This document shows positions 1 to 64,000 of a stretch of 64,000 nucleotides of DNA, piece by piece. A program made the position numbers and the translations under genes. The notes under the pieces were generated by a model, which saw only the letters and a list, made by a program, of their open reading frames with translations, had not been told where the DNA came from and made no database searches. Position 1 is the first letter of the stretch. Each line of letters starts with the position of its first letter. The stretch spans positions 62,001-126,000 of the forward strand of contig NZ_QUAJ01000004.1 of NCBI RefSeq assembly GCF_003391055.1, written 5' to 3'. Source of the stretch: Psychrilyobacter piezotolerans. GTDB lineage: Bacteria; Fusobacteriota; Fusobacteriia; Fusobacteriales; Fusobacteriaceae.

Positions 1-2
1 AA

Positions 3-698
3 GTTATTGCTATTTGTACAAAAGAAGGAATAGTTGGGAATGGATATCTTCCAGGAGAAATAAATAAAATAGTTGATCCTTTTCCATTTTTTAAATCAGT
101 AATAAATATGGAAATATCCCAGGGAGGAGCTGAGATAGAGTCAATTGAGAGTTTAAAAGAAAGAATTCGGAATGCCCCTAGTAAATTTTCAACTGCAGGT
201 CCGGGAGACGGGTATATCTATTGGGCTAAAACTGCAAACCAAGAGATTATAGATGTAAATGTAGAGATGACTGCACCAGGAACAGTCCGTATAACCCCTC
301 TAATGAAGGGCGGAGTTCTTCCTACTGATAGTGTGCTCCAAGATGTGAAAGCTATCTGCAGTGCAGATAAGAGAAGACCATTAACTGATAATTTACTAGT
401 GAATAAACCAACTCAAATAAACTATAATATAGATTTTACTTACTATATTTCAAATAAGAATATAGGGCTAGTAAATGAGATCCAGGAGAACGTAAATAAG
501 GCAGTGAGTGAATATGTAACATGGCAAAAGGCAGCCCTTAAAAGGGATATAACGCCTACTGAATTAGTATATTTAGTTAGAAACGCAGGTGCTAAAAGGG
601 TTAGCATTGTATCTCCAGTTTTTAAAAAAGTCAATTCTTTTGAAGTAGCTAAAGAAGTAAATGTTAATCCAAAATATGGAGGGGTTGAAGATGATTAA
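3..698 (+). CDS. Phage baseplate assembly protein J, 5'-partial
   Basis: The reading frame is open from the left edge (first full codon at base 3), so the start lies outside the window and about 231 residues are visible. The text resembles the C-terminal part of P2 gpJ/Mu gp47-type baseplate wedge proteins: a conserved GDGYIYWAKTAN segment, then a repeated alpha/beta domain with VTPLMKGGVLP-like text. In P2-type phages this protein forms the baseplate edge together with gpI. Its stop overlaps the next gene by 8 bp, as in P2 where J and I are adjacent. The ATG at 108 is internal. Family assignment rests on motif and gene order. Confidence 0.85.
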   Translation, partial: VIAICTKEGIVGNGYLPGEINKIVDPFPFFKSVINMEISQGGAEIESIESLKERIRNAPSKFSTAGPGDGYIYWAKTANQEIIDVNVEMTAPGTVRITPLMKGGVLPTDSVLQDVKAICSADKRRPLTDNLLVNKPTQINYNIDFTYYISNKNIGLVNEIQENVNKAVSEYVTWQKAALKRDITPTELVYLVRNAGAKRVSIVSPVFKKVNSFEVAKEVNVNPKYGGVEDD

Positions 699-1296
699 AA
701 TAGATGATATTTCTCTTTTAAAACTTCTCCCTAATTTCCTTCAGGAAGATAAAGAAATACAATTCTTAACCCAAGTTATCCAGGAAGAGATGGACCTAAT
801 TAATACCAGGGAAAAAAATCTTTTTCTTTATGGGAATTTTAGCAGCTTAAATGAGCCTATTCTGGACGAATTAGCTTATCAATGGAAAGTTGAAGGGTAT
901 GACCAGACTTTATCTAAAGACATTAAAGCCGATTTAGTAGAAACAGCATATATTGTTAGGAAAACTAAAGGGACAAGATATGCAGTCGAAACAACAATTA
1001 AAGATATTCATGGGGATTTTGAGTTACTAGAGTGGTATCAATATGGTGGAGATCCATACCATTTTAAAGTTGTAGGAGAAACTGCCCCAACAGGCGAAAA
1101 ATTAGAAAAATTATATAAATCAATTAATACAACAAAAAATGAGAGAAGTTCTTTAGATGGAATAATAGTCAGCAGCCAGTGGGAAGGTATAAACTACCAT
1201 TCTACACTATATCATTCATCTATTTTTGAGGAGATCCCGCTTGACCCCAATGTAGCTTCAGATTTTGAAGAATATTTAGGAGGAATAAATGGCTAA
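691..1296 (+). CDS. Phage tail protein I (P2 gpI-like)
   Basis: This 201-residue protein resembles P2 gpI tail proteins: an N-terminal LLPNFLQEDKEIQ segment, a central region reading ILDELAYQWKVEGYD, then RKTKGTRYAVETTI. These correspond to the ILPHLAWAWRVD and HRRKGTPAAV blocks of the family. The start at 691 is preferred over an in-frame ATG at 661 because GGAGGGG sits about 8 nt before 691. It lies between baseplate J and the tail fibre with short overlaps on both sides, so the three are translationally coupled. It would act as a baseplate component next to the fibre attachment site. Confidence 0.85.
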   Translation: MIKIDDISLLKLLPNFLQEDKEIQFLTQVIQEEMDLINTREKNLFLYGNFSSLNEPILDELAYQWKVEGYDQTLSKDIKADLVETAYIVRKTKGTRYAVETTIKDIHGDFELLEWYQYGGDPYHFKVVGETAPTGEKLEKLYKSINTTKNERSSLDGIIVSSQWEGINYHSTLYHSSIFEEIPLDPNVASDFEEYLGGING

Positions 1297-2242
1297 ATAT
1301 ATAGGAACAATACTTACAAAAAAAGGGAAAGACTTGTTAGTTAGAGCTGCCCTAGGGGAGGTTATGACTTTCACAAAGGTAGAAATAGGGAAAGGGATAA
1401 TTTCTCAAGGATCAAATAAAGAAGATTTAGTATCACTTATAGAAAGTTTTAAAACTTTAAGTATTACAAGCACAACTATTTTAGAAGCAGGTAATTATAG
1501 GGTAAGAGTAGCCTTTAATAATAGTGGGGTATTAGAAGACACTTATTTAAGAGAGATAGGAGTTTTTGCCAGGGGTGAAGATGGCATAGAGGTGCTTTAT
1601 TCCTACTGTGACACAGCTACCCCCGATCTTATTCCAAGAGAATCTAGTGGGATATTAGAAAGGGTTGAAGATATTATCACCTATATTTCAAGCGCAGCAA
1701 CTGTTAATGCAGTTATAGACCAAAGCAATGTCTATGCAACTATAAAAGATCTTACAGAAGGGTTAGCTTTAAAAGAACCTAAATTCAATAAAAATAGCGG
1801 GTTTAATCTCGTGATCTCTCATGTAATTAATTCAACCAGCAAAATATTAGTTGCTTCAGCATATGCTGTGAAACTTGCTTTTGATAAGGGAAAAGAGGCA
1901 CTAGGTTTAACAGTTATAAATAAAAATCAAATTCAAAATAACCAAGAACAAATAGAGAGTTTATCTCTTAAAGTCTATGATATGGCAATTCCAAAATCTG
2001 GTTTCACAAGTACTGTAACGCGACAAACACAAACATTTGATATACCAGTTGAAGCTGGTATCGTGCCATTACTTTGTGTACCATACGTACCACATAGTAG
2101 TTCGAGTACAGGATTAGTGTGTTTAGAAAATGTAGAGATATTAAATTTTACCGCCACATCGATTGATGTTTCCTATGATTATGGTGGTACGAGTAATATC
2201 GGCATTGAGGCAAGAGTTAAAATTATAGGATATAAAATCTAA
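1289..2242 (+). CDS. Phage tail fibre protein, gpH N-terminal type
   Basis: The 317-residue product starts with the P2 gpH/DUF3751-type attachment domain (residues 1 to about 160: ILTKKGKDLL, then YLREIGVFARG, then ATPDLIPRESSGI), which anchors the fibre to the baseplate. A short DPKFNKN-like linker segment follows, and then a beta-rich tip of about 90 residues (TSTVTRQTQTF onward). The start overlaps the end of the tail protein I gene by 8 bp. The last 230 bases look richer in G and C than the rest, which would fit tip exchange between phages; this was judged by eye only. It probably decides host receptor binding. Confidence 0.85.
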   Translation: MAKYIGTILTKKGKDLLVRAALGEVMTFTKVEIGKGIISQGSNKEDLVSLIESFKTLSITSTTILEAGNYRVRVAFNNSGVLEDTYLREIGVFARGEDGIEVLYSYCDTATPDLIPRESSGILERVEDIITYISSAATVNAVIDQSNVYATIKDLTEGLALKEPKFNKNSGFNLVISHVINSTSKILVASAYAVKLAFDKGKEALGLTVINKNQIQNNQEQIESLSLKVYDMAIPKSGFTSTVTRQTQTFDIPVEAGIVPLLCVPYVPHSSSSTGLVCLENVEILNFTATSIDVSYDYGGTSNIGIEARVKIIGYKI

Positions 2243-2278
2243 ATTTGTTCTGGTCGATCAAAAAATTAGGAGGAAAAA

Positions 2279-3028
2279 ATGATATATAATTTGTTTAAAA
2301 AAGAAGCTGCTCCTACATGGCAGGAGGCTAAATTAAAGCTTATTACATCACAATCATTCGATGAAAATAGAATTGGGAAAAAATACGATAAAGCATTCCC
2401 GCCAGGATATAAATATGCATATGATGAAAAAAATCATTTTGTTTATGAGGGAGATTTAACAGAACCGTATATTATTCAATCGGATTTTACTCTATACTTT
2501 CTAAATGATAGAGAGCAAATAGAAAAAGGATATAGGGTTCTTAGAATTGGTGAGATCCTAGAAGAGGATAAAATAAAAACTATTCCTTCTCCTGGTATGT
2601 TTTATGAATGGGAAGGTATGGAATGGGTATTAAATATAGAAGCTAAAAGAAGATCTCTTTTTAGCGAAATAGAAATAGAGAAGGGAAAATTGTTAGAAAA
2701 TGGTTTCCTTTGGAAAGGGGAGTATCAACAAAGGTGTAGAGCAGAAAAAGATCTACCATATATTCGAGAGACATTAGAAAATTTTGATTTAATACCTAAT
2801 TATTCTTTAAAATGGTATTTTAGTAACTTACCTGAAGGTTATAGCTTTAGTAATAAAGAAGAATTTTTAGAGCTGAGAAATAATGGAATGATCTTTACAG
2901 GGGAAGTATTTAAAATGGAAAGTGAGTTAAAATTCAAAATTAATTCTGCTATAACTTCAGAGGATTTAACCTTAAATATTAAAGAGGAATATAAAAAAGG
3001 ATTGGTAGGGTTTATTTTGCCAGAATAG
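2279..3028 (+). CDS. Tail-fibre-associated protein, DUF4376-like C-terminus
   Basis: A 249-residue protein with a strong AGGAGG site 9 nt before the ATG, directly behind the tail fibre. The C-terminal half (RRSLFSEIEIEKGKLLENGF, then QQRCRAEKDLPYI, then WYFSNLPEGYSF) has the pattern of DUF4376 or fibre-assembly proteins that sit after phage fibre genes: a variable residue-rich helix, a G-F turn, and a W-x-x-x-x-G segment. A chaperone or fibre-tip cofactor role is inferred from position. The N-terminal half is not recognised. Confidence 0.6.
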   Translation: MIYNLFKKEAAPTWQEAKLKLITSQSFDENRIGKKYDKAFPPGYKYAYDEKNHFVYEGDLTEPYIIQSDFTLYFLNDREQIEKGYRVLRIGEILEEDKIKTIPSPGMFYEWEGMEWVLNIEAKRRSLFSEIEIEKGKLLENGFLWKGEYQQRCRAEKDLPYIRETLENFDLIPNYSLKWYFSNLPEGYSFSNKEEFLELRNNGMIFTGEVFKMESELKFKINSAITSEDLTLNIKEEYKKGLVGFILPE

Positions 3029-3038
3029 GAGGAGTCAT

Positions 3039-3338
3039 TTGGAATACAATATTACACTAGACTTAATAACATACATCATAGTCTTAATTGCATTTGGAAC
3101 TATAGGAAGCTGTTATCAAGCATATAAAGATCAAGGAACTACTAAGCCATTCTGGGCTAGGATTATATGTGGAGCATTTGCAGGATCAGTTACAATGTTA
3201 GTTGTATTTGTTTTGGGATTAGAAGGAACACAGGCTTTTATCCATTTTGGTATAGCAGCCCTTTTGGGTCTTTTGTCTGAAAAAGGAGAAACTGGAAGAA
3301 TTGTAGATTTGATCTTTCATAGGGGAGGGAACAGATGA
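3039..3338 (+). CDS. Candidate holin, three membrane segments
   Basis: This 99-residue protein uses a TTG start behind AGGAGG and begins 10 bp after the preceding stop. Three hydrophobic segments are visible, at about residues 8-25, 40-60 and 63-80, with a short charged C-terminus (FHRGGNR). Its last codons overlap the endolysin gene by 4 bp, the classic holin-endolysin arrangement. Holins open the inner membrane at the end of the lytic cycle. The sequence family could not be named, so the call rests on size, topology and position. Confidence 0.7.
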   Translation: MEYNITLDLITYIIVLIAFGTIGSCYQAYKDQGTTKPFWARIICGAFAGSVTMLVVFVLGLEGTQAFIHFGIAALLGLLSEKGETGRIVDLIFHRGGNR

Positions 3339-3835
3339 AGATATCAAAACAAGGAATAGACCTTTTAAAGCATTTCGAGAGTTACGAAATGAAAGCCTAT
3401 ACTTGCCCTTCTGGAGTTTGGACTATTGGATGGGGATTTACCCAAGTTAATGGAAAAAAGGTCAAAGAGGGCGATATTATGACCTTAGAAGTGGCTGATA
3501 TAGAACTGGTAAAGCAATTAAGAATCTATGAAAATGTAGTAAAAAAAGCCATCATGATAAAAAAGATAAATCAGAATCAGTATGATGCCCTAATCTCTCT
3601 TTGTTACAACATTGGAGGTTCTAGTTTCAGAAGATCTGACATAGTAAAAGAAGTTAATTCCAGGAACTTTATAGGAGCTTGTCGAATTTTCAACCTCTGG
3701 TCAAAGGCAGCTGAAAAAAGATCTAAAGGATTGCTTAGAAGAAGGATGTCTGAGAGGAATTTATTCTGCAGCTGGCCAGATCCAATTGTAAAAGTAGTTC
3801 CTAAAAATTACCAGGAAACATTTAAAGAATTATAA
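3335..3835 (+). CDS. Phage endolysin, GH24 lysozyme with E-C-T catalytic triad
   Basis: A 166-residue T4/P1-type muramidase. E15, C24 and T30 are spaced exactly as T4 lysozyme E11, D20 and T26. The middle position is Cys, as in P1 Lyz, rather than Asp. The TIGWGFT block and the helix containing QYDALISLCYNIGG are family landmarks. It hydrolyses the MurNAc-GlcNAc bond of peptidoglycan. There is no N-terminal hydrophobic SAR or signal segment, so release should depend on the upstream holin, whose gene it overlaps by 4 bp. The length is normal for the family. Confidence 0.93.
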   Translation: MKISKQGIDLLKHFESYEMKAYTCPSGVWTIGWGFTQVNGKKVKEGDIMTLEVADIELVKQLRIYENVVKKAIMIKKINQNQYDALISLCYNIGGSSFRRSDIVKEVNSRNFIGACRIFNLWSKAAEKRSKGLLRRRMSERNLFCSWPDPIVKVVPKNYQETFKEL

Positions 3836-3847
3836 GGAGAGTGAAAA

Positions 3848-4150
3848 ATGAAAGAATTATTAGGAAATCCATTATTATTACAAATATTATTCGGGATTAT
3901 ATTGTTAGTTCTACCATCGCCATTGTTGAAGAAAACAGGAGACAAGGTAGGAGATGCAATTGAAGGTGTAGGAGGGGAAAAGGCTAGAGATGTGACGTAT
4001 AAAGTGTTAATAGACTTTGCTGAAGGTCTTAAAAGCTCAAAACATGATGGAGATATCAATTTAACTTCTAACGATCAGATAGACAGTGAACTGGATAAAT
4101 ACAAGGTGTCGCTGGGTTTGGAGGGTTCAAAATTGAAGGAAAAGGACTAA
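3848..4150 (+). CDS. Small membrane-anchored phage protein, unknown
   Basis: A 100-residue protein 12 bp after the endolysin with a good site (AAGGAGAGTGAAAA). One hydrophobic helix spans about residues 7-27 (LLLQILFGIILLVLPSPLL); the rest is soluble, glycine- and charge-rich (DAIEGVGGEKARD), then a lysine-rich tail. The position after holin and endolysin suggests an accessory lysis or superinfection protein, but no family is recognised. It is the last gene before repeat copy A and a terminator, so it closes the late operon. Confidence 0.7.
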   Translation: MKELLGNPLLLQILFGIILLVLPSPLLKKTGDKVGDAIEGVGGEKARDVTYKVLIDFAEGLKSSKHDGDINLTSNDQIDSELDKYKVSLGLEGSKLKEKD

Positions 4151-4168
4151 AATTTAAAATAGATCCCT

Positions 4169-4237
4169 GGAATTATAAGACTAAGCTATTTCAGCTTAAA
4201 TTTTTTAGGAGGGCTCGCTCGATAAGGGAATTATTTT
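4169..4237 (+). repeat. Hairpin-bearing imperfect repeat, copy A
   Basis: The block from GGAATTATAAGAC to GGGAATTATTTT recurs in diverged form at 7243-7302. It contains the stem-loop TAAGCT-ATTTC-AGCTTA followed by TTTTTTAGGAGGGC. In copy B one stem base changes C to T but still pairs as G-U. Both copies lie just after the last gene of a unit and just before a terminator. Function unknown; a structured 3' RNA element or a recombination boundary are both possible. Confidence 0.75.
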
Positions 4238-4257
4238 GGAGATATAAAGAATAAAGT

Positions 4258-4290
4258 AAAAGGGATATTTAAAATATCCCTTTTTATTTT
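4258..4290 (+). terminator. Intrinsic terminator of the phage late operon
   Basis: AAAAGGGATATTT pairs with AAATATCCCTTTTT and is followed by a T-rich run. It closes the tail-lysis gene string on the plus strand, just downstream of repeat copy A. Confidence 0.8.
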
Positions 4291-4332
4291 AGCTCTCTCG
4301 TTATGGAGAATTCTATATGATTATAAATGAAA

Positions 4333-4650
4333 TTATTTGTTTGTATTTTCTCCAATTATAATATTCTTTACATGTTTTATTTGTTCCATTAAACTAAACA
4401 CTTTTCCGGTATTCAAATTATGGTTTGGAGATCCACTAAATTTTTGATATAACCATTTTAATTCAGCACTAGCTTTTTCATATAATTTGTCCAACAGTGG
4501 AATACTTGACCTATATTTTTCTCTAACTTTTTCAATAGGAGTGCCGTTTTCTCTAGCTTGTTTAATAGCGTATTGAATACTTCTTAGTTCATCTCCTCCT
4601 AAGCTAAATTGAAGAGCTTCAAATCTTTCTTCTATTTCTGATTGTCTCAT
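4333..4650 (-). CDS. Unrecognised 105-residue cargo protein
   Basis: A soluble, helical, charged protein (IEERFEALQFSLGGDELRSI, then AIKQARENGTPIEKVREKYR). The start is set at 4650 because GGGAGGTG lies 5 nt upstream; a longer frame to 4680 has no ribosome site. It is the only minus-strand gene in the block between the two hairpin repeats and is divergent from the 321-residue gene. A divergent small helical protein could be a regulator, but no helix-turn-helix is evident and no function is claimed. Confidence 0.7.
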   Translation of the reverse strand: MRQSEIEERFEALQFSLGGDELRSIQYAIKQARENGTPIEKVREKYRSSIPLLDKLYEKASAELKWLYQKFSGSPNHNLNTGKVFSLMEQIKHVKNIIIGENTNK

Positions 4651-4832
4651 AATTACACCTCCCTTATTTTTTAGTTTCATTATGTTTATATAACATCTTA
4701 AAATAAAATCAAAATTATATTAATAAATATTTGGATAATTTAAGTTTTTCTATTTAAAAATTGACTTCTTAAAAATTTAAAGATAACATTAATCTTGAGT
4801 AAGACTTAAAAAAATAAAAAAAGGAGAAAATA

Positions 4833-5798
4833 ATGAAAAGAAATATAATTAAATTTATTTGTTTTATGTTTGTTTTAACAGTAATACCTACTATAATTTT
4901 AAATTTAAATATTAGAGATTCTACAACGAGTTTTTTTGGTGGGTATTTAGGAGGATTAGTAGCTGTTGGTGGTGTTTATTGGCAAGTTACTAGGAAAGAA
5001 AGAGTGGAAAAAGAAAAAAAAGAAGAGGATGTAAAAAACTATATTAAATTTATTCTTAATAGAAATTTTCAAACATTTTTTTTTCATATAACTCATAGAG
5101 AGTTGGGGTTATTTAGTAGAAATGCTTTTCATGCAAAGGTTTCAAATCCCTTGATTAATTTTAATCAGGAATACATTAATTCCAATATAAATACTATTCT
5201 TTCCCTTAAAAATGGGGAAAAAATCCTAAGAATCAACGATAAAATTATTAGTTATTCAAAATTATTTGATATTTTATTTGCAAGTAAAAAAAATGAAGTG
5301 GGAGCTAAAATTTTTTCTTTACTCTTAAAAATAAAAGCTAATGACGCAACACTTAAAATTTCATCATTAAATAACTCTATTGTATTATTTTCAAACTTAC
5401 TTTTCTATTACAATAATGGCATGGTATGTTCACCAAAATTAAAAGAACAATTTTTAAAAAATTTTCTCTATCTTGATCTTAGTCTAAAAGAAACAAATGA
5501 TTACAAAAACATTTTAAATAAATTAGATATTAAAGATCTATCTACTAGTAAAACTGCACTACATTTACTACTTAATTTAATGTATCAAATGATGACACTT
5601 ATCCGAGATATTACAAACGAATCAGAAAAAATAGAAATGAAGAATGAATCAGAGTACTCAAAAGTCATGAATGAATTAGAAGAAGTTTCTGTAGAAATTT
5701 ATGAATTACGTAATTTATTTTTTAACATATCTACAGAAATTTCTGAAATTTTGACAACGATAGACGAATTTTTTAAAGAGCAAGAAAATAATAATTAA
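4833..5798 (+). CDS. Unrecognised membrane-anchored cargo protein, 321 aa
   Basis: The N-terminus carries two hydrophobic helices (about residues 8-25 and 35-52, the second glycine-rich: FFGGYLGGLVAVGGVYW). A highly charged linker (RKERVEKEKKEED) and a long soluble helical domain follow, ending in a probable coiled coil (KVMNELEEVSVEIYELR). The architecture of two membrane helices plus a cytoplasmic helical domain is common in prophage accessory and defence membrane proteins; that is inference. An AAAGGAG site precedes the ATG. The gene is very AT-rich and transcribed with the 313-residue gene 58 bp downstream. Confidence 0.75.
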   Translation: MKRNIIKFICFMFVLTVIPTIILNLNIRDSTTSFFGGYLGGLVAVGGVYWQVTRKERVEKEKKEEDVKNYIKFILNRNFQTFFFHITHRELGLFSRNAFHAKVSNPLINFNQEYINSNINTILSLKNGEKILRINDKIISYSKLFDILFASKKNEVGAKIFSLLLKIKANDATLKISSLNNSIVLFSNLLFYYNNGMVCSPKLKEQFLKNFLYLDLSLKETNDYKNILNKLDIKDLSTSKTALHLLLNLMYQMMTLIRDITNESEKIEMKNESEYSKVMNELEEVSVEIYELRNLFFNISTEISEILTTIDEFFKEQENNN

Positions 5799-5856
5799 GT
5801 GTAAAAACTATTTCTTATTTTAAATATAAATAATAGAAAAATATTATGGAGGTCAT

Positions 5857-6798
5857 ATGAAACTAAGAAATGATTTTAAAAAAATATTAAAAAGTAATGC
5901 CCACTACTATGGGCTAACAATAAATAAAGATGATGAAATTGATGATTTAATGTTTAAAATAATAAATTATAAAGAAAGTATTTTCACTAAAAGTTCTTAT
6001 CATCTAAATTATTCTAAACACTTTTTAAAGCAATTAGAAAACCTTCCTAAAAAATATAATGATTATCTAGATAACATTTTAAATATGTTGAAAAATGGAG
6101 ATCTCAATGTAAATAAATTTTTGACAAAGCAAATAAAAACAACTTCTTTTTATGATGATTTTAGAATTTTATGGGGACTTTATCATTTGCATATAGAAAA
6201 ACTTATAAAAGGAAAAGCATTTTCAGAACGATCAAATTATTTGTTAATTTTATACAAGAATAATTCTAATATTTATTTGGTTGATATTGTAGAGCATAGA
6301 GAGCCTGATCTATGGTATAAAAAAAGATTTTTAGAAATAATAGACAACGAATGGTCTGATTTACTTCCAGTATTACAAGGTACATCTGGATCTGATTACA
6401 ATGAAAAAGATATAAAATTATATAGAAATTCTAATATAAATACAGTTATAAACGTTAATGGAAAAGCTGTGATGTCTACAATTAATGGCATTAGCACTAA
6501 TGGAACTCCTTTTCAGTATGTAAGAGAAAGTCTTTATATGAAAATTACTTTAGAAAAAATAGAAAAATACTTTCAAATAGATACAGCGATATATCCACAT
6601 AAATTTTTTTACACCTTTATTAAACATGAAAATAAAAATTTTTACGTAACAAAAAATAACGGAGTTTCAAAACAAATTCTAATTATTTCTTTACTAGAAG
6701 ATTCAAGTTATATAAAAGAAATTAAGATAAATTTTGATAATGATTATTTGTCTATGCTTTTTGATAACACTATTTCTTATGTAGAAAAGCTATTTTAG
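5857..6798 (+). CDS. Unrecognised 313-residue cargo protein with HLH/HRE core
   Basis: A good AGGAGGTC-like site (ATGGAGGTCAT) precedes the ATG. The central region, about residues 95-165, contains LWGLYHLHIEK, FSERSNYLLILYK and YLVDIVEHREPDLWYKK. This is a strand-rich core with ordered H, R, D, H and W residues, loosely like small RNase-toxin folds. I cannot assign it to a family. A variable C-terminal domain follows (residues 180-313). It lies in the cargo module between a membrane protein and two small genes, so a host-fitness or phage-exclusion role is possible but unproven. Confidence 0.75.
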   Translation: MKLRNDFKKILKSNAHYYGLTINKDDEIDDLMFKIINYKESIFTKSSYHLNYSKHFLKQLENLPKKYNDYLDNILNMLKNGDLNVNKFLTKQIKTTSFYDDFRILWGLYHLHIEKLIKGKAFSERSNYLLILYKNNSNIYLVDIVEHREPDLWYKKRFLEIIDNEWSDLLPVLQGTSGSDYNEKDIKLYRNSNINTVINVNGKAVMSTINGISTNGTPFQYVRESLYMKITLEKIEKYFQIDTAIYPHKFFYTFIKHENKNFYVTKNNGVSKQILIISLLEDSSYIKEIKINFDNDYLSMLFDNTISYVEKLF

Positions 6799-6842
6799 TG
6801 AGGTATACTCTACTAAATATTAATAAAGTGGATGGGAATTAA

Positions 6843-7046
6843 ATGGATGATAAATACTCACAGTTATTTACAGATTTAATAAAACAATATTTATTTTGTA
6901 ATTATTCTTTTTTAGAAAAATATAAAATAACTTATTCTCTAAATAATGAAGTTATTGGAACTATACCTGCATTAGACTATATCAAAAAATTCGATTTGAA
7001 TGGGAATGTTAGAGTTTCATACATCATAAAAATAAACCGAAAATAA
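6843..7046 (+). CDS. Small unrecognised protein, 67 aa
   Basis: A 67-residue protein beginning 44 bp after the 313-residue gene, with a weak site (GTGGATGGGAATTAA). Aromatic-rich (QLFTDLIKQYLFCNYSFLEKY) with a basic C-terminus (YIIKINRK). Co-transcription with the genes before and after is likely from strand and spacing. No family is recognised, and it might be a small partner of the upstream protein. Confidence 0.5.
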   Translation: MDDKYSQLFTDLIKQYLFCNYSFLEKYKITYSLNNEVIGTIPALDYIKKFDLNGNVRVSYIIKINRK

Positions 7047-7062
7047 GTATTTGGAGGGAGAA

Positions 7063-7233
7063 ATGAGAAAATTATCTGAATTAAAGCCTTTAAAAGTGTG
7101 CTGTCCTGATATAATAAAGGAAGCAAAAGAAAAATATATATTAACTATTGGGTTATGGAAAATGAGTAGAGAAGAACTAAATAAATTTGTTAAAGATCAT
7201 AAATTAAAAGTGTCTGAACTTAGAGATAACTAA
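7063..7233 (+). CDS. Small unrecognised protein, 56 aa
   Basis: The ATG at 7063 follows GGAGGG by 4 nt; an in-frame TTG 12 nt earlier overlaps that site and is unlikely. The product is helical and charged (CCPDIIKEAKEKYILTIGLW, then MSREELNKFVKDHKLKVSEL), with a CC pair near residue 14. It is the last gene before repeat copy B and a terminator. The C-terminal half could be a small helix-turn-helix-like fold, but this is not secure. Confidence 0.55.
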   Translation: MRKLSELKPLKVCCPDIIKEAKEKYILTIGLWKMSREELNKFVKDHKLKVSELRDN

Positions 7234-7242
7234 AAATTACGT

Positions 7243-7302
7243 GGAATCATAAAATTAAGCTATTTCAGTTTAGATTTTTAGGAGAGCTAAGGGAATTATT
7301 TT
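7243..7302 (+). repeat. Hairpin-bearing imperfect repeat, copy B
   Basis: Diverged copy of the element at 4169-4237. It shares GGAATCATAAAATTAAGC, ATTTCAGTTTAG, TTTTTAGGAGAGC and TAAGGGAATTATTTT, and lacks a 6-base piece (TCGCTC region) present in copy A. The stem TAAGCT/AGTTTA keeps pairing through a G-U. It lies 9 bp after the stop of the 56-residue gene. Confidence 0.75.
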
Positions 7303-7337
7303 TTAACTACAAAAGATAAATTAAAGTTTTATTACAT

Positions 7338-7364
7338 AAAAAAAGGGCTTGAAGCCCTTTTTTT
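7338..7364 (+). terminator. Intrinsic terminator of the cargo module
   Basis: AAAAGGGCTT-GA-AGCCCTTTTTTT, a compact hairpin with a T-run on the plus strand. Confidence 0.85.
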
Positions 7365-7461
7365 AAATTGGCAAATATGATATTTCCCTAAAACTAAGTA
7401 TTATCATTTTTTAAACGTTTAACTTCTAGGTTCGAAATGTTACTAGGTTGGACCATTTAAA

Positions 7462-7644
7462 TTAATTACCTATCAACAAAAGTATTAATGTCTTCAATAT
7501 TACTACTAGTATAAACCGTAAGATCTTGTTTTTTATAAAGTGACTTAAAATTTTATCTAGTGCAATGCCAAGTGTGAAGCCAATATAACTTCCTATACAA
7601 GCACTTGCTAAGAAGCAAGCTTTTTTCATCCATCCCTTAATCAA
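7462..7644 (-). CDS. Small hydrophobic membrane protein, 60 aa
   Basis: Uses TTG at 7644, 7 nt behind TAAGGAGGA. Nearly all of it is hydrophobic: a helix at about residues 7-28 (AACIG..IGFTLGIAL pattern) and another at 42-58 (ILRFILVVILKTLILLLIG), separated by a basic loop. The strong ribosome site supports translation. Holin-like or type I toxin-like peptides have this form, but no family match is recognised. A 9-codon reading frame with its own strong site lies just upstream. Confidence 0.5.
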   Translation of the reverse strand: MIKGWMKKACFLASACIGSYIGFTLGIALDKILSHFIKNKILRFILVVILKTLILLLIGN

Positions 7645-7695
7645 AGGATTTCCTCCTTAAAGCGTGAGAAAGTCGGATTTAATATTCAGTTTTAT

Positions 7696-7725
7696 TCACA
7701 TGATGTGTGTGTTTAAATCCCTCAT
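7696..7725 (-). CDS. Possible 9-codon leader peptide
   Basis: GGGAGGTGATAAGCTT precedes an ATG that reads MRDLNTHIM and stops. The site is among the strongest in the prophage end, yet the frame is tiny. It could be a regulatory leader for the small membrane protein 50 bp downstream, or the 5' scar of a broken gene. Confidence 0.25.
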   Translation of the reverse strand: MRDLNTHIM

Positions 7726-7931
7726 AAGCTTATCACCTCCCTTTTCTATTTCTACTTGGCATATAAAATATACAATAATAAGTTTTATTTGTAAAATTAT
7801 TTATTATTTAAAATTTACATTTAGAGTTTATTTAGTATGCTGTATTTTGCTAAAGATAAATTTGATGGAGAGATCTACAAAGGTAATAAATTTTGTAAGG
7901 TGAAACCTAGGTAAAACTAATTAGTATAAAC

Positions 7932-7963
7932 AAAAAAGTCTACCTTAATTGGTAGACTTTTCT
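7932..7963. terminator. Bidirectional hairpin terminator
   Basis: AAAAGTCTACC-TTAATT-GGTAGACTTTT is near-perfectly symmetric with A and T flanks, so it can work on either strand. It sits just before the tandem TTTTAGGAGCA motif. Confidence 0.8.
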
Positions 7964-7974
7964 TGTTAAATATA

Positions 7975-7996
7975 TTTTAGGAGCATTTTAGGAGCA
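7975..7996 (+). repeat. Tandem 11-bp motif TTTTAGGAGCA x2
   Basis: Two exact, adjacent copies. Related text (TTTTTAGGAGNGC) occurs inside repeat copies A and B. Short directly repeated motifs of this kind occur at integrase arm sites of prophages. Since phage genes end just upstream, this could mark the right attachment end; no integrase is visible here to confirm. Confidence 0.5.
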
Positions 7997-8167
7997 TTAA
8001 TTTAAAATTTTGTTTTTAAACCTTTATTTTCAAGTGTTGTACAGGGCATAATACTATATCCGCCATATAATAACAAGTGCAGGGAAAATACTTATTTTTA
8101 ATAACCCCTTTTCAATATCACTCCACTTGCCTTTGAATTTTATCCCGATTAATTTTTATTTATTTCA
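7997..8167. other. Non-coding stretch, presumed prophage-chromosome junction
   Basis: No supported gene between the small membrane-protein region and the nucleotidyltransferase gene. A direct-repeat core for an attachment site could not be identified without the left end of the prophage. Confidence 0.4.
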
Positions 8168-8197
8168 TTGCATTTAAAAATAGAATATTGTTATAAT
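8168..8197 (+). promoter_or_regulatory. Promoter of the nucleotidyltransferase-fold gene
   Basis: TTGCAT at 8168-8173 and TATAAT at 8192-8197 with 18-bp spacing, about 35 bp before the start codon, which has an AGAGGTG site. Confidence 0.6.
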
Positions 8198-8231
8198 AAA
8201 TCTACTATATAACTTTATTTAGAGGTGCATA

Positions 8232-8720
8232 ATGAATAACCAGCTGGAATTTATTTTAAAAAAAATTGCTAAATTATTAAATGATCAAAATATTAATTGG
8301 GCTGTAGGAGCGTCAATAATGTTAAACTATTATGGGATAATTCAGGGCCCTAGAGATATTGATATTTTAATTGATTTAAAAGATCTTAATAAATTAGATA
8401 ATGTTTTATCTAAAATAGGCGAAAAAAAAGAAAGGCTTCCTAATAAAATCTATAAAACTAGATATTTTTATGAGTATGTTATTGATGGAATAGAAATAGA
8501 TGTTATGGGAGGACTATGCATCTGTTTTAATGGAAAAGATCATCCTTTTGATTTTACCAGAGACTCTATTGGAGATTTTATGGAGATTGATAATATAAAA
8601 ATTCCTTTGGCTAAATTAAGTGACTGGTATAAAATCTATAAATTACTGCCTGATAGAGAGGATAAAGTTACTCTGATAAAAGAATATATGGAAAAAATAT
8701 ACCCTAAAAAGGACAAGTGA
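8232..8720 (+). CDS. Nucleotidyltransferase-fold protein (MNT/AbiEii-like)
   Basis: The 162-residue protein shows the polymerase-beta nucleotidyltransferase pattern: NWAVGASIMLNYYGI (the G-S helix), then RDIDILIDL (paired aspartates), then IEIDVMGG (third acidic strand). This is close to the MNT/AbiEii type used by toxin-antitoxin and defence systems, and also to sugar or RNA-modifying transferases. No HEPN or AbiEi partner lies beside it, so its substrate and whether it is a toxin remain unknown. It sits alone at the prophage edge with its own promoter and terminator, which fits a transferred accessory gene. Confidence 0.75.
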   Translation: MNNQLEFILKKIAKLLNDQNINWAVGASIMLNYYGIIQGPRDIDILIDLKDLNKLDNVLSKIGEKKERLPNKIYKTRYFYEYVIDGIEIDVMGGLCICFNGKDHPFDFTRDSIGDFMEIDNIKIPLAKLSDWYKIYKLLPDREDKVTLIKEYMEKIYPKKDK

Positions 8721-8746
8721 TAATCTAAATCTATTTGTCTTTTTTT
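8706..8746 (+). terminator. Terminator overlapping a gene end
   Basis: AAAAAGGACAA pairs with TTTGTCTTTTTTT across a loop that includes the stop codon of the nucleotidyltransferase-fold gene. Confidence 0.65.
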
Positions 8747-9263
8747 AGTTTGTAACTTTGATTTTTAAGGCTACACTCACCTTTATTCTTGGTCTAAATT
8801 ATGATTAAGATTTAAACTTGCTTAGAAAGGAAATCAGAGGTATTAGTATTTTAAATTGAAAGAAAAAATCTCGACTAAAAACTTAGTCACGAATTACACG
8901 AAGGAAATGAAAAAGAGAATATAAAGAGCATTTAAACCTTAGCGTTCTTTTTAGTTATTGCTTAGTGAGCTTTGAGTCGAAAGGTAAGTTCTAAAGATAA
9001 AATTTGAAAAGAAAGGCAGTGTCAAAAGAAGGTTTTAGTCAGCGTCAAGCTTTTAAATTTTTGTAATCTGCCTTCTACTGATTGCTTATCAGCTATATAT
9101 TATTAGTTATAAAATGATTGTTGTCAGCTTTTAAGATGAAACCATCAAAAAAAATACATTTCTCAAAAAAGACTTCCATATATCCCCAAAAAAAAGTATA
9201 ATATTATGTACAAAAAAAAGAAATGATAACATTTATATAAACTATAATAATTGGAGGAGTGGG
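8747..9263. other. Non-coding stretch with dispersed CACGAATTACACGAAG text
   Basis: No gene is supported in about 500 bases. CACGAATTACACGAAGG lies at 8888-8904 and ATTTAAACCTTAG near 8930. Similar fragments recur at 44149-44160 (CCACGAATTACA) and about 14968-14980 (TATAAACCTTAG). The stretch ends with an AT-rich promoter region and GGAGGAG before the asparaginase start. Confidence 0.5.
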
Positions 9264-10649
9264 ATGAAAAAAGTACTAGTAATTAATACCGGCGGGACCA
9301 TTGGAATGGTTCATATTGAGAAGGGAAATCCATTGAGTCCGTTAAAACCTGCAGAAGATTGGAATGAGATTGCGGCAAACTATCCGCTTTTAAATAATTT
9401 TGATACTGGATATATCCAGGTAAAGGAACTTATCGATTCTTCAGATATGAATCCGGATATTTGGATTGAGATAGCCCAGATAATAGAAGAAAGCTATGAT
9501 AAATACTGCGGATTTGTAGTCTTACACGGTACCGACACCATGGCCTTTACAGCTTCTGCCCTCTCATTTATGCTGAATAATTTAAGTAAGCCTGTGATCC
9601 TGACTGGATCTCAAGTACCCCTTGAAAATCCCAGAAGTGATGCCCTTCAAAACTTAGTAACAGCTATACAAATAGCCGGATCGGAGCTGTACAACATCAG
9701 TTTAGTCCCAGAAGTATCTATATTTTTTAGAGATCATCTCCTCAGGGGAAACAGGTCTAGAAAACTGGATGCAAGTAACTACTATGGTTTTTCAACTCCT
9801 AACTATCCAAATTTAGGAGTAGCAGGATCGGAGATAAAGATAGATAACTCAAAAATTAGAAAACCATCGGAAAAAGAGTTCTTTGTGGATTATTCAATGG
9901 ATACAAATGTATTAGTCTTTGATATATTTCCGGGATTCAACCCAGAAATATTAAAAAATATATTTAAAACCAATGATATCAAGGGACTCATCTTAAAAAC
10001 TTATGGAAATGGAAACGCTCCTACCAGTGATGCTTTCGTTTCTGTTATTGAAGAAATTGTAAAATCAGGTGTTACCGTTGTGAATATCAGCCAATGCCCT
10101 ACAGGGATGGTTAAGATGGGCCTATATGATGCCAGTACAAGGCTTTTAGATGCAGGTGTAGTCAGCGGTATGGATCTTACCCCAGAAGCAGCCATTGCCA
10201 AACTTATGCACCTTTTAGGCAGGGGGATGGACAATAAATCTATTGGAAATGCTATCCAACTGGATATCTGCGGGGAGCAGAGTCTGGATCTCCTTACTTA
10301 CAGGCTGGATGATGCAAATGAAGGAGTTACTTCAAAATCATTTGAGATAGTTCTTTCAAAGGAAATAGATCCCTCTAAAATAAAGAGAACCAGATTTAGA
10401 GTAAGAAATATAAGTTCTTCCGATCCAATAGATTTAAGGGTAAGTATTAAAGGGGAGACAGAGCTGCCCCTTAAAAATTCTATAAAAACTCTAACCAGGG
10501 ATGGGGAAACAGCTGATTTTTTAATCAGTTTCGATCATTCTACAGCTCAAATTTTGGAAAAAGGTACAAAAATTTATTTCAATATGGAATCCCAGAGAAA
10601 AATTTCTTGGGACAGGGTAGTCTTTGAAATCTTCATAGACAAGTATTAA
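9264..10649 (+). CDS. L-asparaginase with C-terminal beta-rich extension
   Basis: Residues 1 to about 340 form a type I asparaginase: the first catalytic Thr in INTGGTIGM, the second in VLHGTDTMAFTAS, and TGSQVPL typical of the AnsA group. It hydrolyses asparagine to aspartate and ammonia, probably in the cytoplasm since no signal peptide is seen. The protein is 461 residues, about 120 longer than usual; the extra C-terminal part (from about 345, ICGEQSLDLLTYRLDD onward) looks beta-rich and is unrecognised. Aspartase and malic enzyme 10 kb away and fumarase 23 kb away would carry the product to pyruvate. Confidence 0.92.
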   Translation: MKKVLVINTGGTIGMVHIEKGNPLSPLKPAEDWNEIAANYPLLNNFDTGYIQVKELIDSSDMNPDIWIEIAQIIEESYDKYCGFVVLHGTDTMAFTASALSFMLNNLSKPVILTGSQVPLENPRSDALQNLVTAIQIAGSELYNISLVPEVSIFFRDHLLRGNRSRKLDASNYYGFSTPNYPNLGVAGSEIKIDNSKIRKPSEKEFFVDYSMDTNVLVFDIFPGFNPEILKNIFKTNDIKGLILKTYGNGNAPTSDAFVSVIEEIVKSGVTVVNISQCPTGMVKMGLYDASTRLLDAGVVSGMDLTPEAAIAKLMHLLGRGMDNKSIGNAIQLDICGEQSLDLLTYRLDDANEGVTSKSFEIVLSKEIDPSKIKRTRFRVRNISSSDPIDLRVSIKGETELPLKNSIKTLTRDGETADFLISFDHSTAQILEKGTKIYFNMESQRKISWDRVVFEIFIDKY

Positions 10650-10655
10650 AAACGA

Positions 10656-10703
10656 AAAGGCGATAAATTTAAGTATACATACTTAAATTTATCACCTTTT
10701 TTT
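10656..10703. terminator. Bidirectional terminator between convergent genes
   Basis: GATAAATTTAAGTATA and TACTTAAATTTATC form a long AT-rich stem with flanking AAAAGG and CCTTTTTTT. It serves the asparaginase gene and the convergent lipoprotein gene. Confidence 0.8.
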
Positions 10704-11206
10704 TACTCCTCATCCACCTCGTAGCTAATCCTGCCTATAACACTTCCGTCCTTTCCATAGGAAACAGCATCTCCAATCATATTGTCATCTTTGAATCGGA
10801 CTTCAAATTTAATAGCTGAATTTTCATAGTATTCTGTAAGAATCCCGTTTAACTGTCCATTCCTGTAATTTTCCATTATTTTTTTATTCCCGTTGGAGTA
10901 ATACTGGTATTTTACACCATCTAATTTATTTTCAACAAACTTCATCTTTGATCTTAAATTTCCATTTTCATAGTAAGTTAAAAATTCTCCATGAAATTTT
11001 CCCTCTTTAAAAGTTCCAAGGGCTTTTTCATTTTTATTTTCATAGTAAGACCTTGCCTCACCTGTATAGAGTTTTTCATTTTTATAATAAAGACCATTTT
11101 TCTCCTTTAGATTGTTAAACTTTGTTTCCACAGTAAAAAAGTCAAGGCTGCTACACCCTCCTAGAACTAATAATACCAGAATAATAATAAATTGTTTTAA
11201 CTTCAT
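10703..11206 (-). CDS. MORN-repeat-like (YwqK-type) lipoprotein
   Basis: The 167-residue protein starts with a lipoprotein signal, LVLLVLGGC, with the lipidated Cys at residue 18. It then carries tandem repeats of about 21 residues of the form YYENGNLRSKMKFVENKLDG, found in MORN and YwqK-family proteins. In those families the repeats form an extended beta sheet for binding partners or lipids. The cell role here is unknown; it should sit on the periplasmic side of a membrane. GGGAGGTGG precedes the ATG. The YwqK label antitoxin in databases is weakly based and is not adopted here. Confidence 0.8.
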   Translation of the reverse strand: MKLKQFIIILVLLVLGGCSSLDFFTVETKFNNLKEKNGLYYKNEKLYTGEARSYYENKNEKALGTFKEGKFHGEFLTYYENGNLRSKMKFVENKLDGVKYQYYSNGNKKIMENYRNGQLNGILTEYYENSAIKFEVRFKDDNMIGDAVSYGKDGSVIGRISYEVDEE

Positions 11207-11265
11207 ATTCCACCTCCCTGTTTATTATACAGTTTTTAAAAAATTATTTCCAGGCTAATTTTAAG

Positions 11266-11294
11266 TTGAATTTATTATTTTTTTCTACTATACT
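11266..11294 (+). promoter_or_regulatory. Promoter of the coiled-coil gene
   Basis: TTGAAT at 11266-11271 and TATACT at 11289-11294 with 17-bp spacing, 30 bp before the start codon. Confidence 0.6.
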
Positions 11295-11324
11295 TATAAT
11301 AAAAGAAAGAATATGGAGGAGTGT

Positions 11325-12128
11325 ATGAGTTTATTTGGAAGAAAAGAAAAAGAAAAAATAGCTGAGTTAAATATCCTAATCGATGGTTTAGAAAAAGAAA
11401 TAATAAAGATCAAGGCCAAAGAGGAACAGCTGGCAGATACCATCCAGAAAAAAGATATAAAAATAGAAAAATTATCCAAATCTCCCCATGACAGACAATT
11501 TGAGAAAATCACCTTGGAATTTGACAAGGTTAAAATAGAAAATACAGACCTGAAAAGATTGAATGAAAATTTAAAGTTGGAAAATAAAAAATTAATCGCT
11601 GAAAATCATGAAATAATTGAAAAAATCACAAAAATTGAAAAGATGGCAGATAGTTTAAGGGAAGAAAACGAGACTTTAAAACAACCTAAAATCAAGAGAG
11701 AAAAGCCCAGGTATAGAGTTTTAATCAAGGATCTTTATTCAGCTAGAAAACATGATGAATTCAAGAAGATCTGTGAAAATTCAGGGCTTATATATGTAAA
11801 TGAACTGGAAAATTTAAATTTTGAAAAATTAATAGAAGATGGGATCTCCAAAACAAAAATAAATAATGCTAAAGATGAGTATATCAAATTTAAAAATGGA
11901 GAATTTAATTCAGAGATAGAGGAATACTTAGTATACGGACATAAGATATCCAAGGTATTTTTCAGATATAGAAGTTTTGTTTCCTACTTGATGGAAACAG
12001 GAATAAAGTATATCTGCCAATTGGAAAACTTTGATTTTGAAGGTTTAAAAGGGGAGAATTTTACCCCTGCACAGATAGAAAAATTAAAAGAAAAGATAAC
12101 TGAATATAATAAATTGAGAAAAAAATAA
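11325..12128 (+). CDS. Coiled-coil protein with duplicated C-terminal helical motif
   Basis: The start is set at 11325, with GGAGG 5 nt upstream; an ATG 12 nt earlier overlaps that site. Residues 7-120 are a long charged coiled coil. After a KPRYR linker, a helical motif appears twice: residues 154-189 (GLIYVNELENLNFEKL...) and 226-261 (GIKYICQLENFDFEGL...). The two line up without gaps and share Y, LEN, F-E and L. This resembles small helix-hairpin or SAM-like modules. No known family is recognised. It is followed 18 bp later by threonine aldolase, so the two may be co-transcribed. Confidence 0.75.
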   Translation: MSLFGRKEKEKIAELNILIDGLEKEIIKIKAKEEQLADTIQKKDIKIEKLSKSPHDRQFEKITLEFDKVKIENTDLKRLNENLKLENKKLIAENHEIIEKITKIEKMADSLREENETLKQPKIKREKPRYRVLIKDLYSARKHDEFKKICENSGLIYVNELENLNFEKLIEDGISKTKINNAKDEYIKFKNGEFNSEIEEYLVYGHKISKVFFRYRSFVSYLMETGIKYICQLENFDFEGLKGENFTPAQIEKLKEKITEYNKLRKK

Positions 12129-12146
12129 TTTTTTTGGGGGGAAGGG

Positions 12147-13178
12147 ATGAAAAAAAGTTTTGCAAGTGACAACTATAGCGGGGTACACCCTAATATTATG
12201 AAGAGTTTAATGGAGGCCAATGGCGGGCACCAATCTCCATATGGAGGAGACGAATATACAGTAAAAGCCAAGAAAAAGTTCAATGAAATATTCGGCCCTG
12301 TAGAAACATTATTTGTATACAATGGAACTGCATCAAATGTTTTTGCCCTGGATATAATGAAGGAGATAGGCAGTGCCATTATCTGCCCTGAGACTGCTCA
12401 TATATTTACAGATGAGACCGGTTCAACAGCTAAGGTGACAGGAATGCAGATGTTAACTGTACCGACTACAGATGGTAAATTAGACATAGAAAAAGCTAAA
12501 AAGTACCTGTTATTTAAAGATACTTTTCATAGACCTAATCCATCTATTGTCTCAATCAGCCAGGCTACGGAAAATGGGACTATCTATACTTTGGATGAGA
12601 TCAAAGAGATCTCTGCTTTTGCTAAGAAACATGGAATGTATCTCCATATGGACGGGGCCAGAATTTCCAATGCAGCAGTGGCTTTAGGATGTTCATTGGA
12701 GGAGATGACAAGGGGGTGCGGAGTAGATATCCTTTCCTTTGGCGGAACTAAAAACGGGATTATGTTTGGGGAAGCTTTAGTCATATTCAATGAAGAATTA
12801 AAAAATAGAGTAAAAGAATTTGAATATCTCAGAAAACAAAATTTACAGCTGCATTCAAAGATGCGGTATATAGCGGTTCAATATCTGACTCTTTTAGAGG
12901 ACAACCTTTGGTATGAAAATGCTAAAATTGGAAATGAGATGGCAAAATATCTGGAAGGTGAACTCCTGAAACTTAATATCTCTATAACCAACGAGGTAAG
13001 GGGAAATACCCTATTTGCAATTTTACCTGAAAAAATTATAGAACCCCTGCAGGAATTTTGTTATTTCTACGTCTGGGATCCAAATACTTCAGAGGTAAGA
13101 TTCGTTATGTCCTTTGATATCTTAAAGGAGGATATAGACCTCTTTATAGAGAAAATGAAAGAATTAATGAGTAAGTAA
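12147..13178 (+). CDS. ltaE: Low-specificity L-threonine aldolase
   Basis: A 343-residue PLP enzyme of the threonine aldolase/beta-eliminating lyase family: DNYSGVHPNIM at the N-terminus, HIFTDETGS, HMDGARISNAAV, and the PLP lysine in SFGGTKNG. It splits L-threonine or allo-threonine into glycine and acetaldehyde. The length is standard. The ribosome site is GGGGGGAAGGG. It ends before a strong hairpin shared with the convergent SulP gene. Whether it prefers the allo form cannot be read from the sequence. Confidence 0.9.
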   Translation: MKKSFASDNYSGVHPNIMKSLMEANGGHQSPYGGDEYTVKAKKKFNEIFGPVETLFVYNGTASNVFALDIMKEIGSAIICPETAHIFTDETGSTAKVTGMQMLTVPTTDGKLDIEKAKKYLLFKDTFHRPNPSIVSISQATENGTIYTLDEIKEISAFAKKHGMYLHMDGARISNAAVALGCSLEEMTRGCGVDILSFGGTKNGIMFGEALVIFNEELKNRVKEFEYLRKQNLQLHSKMRYIAVQYLTLLEDNLWYENAKIGNEMAKYLEGELLKLNISITNEVRGNTLFAILPEKIIEPLQEFCYFYVWDPNTSEVRFVMSFDILKEDIDLFIEKMKELMSK

Positions 13179-13228
13179 GTTAGAATAATGTATTTATCTA
13201 GTCGGTTAATTACTCGGTTTAGCAATAA

Positions 13229-13267
13229 AAAATGAGGCTTGACCCAAAGGGTCAGCCTCATTTTTTT
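13229..13267. terminator. Hairpin terminator, mobile-looking copy 1
   Basis: AAAATGAGGCTTGACCC-AAA-GGGTCAGCCTCATTTTTTT, with one unpaired T in the left arm. The same hairpin occurs in reverse orientation at 56921-56967. It serves convergent genes. Confidence 0.85.
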
Positions 13268-13273
13268 ATTTAC

Positions 13274-14797
13274 TTATGCCAAGCTATCGTCTGCCACATG
13301 ATACTGAGGATCTTCAAATACATTTACCTCTATTATTTCCTCTGCATTTTTTAATAATACTAAACAATCCGGGCTGAGATGTTTTAGATGAATTTTTTTA
13401 TCTAACTCCCTATATTTTTCTGTGATGGCATTTATTGCCTCAATGGCAGAATGATCACTGATATGGGAATTAGCAAAATCAATATACACTTCTTTCGGAT
13501 CTTCCTTTGGAGTAAATATTTCCTTGAAACTTACTGCAGAACCAAAGAACAGCGGCCCATCCAATCTGTATATTTTTGCTCCATTTTCTTTAAATTCAAT
13601 TCTGGCACCAATTTTTTTACCTTTTTCCCAGGCAAAAATTAATGCTGAGATAATCACTCCGATGATAACTGCAAGAGCTAGGTCATGTAAAACAGTAATA
13701 ACTGCGACAATCAATATTATAACTATATCCTTTGTGGGAACTTTTTTTCTTAACTTTAAACTATCCCAGGCAAAGGTTTCTATAACTACCATAAACATTA
13801 CCCCTACAAGAGCTGCCAGTGGAATGATTTCGATTATTTTAGAACCGAATAAAACAAATGATAAAAGTGACAATGCTGTGGCAATTCCCGAAAGTCTTCC
13901 CCTACCATTACTTGTGATATTAACGATGGACTGACCGATCATGGCACAACCACCGGTACCACCCATAAATCCATTGAGGAGATTTCCTATTCCCTGTCCA
14001 ATGCACTCACGGTTTCCCTGCCCTCTGGTATCTGTAAGATCATCAACCAATGAAAGTGTCAATAGTGATTCGATAAGCCCGACCAGTGCTGCAGTTACTG
14101 CAAATGGAACTATGATCTCTAAAGTTTCAAGGTTCATTGGCAGGTTGGGAATATGAAATTGCGGCAATCCGCCAGATATTCCACCCTTTGCAAACTCTTT
14201 AACATTTGGCATATGAATACCTATTTTATTCAGCCACATAGCTAAACCGGTAGTTACTATTATTCCCACAAGAGATGCTGGTATAGCCTTTGTAAATTTT
14301 GGTAAAAAATGAACTATTGCCATAGTTAATACTACTAAAGCTATCATTACATACAGTTGTGCCCCTTCCATCAATTTCCCGTCAACTTTAAATTGATTTA
14401 ATTGAGCTAAGAAGATAACGATGGCTAAACCATTTACAAATCCAAGAATTACCGGATGTGGAATCATACGTGCAAATTTCCCTAATTTAAATACACCTGT
14501 CAGTATCTGTATTAATCCCATCAATACCACTGTGGCAAATAGGTATTCTACCCCGTGTCTAGCAACTAAAGCTACGAAAACTACCGCTACACTCCCTGCG
14601 GCTCCAGAGATCATCCCAGGTCGTCCCCCAAATATTGCAGCACAAAGACCGATGATAACCGATGCATGAAGACCTATTAATGGGTCGATCCCGGCTACAA
14701 AGGCAAAAGCTATAACTTCTGGAACTAAAGCTAAAGCTACTGTAAGACCTGCAAGAACTTCATTCTTGAGGTTTATATTACGAATTATTGATATCAT
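13274..14797 (-). CDS. SulP-family anion transporter with STAS domain
   Basis: A 507-residue transporter: about 12 hydrophobic segments from residue 10 to 390 with SulP landmarks (LTVALALVPEVIAFAFVAG, then GGRPGMISGAAGS, then QGIGNLLNGFMGGTGGCAMI), then a C-terminal STAS domain (about 410-500, VYIDFANSHISDHSAIEAI). The family moves sulfate, bicarbonate or dicarboxylates; the substrate cannot be told here. Single gene with a GGAGG site; a 370-bp non-coding stretch precedes it. Confidence 0.9.
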   Translation of the reverse strand: MISIIRNINLKNEVLAGLTVALALVPEVIAFAFVAGIDPLIGLHASVIIGLCAAIFGGRPGMISGAAGSVAVVFVALVARHGVEYLFATVVLMGLIQILTGVFKLGKFARMIPHPVILGFVNGLAIVIFLAQLNQFKVDGKLMEGAQLYVMIALVVLTMAIVHFLPKFTKAIPASLVGIIVTTGLAMWLNKIGIHMPNVKEFAKGGISGGLPQFHIPNLPMNLETLEIIVPFAVTAALVGLIESLLTLSLVDDLTDTRGQGNRECIGQGIGNLLNGFMGGTGGCAMIGQSIVNITSNGRGRLSGIATALSLLSFVLFGSKIIEIIPLAALVGVMFMVVIETFAWDSLKLRKKVPTKDIVIILIVAVITVLHDLALAVIIGVIISALIFAWEKGKKIGARIEFKENGAKIYRLDGPLFFGSAVSFKEIFTPKEDPKEVYIDFANSHISDHSAIEAINAITEKYRELDKKIHLKHLSPDCLVLLKNAEEIIEVNVFEDPQYHVADDSLA

Positions 14798-15168
14798 TTT
14801 TCCTCCCTATTTTTTGAAAACATATAATTTTATATACAAACTGTATTATATCATTTTTTCAAGACTTTTTCAACTAATCTTAAATAATTCTTAGAAATAA
14901 AAATTTAGACACATATTAATTTTTTTTTAACCTTGGACACAAAGAATAAAAAAGTACACAAAGGGTATATAAACCTTAGTAATCTTTCGGTTGTTGACCC
15001 TTGCGGTTACTTCGTGAACTTAGTGTAAAAGATTTTAATTGGTGTAAATTAGTGGCAAAGAAATAGAAAAGGTCTGATTTTGTCTGTATTATACATTTAA
15101 TTTTTTTCTTTGAGTATAAAAAAAAATTAATACTCGTATATCTGTCAGATTTTAGTCGGTAAAAAAAC
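14798..15168. other. Intergenic stretch with dispersed repeat fragments
   Basis: No gene is supported. It holds TTAATACTCGTATAT near 15128 and AGATTTTAGTCGGTA at about 15150-15164, both recurring near 40890-40950. It also holds GTGTAAATTAGTGGCAAAG at 15042-15060, whose reverse complement resembles TTTTTGCCACTAATCTACAC at about 42566-42585. These look like scattered remains of one intergenic repeat family. Confidence 0.55.
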
Positions 15169-15169
15169 A

Positions 15170-15192
15170 TAGGGTAGAAAATCTACCCTATT
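15170..15192 (-). terminator. Terminator of plsC
   Basis: ATAGGGTAG-AAAAT-CTACCCTAT; on the minus strand it is followed by a T-rich run just after the plsC stop. Confidence 0.8.
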
Positions 15193-15194
15193 AC

Positions 15195-15923
15195 TTATTT
15201 ATTATAGTTGTTTACGATTACTTCCTTGACTACATTATGGATATTTTTCAGACCTTCTCTGTCATAATCTTTGGTATCTACTACCTTACCAATGATTAAT
15301 TTCACATTTTTATTTTTAAACATCTTAATGCTCTTTTTATTTTGAATATCGTAGGTACCCTTCAGAGTGATTGGGATAATTTTTGCTTTAGAGTCAATGG
15401 CTACCTTAAATCCGCCATTTTTAAATTCTCCTATCTCACCACTATCGGATCTAGTTCCTTCAGGGAAAATCAGCATAGGATAACCCTCTTTGATAAATTT
15501 TACGGATTTTCTTATAGCCTTTATTCCTTCTCTGGGATTTTTCCTGTCTATAAATATAGAGTTAGTCAGAGGTATCCAGGTTTTAAAAAACATCCAAGTT
15601 TCCATCTCTTTCTTAGCCATAAATCCGGGTACAAAAGGAAAGTATCCTTGAATAACAGGAATATCTATATTACTTTGGTGGTTAGAGATCAAAACCATTG
15701 GCTCCTCCATAGAAAGACTTTTAAACTCCTCCTCATCTTCATAGATTACCTCTACCACAGCATTGGTCCTCTCAATAATTCCCCTTCCAAATCCTCTAAA
15801 TAGATCTCTGGCATAGAAGACACGATCTTTTTCAACCTCTATTTTTTTCACCTTAGATAGTTTAAATATATTTAATTTTAAAAAGTATAAAAACCCAAAT
15901 AATGTTACTCTTAATAATGTCAT
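15195..15923 (-). CDS. plsC: 1-acyl-sn-glycerol-3-phosphate acyltransferase
   Basis: The 242-residue protein has the LPLAT motifs in order: NHQSNIDIPV (the H-x4-D catalytic pair), FIDRKNPREG, and FPEGTRSDSGEIG. It transfers an acyl chain to lysophosphatidic acid, giving phosphatidic acid at the inner membrane face. One hydrophobic segment lies near the N-terminus. Cardiolipin synthase follows upstream on the same strand 78 bp away, so phospholipid genes are grouped here. Confidence 0.92.
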   Translation of the reverse strand: MTLLRVTLFGFLYFLKLNIFKLSKVKKIEVEKDRVFYARDLFRGFGRGIIERTNAVVEVIYEDEEEFKSLSMEEPMVLISNHQSNIDIPVIQGYFPFVPGFMAKKEMETWMFFKTWIPLTNSIFIDRKNPREGIKAIRKSVKFIKEGYPMLIFPEGTRSDSGEIGEFKNGGFKVAIDSKAKIIPITLKGTYDIQNKKSIKMFKNKNVKLIIGKVVDTKDYDREGLKNIHNVVKEVIVNNYNK

Positions 15924-16001
15924 TACGAACCTCCAAACTTATAAATTACACCTGTCATCTTAACACGTTAAGTCAGCAAAGTCAAAGGATATCAGCTTTT
16001 T

Positions 16002-17441
16002 TTACATTATGGGTGAAAGGAGTTTTGATATGGACTCTTTAAACCTTATTATAAAACTTCTTTTTTTATATTTTTTAGAAGTGATTAGGGTAGAGCTCTT
16101 AATATCTTCTAAAAAAGCTGCCTTTAATTGAAGCGCTATCTCAGGATCATACACAAAAACATTTATCTCAAAATTCAACAAAAAACTCCTAATATCCATA
16201 TTGGCAGATCCAACAGTACAAATCTCATCGTCCACAATTACAACTTTAGAGTGTAAAAACCCATTGTCATAGGTATAACACCTGGCTCCCAGCTTGACAA
16301 GATCTCCAATATAGGAAAGGGTTGCCCAATAAACAAAAAAATGATCTGGTTTAGAAGGTATCATAATATTTACTTCTATGCCGCCCATAACAGCAATCTC
16401 TAAGGCATTTAAGATGGTCTCATCGGGGATGAAATACGGTGTCTGTATATAGATATTTTTTTTTGCCCCTGTAATCATCTTAAAGATCCCATTTTTTATA
16501 AATGGTTCTTCATAATCAGGGCCGCTGCTCACTATCTGTAAATCACTGTGACCACTACTTTTTTCAAAGTGCAGATAATCATCGATGGAATGATTTAATT
16601 TCTTCTTCCTTCTTTTAAAGAATGATTTTTGCTCCCTCATAAAATCCAAGTTTATCAAAAATGATTTTTCCAATCCCAGAACACCAGATCCCTTTATCCG
16701 GAGGTGGGTATCCCTCCAATAACCAAATTTTTTATTTTTTCCCAGATATTCATCTCCTATATTCATTCCCCCTAAAAAACCGTATTTTCCATCGACTAGA
16801 ACTATTTTTCTATGGGTTCTATAGTTAGCTCTCAGGCCGAAGCGGGAAAATAGCGGCGGGAAAAAGTTAAGAACCTCCCCTCCTGCATCTTGAAGTCTTT
16901 GAAAAAAACTATTAAATACATGGATACAGCCCATACCATCATAGATCAACTTTACTTCTACCCCATTTTTAACCTTGTTTATCAGCAGATCCATAATTAC
17001 ATTACCTATACCATCATTTTCGAAGATGAAGTATTCCATATGGATATATTTTTCAGCAGAACTGATGGCAGCTATGAGATCCTTAAAACAATCCTCTCCA
17101 TGGGTATATATTTTAATATCATTTTTTGTTCTTAAATAGGCATGGTTCTTTACATTGAACAGCTGGATTAAATTATTATGCGGATGGGAACTTGTATCGC
17201 TCACCGTATCCTCTTTAAATTTTTTCTTATCGAATGAAAATCGTTTATAATATTTACGGGTAAACCTCCTTTTCCTCAGACTTAACCCAAAAAAAAGATA
17301 GAGAATGAAACCAAATATATTAGTTAAACTAAGAATAAGAATCCATATTATAGTACTTGTATTTTTTCTTTTTTCAAAAAATATAATGATGATGATAAAG
17401 ATAATATTCAGTATATAGACTGCTGTGAAAACATTATTCAT
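16002..17441 (-). CDS. cls: Cardiolipin synthase (phospholipase D family)
   Basis: The 479-residue protein has two N-terminal membrane helices (about residues 4-22 and 30-52) and two HKD motifs: HRKIVLVDGKYGFLGGMN and HSKVVIVDDEICTVGSANMD. Bacterial Cls proteins join two phosphatidylglycerol molecules into cardiolipin and glycerol. Length and layout are standard. Its start overlaps the upstream DUF1499 gene by 8 bp, so the two are translationally coupled. Confidence 0.93.
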   Translation of the reverse strand: MNNVFTAVYILNIIFIIIIIFFEKRKNTSTIIWILILSLTNIFGFILYLFFGLSLRKRRFTRKYYKRFSFDKKKFKEDTVSDTSSHPHNNLIQLFNVKNHAYLRTKNDIKIYTHGEDCFKDLIAAISSAEKYIHMEYFIFENDGIGNVIMDLLINKVKNGVEVKLIYDGMGCIHVFNSFFQRLQDAGGEVLNFFPPLFSRFGLRANYRTHRKIVLVDGKYGFLGGMNIGDEYLGKNKKFGYWRDTHLRIKGSGVLGLEKSFLINLDFMREQKSFFKRRKKKLNHSIDDYLHFEKSSGHSDLQIVSSGPDYEEPFIKNGIFKMITGAKKNIYIQTPYFIPDETILNALEIAVMGGIEVNIMIPSKPDHFFVYWATLSYIGDLVKLGARCYTYDNGFLHSKVVIVDDEICTVGSANMDIRSFLLNFEINVFVYDPEIALQLKAAFLEDIKSSTLITSKKYKKRSFIIRFKESISKLLSPIM

Positions 17442-17868
17442 AGAATTTCACTCTGATTTTTTCCATTCTTTTTCTATTTACCCCGAAATCACTATATCCC
17501 GACCTGGCTAAAGATCTGACATGGATAATTTTTTTCTCTTTAGGAAAATAAAATTCTACATCATCTATAAATTTAAAAAATGATGATCTTACCTCTGCAC
17601 GGATATATTCATCCCTGTATTCTACAACAGTGGTGTTTTTAAGGGTCTCTAAGATCATGATAATTTTTGCCACAGCAAGTTCCCTTGTAATATTATTATA
17701 GAGAATGGGTTCTATATAGTGCGGATCCCCTTCAGGGGCCATGGAGGACACGCAATTTGGACTGCTTGGACAGGGATAAAATTTACCCTTTATTATTCCT
17801 GTTTCTTTTTTGGGGGCAGATGCACATCCTACCAATAACAGTAACGATAATATTAATATATATTTCAT
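17434..17868 (-). CDS. DUF1499-family lipoprotein
   Basis: A 144-residue protein with a lipobox (LLLLVGC, Cys15) and DUF1499 text: FYPCPSSPNCVSSMAPEGD, then VVEYRDEYIRAEVRSSFFKF, then VEFYFPKEKKIIHVRSLARS. The family function is not known; the conserved CPxSPNCVSS segment suggests a structural disulfide or metal contact. It is the first gene of a pair with cardiolipin synthase, which hints at an envelope role. AGGAGG precedes the ATG. Confidence 0.88.
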   Translation of the reverse strand: MKYILILSLLLLVGCASAPKKETGIIKGKFYPCPSSPNCVSSMAPEGDPHYIEPILYNNITRELAVAKIIMILETLKNTTVVEYRDEYIRAEVRSSFFKFIDDVEFYFPKEKKIIHVRSLARSGYSDFGVNRKRMEKIRVKFYE

Positions 17869-17980
17869 AATCTTCCTCCTTTAAAAGCCTTGATGGTGAT
17901 TAAAATCTAAATTTTTTTAACTGATTTTCTCTCATTCCAAGTATACCCAAGTTTATCTTAAGATTCAATAAATTTTATAT

Positions 17981-18007
17981 AAAAAGGAGCCGGAAAATTC
18001 CAGCTCC
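17981..18007 (-). terminator. Terminator of the malic enzyme-aspartase operon
   Basis: AAAAAGGAGCCGG-AAAA-TTCCAGCTCC; read on the minus strand it ends in a T-run, just after the aspartase stop. Confidence 0.75.
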
Positions 18008-18023
18008 AATAATTTTAATAAAA

Positions 18024-19454
18024 TTATTTATTCTTTTTCTTTTCATCCATCAATTCTTTTCCAGAGATTCCAGGATTAGTCATATTATATACATCTAATA
18101 TAATATCTAATTCCTCGTTAGTTAATAATCCTTTTTCTATTGTAAGTTCCCTTACAGTTTTCCCTGTTTTTAATGATTCTTTAGCAACCACAGATGCATT
18201 TTCATATCCTACATGAGGATTGATAGCAGTTATGATTCCAATTGAATTTTGCACCATTTCTTCAGTTCTTTCTGCATTAGGAGTGATTCCCTTGATACAG
18301 TTATAGTTCAGTGTTTGAGCACCATTTTTTAAGATTTGGATAGACTGGAATAAATTAAAGAATAAAACCGGTTCAAATACATTTAATTCCAATTGCCCGG
18401 CTTCTGCAGCCTTGGTTATTGTAAGATCATTTCCAAAAATTTGGAAAGAAACTTGATTCATTACCTCAGGGATAACCGGGTTAACCTTTCCAGGCATAAT
18501 AGATGATCCAGGCTGTTTCATAGGTAAGTTGATCTCAAAGAATCCGGCTCTAGGTCCAGATGCCATCAATCTAAGATCATTTGCCATCTTAGATAAGTTT
18601 ACAGCACATACTTTTAATGCCGATGATAACCATACGAAAACATCTACATTTCTAGTCCCGTCTACAAGGTCTGTACTCTGTTTGAAATCCATTCCAGTTA
18701 CTTCACCTAATTTAGCTGCAATATCCTTTACATATGTAGTATCTGCATTTAATCCGGTTCCTACAGCTGTAGCTCCCATATTAACAAAGTAAAAATCTTC
18801 CAATGTCTCTTTTATTCTTTTGATATCTCTTCTTATAGGTCTGGCATAGGCTTTGAATTCTTGTCCTAATCTAATAGGGATGGCATCCTGAAGGTGAGTT
18901 CTTCCCATCTTGATAACGTGGTCAAATTCTGCTCCTTTTTCGTATAAAGATTTTTTTAAATCTTCTAATTCACTTAATAGTGACTCACAGAGTTGAATTA
19001 CAGTTAATTTTCCACTTGTAGGAATTACATCATTCGTTGACTGCCCGTAATTAACATGATCATTTGGAGTAACAAATTCATATTTTCCTAATTTTCCACC
19101 CATAAGTTCATTGGCTCTGTTAGCAATAACTTCATTGATATTCATATTCATAGAAGTTCCTGCTCCACCTTGGATTACGTCTGTTATAAATTGATCATGG
19201 AATTTTCCGTCTATGATCTCTTCACTGGCACAAATCATGGCTTCAGCAACATCTTTTTCTATTACTCCAGCTTCTAGGTTCATAAGGGACGTAGCCTTTT
19301 TTACCATTGCCATTGATTTAATAAATGTAGATGATAATTTGTACCCTGTGATTCCAAAGTTATTTCTTGCTCTGAGTGATTGGATTCCATAATATGCATT
19401 TGCAGGGACTTCCATTGTTCCCAACGAGTCTCCTTCAGTCCTAAATTTAATCAT
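18024..19454 (-). CDS. aspA: Aspartate ammonia-lyase (aspartase)
   Basis: The 476-residue fumarase/aspartase-superfamily enzyme reads QGGAGTSMNMNINEVIANRA and GSSIMPGKVNPVIPEVMNQV. The GGAGTS-N form and AAEAGQLELNVFEPV are the aspartase version; fumarase C has TGSGTQ-N at the first site. It deaminates aspartate to fumarate and ammonia. The malic enzyme gene is 36 bp upstream in the same operon, and a two-subunit fumarase lies 13 kb away, giving a complete aspartate-to-pyruvate route. Confidence 0.93.
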   Translation of the reverse strand: MIKFRTEGDSLGTMEVPANAYYGIQSLRARNNFGITGYKLSSTFIKSMAMVKKATSLMNLEAGVIEKDVAEAMICASEEIIDGKFHDQFITDVIQGGAGTSMNMNINEVIANRANELMGGKLGKYEFVTPNDHVNYGQSTNDVIPTSGKLTVIQLCESLLSELEDLKKSLYEKGAEFDHVIKMGRTHLQDAIPIRLGQEFKAYARPIRRDIKRIKETLEDFYFVNMGATAVGTGLNADTTYVKDIAAKLGEVTGMDFKQSTDLVDGTRNVDVFVWLSSALKVCAVNLSKMANDLRLMASGPRAGFFEINLPMKQPGSSIMPGKVNPVIPEVMNQVSFQIFGNDLTITKAAEAGQLELNVFEPVLFFNLFQSIQILKNGAQTLNYNCIKGITPNAERTEEMVQNSIGIITAINPHVGYENASVVAKESLKTGKTVRELTIEKGLLTNEELDIILDVYNMTNPGISGKELMDEKKKNK

Positions 19455-19490
19455 TTTAAATTCCCCTTTTAATATTTAATATTTTTAAAA

Positions 19491-20681
19491 TTATTGTTTT
19501 CTGATTAAGTTATTCTCTATAGCGATTTTCTTAACAGTTTCAGCTACCACCGATGCTACTCTTTCATCAAATGGACTCGGAATGATATAGTCTGCTCTTA
19601 ATTCCTCTTCCTTTAATACATTGGCAATACCGTATGCCGCCGCTATCTTCATCTCATCGTTGATTACTGTAGCTCCAGCTTCTAAAGCACCTTTGAACAA
19701 TCCTGGGAATGCCAGTACATTGTTTACCTGGTTAGGGTAATCCGATCTACCTGTTCCTACCACTGCTGCTCCTGCTTCTAATGCATCTTCAGGCATGATC
19801 TCAGGTGTAGGATTTGCCATAGCTAAGATAATAGGATCTGTATTCATAGATCTAACCATATCTTTAGTAACCATATCAGGTCCTGATACTCCTACAAACA
19901 CGTCTGTTCCTTTCATCATTCCGGCAACTGAATCTTCCTCTAAGTTTTCTGGAGTATCGATGATATTTTGATCCAATAATTCCTTTACTAAAAATCTATA
20001 TTTGTCATATTTATCCTGCATTACAACACCCTTTGAGTTATAAGCATATAATGATTTAACTCCTAATCCCTTAAGCATTCTGGCGATAGATGACCCGGCC
20101 GAACCGGTACCAATCATAGATACTCTTAGGTCAGATATATTCTTTCCTAATAACTTACATGAATTTATTACTGCAGCTGTAGTAACTATTGCTGTACCAT
20201 GCTGGTCATCATGGAATACAGGAATGTCTAACTCTTCGATTAATCTTCTTTCTATTTCAACACATTTAGGAGCTGCTATATCTTCTAAGTTTATTCCCCC
20301 AAAACTAGGTGCTAATAATTTACAAGTTCTGATAATTTCTTCAGTATCTTTAGTATCTAAACAGATAGGGAATGCATCTACTCCACCAAATTCTTTGAAT
20401 AAAATTGCTTTTCCTTCCATTACAGGCAGTGCTGCCTCAGGACCGATATCTCCTAATCCTAATACTGCTGTTCCATCTGTGATTACAGCAACCATATTTC
20501 CTTTGGCTGTATATTTATAAACATCATTTTTATTTGCAGCAATTTTTTTGCAAGGCTCTGCTACACCCGGTGAATAAGCTAGACTTAAATCCTCTTTAGT
20601 CTTTACAGAAACCTTTGAAATAACTTCGATCTTACCCTTGTTTTCGATGTGTAATTTTAGCGATTCTTCATATACTGACAT
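19491..20681 (-). CDS. NAD(P)-dependent malic enzyme
   Basis: A 396-residue short-form bacterial malic enzyme: LAYSPGVAEPCKKIA near the N-terminus, VFHDDQHGTAIVTTAAVIN in the middle, and the Rossmann segment SMIGTGSAGSSIARML. It decarboxylates malate to pyruvate and CO2 with NAD or NADP; cofactor choice is not read. No phosphotransacetylase domain is fused. It is first in an operon with aspartase. A 9-bp inverted repeat lies 180 bp upstream (20861-20891). Confidence 0.92.
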   Translation of the reverse strand: MSVYEESLKLHIENKGKIEVISKVSVKTKEDLSLAYSPGVAEPCKKIAANKNDVYKYTAKGNMVAVITDGTAVLGLGDIGPEAALPVMEGKAILFKEFGGVDAFPICLDTKDTEEIIRTCKLLAPSFGGINLEDIAAPKCVEIERRLIEELDIPVFHDDQHGTAIVTTAAVINSCKLLGKNISDLRVSMIGTGSAGSSIARMLKGLGVKSLYAYNSKGVVMQDKYDKYRFLVKELLDQNIIDTPENLEEDSVAGMMKGTDVFVGVSGPDMVTKDMVRSMNTDPIILAMANPTPEIMPEDALEAGAAVVGTGRSDYPNQVNNVLAFPGLFKGALEAGATVINDEMKIAAAYGIANVLKEEELRADYIIPSPFDERVASVVAETVKKIAIENNLIRKQ

Positions 20682-20860
20682 AGTTATAACTCCTTTGTTT
20701 ATATTATTTTAATGACTCTTATTCTTAGTTTATCTCTATTAAGGGGGTTTTTACCAGTTTTTTTTAATTTATTTATTATTTTTTTAATTTAAAAAAAATT
20801 TATAAATTTTTTGACCCCTCTCATAGAGTTTTTTTTAATTTTATGATATAAACCATCACA

Positions 20861-20891
20861 GTTTTTGTAACTAAGTGTATACTACAAAAAC
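20861..20891. promoter_or_regulatory. Inverted repeat between malic enzyme and rpiR-type gene
   Basis: GTTTTTGTA, 13 nt, TACAAAAAC: a perfect 9-bp inverted repeat in the 438-bp space between divergent genes. It has no T-run suited to termination, so an operator is the favoured reading. Nothing else is recognised in 20682-21119 apart from AT-rich promoter-like text. Confidence 0.5.
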
Positions 20892-21119
20892 TTGTAAAAA
20901 ATGTCAATATATTTCTGAATAAAATTATTCATTTTTTTTATTTTGAAGAATTTAAACCTTTAATTGTTCAAAATACACAATTAAATACTAAATGGATAAC
21001 CGGTCGCTCTAGGAGAATTATTGACAAATGAGAAGAAAAATTATATCCTAAATCAAATATAAAAAAATAAGTTTTTTTAAAGAAATAGTTTATTTTACTG
21101 GTAGTTAGAAGGAGGAGAT

Positions 21120-21983
21120 ATGAAAAAAAGTAAGTTTAATTTAGAAAATAAAATTCAAAATATGGTATCAGACCTTCCACCGAAACAGAGAAAGCTGGCA
21201 GGATATATTTTGAAGAATCTAAAGCCATGTGCCTTCATGACTTCTACAGCTCTCGGCACAGCTGCAGAAGTAAGTGAATCCACAGTTATAAGATTTGCTT
21301 CATATATGGGATATAAAGGATATCCTGATTTCCAGCAGGAGCTGAGAGAATCCCTAAAAAATGAGTTGTCTGCCCTGGATAAGTTTTCCATAGAAAAAGT
21401 TGAGGACACATCCACCGTCTATCAGGAAATTTTTGAATCGGAGGTAGGAATAATCAACAGGACACTAAAGGAATTATCCTCTGAAACTTTTAATAATGCA
21501 GTAGAAGCCCTTTACGATAAGGAGAGTATACTCACAGTGGGATTTAAGGGGTCTTACTGCCTTTCCAGCTATGCAGGGTATAATCTCAGCAAGATTCACG
21601 CCAAGGTGCAGATTATAGACGAATGGAATGAGAGATGGTTTAACTATTTAAACGATCTCAGTGACAATACGGCAGCTATACTCTTCGGTTTCCCAAGATA
21701 TCCCCAGAATGTGGTAACCATAGCAGAAACTCTCAAAAAAAGAAAGGTCTCCCTTATAGTTATTACAGACAGCGTGGTATCGCCTCTAGCTGAATACGCA
21801 GATTTTTTATTTATTATTCCTGTAAAGAAAGCCTTCTTCGTAGATCACCTTTCTGCAGTGATGTGCCTCATCAACGCTCTCATCTTTTCCCTTTCCCACA
21901 AAGATAAAGAAAAGACGGAGAAGTATCTTAAGAGGTTTGAAAAGTTTGCAAATGAAAATAATTTTTTTGTGAAAAGCAATTAA
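21120..21983 (+). CDS. MurR/RpiR-family transcriptional regulator
   Basis: The 287-residue protein has an N-terminal helix-turn-helix of the RpiR type (residues 10-85: LPPKQRKLAGYILKN, then VSESTVIRFASYMGYKGYPD) and a C-terminal SIS domain (about 125-260, ILTVGFKGSYCLSSYAG). SIS domains bind phosphosugars, and such proteins usually control sugar or amino-sugar catabolism. It is divergent from the malic enzyme-aspartase operon and may control it through the inverted repeat between them; no sugar genes are adjacent. AGGAGGAG precedes the ATG. Confidence 0.88.
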   Translation: MKKSKFNLENKIQNMVSDLPPKQRKLAGYILKNLKPCAFMTSTALGTAAEVSESTVIRFASYMGYKGYPDFQQELRESLKNELSALDKFSIEKVEDTSTVYQEIFESEVGIINRTLKELSSETFNNAVEALYDKESILTVGFKGSYCLSSYAGYNLSKIHAKVQIIDEWNERWFNYLNDLSDNTAAILFGFPRYPQNVVTIAETLKKRKVSLIVITDSVVSPLAEYADFLFIIPVKKAFFVDHLSAVMCLINALIFSLSHKDKEKTEKYLKRFEKFANENNFFVKSN

Positions 21984-22028
21984 AAAGAATCTAGTTCTAA
22001 GATCATATAGGGTTTATCCTAAAATACA

Positions 22029-22059
22029 AAAAGGGCACTAATTTTAGTGTCCTTTTTTT
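22029..22059 (+). terminator. Terminator of the rpiR-type gene
   Basis: AAAAGGGCACTAA-TTT-TAGTGTCCTTTTTTT. Closely similar GGACACT...AGTGTCC hairpins follow at 24176-24208 and, shorter, at 55865-55892. Confidence 0.85.
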
Positions 22060-22283
22060 GTATTTTTTCTTATTTAACCTCAAAAATGATCTCTTAATTT
22101 TTCAAAAGGAACATTTTATAGGAAGAGTAAAGAAGAATTATTGATCTGTTTTCCAATTTTTAAACGATAAGTCTAAAGATGAAACAACATTAGAAAATGA
22201 TTATATAACTGTAATTTTTTAAAATAACTTCATGTAAAACACAATAAAAATTTAGGAAATTTAAGTATTTTTTTATCTTTAAT

Positions 22284-22312
22284 TTGACAACATTAAAGTT
22301 ATTAGGTATACT
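22284..22312 (+). promoter_or_regulatory. Consensus-like promoter of the EAL gene
   Basis: TTGACA at 22284-22289 and TATACT at 22307-22312, 17 bp apart. It implies a leader of about 120 nt before the EAL gene; no known riboswitch pattern was recognised in that leader. Confidence 0.75.
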
Positions 22313-22443
22313 GTTTTCGAAAATCAAAACGCAACAGTGTTTTTTTCTAGCACAGAAAACGATTTTGTATCTATAATTTTGAATTTTATACATGGCAATT
22401 ATTTATTAGCTTAGATATAGTTTATAGGATGGTGGTTTATTTA

Positions 22444-24084
22444 ATGAGTGTTATTTCAGTGGTTAATTCTATTAAAAAGTTGAAAAAAATGAGTATTTTC
22501 CAGTATTCACTTTTTGTCTTATTGATGATATCGTTGCAGATTTTTGTAGCTGACTTAGTCAATTCATTTGGAGGTGTAAAATCTTCATTATCATACCTGA
22601 TGCTTTTGACAATAATAACGGGATCCTTTGTTTTAGGACCCGCAGGAGGTCTTATATTTGCTTTAACAGGAGGTTTGTTTTTAGGTCCCTTTATGCCGAT
22701 GAATTCAGAGTTGTCATTGATGCAAAATTCCCCTAACTGGATTTTCAGGATGATTATTTATGTGTTTATAGGAAGTTATTCGGGGGCTATTATGAATTAC
22801 CTTTTAAACACCATCAATAAGCTGAGTAAAATTACTTTCTATCATACAAAAACTAACCTGCCGAATCTAAAATATTTTGAAAATATTGCTCTTACAAATT
22901 ATTCTTCCGATGCTTATTTTGCTAATTTAAAATTTGAAAATTACGAAAAAACAAAAGAAACCTTTGGGGGAAATTATGCCGATGATTTCATAAACTTTTT
23001 TTCTAAGGGTTTAAGTGATGTTTTTGGTAAAAAAAATCTTGCCACAGTTTTTTATTTGGGAGGGGGCAGATTTGGGATTATTTTTTCCAGTTCAGAAATT
23101 AACAGTAAATTTAAAATTTTTTTTAAAACAGTTTTAAAAAAAATAAGAAAAAAAGAGATCGAATATTTCCCCAGCATGTTTATTGGGGTAGCCAAACTTG
23201 AGGGAAATAATATAGATATCCTTCAAAATTCCGAAATTGCAAGACGATCTGCTAAAAAAAATCTAAACCATTACGAAATTTATTCCGAAGAAATGAAAAC
23301 AGCATCCCATAAAAACTTTGACCTTCTATGTGAAATTCCAAGGGCTATAGAAAAAAAAGAGTTTTATATATTATATCATCCAAAAATTGATCTTTATTCT
23401 GGAAAAGTAGAGGGGGTAGAAGCATTGATAAGATGGGATCATCCTGAAAGAGGAGCAGTCTCCCCCGATGATTTTATTCCCCATATAGAACAGACAGCAA
23501 TGATAGGTAAGGTAACTGAATGGGTATTAAAAACTGCACTCATGGATTTAAAAAAGATGCAGTTACAGGGAATGGATCTAAGGGTCTCTGTAAATATTCC
23601 TTTAAACCTTTTACAAAACCCTAAATTAACCAAAACTATCAAAGAGTATAATAAAAAAATATTACCTTTAGATAAATTAGAATTTGAGATCCTTGAAAGA
23701 GGCAGTGTAGATGATTTTAAAAATACAGCTATTGTAATGGAATCTCTAAAAAGTATGGGTATTCAATTTTCATTGGATGATTTTGGAACTGGGAATTCTA
23801 CCCTGACATGCGTTCAAAATCTTCCCTTGGATATAATAAAAATTGACAGAACCTTTGTAAAAGATATTGAAACCAACCGAAAAAATAAAGAACTTGTCCG
23901 TTCTTGTATAAATATCGGACGGGCTCTGGATAAAAAAATAGTCGCAGAGGGAGTGGAAAGCGAAGAAGTGATCAAAATTTTAAAAGACATGGGCTGTGAC
24001 TGTGCACAGGGATATTACTTTACAAAACCCCTTACATATAATAAATTTTTAAATTGGTATAAGACTTATACAGACCTAAGATGA
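22444..24084 (+). CDS. Membrane c-di-GMP phosphodiesterase, degenerate GGDEF plus EAL
   Basis: About four N-terminal membrane helices (residues 20-120, including GSFVLGPAGGLIFALTGG) precede a degenerate GGDEF domain whose signature reads YLGGGRFGI. An intact EAL domain follows: EALIRWDHPE, VNIP, EFEILE, LDDFGTG, KIDRTF, AEGVES and AQGYYF supply the metal and catalytic positions. It should degrade c-di-GMP; the dead cyclase domain may be regulatory. The start at 22444 is chosen with AGGATGGTGG ten nt upstream; an ATG at 22429 is an alternative. Confidence 0.88.
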   Translation: MSVISVVNSIKKLKKMSIFQYSLFVLLMISLQIFVADLVNSFGGVKSSLSYLMLLTIITGSFVLGPAGGLIFALTGGLFLGPFMPMNSELSLMQNSPNWIFRMIIYVFIGSYSGAIMNYLLNTINKLSKITFYHTKTNLPNLKYFENIALTNYSSDAYFANLKFENYEKTKETFGGNYADDFINFFSKGLSDVFGKKNLATVFYLGGGRFGIIFSSSEINSKFKIFFKTVLKKIRKKEIEYFPSMFIGVAKLEGNNIDILQNSEIARRSAKKNLNHYEIYSEEMKTASHKNFDLLCEIPRAIEKKEFYILYHPKIDLYSGKVEGVEALIRWDHPERGAVSPDDFIPHIEQTAMIGKVTEWVLKTALMDLKKMQLQGMDLRVSVNIPLNLLQNPKLTKTIKEYNKKILPLDKLEFEILERGSVDDFKNTAIVMESLKSMGIQFSLDDFGTGNSTLTCVQNLPLDIIKIDRTFVKDIETNRKNKELVRSCINIGRALDKKIVAEGVESEEVIKILKDMGCDCAQGYYFTKPLTYNKFLNWYKTYTDLR

Positions 24085-24175
24085 AATACATAGAAAAACT
24101 CAGACTTGTTTTTGAAGAAAAGTTTTAAAATAACTTTTTTGGAATTTTCATAACTAAACCTAATAAAATAAAAGC

Positions 24176-24208
24176 AAAAAGGACACTAATTCCAGTGTCC
24201 TTTTTTTA
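24176..24208 (+). terminator. Terminator of the EAL gene
   Basis: AAAAAGGACACTAA-TTCC-AGTGTCCTTTTTTT, near-identical to the hairpin at 22029-22059. Confidence 0.8.
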
Positions 24209-24278
24209 ACCCTTTCTAATGTCTTGTCTGTGATATTTTATATTGGCTGTCCGTGATTTTCAAATATTGTCAGATATT

Positions 24279-24611
24279 TCATTTAGATTTTTTTTCGGAG
24301 TTTTTTAACTTCTGTAGATCTTCTAATTTCAATTCTAAGGCTCTTAATCTTTTTTCGTGTTGTTCTAGTATTTCTAAAGCTTCCACAGGAATACCCATAT
24401 TTTTTTCTTTTAATTGTTTTACTATTTCATATTTTTGAAATGACAATAACTCTTTCTCTTTTAATGTGAATTCATTAAAGGATTTATTTATCCATTCCGC
24501 CATTTTAGCTTTATTTCCATCGAATTTCTTATCCAATATATCTTTTTCAGTTGCTCCCTTTTCCAATAATTTAATTATTTCATCTAATTTTTTTCTAGCT
24601 GCTACATCCAT
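24279..24611 (-). CDS. Small coiled-coil protein, unknown
   Basis: The start at 24611 follows AGGAGGTTGAGAAAT; an upstream in-frame TTG overlaps the ribosome site. The 110-residue product is helical: residues 1-45 read like a small helix-turn-helix-like repeat (LLEKGATEKDILDKKFDGNK), then a coiled coil (ALEILEQHEKRLRALELKLE). Similar short proteins in Gram-positive bacteria and fusobacteria are uncharacterised. The single gene is convergent with the EAL gene. Confidence 0.65.
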   Translation of the reverse strand: MDVAARKKLDEIIKLLEKGATEKDILDKKFDGNKAKMAEWINKSFNEFTLKEKELLSFQKYEIVKQLKEKNMGIPVEALEILEQHEKRLRALELKLEDLQKLKNSEKKSK

Positions 24612-24969
24612 ATTTCTCAACCTCCTAATTTTATTAAATAACTAGATAATTTATCTGTTTGATTTTTTTTAATGATTTAGATATATTATTCCTCCCTATT
24701 TGTAAATATTTAATCTCTATGACTGAATAAAATAATCGTAGTTTTATAATATATTTAATATGATTATTCATGTAAAAATCCTTTTTTATCTAAATTATTT
24801 TTTATACTCAAGGAACTTAGTATATCCGAAGATCGGCTGGAGAGCAGGTCGATTTGATTCATCGAGATGCCATTTTAGAATGTAAATTTATAAATGAGTT
24901 ATTTGAAATTATAGGTTAAATAAAAAATCTTATAGGAATATTATACCTTCTTTATTCTTCAGGAAATTC
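24612..24969. other. Non-coding stretch with a 32-codon gene-remnant-like frame
   Basis: No full gene is supported. A frame at 24821-24919 reads YIRRSAGEQVDLIHRDAI and continues to a stop, without start codon or ribosome site. It looks like the tail of a lost gene, though its origin is not recognised. Confidence 0.3.
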
Positions 24970-25135
24970 TATATTTAAAAAATCAAATATATGTTATAAT
25001 AGTGTGTTTGTTAAGACAATTATAATTTTAAAAAAAAGGAGATAAAATTGAAGAAAGTCACTATATTTTTATTACAGATAATCTTATTTTTAATAGGGGT
25101 TACTGCCTATGCCCATGACTATAAGTCATCTAAAA
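24970..25135 (+). repeat. Promoter and signal-peptide segment, source copy
   Basis: The segment includes AATATATGTTATAATA (TATAAT at 24995-25000), a leader with GACAATT, and the first codons of the 990-residue gene. It is clearly similar to 29950-30115 in front of the second GGDEF gene, including ATATTTTTATTACA and GTCATCTAAAATTTA. Here the reading frame is intact. Confidence 0.8.
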
Positions 25136-28020
25136 TTTACTCGAAAGAGGAGATAAACTACATAGAAAAAATGCAAGAAGGGGGGCTGAAAATAGGGGCA
25201 AATATAGACAGTTTGTATGTAGATATTAAAAATCCAGAGGACAGTCTTGCACATAAGTATGAGTCGTTATTGGAGGATTTTTTTCATATCGATGCAGAGA
25301 TTATAATAGACGAATGGAAAGACCTGTATCAAAATCTTAAAAAAGAAGAGATCGATCTCCTGCTTGATTTTACTCTCTCTGAAAATAGAAAGGAGGAGTT
25401 CAATCTTTCTATCCCCATCCATGGCGAAAAACTCTATGTTATTTCAAATAACAAGAACATTTCTTTGGATGAATGGAGGGATTTATCTGGAAAAGAAATT
25501 GCTGTCCTCGTTGACTCTTCCTACAGCAAATATATGAAAGAATTTAAAAAAAACAACAACCTTAATTTCAAAATAAAAGAAGTTGATTCATTCCATAATT
25601 CAAAATATGATTATGCGGTAAGTCATACAGGAGATCTGTTTTCTGACGGATTAGATGTACTGGAATTAGCAGATGTGGATCCCATGGGAATAGGCCTGGC
25701 CAAAAGCAAGGTGATGCTCAAGAAAATCATAGATAAGGCACTGAAATACAGCCATAAAGCTCAACTCCTTGAGATGCTGGACAATGAAAAGACCAAGAGG
25801 AAGAGAGCGGTATTTTACAAAAACCTAACCAAGGCTGAAAAAAAATATCTGGAGGGAAAAGAGAAGATAGAGATCCTGGTAGACAGCGAGTTCTATCCTA
25901 TATTTTACTATGACAAAAATAAAAAAACTTATGATGGCATATTTTCCAGAATATTAAATGAGCTCAGCCTACTCTTGGACACACCAGTTGAAGTTATAAA
26001 TCTTTCCCCCGAGGAACCTTGGAATTCCATGTATGAAAGGTTTAAAAAAGGCAGTGGAGACATGACAATTATGTATTTCACCCCAGAAAGGGGTGGTATG
26101 CATAATTTTTCCGAGCCATTGGAGTATACGGATATGATACTTGTATCTAACGGGGGAAAGAAGAATATTACTAATATGAAGATTGGAGTTGTCCAGGATG
26201 ACATCTCTGAAAAGATCGCCCTTAAATATTTTTCTGAATCCAATAAAATAATAAAATTTGAAAGATTTGGGGAGATGATAGATACCCTGAAAGATGGGAG
26301 AATCGATAGCTGTGTAATAGATAATGATATACTTAGCTATTACCATCAAACAAGGTTCGATCTTTCCCTGGAAAAAATAAAAACTTTGGAGAAAATGCCC
26401 ATCTGTTTTGCTGTACAAAGGGAGAATGACACCCTGTTAAGTATAATAAATAAGGCAACCGATGGTTTCATCGACCGGAAAGGAATAAAAAATGATTTCT
26501 TTCAGGAGTTATTAACGGTTAGTATTGCAAAAAAGATGGAGGAAAATAAGAGAAAGAATCTTATTTTATCCATGGTAGGGCTGATAGTTGTGGTTATAGC
26601 TGCCATGACTGCCGGAAGTAAGTATATTTTACACAAAAACCTCCATAAATTAGCCTACTACGACCATTTGACTACTGCACTGAATAGAATCAGCTTTGAA
26701 AAAGAAATGGATAAAATCAATTTTTCAAGAGACGGTGGACTGGGGATGTATATAGACCTCAATGGATTTAAGCTGATAAATGATAATTCCGGTCACCATG
26801 CAGGAGATATGATTCTTAAAGAGGTGGTATGCAGATTAAAAAAGGTATTTAAAAATGATCTGGTGTACAGGTTAGCAGGAGATGAATTCTTTGTCTTTCT
26901 AAAAGATACCCCTTTAGAACCCGGAATAAACCTTGCGAAACAGGCTTTGAAAGAATTAAAAACTCCTATGAATATAATAAATAAAGAATTTGAAATAAGT
27001 GTCAGTATAGGTATATGTGAGCTGGACGAAGAGGTAAACAATCTGGAAGATTTTCTGCATAGGGCTGATATTGCAATGTATACAGCTAAGGACAAAAAAG
27101 ATGGTGGTATTGTTGTTGCTACCAATAAATTAGTGGCTCAATTTGAGGAAGATAAAAATCTGGAAAAAGAATTAAAAAAAGCCCTTTATACAGAGGGGAT
27201 TATACCGTATTTTCAGCCAAAAGTTGATCTGCAGACAAATGATATAGTGGGAATAGAAGCCCTGGCCCGTTGGATCCACCCTGAAAGAGGGATTATATCA
27301 CCAGTGGTATTTATACCTCTGGCCGAAAAGACAGGCCTGATACAAAAATTAGATTTCTTAATAGCTGAATCCACAATAAAAAAATTAAAAAAATGGATTG
27401 ACCAGGATCTTGTTTCCAACGATTTCAAAGGTTCTTTTAACATATCGGTAAAAACATTTGAGGAAGAGGATGTATATGAACAAATAAAATTTTTATTAAA
27501 TAAATATGATCTTCCTGGGAAAAATATAGAGGTAGAAGTTACTGAAAATATATTTATAAATAAACTCAGCAAAATGCTGGATGAGCTTAAGTTTCTTAAA
27601 GAGGATCTGGGGGCATCTATAGCACTGGATGATTTTACTGCAGGTCATGCATCTTTAAGGGGACTATCCCAGCTGACTGTAGACACTTTAAAATTTGACA
27701 AAAGTTTACTGCAGATAATTAAAGAAAACTCCGAAAAAGGGAAAAACATCTATAGTACCCTTGTAAAATTAAGCAAAGATATGGGATATACTTCGGTGGC
27801 AGAGGGAATAGAAAATGTAGATGAGAGTGATTTCTTAAAGAAAGAGGGAGTCGATTATGGACAAGGTTTTTATTTCGCAAAGCCCATGGCTGAAGATAAA
27901 TTTGTTGAATTTATAGGTAAAAGAGATGGTAATTCCCTATATAAGGAGCGTTTAGTTGAAATAATCCGGCAAAAACAAAATGAAATAAAAATAATAGAGG
28001 TCTATAACGGTGCTCTTTAA
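25048..28020 (+). CDS. Dual SBP-sensor GGDEF-EAL protein
   Basis: The 990-residue protein begins with TTG behind AAAGGAG and has a cleavable-type signal (LLQIILFLIGVTAYA). Two periplasmic SBP_bac_3-like domains lie at about 40-240 and 275-490, then a membrane helix (about 505-525). GGDEF follows at about 535-690 with signature AGDEF and DLNGFKLIND, and EAL at about 710-960 with EALARW, ISVKTF, EVTENIF, LDDFTAG, AEGIEN and GQGFYF. The first sensor domain looks diverged. It should sense small solutes and make or degrade c-di-GMP. DDFTAG replaces the usual DDFGTG. Confidence 0.9.
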   Translation: MKKVTIFLLQIILFLIGVTAYAHDYKSSKIYSKEEINYIEKMQEGGLKIGANIDSLYVDIKNPEDSLAHKYESLLEDFFHIDAEIIIDEWKDLYQNLKKEEIDLLLDFTLSENRKEEFNLSIPIHGEKLYVISNNKNISLDEWRDLSGKEIAVLVDSSYSKYMKEFKKNNNLNFKIKEVDSFHNSKYDYAVSHTGDLFSDGLDVLELADVDPMGIGLAKSKVMLKKIIDKALKYSHKAQLLEMLDNEKTKRKRAVFYKNLTKAEKKYLEGKEKIEILVDSEFYPIFYYDKNKKTYDGIFSRILNELSLLLDTPVEVINLSPEEPWNSMYERFKKGSGDMTIMYFTPERGGMHNFSEPLEYTDMILVSNGGKKNITNMKIGVVQDDISEKIALKYFSESNKIIKFERFGEMIDTLKDGRIDSCVIDNDILSYYHQTRFDLSLEKIKTLEKMPICFAVQRENDTLLSIINKATDGFIDRKGIKNDFFQELLTVSIAKKMEENKRKNLILSMVGLIVVVIAAMTAGSKYILHKNLHKLAYYDHLTTALNRISFEKEMDKINFSRDGGLGMYIDLNGFKLINDNSGHHAGDMILKEVVCRLKKVFKNDLVYRLAGDEFFVFLKDTPLEPGINLAKQALKELKTPMNIINKEFEISVSIGICELDEEVNNLEDFLHRADIAMYTAKDKKDGGIVVATNKLVAQFEEDKNLEKELKKALYTEGIIPYFQPKVDLQTNDIVGIEALARWIHPERGIISPVVFIPLAEKTGLIQKLDFLIAESTIKKLKKWIDQDLVSNDFKGSFNISVKTFEEEDVYEQIKFLLNKYDLPGKNIEVEVTENIFINKLSKMLDELKFLKEDLGASIALDDFTAGHASLRGLSQLTVDTLKFDKSLLQIIKENSEKGKNIYSTLVKLSKDMGYTSVAEGIENVDESDFLKKEGVDYGQGFYFAKPMAEDKFVEFIGKRDGNSLYKERLVEIIRQKQNEIKIIEVYNGAL

Positions 28021-28061
28021 AAAAATTTAAAGTTATAAAGAGGGATTTTCTCTAAATTTAA

Positions 28062-28093
28062 GACTCTTAGATATATCTAAGAGCCTTTTTTTT
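28062..28093 (+). terminator. Terminator of the GGDEF-EAL gene
   Basis: GACTCTTAGATATATCTAAGAGCC followed by TTTTTTTT; the stem CTCTTAGATATATCTAAGAG is near-palindromic. Confidence 0.8.
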
Positions 28094-28115
28094 ACATATA
28101 TTACAGACAGCTTTT

Positions 28116-29756
28116 TTAAATATTTTTTTTTTGCTCTGTCTCACTCTGATTTTTAATTATCACTACACGTCTCGCAAAGGGAATTTCTATACCCTTTAGA
28201 TCAAATTCATTTTTTATCATATTTCTAAGCTCAAAAACCACACTGAGATGATGACCTGGTCTAACCTTTGTAACAGTTCTTATAAGTAATTCCGATTCAC
28301 CAAACTCTTTTATTCCCCGTACTACAAGTTCTTCTAAAACACTGGGATTTTTCTCCTTAATACGTTTTCCGATATCATTTAATACCTGGAATACATACTC
28401 TAGATCGCTGTCATATGCTACCCCTACTTCAACAACTGCAAAGGTATATCCTTTTGAATAATTTTCTACTTCATTTATCTGACCATTTCTTAATATATGG
28501 AGCTGTCCATTGGGATCTCTTATCTTTGTAGTCCTGAGAAAAATAGACTCGACCACTCCATGAGAAGACCCTGTTTCAATATAATCTCCTACTAAAAAAA
28601 TACTCTCAAAAAGAATAAAAATTCCGGCAACGATGTCATTGATAAGAGACTGGGCTCCCATACCGATAACTAAACTAAAAATTCCAGCACCGGCAAGTAT
28701 AGGAACCGGATTAATTTTCAAAGCCCTAAGTGTAAGAATCAAGGCAATAAAATATACTATGGTCTGCAAAAAAGATTTCATTATTGGGATAAGTGTCCGT
28801 CTCTGTTTATTAAGTAACTCATTTTCTGATTTCATCATATATTTATCTACAAAAAGTTTTAAAATTTCTACAACCATACGTGTTATGAAGAATATTCCTA
28901 TTATCTGTACAGCTGCTGTTCCAAAGGGAACATATTTAGAAAAAAAACTGATCTGAAGCATTGCCAAAGAAGTTATCCATACATAAATAATATATTCTAA
29001 ACAACGTCTAAATAACGGTAGTAAGCTGTTTAATCGGTTATACCATTCTAAGTAATCTTCGCGATACCGGTGTCTTTTACTCAGATCTTCTAAACTGTCT
29101 ACAACTACAGTTGCTGCCCTGGCAAGTAAAATCCCTCCTGACGCAATTAAATATATCTTTAAAACAACATACATGTTATTTATAAATCTTTCCGGAAAAA
29201 ATAAAAGATTCATTGCGTATATCAAGATTAAAAAAATTATACTGTTTTTTATGATTTTTTGTAATCTGAAAAAAAAATTGTCTATAGTCTCATTGTTTGA
29301 TTTGAGGTTTTTATATGCTTTTGATTTAATCTGTGCTTTATCCAATATTTTTGAATTCAGCTTTATAAAATAATGAGCCGCAACGGATACCAATATAATT
29401 TTTAATGCACCCACTAAAAGCCCAGTCCAAAATTCACTTGGAATTCCAGACACTGTAGATACGGCATTTTGATAAACACCTATATTTTTATAAATTAAAT
29501 AACCATTATAGCCCAACAAGGCAAGGATAAGAAATATGTATATAAAAATTAAAAAAAATTTGATTTTTTTTAAGATAATTTCAGAATATTCTTTATCTTT
29601 TTTAAAAAAAGATATATAACCTACTTTTTTAAATAAAGTTCGGATTACAATATATATAATTAAAAACACTGTGGTAAGAAAAACTAATTCGCACAATGTA
29701 AAAATAATATCCTTAAAAAAAACATGAAACACTTCAAAAACATCCATTTTATTCAC
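28116..29756 (-). CDS. MscS-family mechanosensitive channel
   Basis: A 546-residue protein with several N-terminal membrane helices and the MscS core at about 330-530. The pore helix reads GAGIFSLVIGMGAQSLINDI, followed by AGIFILFESIFLVGDYIE and the beta domain VESIFLRTTKIRDPNGQLHI. MscS channels open under hypo-osmotic stress. The extended N-terminus makes it larger than E. coli MscS (286) and closer to YnaI/YbdG-type proteins. Convergent with the GGDEF-EAL gene. An osmolyte transporter at the right end of the window is a related theme but not linked. Confidence 0.9.
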   Translation of the reverse strand: MNKMDVFEVFHVFFKDIIFTLCELVFLTTVFLIIYIVIRTLFKKVGYISFFKKDKEYSEIILKKIKFFLIFIYIFLILALLGYNGYLIYKNIGVYQNAVSTVSGIPSEFWTGLLVGALKIILVSVAAHYFIKLNSKILDKAQIKSKAYKNLKSNNETIDNFFFRLQKIIKNSIIFLILIYAMNLLFFPERFINNMYVVLKIYLIASGGILLARAATVVVDSLEDLSKRHRYREDYLEWYNRLNSLLPLFRRCLEYIIYVWITSLAMLQISFFSKYVPFGTAAVQIIGIFFITRMVVEILKLFVDKYMMKSENELLNKQRRTLIPIMKSFLQTIVYFIALILTLRALKINPVPILAGAGIFSLVIGMGAQSLINDIVAGIFILFESIFLVGDYIETGSSHGVVESIFLRTTKIRDPNGQLHILRNGQINEVENYSKGYTFAVVEVGVAYDSDLEYVFQVLNDIGKRIKEKNPSVLEELVVRGIKEFGESELLIRTVTKVRPGHHLSVVFELRNMIKNEFDLKGIEIPFARRVVIIKNQSETEQKKNI

Positions 29757-29949
29757 CCCATTTTATAAGTGAGAACTTTTGTTATTTCAAAAAATCAAGC
29801 AACCACTTCTATTTCTTTCAAACACTCCGATCATTTAATTAAAAAAAATATATGAATTTTTAAAAAAAATAACTATTGATTCTTACAAGAAATTTTAAAG
29901 AATTCCTTTAATTTTTTTTCATTATCTGGGAGCTATAAAATTAAAATTT

Positions 29950-30115
29950 CATTTAAATTAAAATCGAATATATGTTATAATAATATCTTGTCGAGACAAT
30001 TTTAATCTGAAAAAAAGGGATGAAGTTAAATAAAGTTCTTATATTTTATTACAAATGACGTTGTTTTTAAGAGAAGCTACGATCTATTTCATGGCTATAG
30101 GACGTCTAAAATTTA
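29950..30115 (+). repeat. Duplicated promoter and signal-peptide segment, decayed copy
   Basis: Homologous to 24970-25135: shared CGAATATATGTTATAATA (TATAAT at 29976-29981), GAGACAATTTTAAT and ATATTTTATTACAAAT, through GACGTCTAAAATTTA. The promoter half is better kept than the coding half, which suggests the promoter is still used for the Cache-GGDEF gene. Confidence 0.75.
30026..30115 (+). pseudogene. Relic of an SBP-GGDEF-EAL gene start
   Basis: The TTG start of the 25048 gene corresponds to TTA here. A run of five T before ATTACA is shortened to four, shifting the frame, and a stop follows after ten codons. Similar text continues to about 30115, where homology ends. This is direct sequence evidence of a decayed duplicate, which matches about the first 30 codons of the intact gene. 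Confidence 0.7.
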
Positions 30116-30144
30116 TAAAGTATTTAGTTACAGGGAGAGATAAG

Positions 30145-32148
30145 ATGCAGGATTTAAAAAAAATAGGAAGGTATTTTCGTTTTACCACCTTATTTATATT
30201 GATCATAGCAATTCTGGTAATGGGGGGATTGTGGGTATATACCAGCTACTCTACCTTTTATAGGGAATCAGGACAATTAAAAGAGGAATACATAGCTTCC
30301 CAAAAAGACTTAATCCAAAACGAGGTCAATAAAGTTATCGATGAGATAGAACACCATAAATCTAAAACGGAGGAAAAGCTCAGGGAGAGTATTCGAGAAA
30401 GAGGATATGAGGCATACGACATTGTCATAAATATATATGAAAGGAATAAAAATAAGAAAAGTAAGAAGGAGATAGAACAGATAATCGCAGAAACATTTTC
30501 TGGGGTCACCTTCAATAAAGGCAGGGGTTATTATTTCGGAGGGAGGGTCCAAGACGTAACCCTTTTATTTGGAGACCGTCCACAAATTCAAGGGAAAAAA
30601 GTACTGGATTACCGAAGTCCTGAAGGTAAGTATATCTTTAGAGATATAGTGCAAATTTTAACTTCAGAGGGCGAAGGGTTCTATGAATATATGTGGGAAC
30701 ATCCAGGTGATATTGGAAACAGCCACAGAAAGGTTTCTTTTTTTAAGTTAGTAGAGCCCCTCAACATTTGGATAGGCACAGGGGAATATTACGAGGATTT
30801 TCAATATGAGCAGCAGCAGGAAATATTAGAAAGAATCTCAAGGGTAAGTTTTGGAAGAGATGGTTATATTTTTGTATCTAATTTTAATGGTCTTAATCTG
30901 ACCACAGGAGACAAAAAACAAAGCCAACTAATAGGGACAAACGAGTGGGAACTAGAAGATTTCCGTGGAGTAAAAATAGTCCAGGAATTGGCAAAGGCTG
31001 CCAAAAAAAAAGATGGTGGATTTGTATATTACAAATGGCATAAACCTAGCAAAAACCAACCGGTAGACAAGATAACTTTTGTTAAAGGTGTCTCAGGTTG
31101 GAATTGGATGGTAGGAACAGGGGTATATTTAGATGACATAAATGATGCCATAGTGTTCAAAAGAAAAATACTGAAAGAAAGGATCATAGAACACATAGCA
31201 GGGATTAGCTATATCATTTTCTTTTTAGGTAGTTTAGCGCTTCTGCTTGAGTTACATGTTTTAAAAAGGATAAAAAGTATCATCAAATATGAGGAAAATG
31301 TCTCTGAGATCCTGCTGAACCTTTCAATGGACGGCATATACTTAGAAAATGACAGAGGGGAAATATTAGACTGTAATGAAAGTATCCACAGGATGCTGGG
31401 ATATACAAAGGAGGAGCTTTTGAATTTATCTCTGGCTGATCTCATGGCTGAGAATCAGAGAAAAGGTTTTTCTGTAGAAAGAGGCGTTGATTTGAAAAAT
31501 TCCCATAGAGAGGTAATGATTAAGAAAAAAGACGGGACTCTACTCTCAGCTGAAATAAGTACTTCAGCTTTAGAACTGGAAGATGAAAAAAGGCAGATAA
31601 CTTTTTTAAGGGATATAACGAAAAGGAAGGGCATGGAAAAAAACCTGAAAGAACTTTCAATCAGGGACGGTCTGACCCAGCTTTATAACAGAAGGTATAT
31701 TTTTAAAAAGCTAAAATCAGAGGTTGAGAAATCCAATGAGAACGGACTACCTCTATCAATTTCATTAATCGACATCGACCATTTCAAAAAAATAAATGAT
31801 GTATTTGGGCATATGATGGGAGATGAAGTTTTAAAAAAAATAGCTGTGGCATTGCAGGAAAATTTGAGAGACGAAGACCACATCGGCAGGTATGGCGGGG
31901 AAGAATTTTTGATTATACTGCCAAATACGAAATCAGAAGAGGCATTAAAGATAATAGAAAGGATAAAGACTATAATTAACCAATTAAGGTGGAAAGATGA
32001 CAAACTCGCAGTTAGTTTTAGTGGTGGAATTATTGAGAAAAATTCAAAAACCTCATACACTAAGTTGGAAGAGATGGTCGATGAAGTAGATAAATTACTG
32101 TATAGAGCCAAGAATAATGGGAGAAACCGAATCGAAATACAAAAATAA
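30145..32148 (+). CDS. Double-Cache, PAS, GGDEF diguanylate cyclase
   Basis: The start at 30145 (MQDLKKIGRYF) follows AGGGAGAGATAAG; the open frame back to 30055 runs through a duplicated relic. The 667-residue product has a membrane helix at about 13-35 and two periplasmic Cache_2-type modules (GRGYYFGGRVQDV and GRDGYIFVSNFNG). A second helix lies near 355-375, a PAS domain near 385-500, and a GGDEF domain with DIDHFKKIND and RYGGEEF. The cyclase signature is intact, so it should make c-di-GMP. Cache domains of this kind bind small organic acids. Confidence 0.9.
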   Translation: MQDLKKIGRYFRFTTLFILIIAILVMGGLWVYTSYSTFYRESGQLKEEYIASQKDLIQNEVNKVIDEIEHHKSKTEEKLRESIRERGYEAYDIVINIYERNKNKKSKKEIEQIIAETFSGVTFNKGRGYYFGGRVQDVTLLFGDRPQIQGKKVLDYRSPEGKYIFRDIVQILTSEGEGFYEYMWEHPGDIGNSHRKVSFFKLVEPLNIWIGTGEYYEDFQYEQQQEILERISRVSFGRDGYIFVSNFNGLNLTTGDKKQSQLIGTNEWELEDFRGVKIVQELAKAAKKKDGGFVYYKWHKPSKNQPVDKITFVKGVSGWNWMVGTGVYLDDINDAIVFKRKILKERIIEHIAGISYIIFFLGSLALLLELHVLKRIKSIIKYEENVSEILLNLSMDGIYLENDRGEILDCNESIHRMLGYTKEELLNLSLADLMAENQRKGFSVERGVDLKNSHREVMIKKKDGTLLSAEISTSALELEDEKRQITFLRDITKRKGMEKNLKELSIRDGLTQLYNRRYIFKKLKSEVEKSNENGLPLSISLIDIDHFKKINDVFGHMMGDEVLKKIAVALQENLRDEDHIGRYGGEEFLIILPNTKSEEALKIIERIKTIINQLRWKDDKLAVSFSGGIIEKNSKTSYTKLEEMVDEVDKLLYRAKNNGRNRIEIQK

Positions 32149-32176
32149 AATACAGGAATTCCTAAATAGGAGTTCC
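32148..32176 (+). terminator. Terminator of the Cache-GGDEF gene
   Basis: ATACAGGAATTCCTAAATAGGAGTTCCTGTATTTTTATT: CAGGAACTCC-type arms enclose a short loop and run into T's. Confidence 0.75.
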
Positions 32177-32225
32177 TGTATTTTTATTTTGTTATGCAAT
32201 TTTTGCACAAGTCCAGTCAGCTAAA

Positions 32226-32774
32226 TTAATCTTCGATGTTATATTCTTTTTGACCCATCTCATAGAGATCATTTCCATAGATGTCGTTTATAACTATAGC
32301 AGGAAAATCCTCTACTTCCATCTTTCTGATGGCTTCGGCTCCCAGATCATCATATGCAATAACTTCAGCTTTTTTAATAGATTGTGCTATAAGAGCTGCT
32401 GCTCCTCCTACTGCTGCAAAATATACAGCTTTATGTTTTTTTATATATTCCTTTACTTCATCACTTCTGGCACCCTTTCCAATCATTCCCTTTAATCCAA
32501 CTTCGATTAATTTTGGTGCATATGGATCCATTCTATAAGAAGTTGTAGGTCCTGCACTTCCAATTGCTTTTCCCGGCTTAGCAGGAGTTGGTCCTACATA
32601 ATAAATTATTTGCCCCTTTGGGTCAAATGGCAGTTCTTTTCCCTCTTCTAATAATTTAACCAATCTTGCATGGGCTGCATCCCTTGCTGTATATATAGTA
32701 CCAGAGATCTTTACAGTATCCCCTGCTTTTAATTTTTCTATATCACTATCTTTTAATGGTGTTGTTAACTTCAT
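32226..32774 (-). CDS. Fumarate hydratase class I, beta subunit
   Basis: The 182-residue protein matches the C-terminal half of class I fumarases: KLKAGDTVKISGTIYTARDA, YYVGPTPAKPGKAIGSAGPT, and TTSYRMDPYAP. With the alpha subunit it binds the 4Fe-4S cluster enzyme that interconverts fumarate and malate. L-tartrate dehydratase is a close relative and cannot be fully excluded. Unusually, 371 bp of non-coding DNA separate it from the alpha gene, where these genes normally touch. Confidence 0.88.
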   Translation of the reverse strand: MKLTTPLKDSDIEKLKAGDTVKISGTIYTARDAAHARLVKLLEEGKELPFDPKGQIIYYVGPTPAKPGKAIGSAGPTTSYRMDPYAPKLIEVGLKGMIGKGARSDEVKEYIKKHKAVYFAAVGGAAALIAQSIKKAEVIAYDDLGAEAIRKMEVEDFPAIVINDIYGNDLYEMGQKEYNIED

Positions 32775-33145
32775 TTTATAACCTCCACAATATTAAATTT
32801 TAATGTCACTAATTAATACTAAATTAACCTAAGTTGCTACCTGTAAAAAAATCTAAGGATTCCATCCTTAACTGGCTCTGTTTCTTTTTATCTGAAAAGA
32901 AATAGAGGAAAGAAAAGCAGACTTTTTTTAATGATGTTATTTGAGTAAGTCAAAGGTAATGCCCGTCTTTTTATAGCTACAGTCCTCGCTACACTGCGGA
33001 ACTTATTCTGTTGGACGACTGAGTAGAATCTTTACTGAGAAGCTAGGGAACATCTGAAAAAAAGGGTTTTTAACCTCAAAAATGTTCTCTTGGCGAGTCT
33101 CTTTATCTCATTTTCTCAAAGTTCTAGTTACTTTGTGACAATATC
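32775..33145. other. Non-coding spacer inside the fumarase pair
   Basis: No gene is supported between the two subunit genes. TAACCTCAAAAATGTTCTCTT near 33072 closely matches TAACCTCAAAAATGATCTCTT near 22076, a second sign of dispersed intergenic repeats. The beta gene may have its own promoter in this spacer. Confidence 0.5.
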
Positions 33146-33988
33146 TTATAAGATTATCTCCTTATGTCTGGCAGCATGACAATTTAAGTTTATAGCAACC
33201 GGCAGCGATGCAATATGACAAGGATAAGTTTCCACCTTTACTGACAGTGCTGTATTCCTTCCACCTAAGCCCATAGGTCCTACCCCGGTTTTATTCACTA
33301 ACTCTAATAATTCATCTTCTAATTTAGCGTTTATAGGGTTTGAACTGCTGTCATTTACATCTCTCATTAGAGATTCTTTAGCTAACAATGCAGCTTTTTC
33401 AAAAGATCCTCCGATTCCTACTCCTACAATAATTGGAGGACATGGATTCCCACCGGCTTTTTTAATTGTTTCCACAACAAATTCCTTAATTCCTTCTATA
33501 CCATCAGCTGGTTTTAACATCTTGATAGCACTCATATTTTCACTTCCGCCACCTTTTGGAGCTACGATAATCTTCACCTTATCACTTCCAGGCACTAACT
33601 TCGTATGGATGATTCCAGGAGTGTTATCCTTTGTATTTACCCTGTCCAACGGATCTTTTACAACTGATTTTCTCAAGAATCCCTTTTCGTAACCCCTTCT
33701 GATTCCTTCATTTACGGCTTCATAGATATCTCCATCTATATAAACCTCTGTACCGATTTCTAAAAATACCACTACTATTCCGGTATCCTGGCACATAGGT
33801 ACCTGATTCTCTTGAGCAATTTCATGGTTAGTTACGATCTGATTCAATATATTTTTCCCTACAGGAGATACTTCAGTTTCAGCAATTTTCTTTAAATTAT
33901 CTAAAACATCTGAACCCAGGTAAAAATTGGCTTCCATACACATCTTTTCTACAGCATTAGTCACTTTATTTAGATCTAAATTTTTCAT
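33146..33988 (-). CDS. Fumarate hydratase class I, alpha subunit
   Basis: A 280-residue N-terminal half of a class I fumarase with three cluster cysteines in context: MCQDTGIVVVF, GNPCPPIIVGVGIGG and NLNCHAARH. It converts fumarate to malate with the beta subunit. The enzyme links aspartase (fumarate) and malic enzyme (malate) encoded 13 kb to the left. GAGGTGG precedes the ATG. Confidence 0.9.
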   Translation of the reverse strand: MKNLDLNKVTNAVEKMCMEANFYLGSDVLDNLKKIAETEVSPVGKNILNQIVTNHEIAQENQVPMCQDTGIVVVFLEIGTEVYIDGDIYEAVNEGIRRGYEKGFLRKSVVKDPLDRVNTKDNTPGIIHTKLVPGSDKVKIIVAPKGGGSENMSAIKMLKPADGIEGIKEFVVETIKKAGGNPCPPIIVGVGIGGSFEKAALLAKESLMRDVNDSSSNPINAKLEDELLELVNKTGVGPMGLGGRNTALSVKVETYPCHIASLPVAINLNCHAARHKEIIL

Positions 33989-34231
33989 ACAACCACCTCT
34001 TAAATTATTTTTATATCATTTTTCCTATATTTTTATCACCATCGAAACAAAATTCCCCTTAATACTACACCATTTGACTTTTTTTTTCAATTAACTTAAT
34101 GACAGTTTATAAATATATATATATATCAACAAGAGTGATAACTCGTATATATGACTTTTCTTAAATTTCATTGTGAATAGAGCAAAAATAAAGTATAATT
34201 AATCGAGTATATTTATGCAGGAGGAAACGAT

Positions 34232-36217
34232 TTGGAAATTTTTGAAAAGGTAAATTATAATAATTATGCACTTTGGATAGGTGACAATATAAATAAAAAA
34301 TTAAATATTCCTACAAAGAACGAGCTGGCCTTAAAAATCTATAAGGAACTCAGTGAGGATATAAAAGAAAAAGTAGAAAACAGGGAAAGATTAACTGAAG
34401 TTTCCCAAATATTTTTAGATAGTGCTACTGGAAATATGATGAATCTGATCTCGCTTCTCAGCCATGAGCTGCAATTAGAGGGGAAACTAAGACCCTATTC
34501 CTATCTTTCTGAAATAGGGGTGATAGATACCATTATTACCCACGATCATTCTGAAATTTTAGAATCTATATGGACAGATGGAGAGGTTCACAATATTTTT
34601 TGTGAGAAAGAACTCACAAAATCCAATGTAAATTTATTTAAACTTTTAGGAGATTATGGACATACAGAACGAATAATATTAACTTCTCAAAATATGAGAA
34701 AAGTCAAAAAATTGAAATTATACGATCATTTTTGGGAAAAATTAAATAAAGAATTGAAAGATAAAAACTTAATTCTATTAGGAGTCAACCTAGACGAAGA
34801 TACTAAAGATATCCTTACCCTGGTATTTTCTAAAACAAATTTGTCCAATACTGCCAGATATTTTGTAACTTCCAACCCTATCTCTATGGAAGATGAATCA
34901 TGGTTAATTTCAAATAAATTTGAATTTATCTACGAAGATGACCTAAATTTTGTAAAAAAAATGGCTTTATATTTTAATAATGAAAATATAGAGACTACTA
35001 AGGCAGAGGCAGAGATCCAAGTAGTTGAAAATACAGAAAAAATTCAAACACCGGAAATGGATAATAAGATTGAAGATAGGGAATTAAAATCTGAAAATTC
35101 AGAAGATAACTTAGAAAAAGTGATGGTTGAAGAGGAAATAAATGAAAATAAAGAGGAAAAACAATTAAAAATATTTGAGAAAGAAGAAGTCTTGGTAACC
35201 GATGAAAAAAAAGACAACCTAAATATTGTTGAAATTGAAGAGATAACAGAGAATAATCTGGAGACTGCAGAAGAAAAAATAGAAAATGAACCAATAGAAG
35301 AGGAATATATTGTTGAAAATCTGGAGATCCCCCTGTATCTAGACGGGAACACACTGAAAGGGGAGATAATCGAAACAGAAGTTAGAAACAGGCAGAAAAG
35401 ATTAGTTGAATTCAGGGAAAGAAGATCCCCAGCTTACAAAGTTGATGATTTTTCTGAGATCAACCATTATAAAGCCTTAGATATAAAGATCCCCTTTGAG
35501 TGTGCCGACCTTCCTCAAATGAAATTAGAGAATAAAGTATTTGCTGGAAAAGCGGATATAAGGTGTAATGACCAGACAATCTATAATGTTGCAGTTAAAT
35601 CTCACATGTCGGGGAAATATCAAGTTGTAGATTTTAAAAATCATGATTTCTATTTAAGACTTCTATTAGACGGTGACAGAGTCATGAGGTTTGCCTATAA
35701 AATTTCTGAAAACACCGTTAATATAAAGGGGAGAAATATATATATATTCTTTAAAAATTTATTTAGTGGGTTTGAACTGAGTTTTAAAAATAAAAAAACT
35801 AGTGGGAATTTCAAGATTATTTCAAATGAAGATGTGGAAAAATTAGATATAATTCTCGATACAATAGATAAATATCTGTCTGTAAAAAAACAAATAAAAA
35901 TTAGGGACATTAATTTAAAAGAACTCCTAAAAAATACCAGGAGTTTACAGGTTCTATTTAGTTATTATAACAATACTCCCAAGATAACCCATGGAAATAT
36001 TACCATTAGGACTGATTTTGCAGGGGATATAGCTGAGGTAGATAAACTTGTATTAAGTTACCCTGTCACTATCAACTTTTTAGGATTTACAAGATCATTT
36101 ATAGAATCAACTGAGATTGAGATTGACAGCTCAAATATCACTCATCTAGGAGATCAATTGGAAGTCCAGGCTTTCAATACTGTTCAAAATACAACATATA
36201 AAGAGATTATAGAGTAA
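34232..36217 (+). CDS. SIR2-like fold protein with acidic linker and novel C-terminal domain
   Basis: The start is TTG at 34232 behind CAGGAGGAAACGA. Residues 1-250 follow the layout of SIR2_2/SIR2-like effectors: a first strand YALWIGDNINKKL where GAG-S is usual, DTIITHDHSEILES where TTN(Y/F)D is usual, and LILLGVNLDEDTKDIL near the end like FVGYS-x-x-D. The NAD-binding residues appear changed, so activity is doubtful. Residues 255-365 are a Glu/Lys-rich linker. The 295-residue C-terminal part is unrecognised (about 371-661, ALDIKIPFECADLPQ onward) and contains two similar-looking beta-rich halves. Stand-alone gene; defence or structural role unknown. Confidence 0.6.
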   Translation: MEIFEKVNYNNYALWIGDNINKKLNIPTKNELALKIYKELSEDIKEKVENRERLTEVSQIFLDSATGNMMNLISLLSHELQLEGKLRPYSYLSEIGVIDTIITHDHSEILESIWTDGEVHNIFCEKELTKSNVNLFKLLGDYGHTERIILTSQNMRKVKKLKLYDHFWEKLNKELKDKNLILLGVNLDEDTKDILTLVFSKTNLSNTARYFVTSNPISMEDESWLISNKFEFIYEDDLNFVKKMALYFNNENIETTKAEAEIQVVENTEKIQTPEMDNKIEDRELKSENSEDNLEKVMVEEEINENKEEKQLKIFEKEEVLVTDEKKDNLNIVEIEEITENNLETAEEKIENEPIEEEYIVENLEIPLYLDGNTLKGEIIETEVRNRQKRLVEFRERRSPAYKVDDFSEINHYKALDIKIPFECADLPQMKLENKVFAGKADIRCNDQTIYNVAVKSHMSGKYQVVDFKNHDFYLRLLLDGDRVMRFAYKISENTVNIKGRNIYIFFKNLFSGFELSFKNKKTSGNFKIISNEDVEKLDIILDTIDKYLSVKKQIKIRDINLKELLKNTRSLQVLFSYYNNTPKITHGNITIRTDFAGDIAEVDKLVLSYPVTINFLGFTRSFIESTEIEIDSSNITHLGDQLEVQAFNTVQNTTYKEIIE

Positions 36218-36220
36218 AAA

Positions 36221-36255
36221 TAGAGGGTAATGGTCAGATGATCATTACCCTCTTA
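36221..36255. terminator. Bidirectional terminator
   Basis: AGAGGGTAATG-GTCAGATGAT-CATTACCCTCT between the convergent SIR2-like and uridine kinase-like genes. Confidence 0.8.
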
Positions 36256-36293
36256 TAGTTTTAATTTTTTATTGTCACAATAGACCAAACTCC

Positions 36294-37754
36294 CTAATAT
36301 TTATAAAAATAACTGCCACCTATGAATTCCTTTAATATGGAATTATCTGGAACCAATTCCTTATCTATCTCCCTGAAGTAACTCAAAAATTTTATGAGTC
36401 TTATGGCTTCCCCGTAGTGCTTACTGGATGAATCGATCTTCTTCAACTCCTTGGTTGCATATCTTTTCAATACACCTAATTCATATATTAAGTTGGAGTT
36501 AAATATGGCATCGGCTTCCTCTTGGTATGGGAAAATGTTTTTCCCCTCCCCTTTTCGTATGGAATCCCACATATCCAAAGTTCCATGAGCAGAAGTTCCA
36601 CGGGATAGAGAATCTCTCACAATTCTCCTTAATTTCCTGACTTCACTGGTTGGGATCCGGTTATGATCATCGATATTTAATGCCGTCAAACAACTGATAT
36701 AGATCTTAAATTTATGTTTTTTCTCAATATGACTGGTCAATTTCTCATTTAAGCCGTGAATGCCCTCAATTAGGAGAAGTCCGTTTTCAGAAAGTTTAGT
36801 TCGGACTCCCTTGTTCTCCCTTTGTCCGGTATGGAAATTATATATGGGAATTTCCACTTCCTCCCCTGCTGTTAATTTAACCAGGTGTTCATTTAATAAA
36901 TTTAAATCCAAACCATCTATAGACTCAAAATCTTTTTCCCCGCTTTCGTCTAAGGGGATATATTTTCTACCTCTATAATAATTATCCAAAGATACTACCA
37001 CTGGTTTTACTCCATTTGCCTTTAACTGGATGGCCAGCCTTTTGGTAAATGTAGTTTTTCCTGATGAGGAAGGTCCGGCTACCGTAACTAATTTAATATC
37101 CTTGCAGCTAGTTATCTCATCTGCTATATAAGCTAATTTTTTTTCATGTAATGCCTCGTTGACTCTGATTAATTCCCCGATATCACCCTCCAGGCTGATT
37201 TTATTTAATGCTCCTACATCTGGAATATCTAATATTTCCCCCCATCTCTCACTCTCACAAAATATCTTTGCTAATTTAGGGTGATCTACAGTTTTAGGAA
37301 GGGTATATTCCCCCTCTCTCAGAGGAGCTTTTAAAATTATTCCATTATCATCCCCATATTTAAGAACATCAAATAAGTTTATATAACCAGTGCTGGAAAA
37401 TAATCCATTGTGAAAAAAATCATAAAATCCATCCATCTCATATAAACTAATATCGTGATCAGGGGAGTACTCCACCAACCTGGCTATATCTTCCCTGTGG
37501 TCAAAACATGACTTTTTAGTAAATTTACAACTCTTCATATCCTGTCTCTTTATGGTAATATCCGAATGAATTATTTTACTCATCATTTCTTTGATCAACT
37601 GGACATCCTCTTCTGTAACACTTCTTTCTCCTATGATTTCTGCTAAAACGCCATTATTTAGTGAAAAAAGTATCTTCACTTTTGAATTTGGAAACAGATC
37701 ATTTACAGCTTTAATAAATATAAATTTTAATGTTGAAAAATATTTTATGTTCAT
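36294..37754 (-). CDS. Uridine kinase-like nucleoside kinase with ThrRS-type N-terminus
   Basis: A 486-residue protein. Residues 1 to about 185 resemble the TGS/second-additional-domain part of threonyl-tRNA synthetase (HDISLYEMDGFYDFFHNGLF). The C-terminal part is a uridine kinase/phosphoribulokinase domain with P-loop GPSSSGKTTFTKRL, DNYYRGRKYIPLDESG and LLIEGIHGLNE. This two-part architecture is known in fusobacteria, clostridia and Thermotoga; the substrate is not established. A lipid-kinase gene lies 22 bp upstream on the same strand. Confidence 0.85.
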   Translation of the reverse strand: MNIKYFSTLKFIFIKAVNDLFPNSKVKILFSLNNGVLAEIIGERSVTEEDVQLIKEMMSKIIHSDITIKRQDMKSCKFTKKSCFDHREDIARLVEYSPDHDISLYEMDGFYDFFHNGLFSSTGYINLFDVLKYGDDNGIILKAPLREGEYTLPKTVDHPKLAKIFCESERWGEILDIPDVGALNKISLEGDIGELIRVNEALHEKKLAYIADEITSCKDIKLVTVAGPSSSGKTTFTKRLAIQLKANGVKPVVVSLDNYYRGRKYIPLDESGEKDFESIDGLDLNLLNEHLVKLTAGEEVEIPIYNFHTGQRENKGVRTKLSENGLLLIEGIHGLNEKLTSHIEKKHKFKIYISCLTALNIDDHNRIPTSEVRKLRRIVRDSLSRGTSAHGTLDMWDSIRKGEGKNIFPYQEEADAIFNSNLIYELGVLKRYATKELKKIDSSSKHYGEAIRLIKFLSYFREIDKELVPDNSILKEFIGGSYFYKY

Positions 37755-37776
37755 AGTTCCCCCCCTCTAGTATAAA

Positions 37777-38730
37777 TTACTTTGTTTTTTTAGGTAAGCT
37801 CGATCTTAAGTTTTCTAAAAATTTATCTATCTGCTTAGGTTCGACCTTCCTATATCCCAGGATATTCAAACTATGCTCTTTGCAGGTTATATGCAGCGGG
37901 AACTCTGGTCCTTTTTCCCCATCTATATCGGTACGGAGTTCTTCAGCACAATCTATCCTGACACTGTTCGTTCTAAAGTAAGATATTCCGTTATCACTGT
38001 CTTCTAGATGATTTCTAATTAAAAAATTAAAAAATGATTTAGCTGTATGCACCAGGTCCGCTTTTATTATTATTACATCCAGCATCCCGTCGTCTAATTC
38101 TGCTTTATATGCAATGTTAATATTCCCGGCTGTTTTCCCGTTGAAAATAAATACTAAAAAAGCATCTCCCACATAGAAATATTCATTCCCCTCTACAAAG
38201 ATCTTTAATTTTTTAAATTTTGGAAGTTCCTTGATTCCATTGATATAGTAAGCCAGTTTTCCCATGGTATTTTTAAGATTTGTAGGAGTATTTTGAGATA
38301 CTTCTGTAAACAATCCAAAACTTAATACATTTATAAAAAATTTTCCATTGACATATCCCAGATCAATTTTTTTTGATTCAGAGGTTATTATCTGTTCACA
38401 CGCTTCCCTTATGGTACTGGGTATACCTATACATTTAGCAAAATCATTGGCTGTCCCGGTTGGTAAGATACCAACTGGCAGGTCTATTTTCATTTTTTTC
38501 ATCATATTTATACTGTCACTGACAGATCCATCTCCACCAGCCAGGAGGAGGTGGTCCCACCCCTCATCATTCAAATCTGTGAAAGCATCTTCTAAGGTCG
38601 CTTCATAGGAGATTCTAAATGGTATCAATTGATAACCATGTTTTTGGTATACCTCTATTATTGTATCTATCTGATTTATTATTTTATTATTCCCCGAAAA
38701 GGGGTTATAGATTAACTTTACTTTTTTCAC
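37777..38730 (-). CDS. Diacylglycerol/lipid kinase, YegS-DagK family
   Basis: The 317-residue protein carries the DAGK catalytic signature: LLAGGDGSVSDSINMM and GILPTGTANDFAKCIG, plus YNPFSG at the N-terminus. It phosphorylates a lipid alcohol such as diacylglycerol with ATP at the membrane face. Family members also act on undecaprenol-like or sphingoid lipids. It is first of a two-gene unit with the uridine kinase-like gene. Confidence 0.9.
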   Translation of the reverse strand: MKKVKLIYNPFSGNNKIINQIDTIIEVYQKHGYQLIPFRISYEATLEDAFTDLNDEGWDHLLLAGGDGSVSDSINMMKKMKIDLPVGILPTGTANDFAKCIGIPSTIREACEQIITSESKKIDLGYVNGKFFINVLSFGLFTEVSQNTPTNLKNTMGKLAYYINGIKELPKFKKLKIFVEGNEYFYVGDAFLVFIFNGKTAGNINIAYKAELDDGMLDVIIIKADLVHTAKSFFNFLIRNHLEDSDNGISYFRTNSVRIDCAEELRTDIDGEKGPEFPLHITCKEHSLNILGYRKVEPKQIDKFLENLRSSLPKKTK

Positions 38731-38874
38731 CTTATCACCTCTACCATTAATGTTTACAAGTTTTCTTTTCTGTAATTCTATTATACTACAAAATATGAAA
38801 AAAAATAATAATAGCTCAACTCTTATTCAGAAAACTCCCATGAAAGAGTGGATGGTGATATAACTTTTTAACTG

Positions 38875-39402
38875 CTATTTCCATTCCTCTAACTTCAGCT
38901 TCCCCTCTGCTTTTTCTTCTATTCTTGCCAGAAGATATATAAGATCGGAAAGTCTGTTTACATATTTTTTTACTTCCTCACTTATTTCTGCTTCATCTGC
39001 CAGGGAGAGGACTCTTCTTTCTGCTCTCCTGGCTACAGCTCTTGCTATATCCAGTTTAGCAGACTGTATCGTCATTCCCGGCACTACAAAACCTTTAAAC
39101 TCAAGTCCCCTTTCCAGTTCATAGACCATGTTTGTTATATGATCCACATGATATTTTTCAATTGGTTTACTAAACTCACCTACAGTAGCCAGACTTCCTC
39201 CCACCCTGAATAAATCATGCTGTATACCTTCTATTATCTCTTTTACTTTCTGTACTTTCACATAATGCTTTGTTTCTCCAAGATGTGAATTCAGTTCATC
39301 TATTGTTCCATAGGCCTCCACCCTGGAATTGTTCTTAGCTATTCTCTCTCCGCTCCAGAGAGATGTTTTCCCTTTATCTCCACCCTTAGTACTTATAGAC
39401 AT
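38875..39402 (-). CDS. Cob(I)alamin adenosyltransferase, PduO type
   Basis: The start at 39402 (MSISTKGGDKGKTSLWSGE) follows AAAGGAGG; an earlier GTG overlaps that site. The 175-residue protein has the PduO/EutT-type N-terminal glycine-rich site, RVEAYGTIDELNSHLG, and RAVARRAERRVLSLA near the end. It transfers adenosyl from ATP to cob(I)alamin for B12-dependent enzymes. No B12 enzyme is in the window. Confidence 0.93.
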   Translation of the reverse strand: MSISTKGGDKGKTSLWSGERIAKNNSRVEAYGTIDELNSHLGETKHYVKVQKVKEIIEGIQHDLFRVGGSLATVGEFSKPIEKYHVDHITNMVYELERGLEFKGFVVPGMTIQSAKLDIARAVARRAERRVLSLADEAEISEEVKKYVNRLSDLIYLLARIEEKAEGKLKLEEWK

Positions 39403-39514
39403 AGGATTCACTCCTCCTTTAGATTATTTTTTCATCTCAATAACTTTATACCACACCTAGATAAAAATCCTGTTCAGTTAATTTCTTACTATAAACTGAA
39501 ATAGGATTTTAAAA

Positions 39515-39541
39515 CAAAAAAGCTGCTTTATAGGCAGCTTA
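39515..39541 (-). terminator. Terminator of the oxidoreductase gene
   Basis: AAGCTGC-TTTATA-GGCAGCTT; on the minus strand followed by TTTTTTG, just after the oxidoreductase stop. Confidence 0.8.
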
Positions 39542-39549
39542 AAAGATAG

Positions 39550-40716
39550 TTATTCATATAATCCATAAAGAACTTCAGGCCCCTCCTTTGATCTTATAAA
39601 ATGGCCGGCCATCATGGAAGTTTTCATATCGCCAATAAGAATAGCTCCTACTATCTTATTGTCCCTTACAAAAAATTTTCTAAATATACCATCTTTATTA
39701 TACTTGTAAAGAACTGCTCCATCCTCATCTATATTACCTCCTGAGAATAGAGATATACCTGTAATTTTAAGACGTAACTCAGGCACAGTAGGGTTATAGT
39801 TTCGAATCTTAATACCGGTCATATTCCCCCCAGCCACTTCTCCCTGTTCCTTAGAAGGTGCCCAGAGTCCATAAAGGGTTCCTTTAAATTCTGCTGCATC
39901 TCCAGCAGCAAAGATTCCCTTTATATTAGTTTCCATATGCTCGTCTACGATAATCCCTCTATTAAAGGCAATACCGGCACTTTCACACAACTCCAGTCTT
40001 GGAATAATCCCTGCTGAAAGAACTATACATCCTGTATCAAAAATAGTTCCATCCTCAAACTCTACTCCCTCTACCCTCTTACTACCTACAATTCTTTTAA
40101 TGGTTTTCCCCAATATGAATTTTATCCCCTTCTCCTCCAAGGTCCTCTGTAATATCTCAGCTCCTTCCCTGCCCAATTGTCTATGGAGCAGCCTATCTGC
40201 AGATTCCACTACGGTTACATCCTTTCCCAGCTGTACCAGAGAGTTGGCAGCTTCCAGCCCTAAGACCCCCCCTCCTAATACTACAACACGATCACATATC
40301 TCTATATGATGTATTATCTCATCCGAATCACTGGCTCCACGAAATTTGAGGATCCCTTCCTTATCCATCCCCTCTATATCCGGATAACGAGGTCTGGCAC
40401 CTGTAGCTAAGAGGAGTCTGTCATAGCTCATCATACTCCCATCAGAAAATTCTACTTTTTTATTTTTACTATCTATCCTGACAGCCTCCTTATTTAAAGT
40501 CACCTTTATTTTTTTGTCATCATAATATGCATCTCCATAGGCTATCAATTTTTCTATAGGAGTTTTTTTTGCAAGATACTCAATAAGCCTTATCCTGTAA
40601 TAAAATGGCATAGGTGACTTAGTCACAACGGAGATTTCCCCTGTTTCATCATGTTCTCTGGCAGAAATTGCAGCAGAAATCCCTGCAATTCCATTTCCTA
40701 ATATAAGATATTTCAT
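39550..40716 (-). CDS. NAD(P)/FAD oxidoreductase, rubredoxin-reductase-like
   Basis: The start at 40716 (MKYLILGNGIAGISAA) has AAGGGGGC upstream. The 388-residue protein has two dinucleotide folds: FAD site GNGIAGISAA and NAD site VVLGGGVLGLEAANSL, with LLATGARPRYP and GIFAAGDAAEF typical of NADH-rubredoxin/nitrite-reductase-type reductases. It probably passes electrons from NADH to a small iron protein as part of oxygen or peroxide defence in anaerobes. The electron acceptor is not encoded nearby. Confidence 0.85.
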   Translation of the reverse strand: MKYLILGNGIAGISAAISAREHDETGEISVVTKSPMPFYYRIRLIEYLAKKTPIEKLIAYGDAYYDDKKIKVTLNKEAVRIDSKNKKVEFSDGSMMSYDRLLLATGARPRYPDIEGMDKEGILKFRGASDSDEIIHHIEICDRVVVLGGGVLGLEAANSLVQLGKDVTVVESADRLLHRQLGREGAEILQRTLEEKGIKFILGKTIKRIVGSKRVEGVEFEDGTIFDTGCIVLSAGIIPRLELCESAGIAFNRGIIVDEHMETNIKGIFAAGDAAEFKGTLYGLWAPSKEQGEVAGGNMTGIKIRNYNPTVPELRLKITGISLFSGGNIDEDGAVLYKYNKDGIFRKFFVRDNKIVGAILIGDMKTSMMAGHFIRSKEGPEVLYGLYE

Positions 40717-40884
40717 AAATGCCCCCTTAAATTTCATTTAATTATAAAATACAAGTTTTATGAAAAATTTCCTTTTATAACTTTTTTTTTAGTTTGAAAT
40801 ATAAATCTCAATATTCCTGTAGATTAGCCAAATTAGCATATGGAAATAGAACGCGGATTTTTGTTTTCACATCTGTGTAATTAC

Positions 40885-40948
40885 AGTAAGAATTTAATAC
40901 TCGTATATCCTAGTTTCGATTGGTGGTAAAAAAAGCTAGATTTTAGTC
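40885..40948. repeat. Dispersed intergenic repeat, copy near the oxidoreductase
   Basis: Contains TTTAATACTCGTATATCC and, 45 bases on, TAGATTTTAGTCTGTAC. The same two blocks occur in the same order near 15128-15164. The core ATAC-TC-GTAT is itself an inverted repeat, so it might be an operator. Confidence 0.55.
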
Positions 40949-40957
40949 TGTACAAAA

Positions 40958-40979
40958 AAGAGAGTCTTTTGGACTCTCT
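40958..40979 (-). terminator. Terminator of the thyA-folA unit
   Basis: AGAGAGTC-TTTT-GGACTCTCT with A-run to the left; on the minus strand it is a stem followed by T's, after the folA stop. Confidence 0.8.
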
Positions 40980-41011
40980 AGTTAAAAATATATTTTGTAC
41001 AAATCAAGTTT

Positions 41012-41593
41012 CTAGATATTTCCTTTGAAATATCTGACTACTTTATAGTTTACCAAATTATTGTTGTCCAATCTGTCCTTTCCCTGACCGATTTTAACAA
41101 CTTCAAAACTGCACTTTTCTTTTAGACTACCGTGACCCATCAACTTTACAGGGTTTTTAATATCCGGAATTCTTTCCACTTCGGTAGCATAGATGTTAGA
41201 AACCAGGTCAAACAGGTTCTTATCCTCTAAAAAGTAGGAATAAAGCATAGCTCCTCCAATCACCGAGATATCATTGACCTTGCTTTCTTCTTTAATATAC
41301 CCCTCTAAGTTTTCTAAATTTATAAATGTTAAATTTTCAATATATTTTTCCCCTAAAATTTCTTTGGCATCTTCAATTGTTTTTATCTTATTTGAAACTA
41401 TCACATGTTTCCTTTTAGGCAGTCCCCCAGTAGGTAAAGATTCAAAAGTTTTTCTTCCCATTATCATAGTAGTTCCAATGGTCATCTCCTTAAAAAATTG
41501 AAGATCCTCCCTTATATTAAATACCAGATCATTTGTGTCTCTATTTCCCACTATGTTCTCCCTGTAGGAGATAGAATATATCATATTAACCAT
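41012..41593 (-). CDS. folA: Dihydrofolate reductase
   Basis: A 193-residue DHFR: IYSISYRENIVGN for the first strand and loop, NIREDLQFFKEMT for the substrate-binding helix with its acidic residue, and TMIMGRKTFESLP for the NADPH-binding block. It reduces dihydrofolate to tetrahydrofolate. It lies 11 bp after thymidylate synthase, the enzyme that makes dihydrofolate, so the two form a classic operon. Slightly longer than E. coli FolA (159). Confidence 0.9.
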   Translation of the reverse strand: MVNMIYSISYRENIVGNRDTNDLVFNIREDLQFFKEMTIGTTMIMGRKTFESLPTGGLPKRKHVIVSNKIKTIEDAKEILGEKYIENLTFINLENLEGYIKEESKVNDISVIGGAMLYSYFLEDKNLFDLVSNIYATEVERIPDIKNPVKLMGHGSLKEKCSFEVVKIGQGKDRLDNNNLVNYKVVRYFKGNI

Positions 41594-41604
41594 AAATTTT
41601 CCTC

Positions 41605-42459
41605 CTATATAGCTATCTCAATCTTATTTGACTTGGACTTAGGTTCATATCCTGCTAATTCAAAATCATCGATGGTAAAATCAAAGAAGTTCTCTACCTT
41701 ATTTTTAATGATTAATTTTGGTAATTCTGATTCTGTATCAAATTCTTCTCCAATGGCAATCATTTCCTTTACATAATCTATATGTCTGTCATAGATATGA
41801 TGATTTACAGTGAGATGAACAAACTCCCCTGCTTCTAACCCTGCAATATGAGCCATCATATATACCAGAGTAGCATACTGGATCTCATTGTATCCACCAG
41901 GCCCCGAAGCCGCTAAGAAGTCTCCTGAACGCTGATCCAGGACTGCATTAAGTTTCCCCCCTATCACAGAAAAAGTAATGGTATGAGCACAGGGAACCAG
42001 TCCCATATCTTTCATATCTTCATTGTTCCAGATAGTTACTACCATCCTTCTGTCACCAGGTTTATTCTTCAATAGATAGATGACTCTCTCTACCTGGGTC
42101 ATATTTCCTTCAGGAAAATCTATCTTTTTTCCCAGCTGATATCCATAGGCTTTCCCGATACTTCCGTTTTCGTCAGCCCAAGAATCCCATATCTTTAATG
42201 GCAGATCCTTGATGTTATTGGAATTTTTCACCCATATCCATATCAATTCCTGGATAGCACCCTTCCAATATTGACGTCTTAAGGTAGTTATCGGCAGCCC
42301 CTTAGACAGATCGTACCTTGTTATTGATGCAAATTTTGCCACTGTATTTGCAGTAGTCCCGTCTGCCCATACAGGTCTTACTCCGTCTAATCCGTCATTT
42401 GTAGCTCCTGCTAATATATCCTTTGCTTCCTGTATAAATAATTTATCTGAATAATTCAT
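41605..42459 (-). CDS. thyA: Thymidylate synthase
   Basis: A 284-residue, diverged ThyA. The catalytic Cys is in GLVPCAHTITF, with one extra residue where PPCH is usual. LDQRSGDFL holds the Arg and Asp, and YNEIQYAT keeps the Asn that favours dUMP over dCMP. HLTVNHHIYDRHID matches the C-terminal substrate loop. It methylates dUMP to dTMP using methylene-tetrahydrofolate. First gene of the pair with folA. The deviations make dCMP hydroxymethylase a less likely alternative. Confidence 0.88.
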   Translation of the reverse strand: MNYSDKLFIQEAKDILAGATNDGLDGVRPVWADGTTANTVAKFASITRYDLSKGLPITTLRRQYWKGAIQELIWIWVKNSNNIKDLPLKIWDSWADENGSIGKAYGYQLGKKIDFPEGNMTQVERVIYLLKNKPGDRRMVVTIWNNEDMKDMGLVPCAHTITFSVIGGKLNAVLDQRSGDFLAASGPGGYNEIQYATLVYMMAHIAGLEAGEFVHLTVNHHIYDRHIDYVKEMIAIGEEFDTESELPKLIIKNKVENFFDFTIDDFELAGYEPKSKSNKIEIAI

Positions 42460-42861
42460 CCTAACCTCCTAAAATTTCAACATATATTCTATCATAAATT
42501 TAACACAAGTAAAAGAAACTTACTTTCTAATACCATTTTTATAAATTTATGCCACTCCTCTAACCTTTTTGCCACTAATCTACACTAAAGATATACAACG
42601 CAGAGACACAGTGGTCACAGAGCTGCACGGAGGATGAAAAAAGATACACAGAGACCTCTCTTTTCTCTGTGAAACTCTAATTAAACATTCAAAATTTCTT
42701 CTAGTTATAAGGAATTTATATATTTAATTTTCTTTATTAAGTATGAACAAAATTAATACTCGTATATTCTTCGTATAATCCCTCAGTGGATCTCTGTGTT
42801 CCAAAAGATTTATTTTTTCTGTTCAATTTTTTTTGCTATCTCGTGTTCAGTCTACAGGTTT
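42460..42861. other. Intergenic stretch with repeat fragments
   Basis: No gene is supported. It holds TTTTTGCCACTAATCTACAC (about 42566-42585), CGCAGAGACACAGTGGTCAC (about 42599-42618), GATACACAGAGACC (about 42642-42655), AAAATTAATACTCGTATATT (about 42749-42768) and GATCTCTGTGTTCC (about 42789). CACAGAGA-type tracts of this kind occur as scattered intergenic text in several bacterial genomes. Confidence 0.5.
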
Positions 42862-43518
42862 TTACTTTTCACAGATAAAATACCCGACCTTATAGGTTAA
42901 TTCCCTGGCTGAATAATTCCTTATCTTCTCCATATTTGTCTGTCCTATTCCTGTTACCCCTGTATTCTTAAGGTGTTTCAATCCCTCCATGGGAGTATCA
43001 AAGGCTAGCTTAAACTCCTCCTCATATCCGCTGATATTTTTAAAATAAGGACTTAGGAGGATTTTCAACTCTTTCATATCCAGATATTCCAAGGAGATCC
43101 CGAAATGATCTGAAATTTCCATCAAATTCCCCTTTATATAGATGGAAAATACCAAAGTATCTGAAGCGTTGGATATTTTTTCAAATAATTTATCTTTATC
43201 TTCTATCCACTGGAATACCGAGCTGGATATAATTAAATCAGCTTTTCCTATTTCTAACTTTTCAATATCTCCTCCTATAAACTCCACAGAAGGCAGATCT
43301 TTTATATATTCCTTACTCTCAAAATATTTATCATTGACTATTAAATCCTTATACTCTATATTTTTTATTATATTTTTGGTCAGAACACCTGTCCCGGCAC
43401 CAATCTCAAAAATAGTCCTGTATTTTTTTTTAGGAACCAGATTTATTAATTTTTTCGCTACAATTTTTTGAATATGAGCATTTTCCTCATATCTATCAAA
43501 TTTTTTATCAAAATTCAT
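42862..43518 (-). CDS. bioC: Malonyl-ACP O-methyltransferase
   Basis: A 218-residue SAM methyltransferase with motif I IFEIGAGTGVLT, the acidic strand FIGGDIEKLEIGKADLI, and SSSVFQWIEDKDKLF typical of BioC. It methylates malonyl-ACP so that fatty-acid enzymes can build the pimeloyl chain of biotin. It is last in the bioA-F-G-C unit and overlaps bioG by 11 bp. Confidence 0.9.
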   Translation of the reverse strand: MNFDKKFDRYEENAHIQKIVAKKLINLVPKKKYRTIFEIGAGTGVLTKNIIKNIEYKDLIVNDKYFESKEYIKDLPSVEFIGGDIEKLEIGKADLIISSSVFQWIEDKDKLFEKISNASDTLVFSIYIKGNLMEISDHFGISLEYLDMKELKILLSPYFKNISGYEEEFKLAFDTPMEGLKHLKNTGVTGIGQTNMEKIRNYSARELTYKVGYFICEK

Positions 43519-44101
43519 CCAATATCTCTCCCCAGCTATTCCACCTGTCGAAAGGGTAATGTTCCTCTTCTATAAGTTTATATTCCGTATCTTTGTAATA
43601 ATTCACCAAACTCCTGGAGGTGAAAATTCTGTCCTTGGTAGAGATCAATGAATATTTAAATATCGACGGTATCTCACAATAATTTTCACCGAATTCAGCT
43701 AAGATCTCCCTGTATTTTTTTATAACTTCATCATCTTTAATCTCCAGGATATCCAGCCCTGTATTTTTCATAAACTCCAAATATCTATTTATATCTAAAT
43801 TTTCCAGAGTCCGGTTAAATATCATAGGAGATATTCCATCCCTTCTATGAATGGCTCTTGTACCCCCGTTTATTGCAATTACTTTATTTAAAGATATTTT
43901 TTTTAAATTTCCCAGTTGTTTGGAAGCATTATAAACCCCAAAGGACCAGGCAATAACATCTATCTCCTCATATTTCTCCAAGTCCTCTAAATCTATTTTT
44001 TCATCCAGATCTATAATTTTGACTTCAAAATCATCCCAATCTAAAAATTTAAAGGTCTCCTTGGGGACTCCCCACCCATTAAAAAATAATATTAATTTCA
44101 C
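43508..44101 (-). CDS. bioG: Pimeloyl-ACP methyl ester esterase, BioG type
   Basis: A 197-residue DUF452/BioG-type hydrolase: LILFFNGWGVPKETFKFL at the N-terminus and the nucleophile region VIAWSFGVYNA (Ser in W-S-F-G). It removes the methyl group added by BioC, as BioH does in E. coli. Pairing with an overlapping bioC is the usual fusobacterial and Campylobacter/Haemophilus pattern. The stop overlaps bioC by 11 bp. Confidence 0.9.
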   Translation of the reverse strand: MKLILFFNGWGVPKETFKFLDWDDFEVKIIDLDEKIDLEDLEKYEEIDVIAWSFGVYNASKQLGNLKKISLNKVIAINGGTRAIHRRDGISPMIFNRTLENLDINRYLEFMKNTGLDILEIKDDEVIKKYREILAEFGENYCEIPSIFKYSLISTKDRIFTSRSLVNYYKDTEYKLIEEEHYPFDRWNSWGEILDEF

Positions 44102-44174
44102 CTATGACCTCCTAACGACCTCTGGTCGAATTCAAAACCTTTTCTTTACCACGAATTACAAAAATAAAATCTTT

Positions 44175-45347
44175 TTATTTTTCACATAACTCTAAATTAA
44201 CTTTATTTGTGTTTACCTGCGTTATTCGGATTAAGATTTTTTCTAACCTTTCTATAAACATCATTAATTTTTCCATATCCATATCTGCTGTCAGGGTGAG
44301 TCTTATCCTGGCTGTTCCCTTTGGAACTGTAGGTTCCTTAATTGGATAGACAAGATACCCTTTTTTCCTTAAGATTTCAGACAGCTCTATACATCTTTTA
44401 TTATCTCCAATGATGATGCTTATGATCTGCTCTGTACTTACAGTTTCTATATTTTTTTCCTTTAATTTTTTATAACATAATTTTTTCAATAAATTTAATT
44501 TTTTTCTTTTATGGTCTAAAGACGGCATGTTTTTAAATACATACCTGTTCCAGCTGGTCTGGATAGGAGATGGAGCTGTAGTATAGATAAATTTCCTTCC
44601 CCTGTTTATGATATATGATCTTGCGATGTTATCTAATATCAGTATCCCTCCGTTACTGGAGCCGCCCTTTCCCAATCCCAGCATGATAAAATCTACCTCT
44701 TCTGTTAAAGATTTTGTATGAGCTAGTCCGTAGCCCAAAACACCATATGAATGTGCTTCATCCAGATAGAGCTGGGAATCATATTTATTTTTTAATGAAA
44801 CCATCCTGTCTAAATCAACAATATCTCCATCCATGCTGTAGATACTCTCTGTAATAATCAGAGACCTCTTCCAGGTGTTTCTATATTTTTTTAATTTTTT
44901 CTCCAGGTCCAGATAATCCAAGTGTTTATACCTCACTATCTTAACCCCGGAATTTATAAGACCGTCATAGATACTGGCATGATTATACCTATCGGTAAAG
45001 ATTATATCTCCCTTGGAATAAAAAGTTTCTATGACTGTGGCATTGGCATCATACCCGCTGCCAAAAACTAAAGATTTTTTTTTAAAAACTTCATCGATCT
45101 CATCTTCAAAACACCTGATTTCCCTATGATTCCCTCCTAAAAGTCTGGAACCGCAGCTTCCAAAGGGCATCTTATTGAAATCTAAATTATCTATAAATTT
45201 TTTCTTGAAATTTTTATCTGAATTTAAATCCAGATAATCATTGGAGGAGAAGTCCAAAATATAGCTGTCCTCAACAACTTTCAATTCCCTGTAATTAGAC
45301 TGTCTTTTCAGATCCTCTAACTCCTCTAGAAGTTCCCTATAAAACAT
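44175..45347 (-). CDS. bioF: 8-amino-7-oxononanoate synthase
   Basis: The start at 45347 (MFYRELLEELEDLK) has GCAGGAGC upstream; a longer frame to 45392 is inside bioA. The 390-residue PLP enzyme reads FSSNDYLDL, GSCGSRLLGGN, DEAHSYGVLG and GLGKGGSSNGG (PLP lysine). It condenses pimeloyl-ACP with alanine. It overlaps the end of bioA by 11 bp. bioB and bioD are not in the window. Confidence 0.92.
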   Translation of the reverse strand: MFYRELLEELEDLKRQSNYRELKVVEDSYILDFSSNDYLDLNSDKNFKKKFIDNLDFNKMPFGSCGSRLLGGNHREIRCFEDEIDEVFKKKSLVFGSGYDANATVIETFYSKGDIIFTDRYNHASIYDGLINSGVKIVRYKHLDYLDLEKKLKKYRNTWKRSLIITESIYSMDGDIVDLDRMVSLKNKYDSQLYLDEAHSYGVLGYGLAHTKSLTEEVDFIMLGLGKGGSSNGGILILDNIARSYIINRGRKFIYTTAPSPIQTSWNRYVFKNMPSLDHKRKKLNLLKKLCYKKLKEKNIETVSTEQIISIIIGDNKRCIELSEILRKKGYLVYPIKEPTVPKGTARIRLTLTADMDMEKLMMFIERLEKILIRITQVNTNKVNLELCEK

Positions 45348-46575
45348 CTTTCTGCTCCTGCTCAAACCAGGTTTTGAAGGTTTCAACAACATAATTTAAC
45401 TCGTCGGAAGAGATTATATAGGGGGGCATGATATATGCAAAATTTAAAAATGTTCTATTCCATATTCCTTTTGAAAAACAATATTCCTTAAATCCCTTTA
45501 AAATTTTGTTATCGGTTACCTCTATACATCCGCATCCGCCTATTACTCTGACTTCCTTTATAAGAGGATGATCTATTTCCTTTAATTTCATAAGAGTCGA
45601 CTCTATCTTTTTTATCTTAGACAGATAATCCTCCCTCTGGAAAATTTCAATTGATTTTAACCCTGCTGCACAGGCAAGAGGATTCCCCATAAATGTAGGT
45701 CCATGCATAAAAGCATCTTCTGGAGAATCGGAATAAAATTTATCATATATCTCATCTGTAGCCACTGTCACAGCATGACCTAAGTATCCCCCGGTCAAAG
45801 CCTTTCCCAGGACTATAATGTCCGGAATCAAATCTTCTGAAGCAACAAATAGATCTCCTGTCCGTCCAAATCCTGTGGCTACCTCATCAAAGATAAAGAG
45901 TACACCATATCTATCACAAAGTTTACGGGCATTTTTCAGATACTCCCTGGAATGGATCTTAAATCCACCTGCACCCTGTAAGATAGGTTCCACTATAAAT
46001 CCTGCTATCTCTGCAGAATGTTTTTTCAATATATCTTCTAATTCATCTATATTATCTGGTTCCACATAAAAATTTGCAGGGATATCATCCCCCTTGAAGG
46101 CTTTATGATAATCTGGGTCATCTCCTACCTCCATAGCTTTCCATGTGTCTCCATGGTATGAATCTATAAAAGATATAAACTTTGTCCTCTTTTCTCCACT
46201 ATTATTAAAATATTGAACTGCCATCTTTAGAGCTACTTCCACTCCTACAGACCCGCTGTCGGAAAAAAAGCAATGATTTAAATCGCCGGGTAAAATAGCT
46301 GAAAGCTTTTTACTGAGTTCCATAACAGGCTGATGGACAAGCCCCCCTAGCATGATGTGGGACATCTTATCTATTTGATCTTTTATGGCATTATTTATCT
46401 CTATATTATTATATCCATGAATTGCACACCACCAAGAAGAAACGGTATCTATTAATTTATCACCATCATTGGTATATAAATATACACCTTCTCCCTTTTC
46501 TATTTGGATAGGTGTAGTCATAGTCTTCATCTGTGTATATGGGAACCAAATATTTTCCAATTTGCTTACCTCCAT
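45337..46575 (-). CDS. bioA: Adenosylmethionine-8-amino-7-oxononanoate aminotransferase
   Basis: A 412-residue class III aminotransferase: IWFPYTQMKT at the N-terminus, SWWCAIHGYN and FIFDEVATGFGRTG, and the PLP lysine in VLGKALTGGYLG. It transfers the SAM amino group to KAPA giving DAPA in biotin synthesis. First gene of the bio operon. AGGTAAGC-type site; a terminator of the next unit lies 45 bp upstream. Confidence 0.93.
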   Translation of the reverse strand: MEVSKLENIWFPYTQMKTMTTPIQIEKGEGVYLYTNDGDKLIDTVSSWWCAIHGYNNIEINNAIKDQIDKMSHIMLGGLVHQPVMELSKKLSAILPGDLNHCFFSDSGSVGVEVALKMAVQYFNNSGEKRTKFISFIDSYHGDTWKAMEVGDDPDYHKAFKGDDIPANFYVEPDNIDELEDILKKHSAEIAGFIVEPILQGAGGFKIHSREYLKNARKLCDRYGVLFIFDEVATGFGRTGDLFVASEDLIPDIIVLGKALTGGYLGHAVTVATDEIYDKFYSDSPEDAFMHGPTFMGNPLACAAGLKSIEIFQREDYLSKIKKIESTLMKLKEIDHPLIKEVRVIGGCGCIEVTDNKILKGFKEYCFSKGIWNRTFLNFAYIMPPYIISSDELNYVVETFKTWFEQEQKDVL

Positions 46576-46619
46576 TTAATTTAATTTTATTCCACTAATT
46601 ATATCATGTATAACTAAAT

Positions 46620-46642
46620 AAAAAAAGCAACGTGACGTTGCT
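46620..46642 (-). terminator. Terminator of the EamA transporter gene
   Basis: AGCAACG-TGA-CGTTGCT with a T-run on the minus strand. Confidence 0.8.
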
Positions 46643-46652
46643 CATAAGTAAA

Positions 46653-47519
46653 TTAAATAAAGAAAAGCGACGCTCCTCCTACAGATATAACAGCCCCTAA
46701 AATTTCTATAGGTCTCACTCTTTCCTTGAATATCAGGATACAAAAGGGTATCACCAGGATGGGACTTGTGGATGAAAGGGTGGATACTATCCCTGCACTT
46801 GCATTTTTTAAAGCTATGAGCATTGCTGTGACTCCTACAAAGGGACCAAAAAACGATCCTACCACCAACCACCTAAAAGCTTTTTTATTTTTTATCCCGT
46901 TTTTTATTTCTCCCCATTTTCCCCTGACGGATATGAGGATTATAAAGGCTATTGTTGCTACAATTATTCTAATCTGGGTAGCAGCAATGGGATCATAGGA
47001 TTCCAGTCCTATTTTACTGAAAACCATCCCTAAAGACTGTCCCAAAACTCCACCTATGGCACAGAACATACCTTTTATTGGGAATTTTTCTTTTTTCTCT
47101 CCCTTTCCGTTACCATTAAACATCACCAGGAATATCCCGCCTATAGTAAGGAAAACAGCTGTCCCCTCTTGAAAACTCAGGGTTTCCCCCAGCAGAATCC
47201 ATGCTGAAAGAGCAGTCACCACAGGTACTGTGGTCATTATTAGGGTAGTTATACGAGCTCCTAACAGAACGAAGGATTCAAACATGAACAGATCACCTAA
47301 GAACATCCCTATGAAGCCAGATATTCCTAAAAACGTATATTCTTTTAAACTGGCGTCTGTCGGAAGAGGCAGCCCCCTAACATAAAAAGAGGTAATACTC
47401 AAAAAAATCATTCCCTGTACGAGCCTCACGATATTCACCGTAAGGGAACCTACTTTTTTACCGGCAATCTCAAAGGAGATCGATGCTCCTGCCATGCCCA
47501 ATGCTGCTACTAATGCCAT
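46653..47519 (-). CDS. DMT-superfamily transporter (two EamA domains)
   Basis: A 288-residue protein with about ten hydrophobic segments arranged as two EamA repeats; TVPVVTALSAWILLGETLSF and TSPILVIPFCILIFKERVRP mark the ends of each repeat. EamA proteins export or import amino acids and other metabolites; the substrate is not known. Single gene between the bio operon and the omptin gene. Confidence 0.88.
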   Translation of the reverse strand: MALVAALGMAGASISFEIAGKKVGSLTVNIVRLVQGMIFLSITSFYVRGLPLPTDASLKEYTFLGISGFIGMFLGDLFMFESFVLLGARITTLIMTTVPVVTALSAWILLGETLSFQEGTAVFLTIGGIFLVMFNGNGKGEKKEKFPIKGMFCAIGGVLGQSLGMVFSKIGLESYDPIAATQIRIIVATIAFIILISVRGKWGEIKNGIKNKKAFRWLVVGSFFGPFVGVTAMLIALKNASAGIVSTLSSTSPILVIPFCILIFKERVRPIEILGAVISVGGASLFFI

Positions 47520-47594
47520 TATTTCCCCTAAATATTTAATTCTAATCCCCCCTATAACATATTATCCATCAAATTATATTCTTTGTATGAGTTT

Positions 47595-47652
47595 AAAGTC
47601 AATTTAAAAATATAAAACTTAATTGACTTTTAATTAGTTTTTAGTGTAAAAT
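47595..47652 (+). promoter_or_regulatory. Omptin promoter with a 10-bp inverted repeat
   Basis: AAAGTCAATT at 47595-47604 and AATTGACTTT at 47621-47630 are perfect inverted repeats 16 bp apart. The right arm contains a TTGACT -35 box (47623-47628) with TAAAAT at 47647-47652, 18 bp away. The layout suits an operator over the -35 element. Confidence 0.6.
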
Positions 47653-47720
47653 TAGTAAATGTCGTTATTCCTCGATTGAAGTTTTTATGATATTAATAAA
47701 ATAAAAAGGAGCATTATTTT

Positions 47721-48761
47721 ATGAAATTTATTTCAAAAACACATTTTAATTCTTATGAGCAAATTTTTTCGAAAAAATTTGTTTCAAAACTAAGCTTTCT
47801 CTTAGCTACTTCAGCATTTTTTTTAAGTTATAGTTGTTTTAGTTATTCCATGAGTGCTTTGGATATGTCTAGTACTTTAGTGTCCGTTGAAACAGAAAAA
47901 ACAAAAGTACCTATTTCTTTTACCTTAAGTACAGGTGTTTTAAACGGAGAGTCCCACGAATATGCATATTATCAAACTGGTGAAAAACTGAGTGAACTCA
48001 CTTGGAATTTAGATAATGTTATTATGGTAGGAGGTCAGATATCAGCAGATATCACAAAACGTATAAATTTAAATGCTGGAACATGGGTTAAAGCCACTGC
48101 TCCTTCAACAACCATGAGTGATTATGACTGGACGGACATTAACGATCTCGATCAACGAACTCATTGGTCAGAAACTGAAACAGAGCTAGAAAAAGGCATT
48201 ATGGCAGATATTAATATCAACGGAGTAGTCCTCACTTCAGATATGTGTTCAGTTTCTGCAATAGCTGGTTTTCACTATGATAACTGGAAATGGAACTCTA
48301 TGGATGGAGTCTTTAGCTATCCTAATGGTAGTGGTAGGTTATCAGATGTCATTCCTGGTATGGGTTCCAACGATAGTTCTAGTATCTACGAACAAAAGTT
48401 TTACGCTCCCTATTTAGGATTTGGATTTAATTCAAATTCATCTAAATGGTTATTTAACTCTAGGATTATAGCTACACCATTTGCAAGAGCTGAAAGTATA
48501 GATAAACATGTTTTGAGAAATTATATGTACGAAGATACTTTTAAAGACGTTTTGTATATTTCAGCAGGAGCTTCTTATGCATACCTCTTTACAGATTCTT
48601 TTTCTGTAAGCGTTTCTATTGATTATCAGACGTATGATTCTACAAAAGGTGATGAAAAAATAACCAACTTATCCACAGGAGAGACTTTTGAATTTTCTGA
48701 TATCGCAGGAATATCCCATGAATCTTATATGGTTTCCTTGGGCACAAAGTATAGATTTTAA
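47721..48761 (+). CDS. Omptin-family outer-membrane protease
   Basis: The 346-residue protein aligns by eye with OmpT/Pla along its length: FTLSTGVLNGESHEYAY, LSELTWNLDNVIMVGG, then MSDYDWTD, then IDKHVLRNYMYEDTF, and an outer-membrane C-terminal YMVSLGTKYRF. The four omptin catalytic residues are visible: D-x-D in SDYDW and D-x-H in IDKHV. Omptins are ten-stranded barrels that cut between basic residues at the cell surface and need LPS. The N-terminus is longer than usual, with about 22 residues before the hydrophobic signal core. AGGAGC precedes the ATG. Such proteases are best known from enteric bacteria, so transfer is possible. Confidence 0.9.
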   Translation: MKFISKTHFNSYEQIFSKKFVSKLSFLLATSAFFLSYSCFSYSMSALDMSSTLVSVETEKTKVPISFTLSTGVLNGESHEYAYYQTGEKLSELTWNLDNVIMVGGQISADITKRINLNAGTWVKATAPSTTMSDYDWTDINDLDQRTHWSETETELEKGIMADININGVVLTSDMCSVSAIAGFHYDNWKWNSMDGVFSYPNGSGRLSDVIPGMGSNDSSSIYEQKFYAPYLGFGFNSNSSKWLFNSRIIATPFARAESIDKHVLRNYMYEDTFKDVLYISAGASYAYLFTDSFSVSVSIDYQTYDSTKGDEKITNLSTGETFEFSDIAGISHESYMVSLGTKYRF

Positions 48762-48801
48762 TTATCTTTTATTGAAAAAGACCAACTATAAAATAAACTG
48801 T

Positions 48802-48851
48802 AACCATGAAACTGGACACTTGAAAAAGAGTCTTAGTTTCATGGTTTTTTT
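48802..48851 (+). terminator. Terminator of the omptin gene
   Basis: AACCATGAAACT and AGTTTCATGGTT form a 12-bp stem, followed by TTTTTT. Confidence 0.8.
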
Positions 48852-48890
48852 GATACAATTTTTTAATAAGAGTTTAAAGGGGTGGATTAA

Positions 48891-49115
48891 ATGTCTAAAA
48901 AAAGATTTTCAGATATAGAAGTGACTAAATTATCTAAAAATAAAAATATTTCTAAAGTTTCAAATAAAGCTATTACATATACTTTTGAATTTAAAAAGTA
49001 ATTTATTGATGAGTGCAGAATAGGAAAGCTTTTAAAGATAATGGTGAACTGGGTTTAATTGATTCTAGAAAAACATCTTCTGGAGGATCTATGAAAAGAG
49101 AGTTAACAGTTATAT
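48891..49115 (+). pseudogene. Decayed IS3-family transposase OrfA
   Basis: The frame MSKKRFSDIEVTKLSKNKN through AITYTFEFKK meets a stop at codon 37. The coding trace then resumes in another frame as AFKDNGELGLIDSRKTSSGG. Both halves follow the IS150/IS3 OrfA pattern of SKKRF...Y-x-x-FK and K-x-x-G-x-x-GL-x-D-x-RK. The part between them is missing and no OrfB remains, so it is inactive. Confidence 0.7.
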
Positions 49116-49254
49116 TTTATGAAAAATTGCCACGGGACTTGTTTAATACAAACACAAAAGTTTATTCCTTCAGGATGTGTGATTAAGCATAAAGGAAAAT
49201 TAATTTTTAAGTGTATATAAAATTAGTTAAAAGTAAATAGCGGGGTGAGAGCTT
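49116..49254. other. Non-coding rest of the insertion remnant
   Basis: No gene or clear end repeat is seen. It leads to GGGGTGAGAGC before the first DUF523 gene. Confidence 0.4.
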
Positions 49255-50175
49255 ATGGAAAATACTTTAAATGAAAAAATAAAAATTGGAATTTCTGCCT
49301 GTATGTACGGAGCGAAAGTCCGGTATAATTCAAAAGGATTTAATATTTTAGGTTATCTAAAAAGAGAAAAGAATGATTTTCTTTGGACACCAATTTGTCC
49401 GGAAGTTATGTCAGGTTTAAGTGTTCCTAGATCTACTATTAGATTAATAGGAGGAAATGGATTTGATTTTTGGGAGGGTGGGGCACAGGTTAAAAATAGA
49501 TTGGGAAAAAATGTCAGCGGCATGTTAAAAGCAGGAACTTTATCATGCTTTGAAACACTAAAAAGAGTAGATGTTGATGCATACATATTTATGGAAGGAA
49601 GTCCTACTTGTGGTATTTATCGAACTACTTTAAAAAATGAAAGATTCGGAAAACCGCCTGGTATTTTAGGAGCTTTACTTCTAAAGGAACAAATGTTTTT
49701 AATTCCGGCTTTAGATTTACAAAGTCCTTTAAAATGGTGGGATTGGAAGAGAAGACTGGTAGCTTTCACTTGGTTTAAAAAAAAAGATCTCAATACCCTT
49801 TGTGAATTTTTTGAATGTTGGGATATTCTAAAAATCCTCTGCCAAGAAATTGATGAAGAAAGTGCTGAAAATGTAAATAATAGCCTTAAAAATTTCTCTA
49901 ATAAAACCGATCCAAAAAAGTTTAAAGAGATTCAAATAGAGATTTTAAATATTTTAAGAAAACCTTCAGATCCTAAAAAAATTAAAAAATGGTTATGGAA
50001 AAATTATAATCACCTAAAAAAAGTGCATGGTATAGAAGTAAGTCGAATACGCCACCCCGAATATTTAAGGGGAGTAACCCATGTAGCTGAGGAAATACTC
50101 CGAGTAGAATTAGAAGCAAGAAAAATAAAAAAGTGTTTTAGAAGTTCTCCTATTGATTATGCACCTGGAAGATAA
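49255..50175 (+). CDS. DUF523-family protein, paralog 1
   Basis: A 306-residue protein. Residues 8 to about 150 fit DUF523: GISACMYGAKVRYN, TPICPEVMSGL, FMEGSPTCGIY with conserved Cys residues. The C-terminal half (from about 185, with ILRKPSDPKKIKKWLWKNY) is shared with paralog 2 at 54813 but not recognised otherwise. The cysteines suggest metal or thiol chemistry; the function of DUF523 is unknown. Both paralogs are 306 residues and flank the CrtI-AarF-DUF2141 region. Confidence 0.85.
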   Translation: MENTLNEKIKIGISACMYGAKVRYNSKGFNILGYLKREKNDFLWTPICPEVMSGLSVPRSTIRLIGGNGFDFWEGGAQVKNRLGKNVSGMLKAGTLSCFETLKRVDVDAYIFMEGSPTCGIYRTTLKNERFGKPPGILGALLLKEQMFLIPALDLQSPLKWWDWKRRLVAFTWFKKKDLNTLCEFFECWDILKILCQEIDEESAENVNNSLKNFSNKTDPKKFKEIQIEILNILRKPSDPKKIKKWLWKNYNHLKKVHGIEVSRIRHPEYLRGVTHVAEEILRVELEARKIKKCFRSSPIDYAPGR

Positions 50176-50197
50176 GTTATTTATAAATCTACATTCA

Positions 50198-50238
50198 AAA
50201 ACAGCAAGTCGGGTTAATCCACCGACTTGCTGTTTTCT
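50198..50238. terminator. Bidirectional terminator
   Basis: AAAACAGCAAGTCGG-GTTAATC-CACCGACTTGCTGTTTT, a 14-bp stem between convergent genes. Confidence 0.85.
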
Positions 50239-50334
50239 TAATATATTCCAGATATAATACGCTTGGCAGAATTGAAGTTTTAAATCCTGAGGTGGATTTC
50301 ACTTATTTCTCTGCATTTTTTAACCCTTCATATT

Positions 50335-51540
50335 TTAATGAAACTGCTCCAGAAGTATATCGGTAAATCCCCTCACATCTTCCATTAAAACAGCCTGAGG
50401 GTTGCACCTCATGACCATTCCATCCAAATACATGAGGCTTTTTATTACAGGGAACATCCCGCTTCCGAAATCCATCCCAGAGTTTATTCCAAGCTTTATA
50501 GTTTCCATCATCCTCCTGGTAAGACTAACCTGAGAAACCGTGGCATGGGTAAAATCACTGTAAAGATCCATAAACTTCTCCAAGAAAATTCTATAACTGC
50601 TGGAATCAAGGGGTTTTTCAGACATCTTATTTAAATTTTCAGCTGCCTTTGGATAATCATAACGGCTAAGGTAGTAAAAGAACCAAAAGAGCCCCTTTCT
50701 GAGCCTTGGGGAGATAGTGGATAACCCTGCACAGTCTAGAAAATATAGTTTTCCATCATTGCCTAAAATAATATTTCCAGGATGAATGTCCCCGTGAAAG
50801 ATTCCCACATTAAATATATAGAAACTGTGAACTCTGAAAAGCTCCAAGAGATTTTCATAGGTAAGACGTCCTTCTGCTAAAAGATGATCGAAGGTATCCC
50901 CCTCAATATAGTCTGATACAAGGATTCTTTCAGAGGATAACTCCTTGTATACCCGGGGAAAATCCAGGGATTTCAGATCGAAATATTTCAGATTACCATC
51001 TCTTATACTCCTCAATTTTTCCATATCCATATATTCATTGACGAGGTCTAGTTCCCTGCTGGTATAACCTTTTATATTTTCAAGAATCCCACCTGGATCA
51101 AAGATCTTATTAAATTTTGGCCATATCCTGCCTATCATGGAAACTGATCTTTCTATCCTTGAAATATCCCTGAAGAAGGACTCTTTAAAATTACTTCTTA
51201 TAACTTTTATGGCCACTTTTTCTCCACTTTTTAAAGTCCCCCTGTGAACCTGTCCAACAGAAGCCGAGGAAAAAGGTTTTTCATCCCAAGAAGCTAAATT
51301 TTCCAGCACGGCAGTGTTTCCTTCCAAGAGTTCTGATAAAGTCCTCTCCTCAGCAGAAAAACTGTGGGCGTAGAGCTGTGAGAGGTGGGAACACATTTCT
51401 TCTTCTAAAAAATCAATTCTGAGAGCATAGTGTTGGGCTACTTTTACAGCCAGAAGACCCTTTTTTTGAATTTTATAAAGGCTGGGCAGTTTTTTTCCGT
51501 AAAAGGAAAAAATAAGTTTTCCAAATCCAAGACTATTCAT
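50335..51540 (-). CDS. AarF/UbiB-family (ABC1) kinase-like protein
   Basis: A 401-residue ABC1/UbiB atypical kinase: SSASVGQVHRG in place of the Ala-rich loop, VAIKVIR with the ATP lysine, HGDIHPGNIILG catalytic loop, and LYFLDCAGL metal motif. The family KxGQ helix motif reads KVAQ here, with Gly replaced. UbiB/COQ8 proteins help extract or pass quinone and isoprenoid lipids. It overlaps the CrtI-like gene by 4 bp, so it probably acts on the same isoprenoid substrate. It lacks the long C-terminal membrane anchor of E. coli UbiB. Confidence 0.85.
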   Translation of the reverse strand: MNSLGFGKLIFSFYGKKLPSLYKIQKKGLLAVKVAQHYALRIDFLEEEMCSHLSQLYAHSFSAEERTLSELLEGNTAVLENLASWDEKPFSSASVGQVHRGTLKSGEKVAIKVIRSNFKESFFRDISRIERSVSMIGRIWPKFNKIFDPGGILENIKGYTSRELDLVNEYMDMEKLRSIRDGNLKYFDLKSLDFPRVYKELSSERILVSDYIEGDTFDHLLAEGRLTYENLLELFRVHSFYIFNVGIFHGDIHPGNIILGNDGKLYFLDCAGLSTISPRLRKGLFWFFYYLSRYDYPKAAENLNKMSEKPLDSSSYRIFLEKFMDLYSDFTHATVSQVSLTRRMMETIKLGINSGMDFGSGMFPVIKSLMYLDGMVMRCNPQAVLMEDVRGFTDILLEQFH

Positions 51541-53027
51541 AGTCGTTCCTCCTGATTTATTAAATCAGCAGTTATCCTACCAGATTCGTAAATAGTAGGA
51601 AGGCCGCTTCCAGGATGGGTTCCTCCTCCTACTAAATAAAGATTTTTATAACCTTCAAGTTTATTGTGAGGCCTAAATATGAGCATCTGTGATACCTGGT
51701 GTCCCAGGTTGAAGGTAGCTCCTAGAAACACATCTTTTTCCTTCTCCCATTCTTTTGGAGTTATTATTTTTTCTACTTCTATATGACGTGAGACTTCTTT
51801 AAATTCTCCCTTTGTTTCCAAGGCTTGAATGATCTTGTCTCTGAATTTCATCTTTTCTTCTTCCCAGTCTATCCCAGATTTATTATTGGGCACAGGAACG
51901 AGAACATAGAGAGTTGATTTTTCTTTTGGAGCCAAGGTGGAATCTGATACAGAGGCATTTTGAACATAGAATGAAAAATCTTCAGACAGAATCTTCCTTT
52001 TGGTTATATCATCTATATTTGACCTATAATCTTCGGCAAAGATAATATTGTGGTGAGGGATATCGCTGTATATCTTGTCTATTCCCAGATAGAGCATAAA
52101 GGTAGAACATGAATATTTTTTTTTATACAGATTGGAATCGGAATACTTCTTCCTTAGGTTCTCAGGAACGAGTTTAGACATCCCATTGGCAAAATCGGTA
52201 TTCATTATTATATGCTCTCCTTCCACAATGCGGCCATCGGACAACTTTATTCCTACAGCTTTTTTTCCCTCAAAAATTATCTCCTCTACAGGAGAAGAAA
52301 GTTCTATCCTCCCTCCTTCTTCTTTAATAACCTCTGCCATTACTTGGGAAAGCCTATTGAGCCCTCCCTCTACATGGTATATCCCGTCGCTGTGTTCTAG
52401 ATATGGAATTATACTGAATGTTCCTGGAGCCTCCCAGGGGGACATACCTATATATTTAGCTTGAAAAGTAAAAGCAAGCTTCAGCAGGTCATGCTTAAAG
52501 TACTTTTCCAGGGTAGTGTAGAGGGACATATGGGCATCTAAATATGGAAGAGCCTTTAAAAATCTGAGTTTTAGAAAATCCTTCCAGGAACTATAGGGAA
52601 CCTGTAGGCAGGGAATGAGCCTCTTACACTTAATTTCCTCCCTTTTAAGGTAGGAGAGGTAGCCTGAAGATTCTCCCGGAAAGTTTTTTTCAATCTCTGT
52701 TATCATCTTTTCTCTGTGCCTGGAAGACCAGGGATAGAAGGATTTTCCATTGCCAAATTTGAGGCGATACATAGGATTTACTTCTATGAGTTTTACATAG
52801 TCTTCCAGCTTTCGACCCGTCTTCTCAAATATCTCTTCCAGTACACTTTTCATAATAAAAAAGGTAGGGCCCAGATCGAAGGAATAGTCTTCCAGATTTA
52901 TTGGTGAGTTTCTTCCACCAAGGTAAGGTTGTTTTTCAAATATATTTACTTTATATCCCATGGATGCCAGTAACATACCTGCAGAAAGGCCACCGGGGCC
53001 AGCACCAATTATCAACACATCTTTCAT
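51537..53027 (-). CDS. CrtI-like phytoene desaturase-family oxidoreductase
   Basis: A 496-residue FAD enzyme: IIGAGPGGLSAGMLLASMGY, LGGRNSPINLEDYSFDLGPT, and the C-terminal GGGTHPGSGLPTIYESGR, all CrtI landmarks. Family members desaturate, saturate or isomerise long isoprenoids. No phytoene synthase is seen, so carotenoid synthesis is not shown; a menaquinone side chain or another prenyl lipid are options. First gene of a pair with AarF. AGGGAGG precedes the start. Confidence 0.85.
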   Translation of the reverse strand: MKDVLIIGAGPGGLSAGMLLASMGYKVNIFEKQPYLGGRNSPINLEDYSFDLGPTFFIMKSVLEEIFEKTGRKLEDYVKLIEVNPMYRLKFGNGKSFYPWSSRHREKMITEIEKNFPGESSGYLSYLKREEIKCKRLIPCLQVPYSSWKDFLKLRFLKALPYLDAHMSLYTTLEKYFKHDLLKLAFTFQAKYIGMSPWEAPGTFSIIPYLEHSDGIYHVEGGLNRLSQVMAEVIKEEGGRIELSSPVEEIIFEGKKAVGIKLSDGRIVEGEHIIMNTDFANGMSKLVPENLRKKYSDSNLYKKKYSCSTFMLYLGIDKIYSDIPHHNIIFAEDYRSNIDDITKRKILSEDFSFYVQNASVSDSTLAPKEKSTLYVLVPVPNNKSGIDWEEEKMKFRDKIIQALETKGEFKEVSRHIEVEKIITPKEWEKEKDVFLGATFNLGHQVSQMLIFRPHNKLEGYKNLYLVGGGTHPGSGLPTIYESGRITADLINQEERL

Positions 53028-53367
<340 letters not shown>

Positions 53368-53775
53368 ATGAAATACTTTTTATTTTTTTTATTCTTCATT
53401 AATATAAAAAGCTATCCTTTTCAGATAGAGGTAGTAAATATTACAGATAAAAAGGCTAGTGTCTACATAGTTGTATTTGATCATAAGGACGGTTTTCCAT
53501 TTAAAGGTGAGAAAGGAATCTTTAAATGGAAGGGTACTCCTGCAGAAGCTGAAAAAGGAGTTTCTACAGGTTTACCTGACGGGAATTATGCCGTGGCTGT
53601 CTTTCAGGATACAGACGGAAATGGCGAGTTAACTAAATGGTTTTTTGGAAAACCGAGAGAACCTTATGGACTTTTAGGTGCAGTTGAAAAACCAAAAAAG
53701 AAGCCTGATTTTTCAGAAAATTCTAAAAAAATATCACGGGATTCAGTTTTGCAGATAAGATTGTGGGAACCATAA
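53368..53775 (+). CDS. DUF2141-family exported protein
   Basis: A 135-residue protein with an N-terminal signal (YFLFFLFFINIKSYP) and the DUF2141 body: LPDGNYAVAVFQDTDGNGEL, then WFFGKPREPYGL. The DTDGNGEL segment looks calcium-binding. DUF2141 proteins are periplasmic or outer-membrane-associated and often occur near carotenoid or isoprenoid genes; here the CrtI-like gene is divergent. Role unknown. Confidence 0.85.
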   Translation: MKYFLFFLFFINIKSYPFQIEVVNITDKKASVYIVVFDHKDGFPFKGEKGIFKWKGTPAEAEKGVSTGLPDGNYAVAVFQDTDGNGELTKWFFGKPREPYGLLGAVEKPKKKPDFSENSKKISRDSVLQIRLWEP

Positions 53776-53867
53776 ACTTTATAGAATATTGCAGTATTAA
53801 TAATTATGTAATATTTCGAAAATAACAGAAGAGGTATCTAAAGGTTATTGACTACTCTAAAATTTAT

Positions 53868-54623
53868 TTAAATTAGTCCAAACTTTTTGCATGCCTTATA
53901 AATTCCGTCATTGGATGCTGTATCGGTTATATAGTCTGCGATTTTCTTTAATTCTACTTTTGCATTACCCATGGCCACTCCAAGGCCTGCATACTTTGTC
54001 ATCTCCAAATCATTTAATCCGTCACCGAAAGATATTATTTTTTCCCTTTCTACTCCTATCCTTTTGGCTATCTCTTCTATTCCTACGGCCTTTGATCGGC
54101 CAATTTTTAAGAGATCAAACATACCATTTCCCCATGGTATCAATTGATAATTTTTTTCTAAAGGCTTAAAGTGTCTCCCGCCGTCTGTAGCAAAAAGAAT
54201 TATATTTTCTACTTCCCCTTCTAGGTCTTTGAGAAGCTTTATGCTGTCCAGCATATGGTGAGCCTGTTCTTCTCTCATTTTTTCTATGTCAGATAGATAA
54301 AGTCCCTCTCCATTGGAAAATCCATAGCAATATTCTTTATTTTCACAGATTTTTCTTATTTCCTCTAGTACATTTTCAGGATAGGTATACCTATAGATTA
54401 TTTCCTCTTTGTACTTCACATAGTGACCGTTACATGCTACATAATTTTCTATCCCTATCGTATTTAATATCTCTCCTATATTTTCCCTTTCTCTCCCTGT
54501 GGCAATGAGACATTCGATGCCATTTTCTTTCATTTTTTTTATTGCTATAAGAGTGGTTTCTGGTATCTCATTTCCCTTAACTGCCAGAGTTCCATCTATG
54601 TCAAATACTGCCAGTTTATACAT
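53868..54623 (-). CDS. Cof-type HAD-superfamily hydrolase
   Basis: A 251-residue protein: nucleophile motif FDIDGTLAVKG, second motif LIATGRERENIGEI, and third motif SFGDGLNDLEMTKYAG. The C2 cap places it with Cof/YidA sugar-phosphate and FMN phosphatases. Substrate not known. AGGAGGAT precedes the ATG. Single gene. Confidence 0.9.
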   Translation of the reverse strand: MYKLAVFDIDGTLAVKGNEIPETTLIAIKKMKENGIECLIATGRERENIGEILNTIGIENYVACNGHYVKYKEEIIYRYTYPENVLEEIRKICENKEYCYGFSNGEGLYLSDIEKMREEQAHHMLDSIKLLKDLEGEVENIILFATDGGRHFKPLEKNYQLIPWGNGMFDLLKIGRSKAVGIEEIAKRIGVEREKIISFGDGLNDLEMTKYAGLGVAMGNAKVELKKIADYITDTASNDGIYKACKKFGLI

Positions 54624-54812
54624 AAATATCCTCCTTTAATATTTTTATTATCCTTAATGATAGTTTGTTTTTCATTTGCTCCCCCTGTTAATCCTTAATA
54701 TTAAATTTTACTATTTTTTTTGAAATAAAAAAAATTTATTTGTCACAGGATCTTTCCTTCATTATAAGTATATTCTCAATTAGTTTAAATATTTTATATG
54801 GAGGTGATTTTA

Positions 54813-55733
54813 TTGACATATATCTTTGATGAAAAAATAAGAATTGGAATTTCAGCCTGTATGTATGGTGCAAAAGTCAGATATAATTCAAAGGGATATG
54901 AAATGATGGGATATCTTAAACGGGAAAAATCAAATTATGTTTGGACTCCTGTCTGTCCTGAGGTCATGAGCGGCATGGGAGTCACAAGGCTTCCTATCAG
55001 GCTCACAGGGGGGAATGGTCATGACTTTTGGGAGGGAAAGGTTAAAGTCAAAAATAAAATAGGAAGAGATGTTTCATTAATGATGAAAAAAGGTGCCGAA
55101 GCTTGTTTTGAAACATTGGAAAGGGCCCGTGTAGATGCCTATATTTTCATGGAGGGAAGCCCCAGCTGCGGGGTATACAGAACTACACTAAGAAATAAAA
55201 GACTGGGACATCCGCCGGGAGTCTTTGGGTCATTATTATTAAAAAAAGGACTTTTTTTAATTCCGGCACAAGATCTTCAAAGTCCTGTTAAATGGTGGGA
55301 TTGGAGAAGAAGACTGAGTGCCTTTGTCTGGCTAAAACATCGTCCAATGAGTAATTTAAATGAACTTTATGATACCTGGCACACCCTAAAATTTTTATCC
55401 CAGGAGATTGATGAAAAATTTGCAAGGGAATTGGGGAAAAAAATAGCTGATTTTAAAATAGAGCCACCTTTAAATGTTTTAGAGGATATAAGGTGGCAGA
55501 TTTTAAATACCTTAAGAAAACCTTCCGATGTAAAAAAAGTTAAGCAGTGGCTGTGGAAAAATTATACCCATTTAAAAAAACACGAAGGAATTGAATTAGA
55601 ATCAGTTTGTCCCCCTGAAATTTATAGAAATATGACTAATATTGTAGATGAAATGATTACTGTTGAAAGAGAGGTTAAAAGTAAGGATATTTTATTTGGT
55701 ACTTCTCCAATTATTTATTCTCCCAGGTATTAA
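54813..55733 (+). CDS. DUF523-family protein, paralog 2
   Basis: The TTG start at 54813 is chosen because GGAGGTGATTTTA precedes it and because it then equals paralog 1 in length (306 residues); an ATG at 54798 is part of the ribosome site region. Conserved with paralog 1: GISACMYGAKVRYNSKG, CPEVMSGM, FMEGSPSCGVYRTTL, DLQSPVKWWDW and LRKPSDVKKVKQWLWKNY. The tight match suggests recent duplication or strong selection. Confidence 0.82.
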   Translation: MTYIFDEKIRIGISACMYGAKVRYNSKGYEMMGYLKREKSNYVWTPVCPEVMSGMGVTRLPIRLTGGNGHDFWEGKVKVKNKIGRDVSLMMKKGAEACFETLERARVDAYIFMEGSPSCGVYRTTLRNKRLGHPPGVFGSLLLKKGLFLIPAQDLQSPVKWWDWRRRLSAFVWLKHRPMSNLNELYDTWHTLKFLSQEIDEKFARELGKKIADFKIEPPLNVLEDIRWQILNTLRKPSDVKKVKQWLWKNYTHLKKHEGIELESVCPPEIYRNMTNIVDEMITVEREVKSKDILFGTSPIIYSPRY

Positions 55734-55864
55734 AAAAAAAATTTGACATCTATCCAACAGAAGCTTTTAGTAGTAGTGGGAGAAGAAATAAGACCTATTT
55801 TAAAATAATGGATTAATAAGGTTAATTAAATCTCTATTTAGAAAGCTAATAAAATCGACCTTAT

Positions 55865-55892
55865 AAAAGCACTAAATTCAGTGCCTTTTTTA
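55865..55892 (+). terminator. Terminator of DUF523 paralog 2
   Basis: AAAAGCACT-AAATTC-AGTGCCTTTTTT, a shorter relative of the GGACACT/AGTGTCC hairpins at 22 and 24 kb. The rest of 55734-56029 holds no supported gene. Confidence 0.75.
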
Positions 55893-56029
55893 TATTCTCT
55901 CAGATGGAGAAACACCCAGATTGAATTACGAAAATAATAATTCAGGAGAAAAAAAAGGAAATTTCTAAAAAAATATAACATATATATTACAGATGAATTT
56001 AATGTATTTTATTATAAAGGGAGGCTGTT

Positions 56030-56920
56030 ATGAAGATAAAATATTTTCCAATATACTGGGTCAGACAATATCAGAGAGGGATAGTGGAACTCTTTGGAAA
56101 ATACCGGCGGTTTGCAGAGCCGGGATTTCACGTTCAATTTCCTATTTTTGAGATAACCAGGGTCAGAGATGTGAGAGAACACACCATGGATATCGCTCCT
56201 CAAAATGTCATAACCAAGGATAATGTAGAGATAAATGTAGATGGTATAGTGTGGGCAAGACCTCTCTTTCCTGAAGAGGAGATAAAGAAAACTTTTTATA
56301 ATATCGACAATTGGATGAATGCAGTAATGAAATTAGCCCAGACAAATCTCAGACAGGAATTTGGTAAACTGACTCTGGATGAAAGTTTAACAGCCAGAGG
56401 AAAGATAGCCATGGACATGCAGATATCCTTGGATAAGCTGGCAGAAGAATGGGGAATAACAGTAACCAAGGTAGAAATAAAGGTCATTGATCCCCCTTCG
56501 GATATAAAGGAGGCCATGCATAAACAAAAAACTGCTGAACAAGAAAGGCGGGCTATGCGTCTTTTGGCTACAGGTAGATTTGAAGCTGCAGAACAAGATA
56601 AACTGGCTCTTATACAGATTGCTGAAGGGAGAAAGCAGGCTAAAATAAAAGTAGCTGAAGGGCAGGCCCAGGCTATAAAACTTGTCAATGAAGCAGCCAG
56701 GCAGTATTTTGTAGGAAACGCCAAGGATCTCAAGAGGTTAGAAGTAGTGGAAGAATCCCTGAAGGATAACTCCAAAATCATCCTTACAAAGGATGGAATA
56801 AGTCCGAATATCATCTTAGGAGAGGTCCCTATCCATGAAAGAAAAAAAGAGGAAGGAGTCCCGTCTAAAGACGACACAAAAAATCTTTCAGAGGAAATAC
56901 TAAAAAGATACGATGTATAA
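56030..56920 (+). CDS. SPFH/band 7 domain protein
   Basis: The 296-residue protein has a SPFH domain at about 10-190: GIVELFGKYRRFAEPGFHVQ, VITKDNVEINVDGIVW, then WGITVTKVEIKVIDPPSDI. An Ala/Glu-rich helical region follows (AEGQAQAIKLVNEAA). Stomatin/QmcA-type proteins scaffold membrane microdomains. Unlike those, no N-terminal membrane helix is evident; the first residues are KYFPIYWVRQYQ. Single gene with GGAGGC site. Confidence 0.88.
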   Translation: MKIKYFPIYWVRQYQRGIVELFGKYRRFAEPGFHVQFPIFEITRVRDVREHTMDIAPQNVITKDNVEINVDGIVWARPLFPEEEIKKTFYNIDNWMNAVMKLAQTNLRQEFGKLTLDESLTARGKIAMDMQISLDKLAEEWGITVTKVEIKVIDPPSDIKEAMHKQKTAEQERRAMRLLATGRFEAAEQDKLALIQIAEGRKQAKIKVAEGQAQAIKLVNEAARQYFVGNAKDLKRLEVVEESLKDNSKIILTKDGISPNIILGEVPIHERKKEEGVPSKDDTKNLSEEILKRYDV

Positions 56921-56967
56921 TACAACAAAAGAGGCTGACCCAAAAGGGTCAAGCCTCTTTTGTTGTA
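56921..56967. terminator. Long hairpin terminator, mobile-looking copy 2
   Basis: ACAACAAAAGAGGCTGACCC and GGGTCAAGCCTCTTTTGTTG form a 20-bp stem with one unpaired A. It is the reverse complement form of the hairpin at 13229-13267. The right arm covers the last codons of hepT. Confidence 0.85.
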
Positions 56968-57908
56968 GACCTCTTTCTGTATAATTTGTTTATGATATGT
57001 GTAAAACCTTCTTCAACCTCAGGGCATCCCAGGGTGGAGAGAAGATTGCAAGCCTTGTCTAAAAAGAAGTTACTCACACCATATGCCTCCTTTAAGGCAG
57101 AGCTTTTTCTAACTTCATCTGTCACTTCATCAAATTCAGAACTGCTGGATTTATAGGTCATTGAAAGGATCCTCTTTTTAAAACTGGGATCTTTCTTCAT
57201 CAAAAGCAGATAAGGCAGGGTAATTATTCCCGTACGTATATCCTGACCGCAGATCTTTCCTGTTCCTTTCTCTGAACCATTTATATCCAGGATGTCATCC
57301 AGGATCTGGAAGCTGCACCCTAGGTTGAAACCAATATGGTAAAGTTTATCTACGGTTCCCTCCTCAGCTCCCGATAAAATCCCTCCCATACTGCATGAAA
57401 GGGCGAAAAGGGAAGCTGTTTTTTCAGAAATCCTAGTTATATAATCACAGTAGGTTATTTCAAAATTGTATTTTTCATCCAACTGCTTTAGTTCTCCTAA
57501 ACAAAGGGTTTCCAAGGTATCTATCATAGCAGCTGAAGCTTTTTCATCTTCCAGGGATATAATATTATCCATGGCAAAAATAGATAGGATCCCTCCTGCA
57601 GAAACTGCCTTTCCCCTTCCATAGACACTTACCGTAGTTTCCCGCCCCCTCCTCATCTTTCCATGATCAATTATATCATCATGAATTAAAGATGAAGTAT
57701 GAAGAAGCTCCAAAGATGCTGCAGCTTCATAGCACTTATCATTAATAGTTCCAGCCTTGGCAGCTAAGATCAGAAAAAGAGGTCTCAATCGTTTCCCCCC
57801 TGAGTTTATAAGTCTCCTCGTTTCTTGCCTGGTAAACTCATCTGTCAGAGCCTCCATAAGAAGTTCTATATTTTCCTCTATCTTTATCAATTCTTTTGTA
57901 TATCTCAT
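56949..57908 (-). CDS. hepT: Polyprenyl diphosphate synthase, large subunit
   Basis: A 319-residue trans-prenyltransferase: first Asp-rich motif LIHDDIIDHGKMRRGRETT and second motif FQILDDILDINGS. It lengthens an allylic diphosphate with isopentenyl diphosphate to make the menaquinone side chain. Chain length cannot be told. Last in the menA-menG-orf108-hepT unit, in the same order as Bacillus gerC (hepS-menG-hepT) apart from the orf position. Start 1 bp after the small gene. Confidence 0.9.
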   Translation of the reverse strand: MRYTKELIKIEENIELLMEALTDEFTRQETRRLINSGGKRLRPLFLILAAKAGTINDKCYEAAASLELLHTSSLIHDDIIDHGKMRRGRETTVSVYGRGKAVSAGGILSIFAMDNIISLEDEKASAAMIDTLETLCLGELKQLDEKYNFEITYCDYITRISEKTASLFALSCSMGGILSGAEEGTVDKLYHIGFNLGCSFQILDDILDINGSEKGTGKICGQDIRTGIITLPYLLLMKKDPSFKKRILSMTYKSSSSEFDEVTDEVRKSSALKEAYGVSNFFLDKACNLLSTLGCPEVEEGFTHIINKLYRKRSTTKEA

Positions 57909-57909
57909 C

Positions 57910-58236
57910 TCAGCTCACCTCCCTTAGGAGTTCTAATAGTTCTTCCTTGTAGTCATGTTTCCCGCAGATAATTTTTTTAGAATAACAAAGGGTAACTCTG
58001 TCTGTAATTTTTTTTAAAAGCTCTCTGTCTAAGGGTAAGAGATGTCTATTTAAAAGGGAGATGAAGAGATCCCCCAGCAGGAGGTTCCTTCCATCCATAT
58101 CGCTGTTGGAGTTATGAAAAAAAAGGATAAGATAGGCCAGCTTAAAAGCCTGCTCTATATAATCGTCTTTTGATATATGAGAGATCTCTCCCAAATACTC
58201 TTTCCCTATGAGATCAAAATATTTTTTAGCATCCAT
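57910..58236 (-). CDS. Small HepS-like subunit candidate
   Basis: The start at 58236 (MDAKKYFDLIGKEYL) follows AAAGGAGGAGC; a longer frame to 58281 lies inside ubiE. The 108-residue helical protein contains GRNLLLGDLFISLLNRHLL, similar in feel to the LLxGD-YF-S block of heptaprenyl diphosphate synthase component I (HepS). It sits between menG and hepT where such a subunit would be expected. It is far shorter than Bacillus HepS (about 250), so this is a position-based suggestion. Confidence 0.6.
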   Translation of the reverse strand: MDAKKYFDLIGKEYLGEISHISKDDYIEQAFKLAYLILFFHNSNSDMDGRNLLLGDLFISLLNRHLLPLDRELLKKITDRVTLCYSKKIICGKHDYKEELLELLREVS

Positions 58237-58945
58237 CTGCTCCTCCTTTAATTCCAGAATGCAGGGTACAGCTTCCCCCAAAATAGGTTTTAAGATTTAT
58301 CCCGGTAAATCCTGCTCCCTCTATAAGCGCTGTGAGTTCTTCTTTGGATATAAAAGCTTCCACAGATTCATCCAGCCATCGGTATTCCCCATAAGATTTC
58401 ACTAAAAGTTTCCCCATAATGGGAACTATAAACCTACAGTAAGTTTTCAGTGCTCTTCTGACTAAGAATAGATCGGGATAGGAAGCCTCCATACAGAAAA
58501 ATATTCCCCCAGGTATCAAGACACGATATATTTCATCGAGAACTTTTCTATAATCAGATGTATTTCTAATACCAAAAGAAATAGTAACAGTATCAAAACT
58601 GCCATCTTTAAAAGGTAGGGAAAGAGCATTCCCCTGAATTAACTCTATATTCTTAAGATGAGCTGCCACAGTTCTTTTTCGGGCTACTTGAAGCATCCCC
58701 TCACTGAAGTCAAGAGCTTTTATCTGGGAAGTTTTTAATTTATTTCCTATTCCAATGGCAATATCCCCGGTACCACAACATAGATCCAAAATTATCTTAC
58801 TCTCCACTGGGATACTTTTAATAAGATCTTTTTTCCAAAGTCTGTGTACCCCCAGGGTAATGATATCATTCATAAAATCATAGCAGAATGAAATTTTTTG
58901 AAATACACTATGAACCCGCCTTTCCTTATCTCTTTCAACCGGCAT
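58226..58945 (-). CDS. menG: Demethylmenaquinone methyltransferase
   Basis: A 239-residue UbiE/MenG-type SAM methyltransferase: FMNDIITLGVHRLWKKDLI, motif I ILDLCCGTGDIAIGIG, then DTVTISFGIRNTSDYRKVL. It methylates demethylmenaquinone in the last step. The start overlaps the menA stop by one base (TAATG), a tight coupling. No ubiquinone genes are seen, so the menaquinone role is preferred. Confidence 0.9.
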   Translation of the reverse strand: MPVERDKERRVHSVFQKISFCYDFMNDIITLGVHRLWKKDLIKSIPVESKIILDLCCGTGDIAIGIGNKLKTSQIKALDFSEGMLQVARKRTVAAHLKNIELIQGNALSLPFKDGSFDTVTISFGIRNTSDYRKVLDEIYRVLIPGGIFFCMEASYPDLFLVRRALKTYCRFIVPIMGKLLVKSYGEYRWLDESVEAFISKEELTALIEGAGFTGINLKTYFGGSCTLHSGIKGGADGC

Positions 58946-59853
58946 TATAAAAACTCCCTCCTTAAAATTTCTCCTAAAATAATGATTATATAAAAGAAGA
59001 AAAAGATAATCCCCGATAAAACTGAATTTTCCATAATCTTGGATCTGTTTTTCAGAGTTATATTTTCTACTGCAATAAATTTAAGTTTTTTCACAACCAA
59101 TGGAATCGATAAAAAGATTAAAAACATTGAAACAGGCAGGCTTTTTAGAACAATACTTAAAAATACAAAAACATACATCATTATATAGGCAAATTTTAGG
59201 ATATCTATAGATCTCTCTCTCCCCATAAGAATAGGGATTGTTACTCTGGTTCCTTGATCTTTCTCTATATCACAAATACCATTGGTAAGGAGGATTGAGC
59301 CTATATAAATTATCAGTGGTATGGAAATCAATATAATATTTTCATCTATATAACCGGCCTGAACATAGTATGCTAACCACGTGATAAGGCCTCCCATGGT
59401 CAATCCTGAAAATAATTCACCTAAAAATGTTTTGGATATTGGCAGGGGACCTGCAGAGTAAAGATAAGCAACCAGAAACCCTATAATTCCAATGACAGCC
59501 ACTACAAGCCCTCTATGAAAGATAAGGTAGACTGCTGGAAATAATGTACAGATCACCAGACAGGCCATCAGTTTTTTTACTTGAATAAGGGAAATATCAT
59601 CAAAAACCAGAATACTGCCCTCCCTGTCATATACAGTCTCTCTAGTATCTAACCCGCTTATATAATCAGAATAATCATTGATTACATTGGCAAAACACTG
59701 GACTCCTACTGCAGAAAATAATACAGCTATAAATAGATCCAATCTAAAATTCCCAACTCGGTATGTTGAATAAAGAGTTCCTATAAGTACCGGGATAATA
59801 GACGCCGACCAAGTTTTTGGTTCGAGGATGGTGAATAATTGTTTTTTAGTCAT
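58945..59853 (-). CDS. menA: 1,4-dihydroxy-2-naphthoate polyprenyltransferase
   Basis: A 302-residue UbiA-family enzyme with about eight membrane helices. First Asp motif ANVINDYSDYISGLDT and second motif NGICDIEKDQGTRVTIP bind the prenyl diphosphate. It joins the isoprenoid chain to DHNA. First gene of the four-gene menaquinone unit. AGGAGGAAT precedes the ATG. DHNA-making genes (menFDCEB) are not in the window, so the source of the ring is unproven. Confidence 0.9.
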   Translation of the reverse strand: MTKKQLFTILEPKTWSASIIPVLIGTLYSTYRVGNFRLDLFIAVLFSAVGVQCFANVINDYSDYISGLDTRETVYDREGSILVFDDISLIQVKKLMACLVICTLFPAVYLIFHRGLVVAVIGIIGFLVAYLYSAGPLPISKTFLGELFSGLTMGGLITWLAYYVQAGYIDENIILISIPLIIYIGSILLTNGICDIEKDQGTRVTIPILMGRERSIDILKFAYIMMYVFVFLSIVLKSLPVSMFLIFLSIPLVVKKLKFIAVENITLKNRSKIMENSVLSGIIFFFFYIIIILGEILRREFL

Positions 59854-59912
59854 AATTCCTCCTGAAAGCTAATATTTAATGTTTAAAACGATCTCTTTAT
59901 CCTAGGATAGGG

Positions 59913-59954
59913 ATATTTTACTAGATATATTTTACTAGATATATTTTACTAGAT
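59913..59954. repeat. Triple 14-bp tandem repeat upstream of menA
   Basis: ATATTTTACTAGAT three times exactly, 60 to 101 bp before menA. On the minus strand each unit contains TAAAAT, a -10-like hexamer. It could set promoter strength or be a protein-binding array. Confidence 0.85.
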
Positions 59955-60018
59955 ATATTATACTCATCTATCTCCTGGTTTCCTCCAAGGAAGATAAACT
60001 CTATCTTAAATAACCATA

Positions 60019-60048
60019 AAAAAAGAAGGCAGAAGCCTTCTTTTTTTA
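60019..60048. terminator. Bidirectional terminator overlapping a small gene's stop
   Basis: AAAGAAGGC-AGAA-GCCTTCTTTTTTT. On the minus strand it follows the stop of the 53-residue gene directly. Confidence 0.8.
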
Positions 60049-60207
60049 GTATAACTTCAGCCTTATCATAATAAGTGCATCCTCTTCTCCTACTAATCTG
60101 TAACCCTTTGCCATAAGCTTTTTTACCTTATATCTGTTATAGATATATGGAAATGACAGGTTAAGGGTTATCTTTTCACCACTCTTAGACATTAAATTAA
60201 TTTTCAT
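60046..60207 (-). CDS. Small basic protein, 53 aa
   Basis: GGAGGATAAGG precedes the ATG at 60207. The 53-residue product reads MKINLMSKSGEKITLNLSFP to a C-terminal MIRLKLY and has many Lys and Arg residues, with a GYRLVGEEDALIMIRLK end. The strong site, tight terminator and clear codon structure support a real gene. It is divergent from a DeoR regulator, 157 bp away. No family recognised. Confidence 0.65.
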   Translation of the reverse strand: MKINLMSKSGEKITLNLSFPYIYNRYKVKKLMAKGYRLVGEEDALIMIRLKLY

Positions 60208-60229
60208 CCTTATCCTCCTTTTCAAAATG

Positions 60230-60285
60230 TTTCATTTAACTTCATACCCTTTCTTTTGGTTACATTCTATTTCATTTAGTTTCGA
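60230..60285. promoter_or_regulatory. Paired TTTCATTTA motifs, candidate DeoR operator
   Basis: TTTCATTTAACTTC at 60230-60243 and TTTCATTTAGTTTC at 60270-60283 are direct repeats 40 bp apart, in the space between the small gene and the divergent DeoR-type gene. DeoR regulators bind such repeated TTTC-type half sites, so autoregulation is plausible. Confidence 0.5.
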
Positions 60286-60364
60286 ATGTCAAGAAAAATT
60301 TAAATTTATTTCAGAAAAGATATGGTATAATTGAATTAATAAATTAAAAGAAGGAGGGATTTGA

Positions 60365-61126
60365 ATGTTTGCTCAGGAGAGACGATCAGAGATATTAAAG
60401 ATCCTTATGAATAAAACAAAGGTAAGAGTGAAGGAATTAAGCCTTAATTTTGATGTCAGTGAAGTCATCATACGAAAGGATTTGAAACTTTTAGAAGAGG
60501 AGGGAAAGTTAGAGAGAACCCATGGAGGAGCCATCTTAAAAAAAGAAATCCCCGTGGATATCTCCCTCAACCACAGAAAGGTAGTCAATTTAGGAGGAAA
60601 AAAAAAGATAACCAATAAACTCTATAAAATTATAGAGGATGGAGAAATTGTATTTTTAGACTCCTCCAGTACCAATCTTCTCCTTGCTGAAAAATTAGCT
60701 GAATCACCCAAGAAAATCACAGTAGTAACCAATATGCTGGATATCATGAAATGCCTGGATGGAGTGGACAAGATTGAACTCATAGGTATCGGCGGGACAT
60801 ACCACAGTGTTTTGGGAATTTTTTTAGGGGGGCTGGCCTTAGACTCTGTCCTCAAAATAAATACACAGAAACTTTTTCTAGGAGGAACAGGAATAGATGT
60901 TCAAAAAGGGAATATCAGTATCATTGACTCCAATGAAGCAACCTTAAAAAAAGCCATGATTCAAATGGCCTCAAAGGTATATTTTGTATGCGAAAAAGAT
61001 AAATTTCATTCCTACGGAATCTATAACTTTGGAACTATCGATGACCTGGATGCTGTAGTGGTAGATGAAAAACCTGAAAAACAATTTGAAGAGAAATTAA
61101 GGGAAAATGGTGTGGAAATTATTTAG
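60365..61126 (+). CDS. DeoR/GlpR-family transcriptional regulator
   Basis: The 253-residue protein has an N-terminal winged helix (RRSEILKILMNKTKVRVKEL, then VSEVIIRKDLKLLEEEGKLE, then RTHGGAIL) and a C-terminal DeoR sensor domain (IEDGEIVFLDSSSTNLLLAE). These repress sugar genes until a phosphosugar binds. No target operon is obvious besides its own upstream region. AGGAGGGATTTGA precedes the ATG. Confidence 0.9.
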   Translation: MFAQERRSEILKILMNKTKVRVKELSLNFDVSEVIIRKDLKLLEEEGKLERTHGGAILKKEIPVDISLNHRKVVNLGGKKKITNKLYKIIEDGEIVFLDSSSTNLLLAEKLAESPKKITVVTNMLDIMKCLDGVDKIELIGIGGTYHSVLGIFLGGLALDSVLKINTQKLFLGGTGIDVQKGNISIIDSNEATLKKAMIQMASKVYFVCEKDKFHSYGIYNFGTIDDLDAVVVDEKPEKQFEEKLRENGVEII

Positions 61127-61301
61127 GAGAATTCAGAAAAAAAGAGGGTCAAAGTTTACAGGTCTTTTGTATATTTTAAAATAAAGATTAAAGAGTTCAA
61201 ATGTCTAAAAAATTATATACTAAACTTTCACCTTATGATAATCCTTTAAATACGAAAAAATGTTAAAAAGTACGAAAACCGAATACCAATTCTGAAAAAG
61301 A

Positions 61302-61330
61302 TTGACAATGACCCGAAATTAAAGTATAAT
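61302..61330 (+). promoter_or_regulatory. Perfect-consensus sigma-70-type promoter
   Basis: TTGACA at 61302-61307, 17 bp, TATAAT at 61325-61330. Both boxes match consensus exactly. The start codon of the transporter lies 375 bp downstream, so a long leader is implied. Confidence 0.9.
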
Positions 61331-61336
61331 ATCAAT

Positions 61337-61613
61337 GTAAGTTTTTAATATTGGTGAAGTAAAGTTGAAAAGTACTTAGAGTGATGAGATTTATAATATT
61401 ATTTTAAAACAAAATAGTAGTGTAGATTCGAATTATTTGTAATGAGGAAATTTCTCTTGAAAAATTATTAATTTAGAACTGGGGTTTATTCAGGGTCTTA
61501 TAAATTAGGCAATGATTATACTACTATTTGGTGGTATAAAGCGAGTCATAACGGCGAAACTTAAACACTCTAACTCTATTATCCTTGGGATAGTTGAGTT
61601 GGGGTGTTTTTTT
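61337..61613 (+). ncRNA. Unclassified leader RNA of the osmoprotectant operon
   Basis: About 277 nt between a consensus promoter and a terminator, with no reading frame. Helices visible by eye include GAAGTA/TACTT (about 61355-61377) and TTATACTAC-TATTTG-GTGGTATAA (about 61516-61539). The segment ends in a terminator, which is the layout of attenuators and riboswitches. GTTTA (61484-61488) could pair with TAAAC (61562-61566) just at the terminator base. No known riboswitch class was matched. Covariation has not been tested. Confidence 0.6.
61564..61613 (+). terminator. Intrinsic terminator ending the leader RNA
   Basis: AACACTCTAACTCTATTATCC pairs with GGATAGTTGAGTTGGGGTGTT, allowing G-U pairs and one mismatch, followed by TTTTTTT. 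It lies about 90 bp before the transporter gene and would block it unless overcome. Confidence 0.8.
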
Positions 61614-61704
61614 ATTATTTTTGTAAAAATTTTAAACAGCATAAACCTATAAAAACCAAAACAAAATATCGTAAAACAATAATTTTATATCCAAAGGAGG
61701 GTTT

Positions 61705-62853
61705 ATGATTGAATTGAAAAACGTTACCAAAAGTTTCGATGGTAAGAATAAAGTGGTTAGTAATCTTAATCTAAAGATTGAAAAAGGAGAGTTTGTTGTT
61801 CTCATAGGGGAAAGTGGATGCGGTAAGACTACAACTATGAAAATGATTAACCTTTTGGAAAAACCAACAAAGGGTGAAATATTCATAGACGGAGAAAATG
61901 TAAAAAGTCAGGATCTCATGGAGCTCAGAAGAAATATAGGTTATGTTATTCAAAAGGTTGGATTGTTTCCGCATATGACAATCGGTGAAAACATAGAACT
62001 TGTTCCTACTCTTAAGAAGTGGTCAAAAGAGGAGAAAAAAGCGAGGACCTTTGAATTGCTGGAGCTTATGGATCTTCCGGCAGAAGATTTTTATTACAGG
62101 TATCCAAATGAACTAAGTGGAGGACAGCAGCAAAGGATAGGGATAGCAAGGGCCCTGGCTGTAAATCCAGAGATAATACTCATGGATGAACCATTCAGTG
62201 CCTTGGATCCTATAACAAGAGAAAAACTTCAGGATGAGATGATGAATCTTCAGGATGAACTGGGAAAAACAATAGTTTTTGTTACTCATGATATGGATGA
62301 GGCTCTAAAGCTGGCAGATAAAATAGCCGTAATTAAAGATGGAGAGGTTATTCAATTTGATACCCCAGAAGAGATACTGAAAAATCCAGCAAATCATTTT
62401 GTAGAGTATTTCTTTGGAAAGGACAGAATGTGGAAAACTCCTGAAATGCTGTTAGCAAAGGATATAATGAAGAAGAAATTTGGGAAAATAGGGGTTAAAG
62501 GAAGTCCGGCGAGGGCCATAGAGATAATGAAGGAAAGAGAGACAAATACCCTTATCGTAGTAGACAGAGAGGGAGAGAAGAAACAAAAACCTGTAGGAGT
62601 AGTCACAAGAAACATGATAATGAAAAACAATGGCCACAGTATGAAGATGAAAGAAATAATGGCATCCAGTGAGGATTTTATTATAGATGAAAATACTAAT
62701 ATGGTGGAAGTTCTGAATATAATGTCAAAAATAAACTTCAGATCCATACCAATAGTAAATAAAGATAAATTACTAGTAGGAGCAATTACTCCAATAAGTC
62801 TTCTTAACATAATTACAGAAATATCTCCAAGTATAGAAGGAGGGGAACTTTAA
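61705..62853 (+). CDS. opuCA: Glycine betaine/carnitine/choline ABC transporter ATP-binding protein
   Basis: The 382-residue protein has an ABC ATPase at 1-240: Walker A GESGCGKTT, signature LSGGQQQRIGIARAL, Walker B IILMDEPFSALDP. Two CBS domains follow at about 255-370 (AKDIMKKKFGKIG, then MKEIMASSEDFII). CBS domains in this family gate transport by ionic strength or c-di-AMP. It pairs with the permease (3 bp gap) and binding protein. AAAGGAGG site. Confidence 0.93.
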   Translation: MIELKNVTKSFDGKNKVVSNLNLKIEKGEFVVLIGESGCGKTTTMKMINLLEKPTKGEIFIDGENVKSQDLMELRRNIGYVIQKVGLFPHMTIGENIELVPTLKKWSKEEKKARTFELLELMDLPAEDFYYRYPNELSGGQQQRIGIARALAVNPEIILMDEPFSALDPITREKLQDEMMNLQDELGKTIVFVTHDMDEALKLADKIAVIKDGEVIQFDTPEEILKNPANHFVEYFFGKDRMWKTPEMLLAKDIMKKKFGKIGVKGSPARAIEIMKERETNTLIVVDREGEKKQKPVGVVTRNMIMKNNGHSMKMKEIMASSEDFIIDENTNMVEVLNIMSKINFRSIPIVNKDKLLVGAITPISLLNIITEISPSIEGGEL

Positions 62854-62856
62854 GAT

Positions 62857-63504
62857 ATGAATAAAATAGATTTTTTACAATTTTTAGAGTATAGAAGTCC
62901 AGAAATTTTTAAACTGACAGGAGAACACATGAAGATAACAGGAGTTGCGGTTTTTCTTGCAATTCTTGTAGGGGTGCCTTTGGGAATATATATAACTAAA
63001 AACAAGAAGGTAGCCAACGTGATACTAAATACTGCAAATATATTCCAGACTTTACCAAGTTTGGCTCTGTTTGGACTTATAATTCCAATTATGGGAATAG
63101 GCTTCAAGCCTGCAATATTTGTTTTATTTTTATATGCGTTACTGCCTATTATTAAAAATACATGTATAGGAATAAACAGTATAGATCCTTCGATAATCGA
63201 AGCTGGAAGAGGAATGGGAATGACCAAGACACAGATACTGACAATGGTTGAAATACCTCTGGCTCTGCCTATTATTATGGGAGGGATCAGAATATCCACG
63301 GTAATCAATATCGGTACTGCAACAATAGCGGCTCTTATAGGAGCTGGAGGACTAGGGGACTTTATCTTCAAGGGAATATCTATGGGTAATAATAATTTGA
63401 TCTTAGCTGGAGCTATACCAACAGCTCTTTTAGCATTATCAGTTGACTTTATTCTAGGTCTTGTGGAAAAAAATCTGACTCCTCAAGGGTTAAAGAATAG
63501 CTAA
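62857..63504 (+). CDS. opuCB: Osmoprotectant ABC transporter permease
   Basis: A 215-residue permease with about six membrane helices; the ABC coupling loop reads IEAGRGMGMTKTQILTMVEI, followed by PLALPIIMGGIRISTVINIG. Typical length of OpuCB/OpuCD. It forms the membrane channel for betaine-like compounds. Only one permease gene is present before the binding protein; a second could lie beyond the window. Confidence 0.92.
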   Translation: MNKIDFLQFLEYRSPEIFKLTGEHMKITGVAVFLAILVGVPLGIYITKNKKVANVILNTANIFQTLPSLALFGLIIPIMGIGFKPAIFVLFLYALLPIIKNTCIGINSIDPSIIEAGRGMGMTKTQILTMVEIPLALPIIMGGIRISTVINIGTATIAALIGAGGLGDFIFKGISMGNNNLILAGAIPTALLALSVDFILGLVEKNLTPQGLKNS

Positions 63505-63573
63505 TATATTTTAAGGCTATAAAATTTATGAGGGATAAAGATAGTTATATATAAAACTAAGGAGGATTAAAAG

Positions 63574-64000
63574 ATGAATAAGTTATTTAAAAATGTAGTA
63601 CTTATTATGACAATTATGGTATTTGCTGCATGTGGGAAAAAAGAGGCTGAGGTAGAAACAATCAAGATCGGTCACAAAAACTACACAGAACAAAGAGTAC
63701 TAGGACAATTGTTTGCAGTTATGATTGAAAATCATACTGATTATAAGACTGATGTAAAAGAATTAGGAGGAACAAAGATTGTATTTGAAGCCCTAAAAAG
63801 TGGAGATATAGATCTTTACCCTGAATTTTCTGGGACGGCATATGTAGCCCTTTTAAATGAAAGTGGATTAAAAGATCCTAGTGAAGTCCATAAACTTGTA
63901 AAGGATAGACTTAAAGCAGAGAATAATTTGGATTATTTAAATCCTTTAGGTTATAACAACACATATACTTTGGCAGTAAGAACTGAAACTGCTGAGAAAT
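63574..64000 (+). CDS. opuCC: Osmoprotectant-binding lipoprotein, 3'-partial
   Basis: Starts behind AAGGAGGA. A lipoprotein signal (TIMVFAACG) leads to IKIGHKNYTEQRVLGQLFAV and IDLYPEFSGTAYVAL, landmarks of OpuCC/OsmF glycine betaine-type binding proteins. About 142 codons are visible and the gene runs off the right edge. It captures the osmolyte outside the inner membrane and delivers it to OpuCB. Confidence 0.9.
   Translation, partial: MNKLFKNVVLIMTIMVFAACGKKEAEVETIKIGHKNYTEQRVLGQLFAVMIENHTDYKTDVKELGGTKIVFEALKSGDIDLYPEFSGTAYVALLNESGLKDPSEVHKLVKDRLKAENNLDYLNPLGYNNTYTLAVRTETAEK

Follow-up and report, generated by a model that had tools for sequence, protein, structure and literature searches.

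How bacteria read their osmotic state is incompletely understood. Na+-I riboswitches precede the osmotic-stress and osmolyte genes ablA and eam and are transcription ON switches, in which a stem of the aptamer excludes the terminator (PMC9337991). A high level of c-di-AMP signals the absence of osmotic stress (PMC9337991). The leader RNA described here, found upstream of an opuC operon in Psychrilyobacter piezotolerans, resembles the Na+-I class (DUF1646 motif, RF03071) in its position before osmolyte genes and in its predicted action as an ON switch by terminator exclusion. The c-di-AMP riboswitch (ydaO, RF00379) likewise controls osmotic-homeostasis genes, often via a terminator. By their descriptions, the opuB motif of Enterobacteriaceae (SRC-50-1) is a complex five-helix structure with long conserved stretches before opu-type ABC transporters (PMC11109978), and the proX motif of Spiribacter (SRC-29-1) stands before a glycine betaine transporter gene (PMC8632094). 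Judged by sequence and its conservation, the leader is a real, conserved and uncatalogued cis-regulatory RNA.

The features of the locus are listed in Table 1, with positions in the window, that is, the whole stretch of 64,000 nucleotides that was analysed. The initial annotation of this DNA had described a perfect promoter followed by about 277 nt without a gene, and both descriptions hold. The promoter is the sole match scoring 12/12 within 60000-64000, and the plus strand has no ORF of at least 60 aa between the end of the preceding gene at 61126, named DeoR-type by reading its sequence without a search, and opuCA at 61705; the opuCA leader is about 280 nt long. The CBS domains attributed to the product were also found, two of them (PF00571). 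Compared with shuffled sequences, both the leader (61337-61620; z -4.9) and its segment 61470-61620 (z -5.6) fold with unusual stability, and none of 200 shuffles equalled either. Upstream of the DeoR-type gene, the minus strand of the window carries a strong terminator-like hairpin at 60017-60048 (TAAAAAAAGAAGGC/GCCTTCTTTTTTTA).

Table 1. Features of the opuCA leader and operon (window positions)
Feature	Position	Strand	Basis
Sigma-70 promoter TTGACA-17-TATAAT	61302-61330	+	12/12 consensus match
Conserved structured RNA (5' domain, 3' domain, terminator 5' arm)	61354-61579	+	Covariance model R1, alignment A3
P1 flanks TGAAGTA and TTGAAAAA	61355-61361; 61457-61464	+	Conserved
Helix P1, 5' domain	61361-61458 (61361-61369 with 61450-61458)	+	Two-sided changes in 9/9 columns; 80.6% of cells paired
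Hairpin P2, 5' domain	61379-61438 (61379-61384/61433-61438, 61389-61394/61422-61427)	+	91-95% paired
TAGAACTGGGGTTTA, upstream strand of proposed antiterminator helix P3	61474-61488	+	Near-invariant; 98.6% of cells paired with 61562-61578
Hairpin A, 3' domain (TTCAGGGTCT...AGGCAATGA)	61488-61516	+	96% paired; two-sided changes in five pairs
Hairpin B (TATACTAC/GTGGTATA)	61517-61538 (61517-61524/61531-61538)	+	99.6% paired across 32 homologues
Hairpin C (GC-GA-GTC...GGC-GAA-AC)	61541-61560	+	GTC/GGC stem 100% paired; flanking pairs by RNAalifold
TAAACACTCTAACTCTA, P3 downstream strand and terminator 5' arm	61562-61578	+	Near-invariant though terminator partner drifts
Intrinsic terminator, hairpin 61563-61609 and T-run 61607-61613	61563-61613	+	MFE; 94.6% of cells paired in 28 homologues
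Ribosome-binding site AGGAGG of opuCA	61695-61700	+	Sequence
opuCA/proV-type ABC ATPase, two CBS domains	61705-62853	+	TIGR01186 401 bits (cut-off 326.6); PF00571
opuCB-type ABC permease	62857-63504	+	Nearest families ProW/ChoW, scores under their cut-offs
OpuAC-domain substrate-binding protein, cut by window end	63574-64000	+	PF04069

A DNA search with the opuCA leader returned many similar leaders in relatives, several per genome, and the covariance model that had been proposed as a check was built from 29 of these homologous leaders (R1). The RNA family so defined, about 210 nt in size, occurs in 17 of 98 Fusobacteriota genomes (29 copies, four of them in the P. piezotolerans genome of the window), with matches down to E 1e-39 and E 4.3e-22 for the window copy. 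Three copies in spirochaete MAGs and one in an alphaproteobacterial MAG bring the total to 33. Scanning a species-level genome collection for the core pattern gave the alphaproteobacterial copy and two of the spirochaete copies, while the third came from a phylum-wide search. The RNA is rare in Spirochaetota, since matches came from only 2 of the 393 genomes sampled and, within one order, from 1 of 294. In Alphaproteobacteria 1 of 385 genomes matched, namely the MAG already found (L066, 2173-2560). The hairpin loops of this copy hold large insertions, which are probably why model R2 fails to detect it, and the BCCT gene downstream shares 68% identity with fusobacterial BCCT, which suggests joint transfer of RNA and gene, or misbinning. 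No match was obtained in viral contigs searched for the core pattern or in an E. coli genome collection searched with the window leader, and plasmid matches to the leader itself were restricted to fusobacterial replicons.

Thirty-two copies were aligned to the covariance model (alignment A3). Their structure keeps 93.4% of cells paired, compared with 33-41% after the partners have been shifted by 1-3 columns; two-sided changes occur in 34 of the 46 pairs, and none of 500 shuffles attained any of the covariation measures. These figures lean upwards, as the structure was derived from most of the same sequences and related sequences are not independent. Nevertheless, with so large a gap, and with sequences ranging from Fusobacteriota to Spirochaetota, a chance origin of the covariation is implausible. 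When RNAalifold was run on A3 without being supplied with the hairpins, it returned the same ones, P1 excepted.

The RNA is laid out as a 5' domain, in which P1 encloses hairpin P2, followed by a 3' domain, where P3 closes off three hairpins. The 5' domain is flanked by TGAAGTA, GGAAA and TTGAAAAA; P1 is imperfect in the window copy, and P2 has two-sided changes in 10 of its 12 pairs. Among the helices named by the initial annotation, TATACTAC/GTGGTATA proved to be hairpin B, one of the best preserved, with two-sided changes in 6 of 8 pairs. Hairpin A is extended by an outer pair from A61488, for which homologues offer G-C alternatives. Segments TAGAACTGGGG and GGGTC/GGCAA are invariant, and hairpin C may contain a tandem G-A motif. 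Shortened variants (L083 and L098) indicate that hairpins B and C are able to shrink. In L083 (G081:C15, 1440-1650), which precedes a ProV/OpuA gene in another Fusobacteriota genus, the 5' domain is rearranged and hairpin C is lost; this variant is possibly a minimal form of the RNA.

The strong terminator reported 90 bp before opuCA is indeed present, separated from the ATG by about 90 nt and from the Shine-Dalgarno by about 80 nt. Its 5' arm (AAACACTCTAACTCTA) hardly varies. The 3' arm, in contrast, alternates between U-A and U-G pairing (one-sided changes: 10 and 8), which argues for a second constraint on the 5' arm. The alternative partner of this arm is the near-invariant TAGAACTGGGGT(TTA), which closes the 3' domain as helix P3. 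With 61563-61578 shared between them, the terminator and P3 would be mutually exclusive, according to the sequence and to in-silico folding.

A pairing of GTTTA (61484-61488) with the base of the terminator had been suggested for this leader, and the pairing itself stands: with TAAAC (61562-61566) it is kept in 97.5% of cells across the 32 homologues, and three sequences (L014, L083 and L098) show changes on both sides. The exact register did not stand in full, as RNAalifold prefers the neighbouring TAGA-AC-TGGGGT with ACTCTA-AC-TCTA, whose outer pair (A3 columns 134-269) changes from A-U to G-C in seven sequences, and covariation links the A of GTTTA more closely to the base of hairpin A than to its partner in the GTTTA/TAAAC register. 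The latter is thus possibly one of two registers of P3, forming its inner part, and not an exclusive one; the core would compete with the terminator under either.

In silico, transcripts ending before the 3' arm form the outer TAGA/TCTA pairs of P3 with a mean probability of 0.73-0.99 in 29 of 32 copies; P3 is not formed in L011 and L014, and L098 forms well only the part in the GTTTA register. Once the 3' arm is included, the terminator wins over P3 in all copies. It is far more stable than P3 at equilibrium in these calculations, and switching would therefore have to be kinetic. The energy of the P3 duplex was rejected as independent proof of the antiterminator, as about 10% of shuffled 15-mers are as good. 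Since the duplex is not unusually stable, the case for P3 rests on its conservation and its exclusivity with the terminator; because most of P3 is invariant, few of its pairs are open to a test by covariation.

The genes behind the copies point to a common role. BCCT transporters follow 17 of the 33 copies, APC permeases six, OpuC operons five, OpuA/ProV ATPases three, an apparent opuCA relic one, and a KamA-family aminomutase with glutamine synthetase III one. Gene types were assigned by profile search of one or a few representatives and otherwise by near-identical N-termini. What all of these except the APC permease share is the uptake or synthesis of compatible solutes, brought about by proteins of unrelated folds (BCCT, OpuC, ProV/OpuA, and KamA with glutamine synthetase III). 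The osmotic theme is weaker in the six APC copies; the permease, of the APC superfamily, lies behind the same RNA in two genera (L036, L043 and relatives) and may carry an unrecognised osmolyte. The spirochaete copies precede proV-type genes and one kamA-type gene. In the latter case (L063, 3034-6547) the aminomutase is followed by glutamine synthetase III, possibly a beta-amino-acid osmolyte pathway, and this context resembles the ablA and eam contexts of Na+-I riboswitches (PMC9337991).

Carriers usually own further BCCT genes without the element; in the window's genome it is missing from four of the five. In L032 (G000:C42:7600-14000, element 1488-1733) an intact RNA stands before a truncated, decayed-looking opuCA (MVKLKNVIKKFENEKV...), with a D-Ala-D-Ala ligase-like ORF next; it looks as if the RNA has survived the loss of its gene or now serves another. 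In an RNA tree, which is indicative only as it was built on short sequences, gene context and RNA lineage are discordant, with BCCT, OpuC and APC copies intermingled within the window's genus. By separating context from lineage, the tree suggests that the RNA behaves as a re-used module.

Taken together, covariation, recurrence before related genes and the exclusive pairing of core and terminator bear out the riboswitch or attenuator layout assigned to this leader at the outset. The RNA is very likely regulatory, it is probably a terminator switch of the ON type, and it is plausibly a ligand-binding riboswitch. We propose with moderate confidence that it is a transcription ON switch for compatible-solute genes, the core of which is stabilised by an osmotic-stress cue. 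Polymerase starting from the promoter would produce the two-domain RNA, in which P3 would close the three hairpins of the 3' domain by pairing TAGAACTGGGGT(TTA) with ACTCTAACTCTA/TAAAC, thus occupying the nucleotides of the terminator 5' arm. If the core is stabilised, P3 would persist, the terminator would be blocked and opuC would be transcribed; if not, transcription would end at about 61613. We infer both the switching and its sign from the fact that the most conserved fold includes the terminator 5' arm, so that stabilising the core should promote read-through. A signal rising under osmotic stress would in turn fit an ON switch by which osmolyte uptake increases. The stabilising signal would most probably be an osmotic-stress cue sensed directly, with intracellular Na+ or K+ as a first guess. 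More specifically, but only tentatively, the RNA may be a new riboswitch class in Fusobacteriota and Spirochaetota that senses a general osmotic cue (K+, Na+ or ionic strength) and turns on solute uptake or synthesis.

Other signals have to be weighed against this proposal. Glycine betaine, choline, carnitine or a beta-amino acid, as the solute transported or made, could be the ligand, and the families of the importers behind the 17 BCCT copies and those before OpuC/ProV, which handle quaternary amines, agree with this. Such a ligand is nonetheless unlikely: it does not suit the copy before the aminomutase and glutamine synthetase III or the six before an APC amino-acid permease, and an ON switch driven by an imported solute would be feed-forward, which is unusual for importers. 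The initial annotation had suggested c-di-AMP and ionic strength, and ions or the osmotic state remain candidates, whereas c-di-AMP is disfavoured by the predicted ON sign. As c-di-AMP is high when osmotic stress is absent (PMC9337991), it would activate uptake at the wrong time. A diadenylate cyclase domain is present in 94 of the 98 Fusobacteriota genomes, and most carriers lack a known c-di-AMP riboswitch, RF00379 matches above cut-off being confined to the Fusobacterium-like genus g13. This leaves room for a new class of c-di-AMP-sensing RNA, but a near-universal cyclase fails to separate carriers from non-carriers, and we regard this reading as very unlikely. Given the gene neighbours and the predicted sign, an osmotic or ionic signal would be likelier than c-di-AMP or any single transported solute.

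The core might alternatively be an antiterminator bound by a protein, for example by an osmotically controlled RNA-binding protein, given that BglG/LicT-type systems also use overlap of terminator and antiterminator; the weak bglG-cis-reg score on the leader is at chance level (18.7 bits, E 0.66). Typical protein-bound antiterminators are smaller than this conserved core, which spans about 210 nt and has many junction nucleotides, and no linked regulator gene recurs among the first downstream ORFs, so that protein binding appears distinctly unlikely. Ribosome-mediated attenuation through a leader peptide is highly improbable. About 14 closely related copies do contain a short ORF, 11-14 codons long (MLLMWHIVSL-DET type), but it is missing from the window copy and from distant copies, and the RNA varies through indels and covariation and not by codons. 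A leader-peptide attenuator was rejected, as no short ORF is conserved across the leader copies.

The preferred osmotic ON switch would have wider consequences. A single RNA module precedes osmolyte genes of at least four unrelated kinds, and does so in two phyla or more, which lets sequence by itself reveal one regulon; for marine fusobacteria such as Ilyobacter, Propionigenium and Psychrilyobacter-type genomes, a salt regulon is predicted. The leader RNA would represent a new riboswitch class, with a list of ligands open to testing, if it binds an ion or solute; if it binds neither, it would amount to an osmotically tuned antiterminator of a new kind.

The view that the leader belongs to no known class was upheld. 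The Rfam 15 scan gave no family at gathering score, and matches at E up to 10 were chance ones, led by a miR-430 score on the terminator hairpin. A search of openly accessible article texts found no report of this RNA. Membership of the Na+-I class was rejected, as cmscan of the window leader gave no RF03071 match; the Rfam model of that class has 55 positions, compared with about 210 in the leader RNA. RF03071 was found in none of the 98 Fusobacteriota genomes, and because Na+-I riboswitches were not found there, a different sensor could fill their role. The c-di-AMP riboswitch is an OFF switch, whereas the leader RNA is predicted to be ON. Membership of RF00379 was rejected, as the leader has no covariance-model match and the RF00379 matches lie elsewhere; two carriers of genus g13 (G019 and G030) have clear, separate RF00379 matches beside the leader RNA. 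By their descriptions, the two remaining motifs differ from the leader RNA in mode of control. In the mostly enterobacterial opuB motif, P1 includes the Shine-Dalgarno, indicating translational control (PMC11109978), and the proX motif, mainly of Spiribacter, is likewise translational (PMC8632094); the window element stops at the terminator, leaving about 80 nt before the Shine-Dalgarno. A distant kinship to the opuB motif is possible. With transcription-terminating riboswitches, finally, the leader shares a covarying, aptamer-like structure in the 5' leader, a terminator that, by sequence and in-silico folding, would exclude a core helix, and recurrence before functionally related genes.
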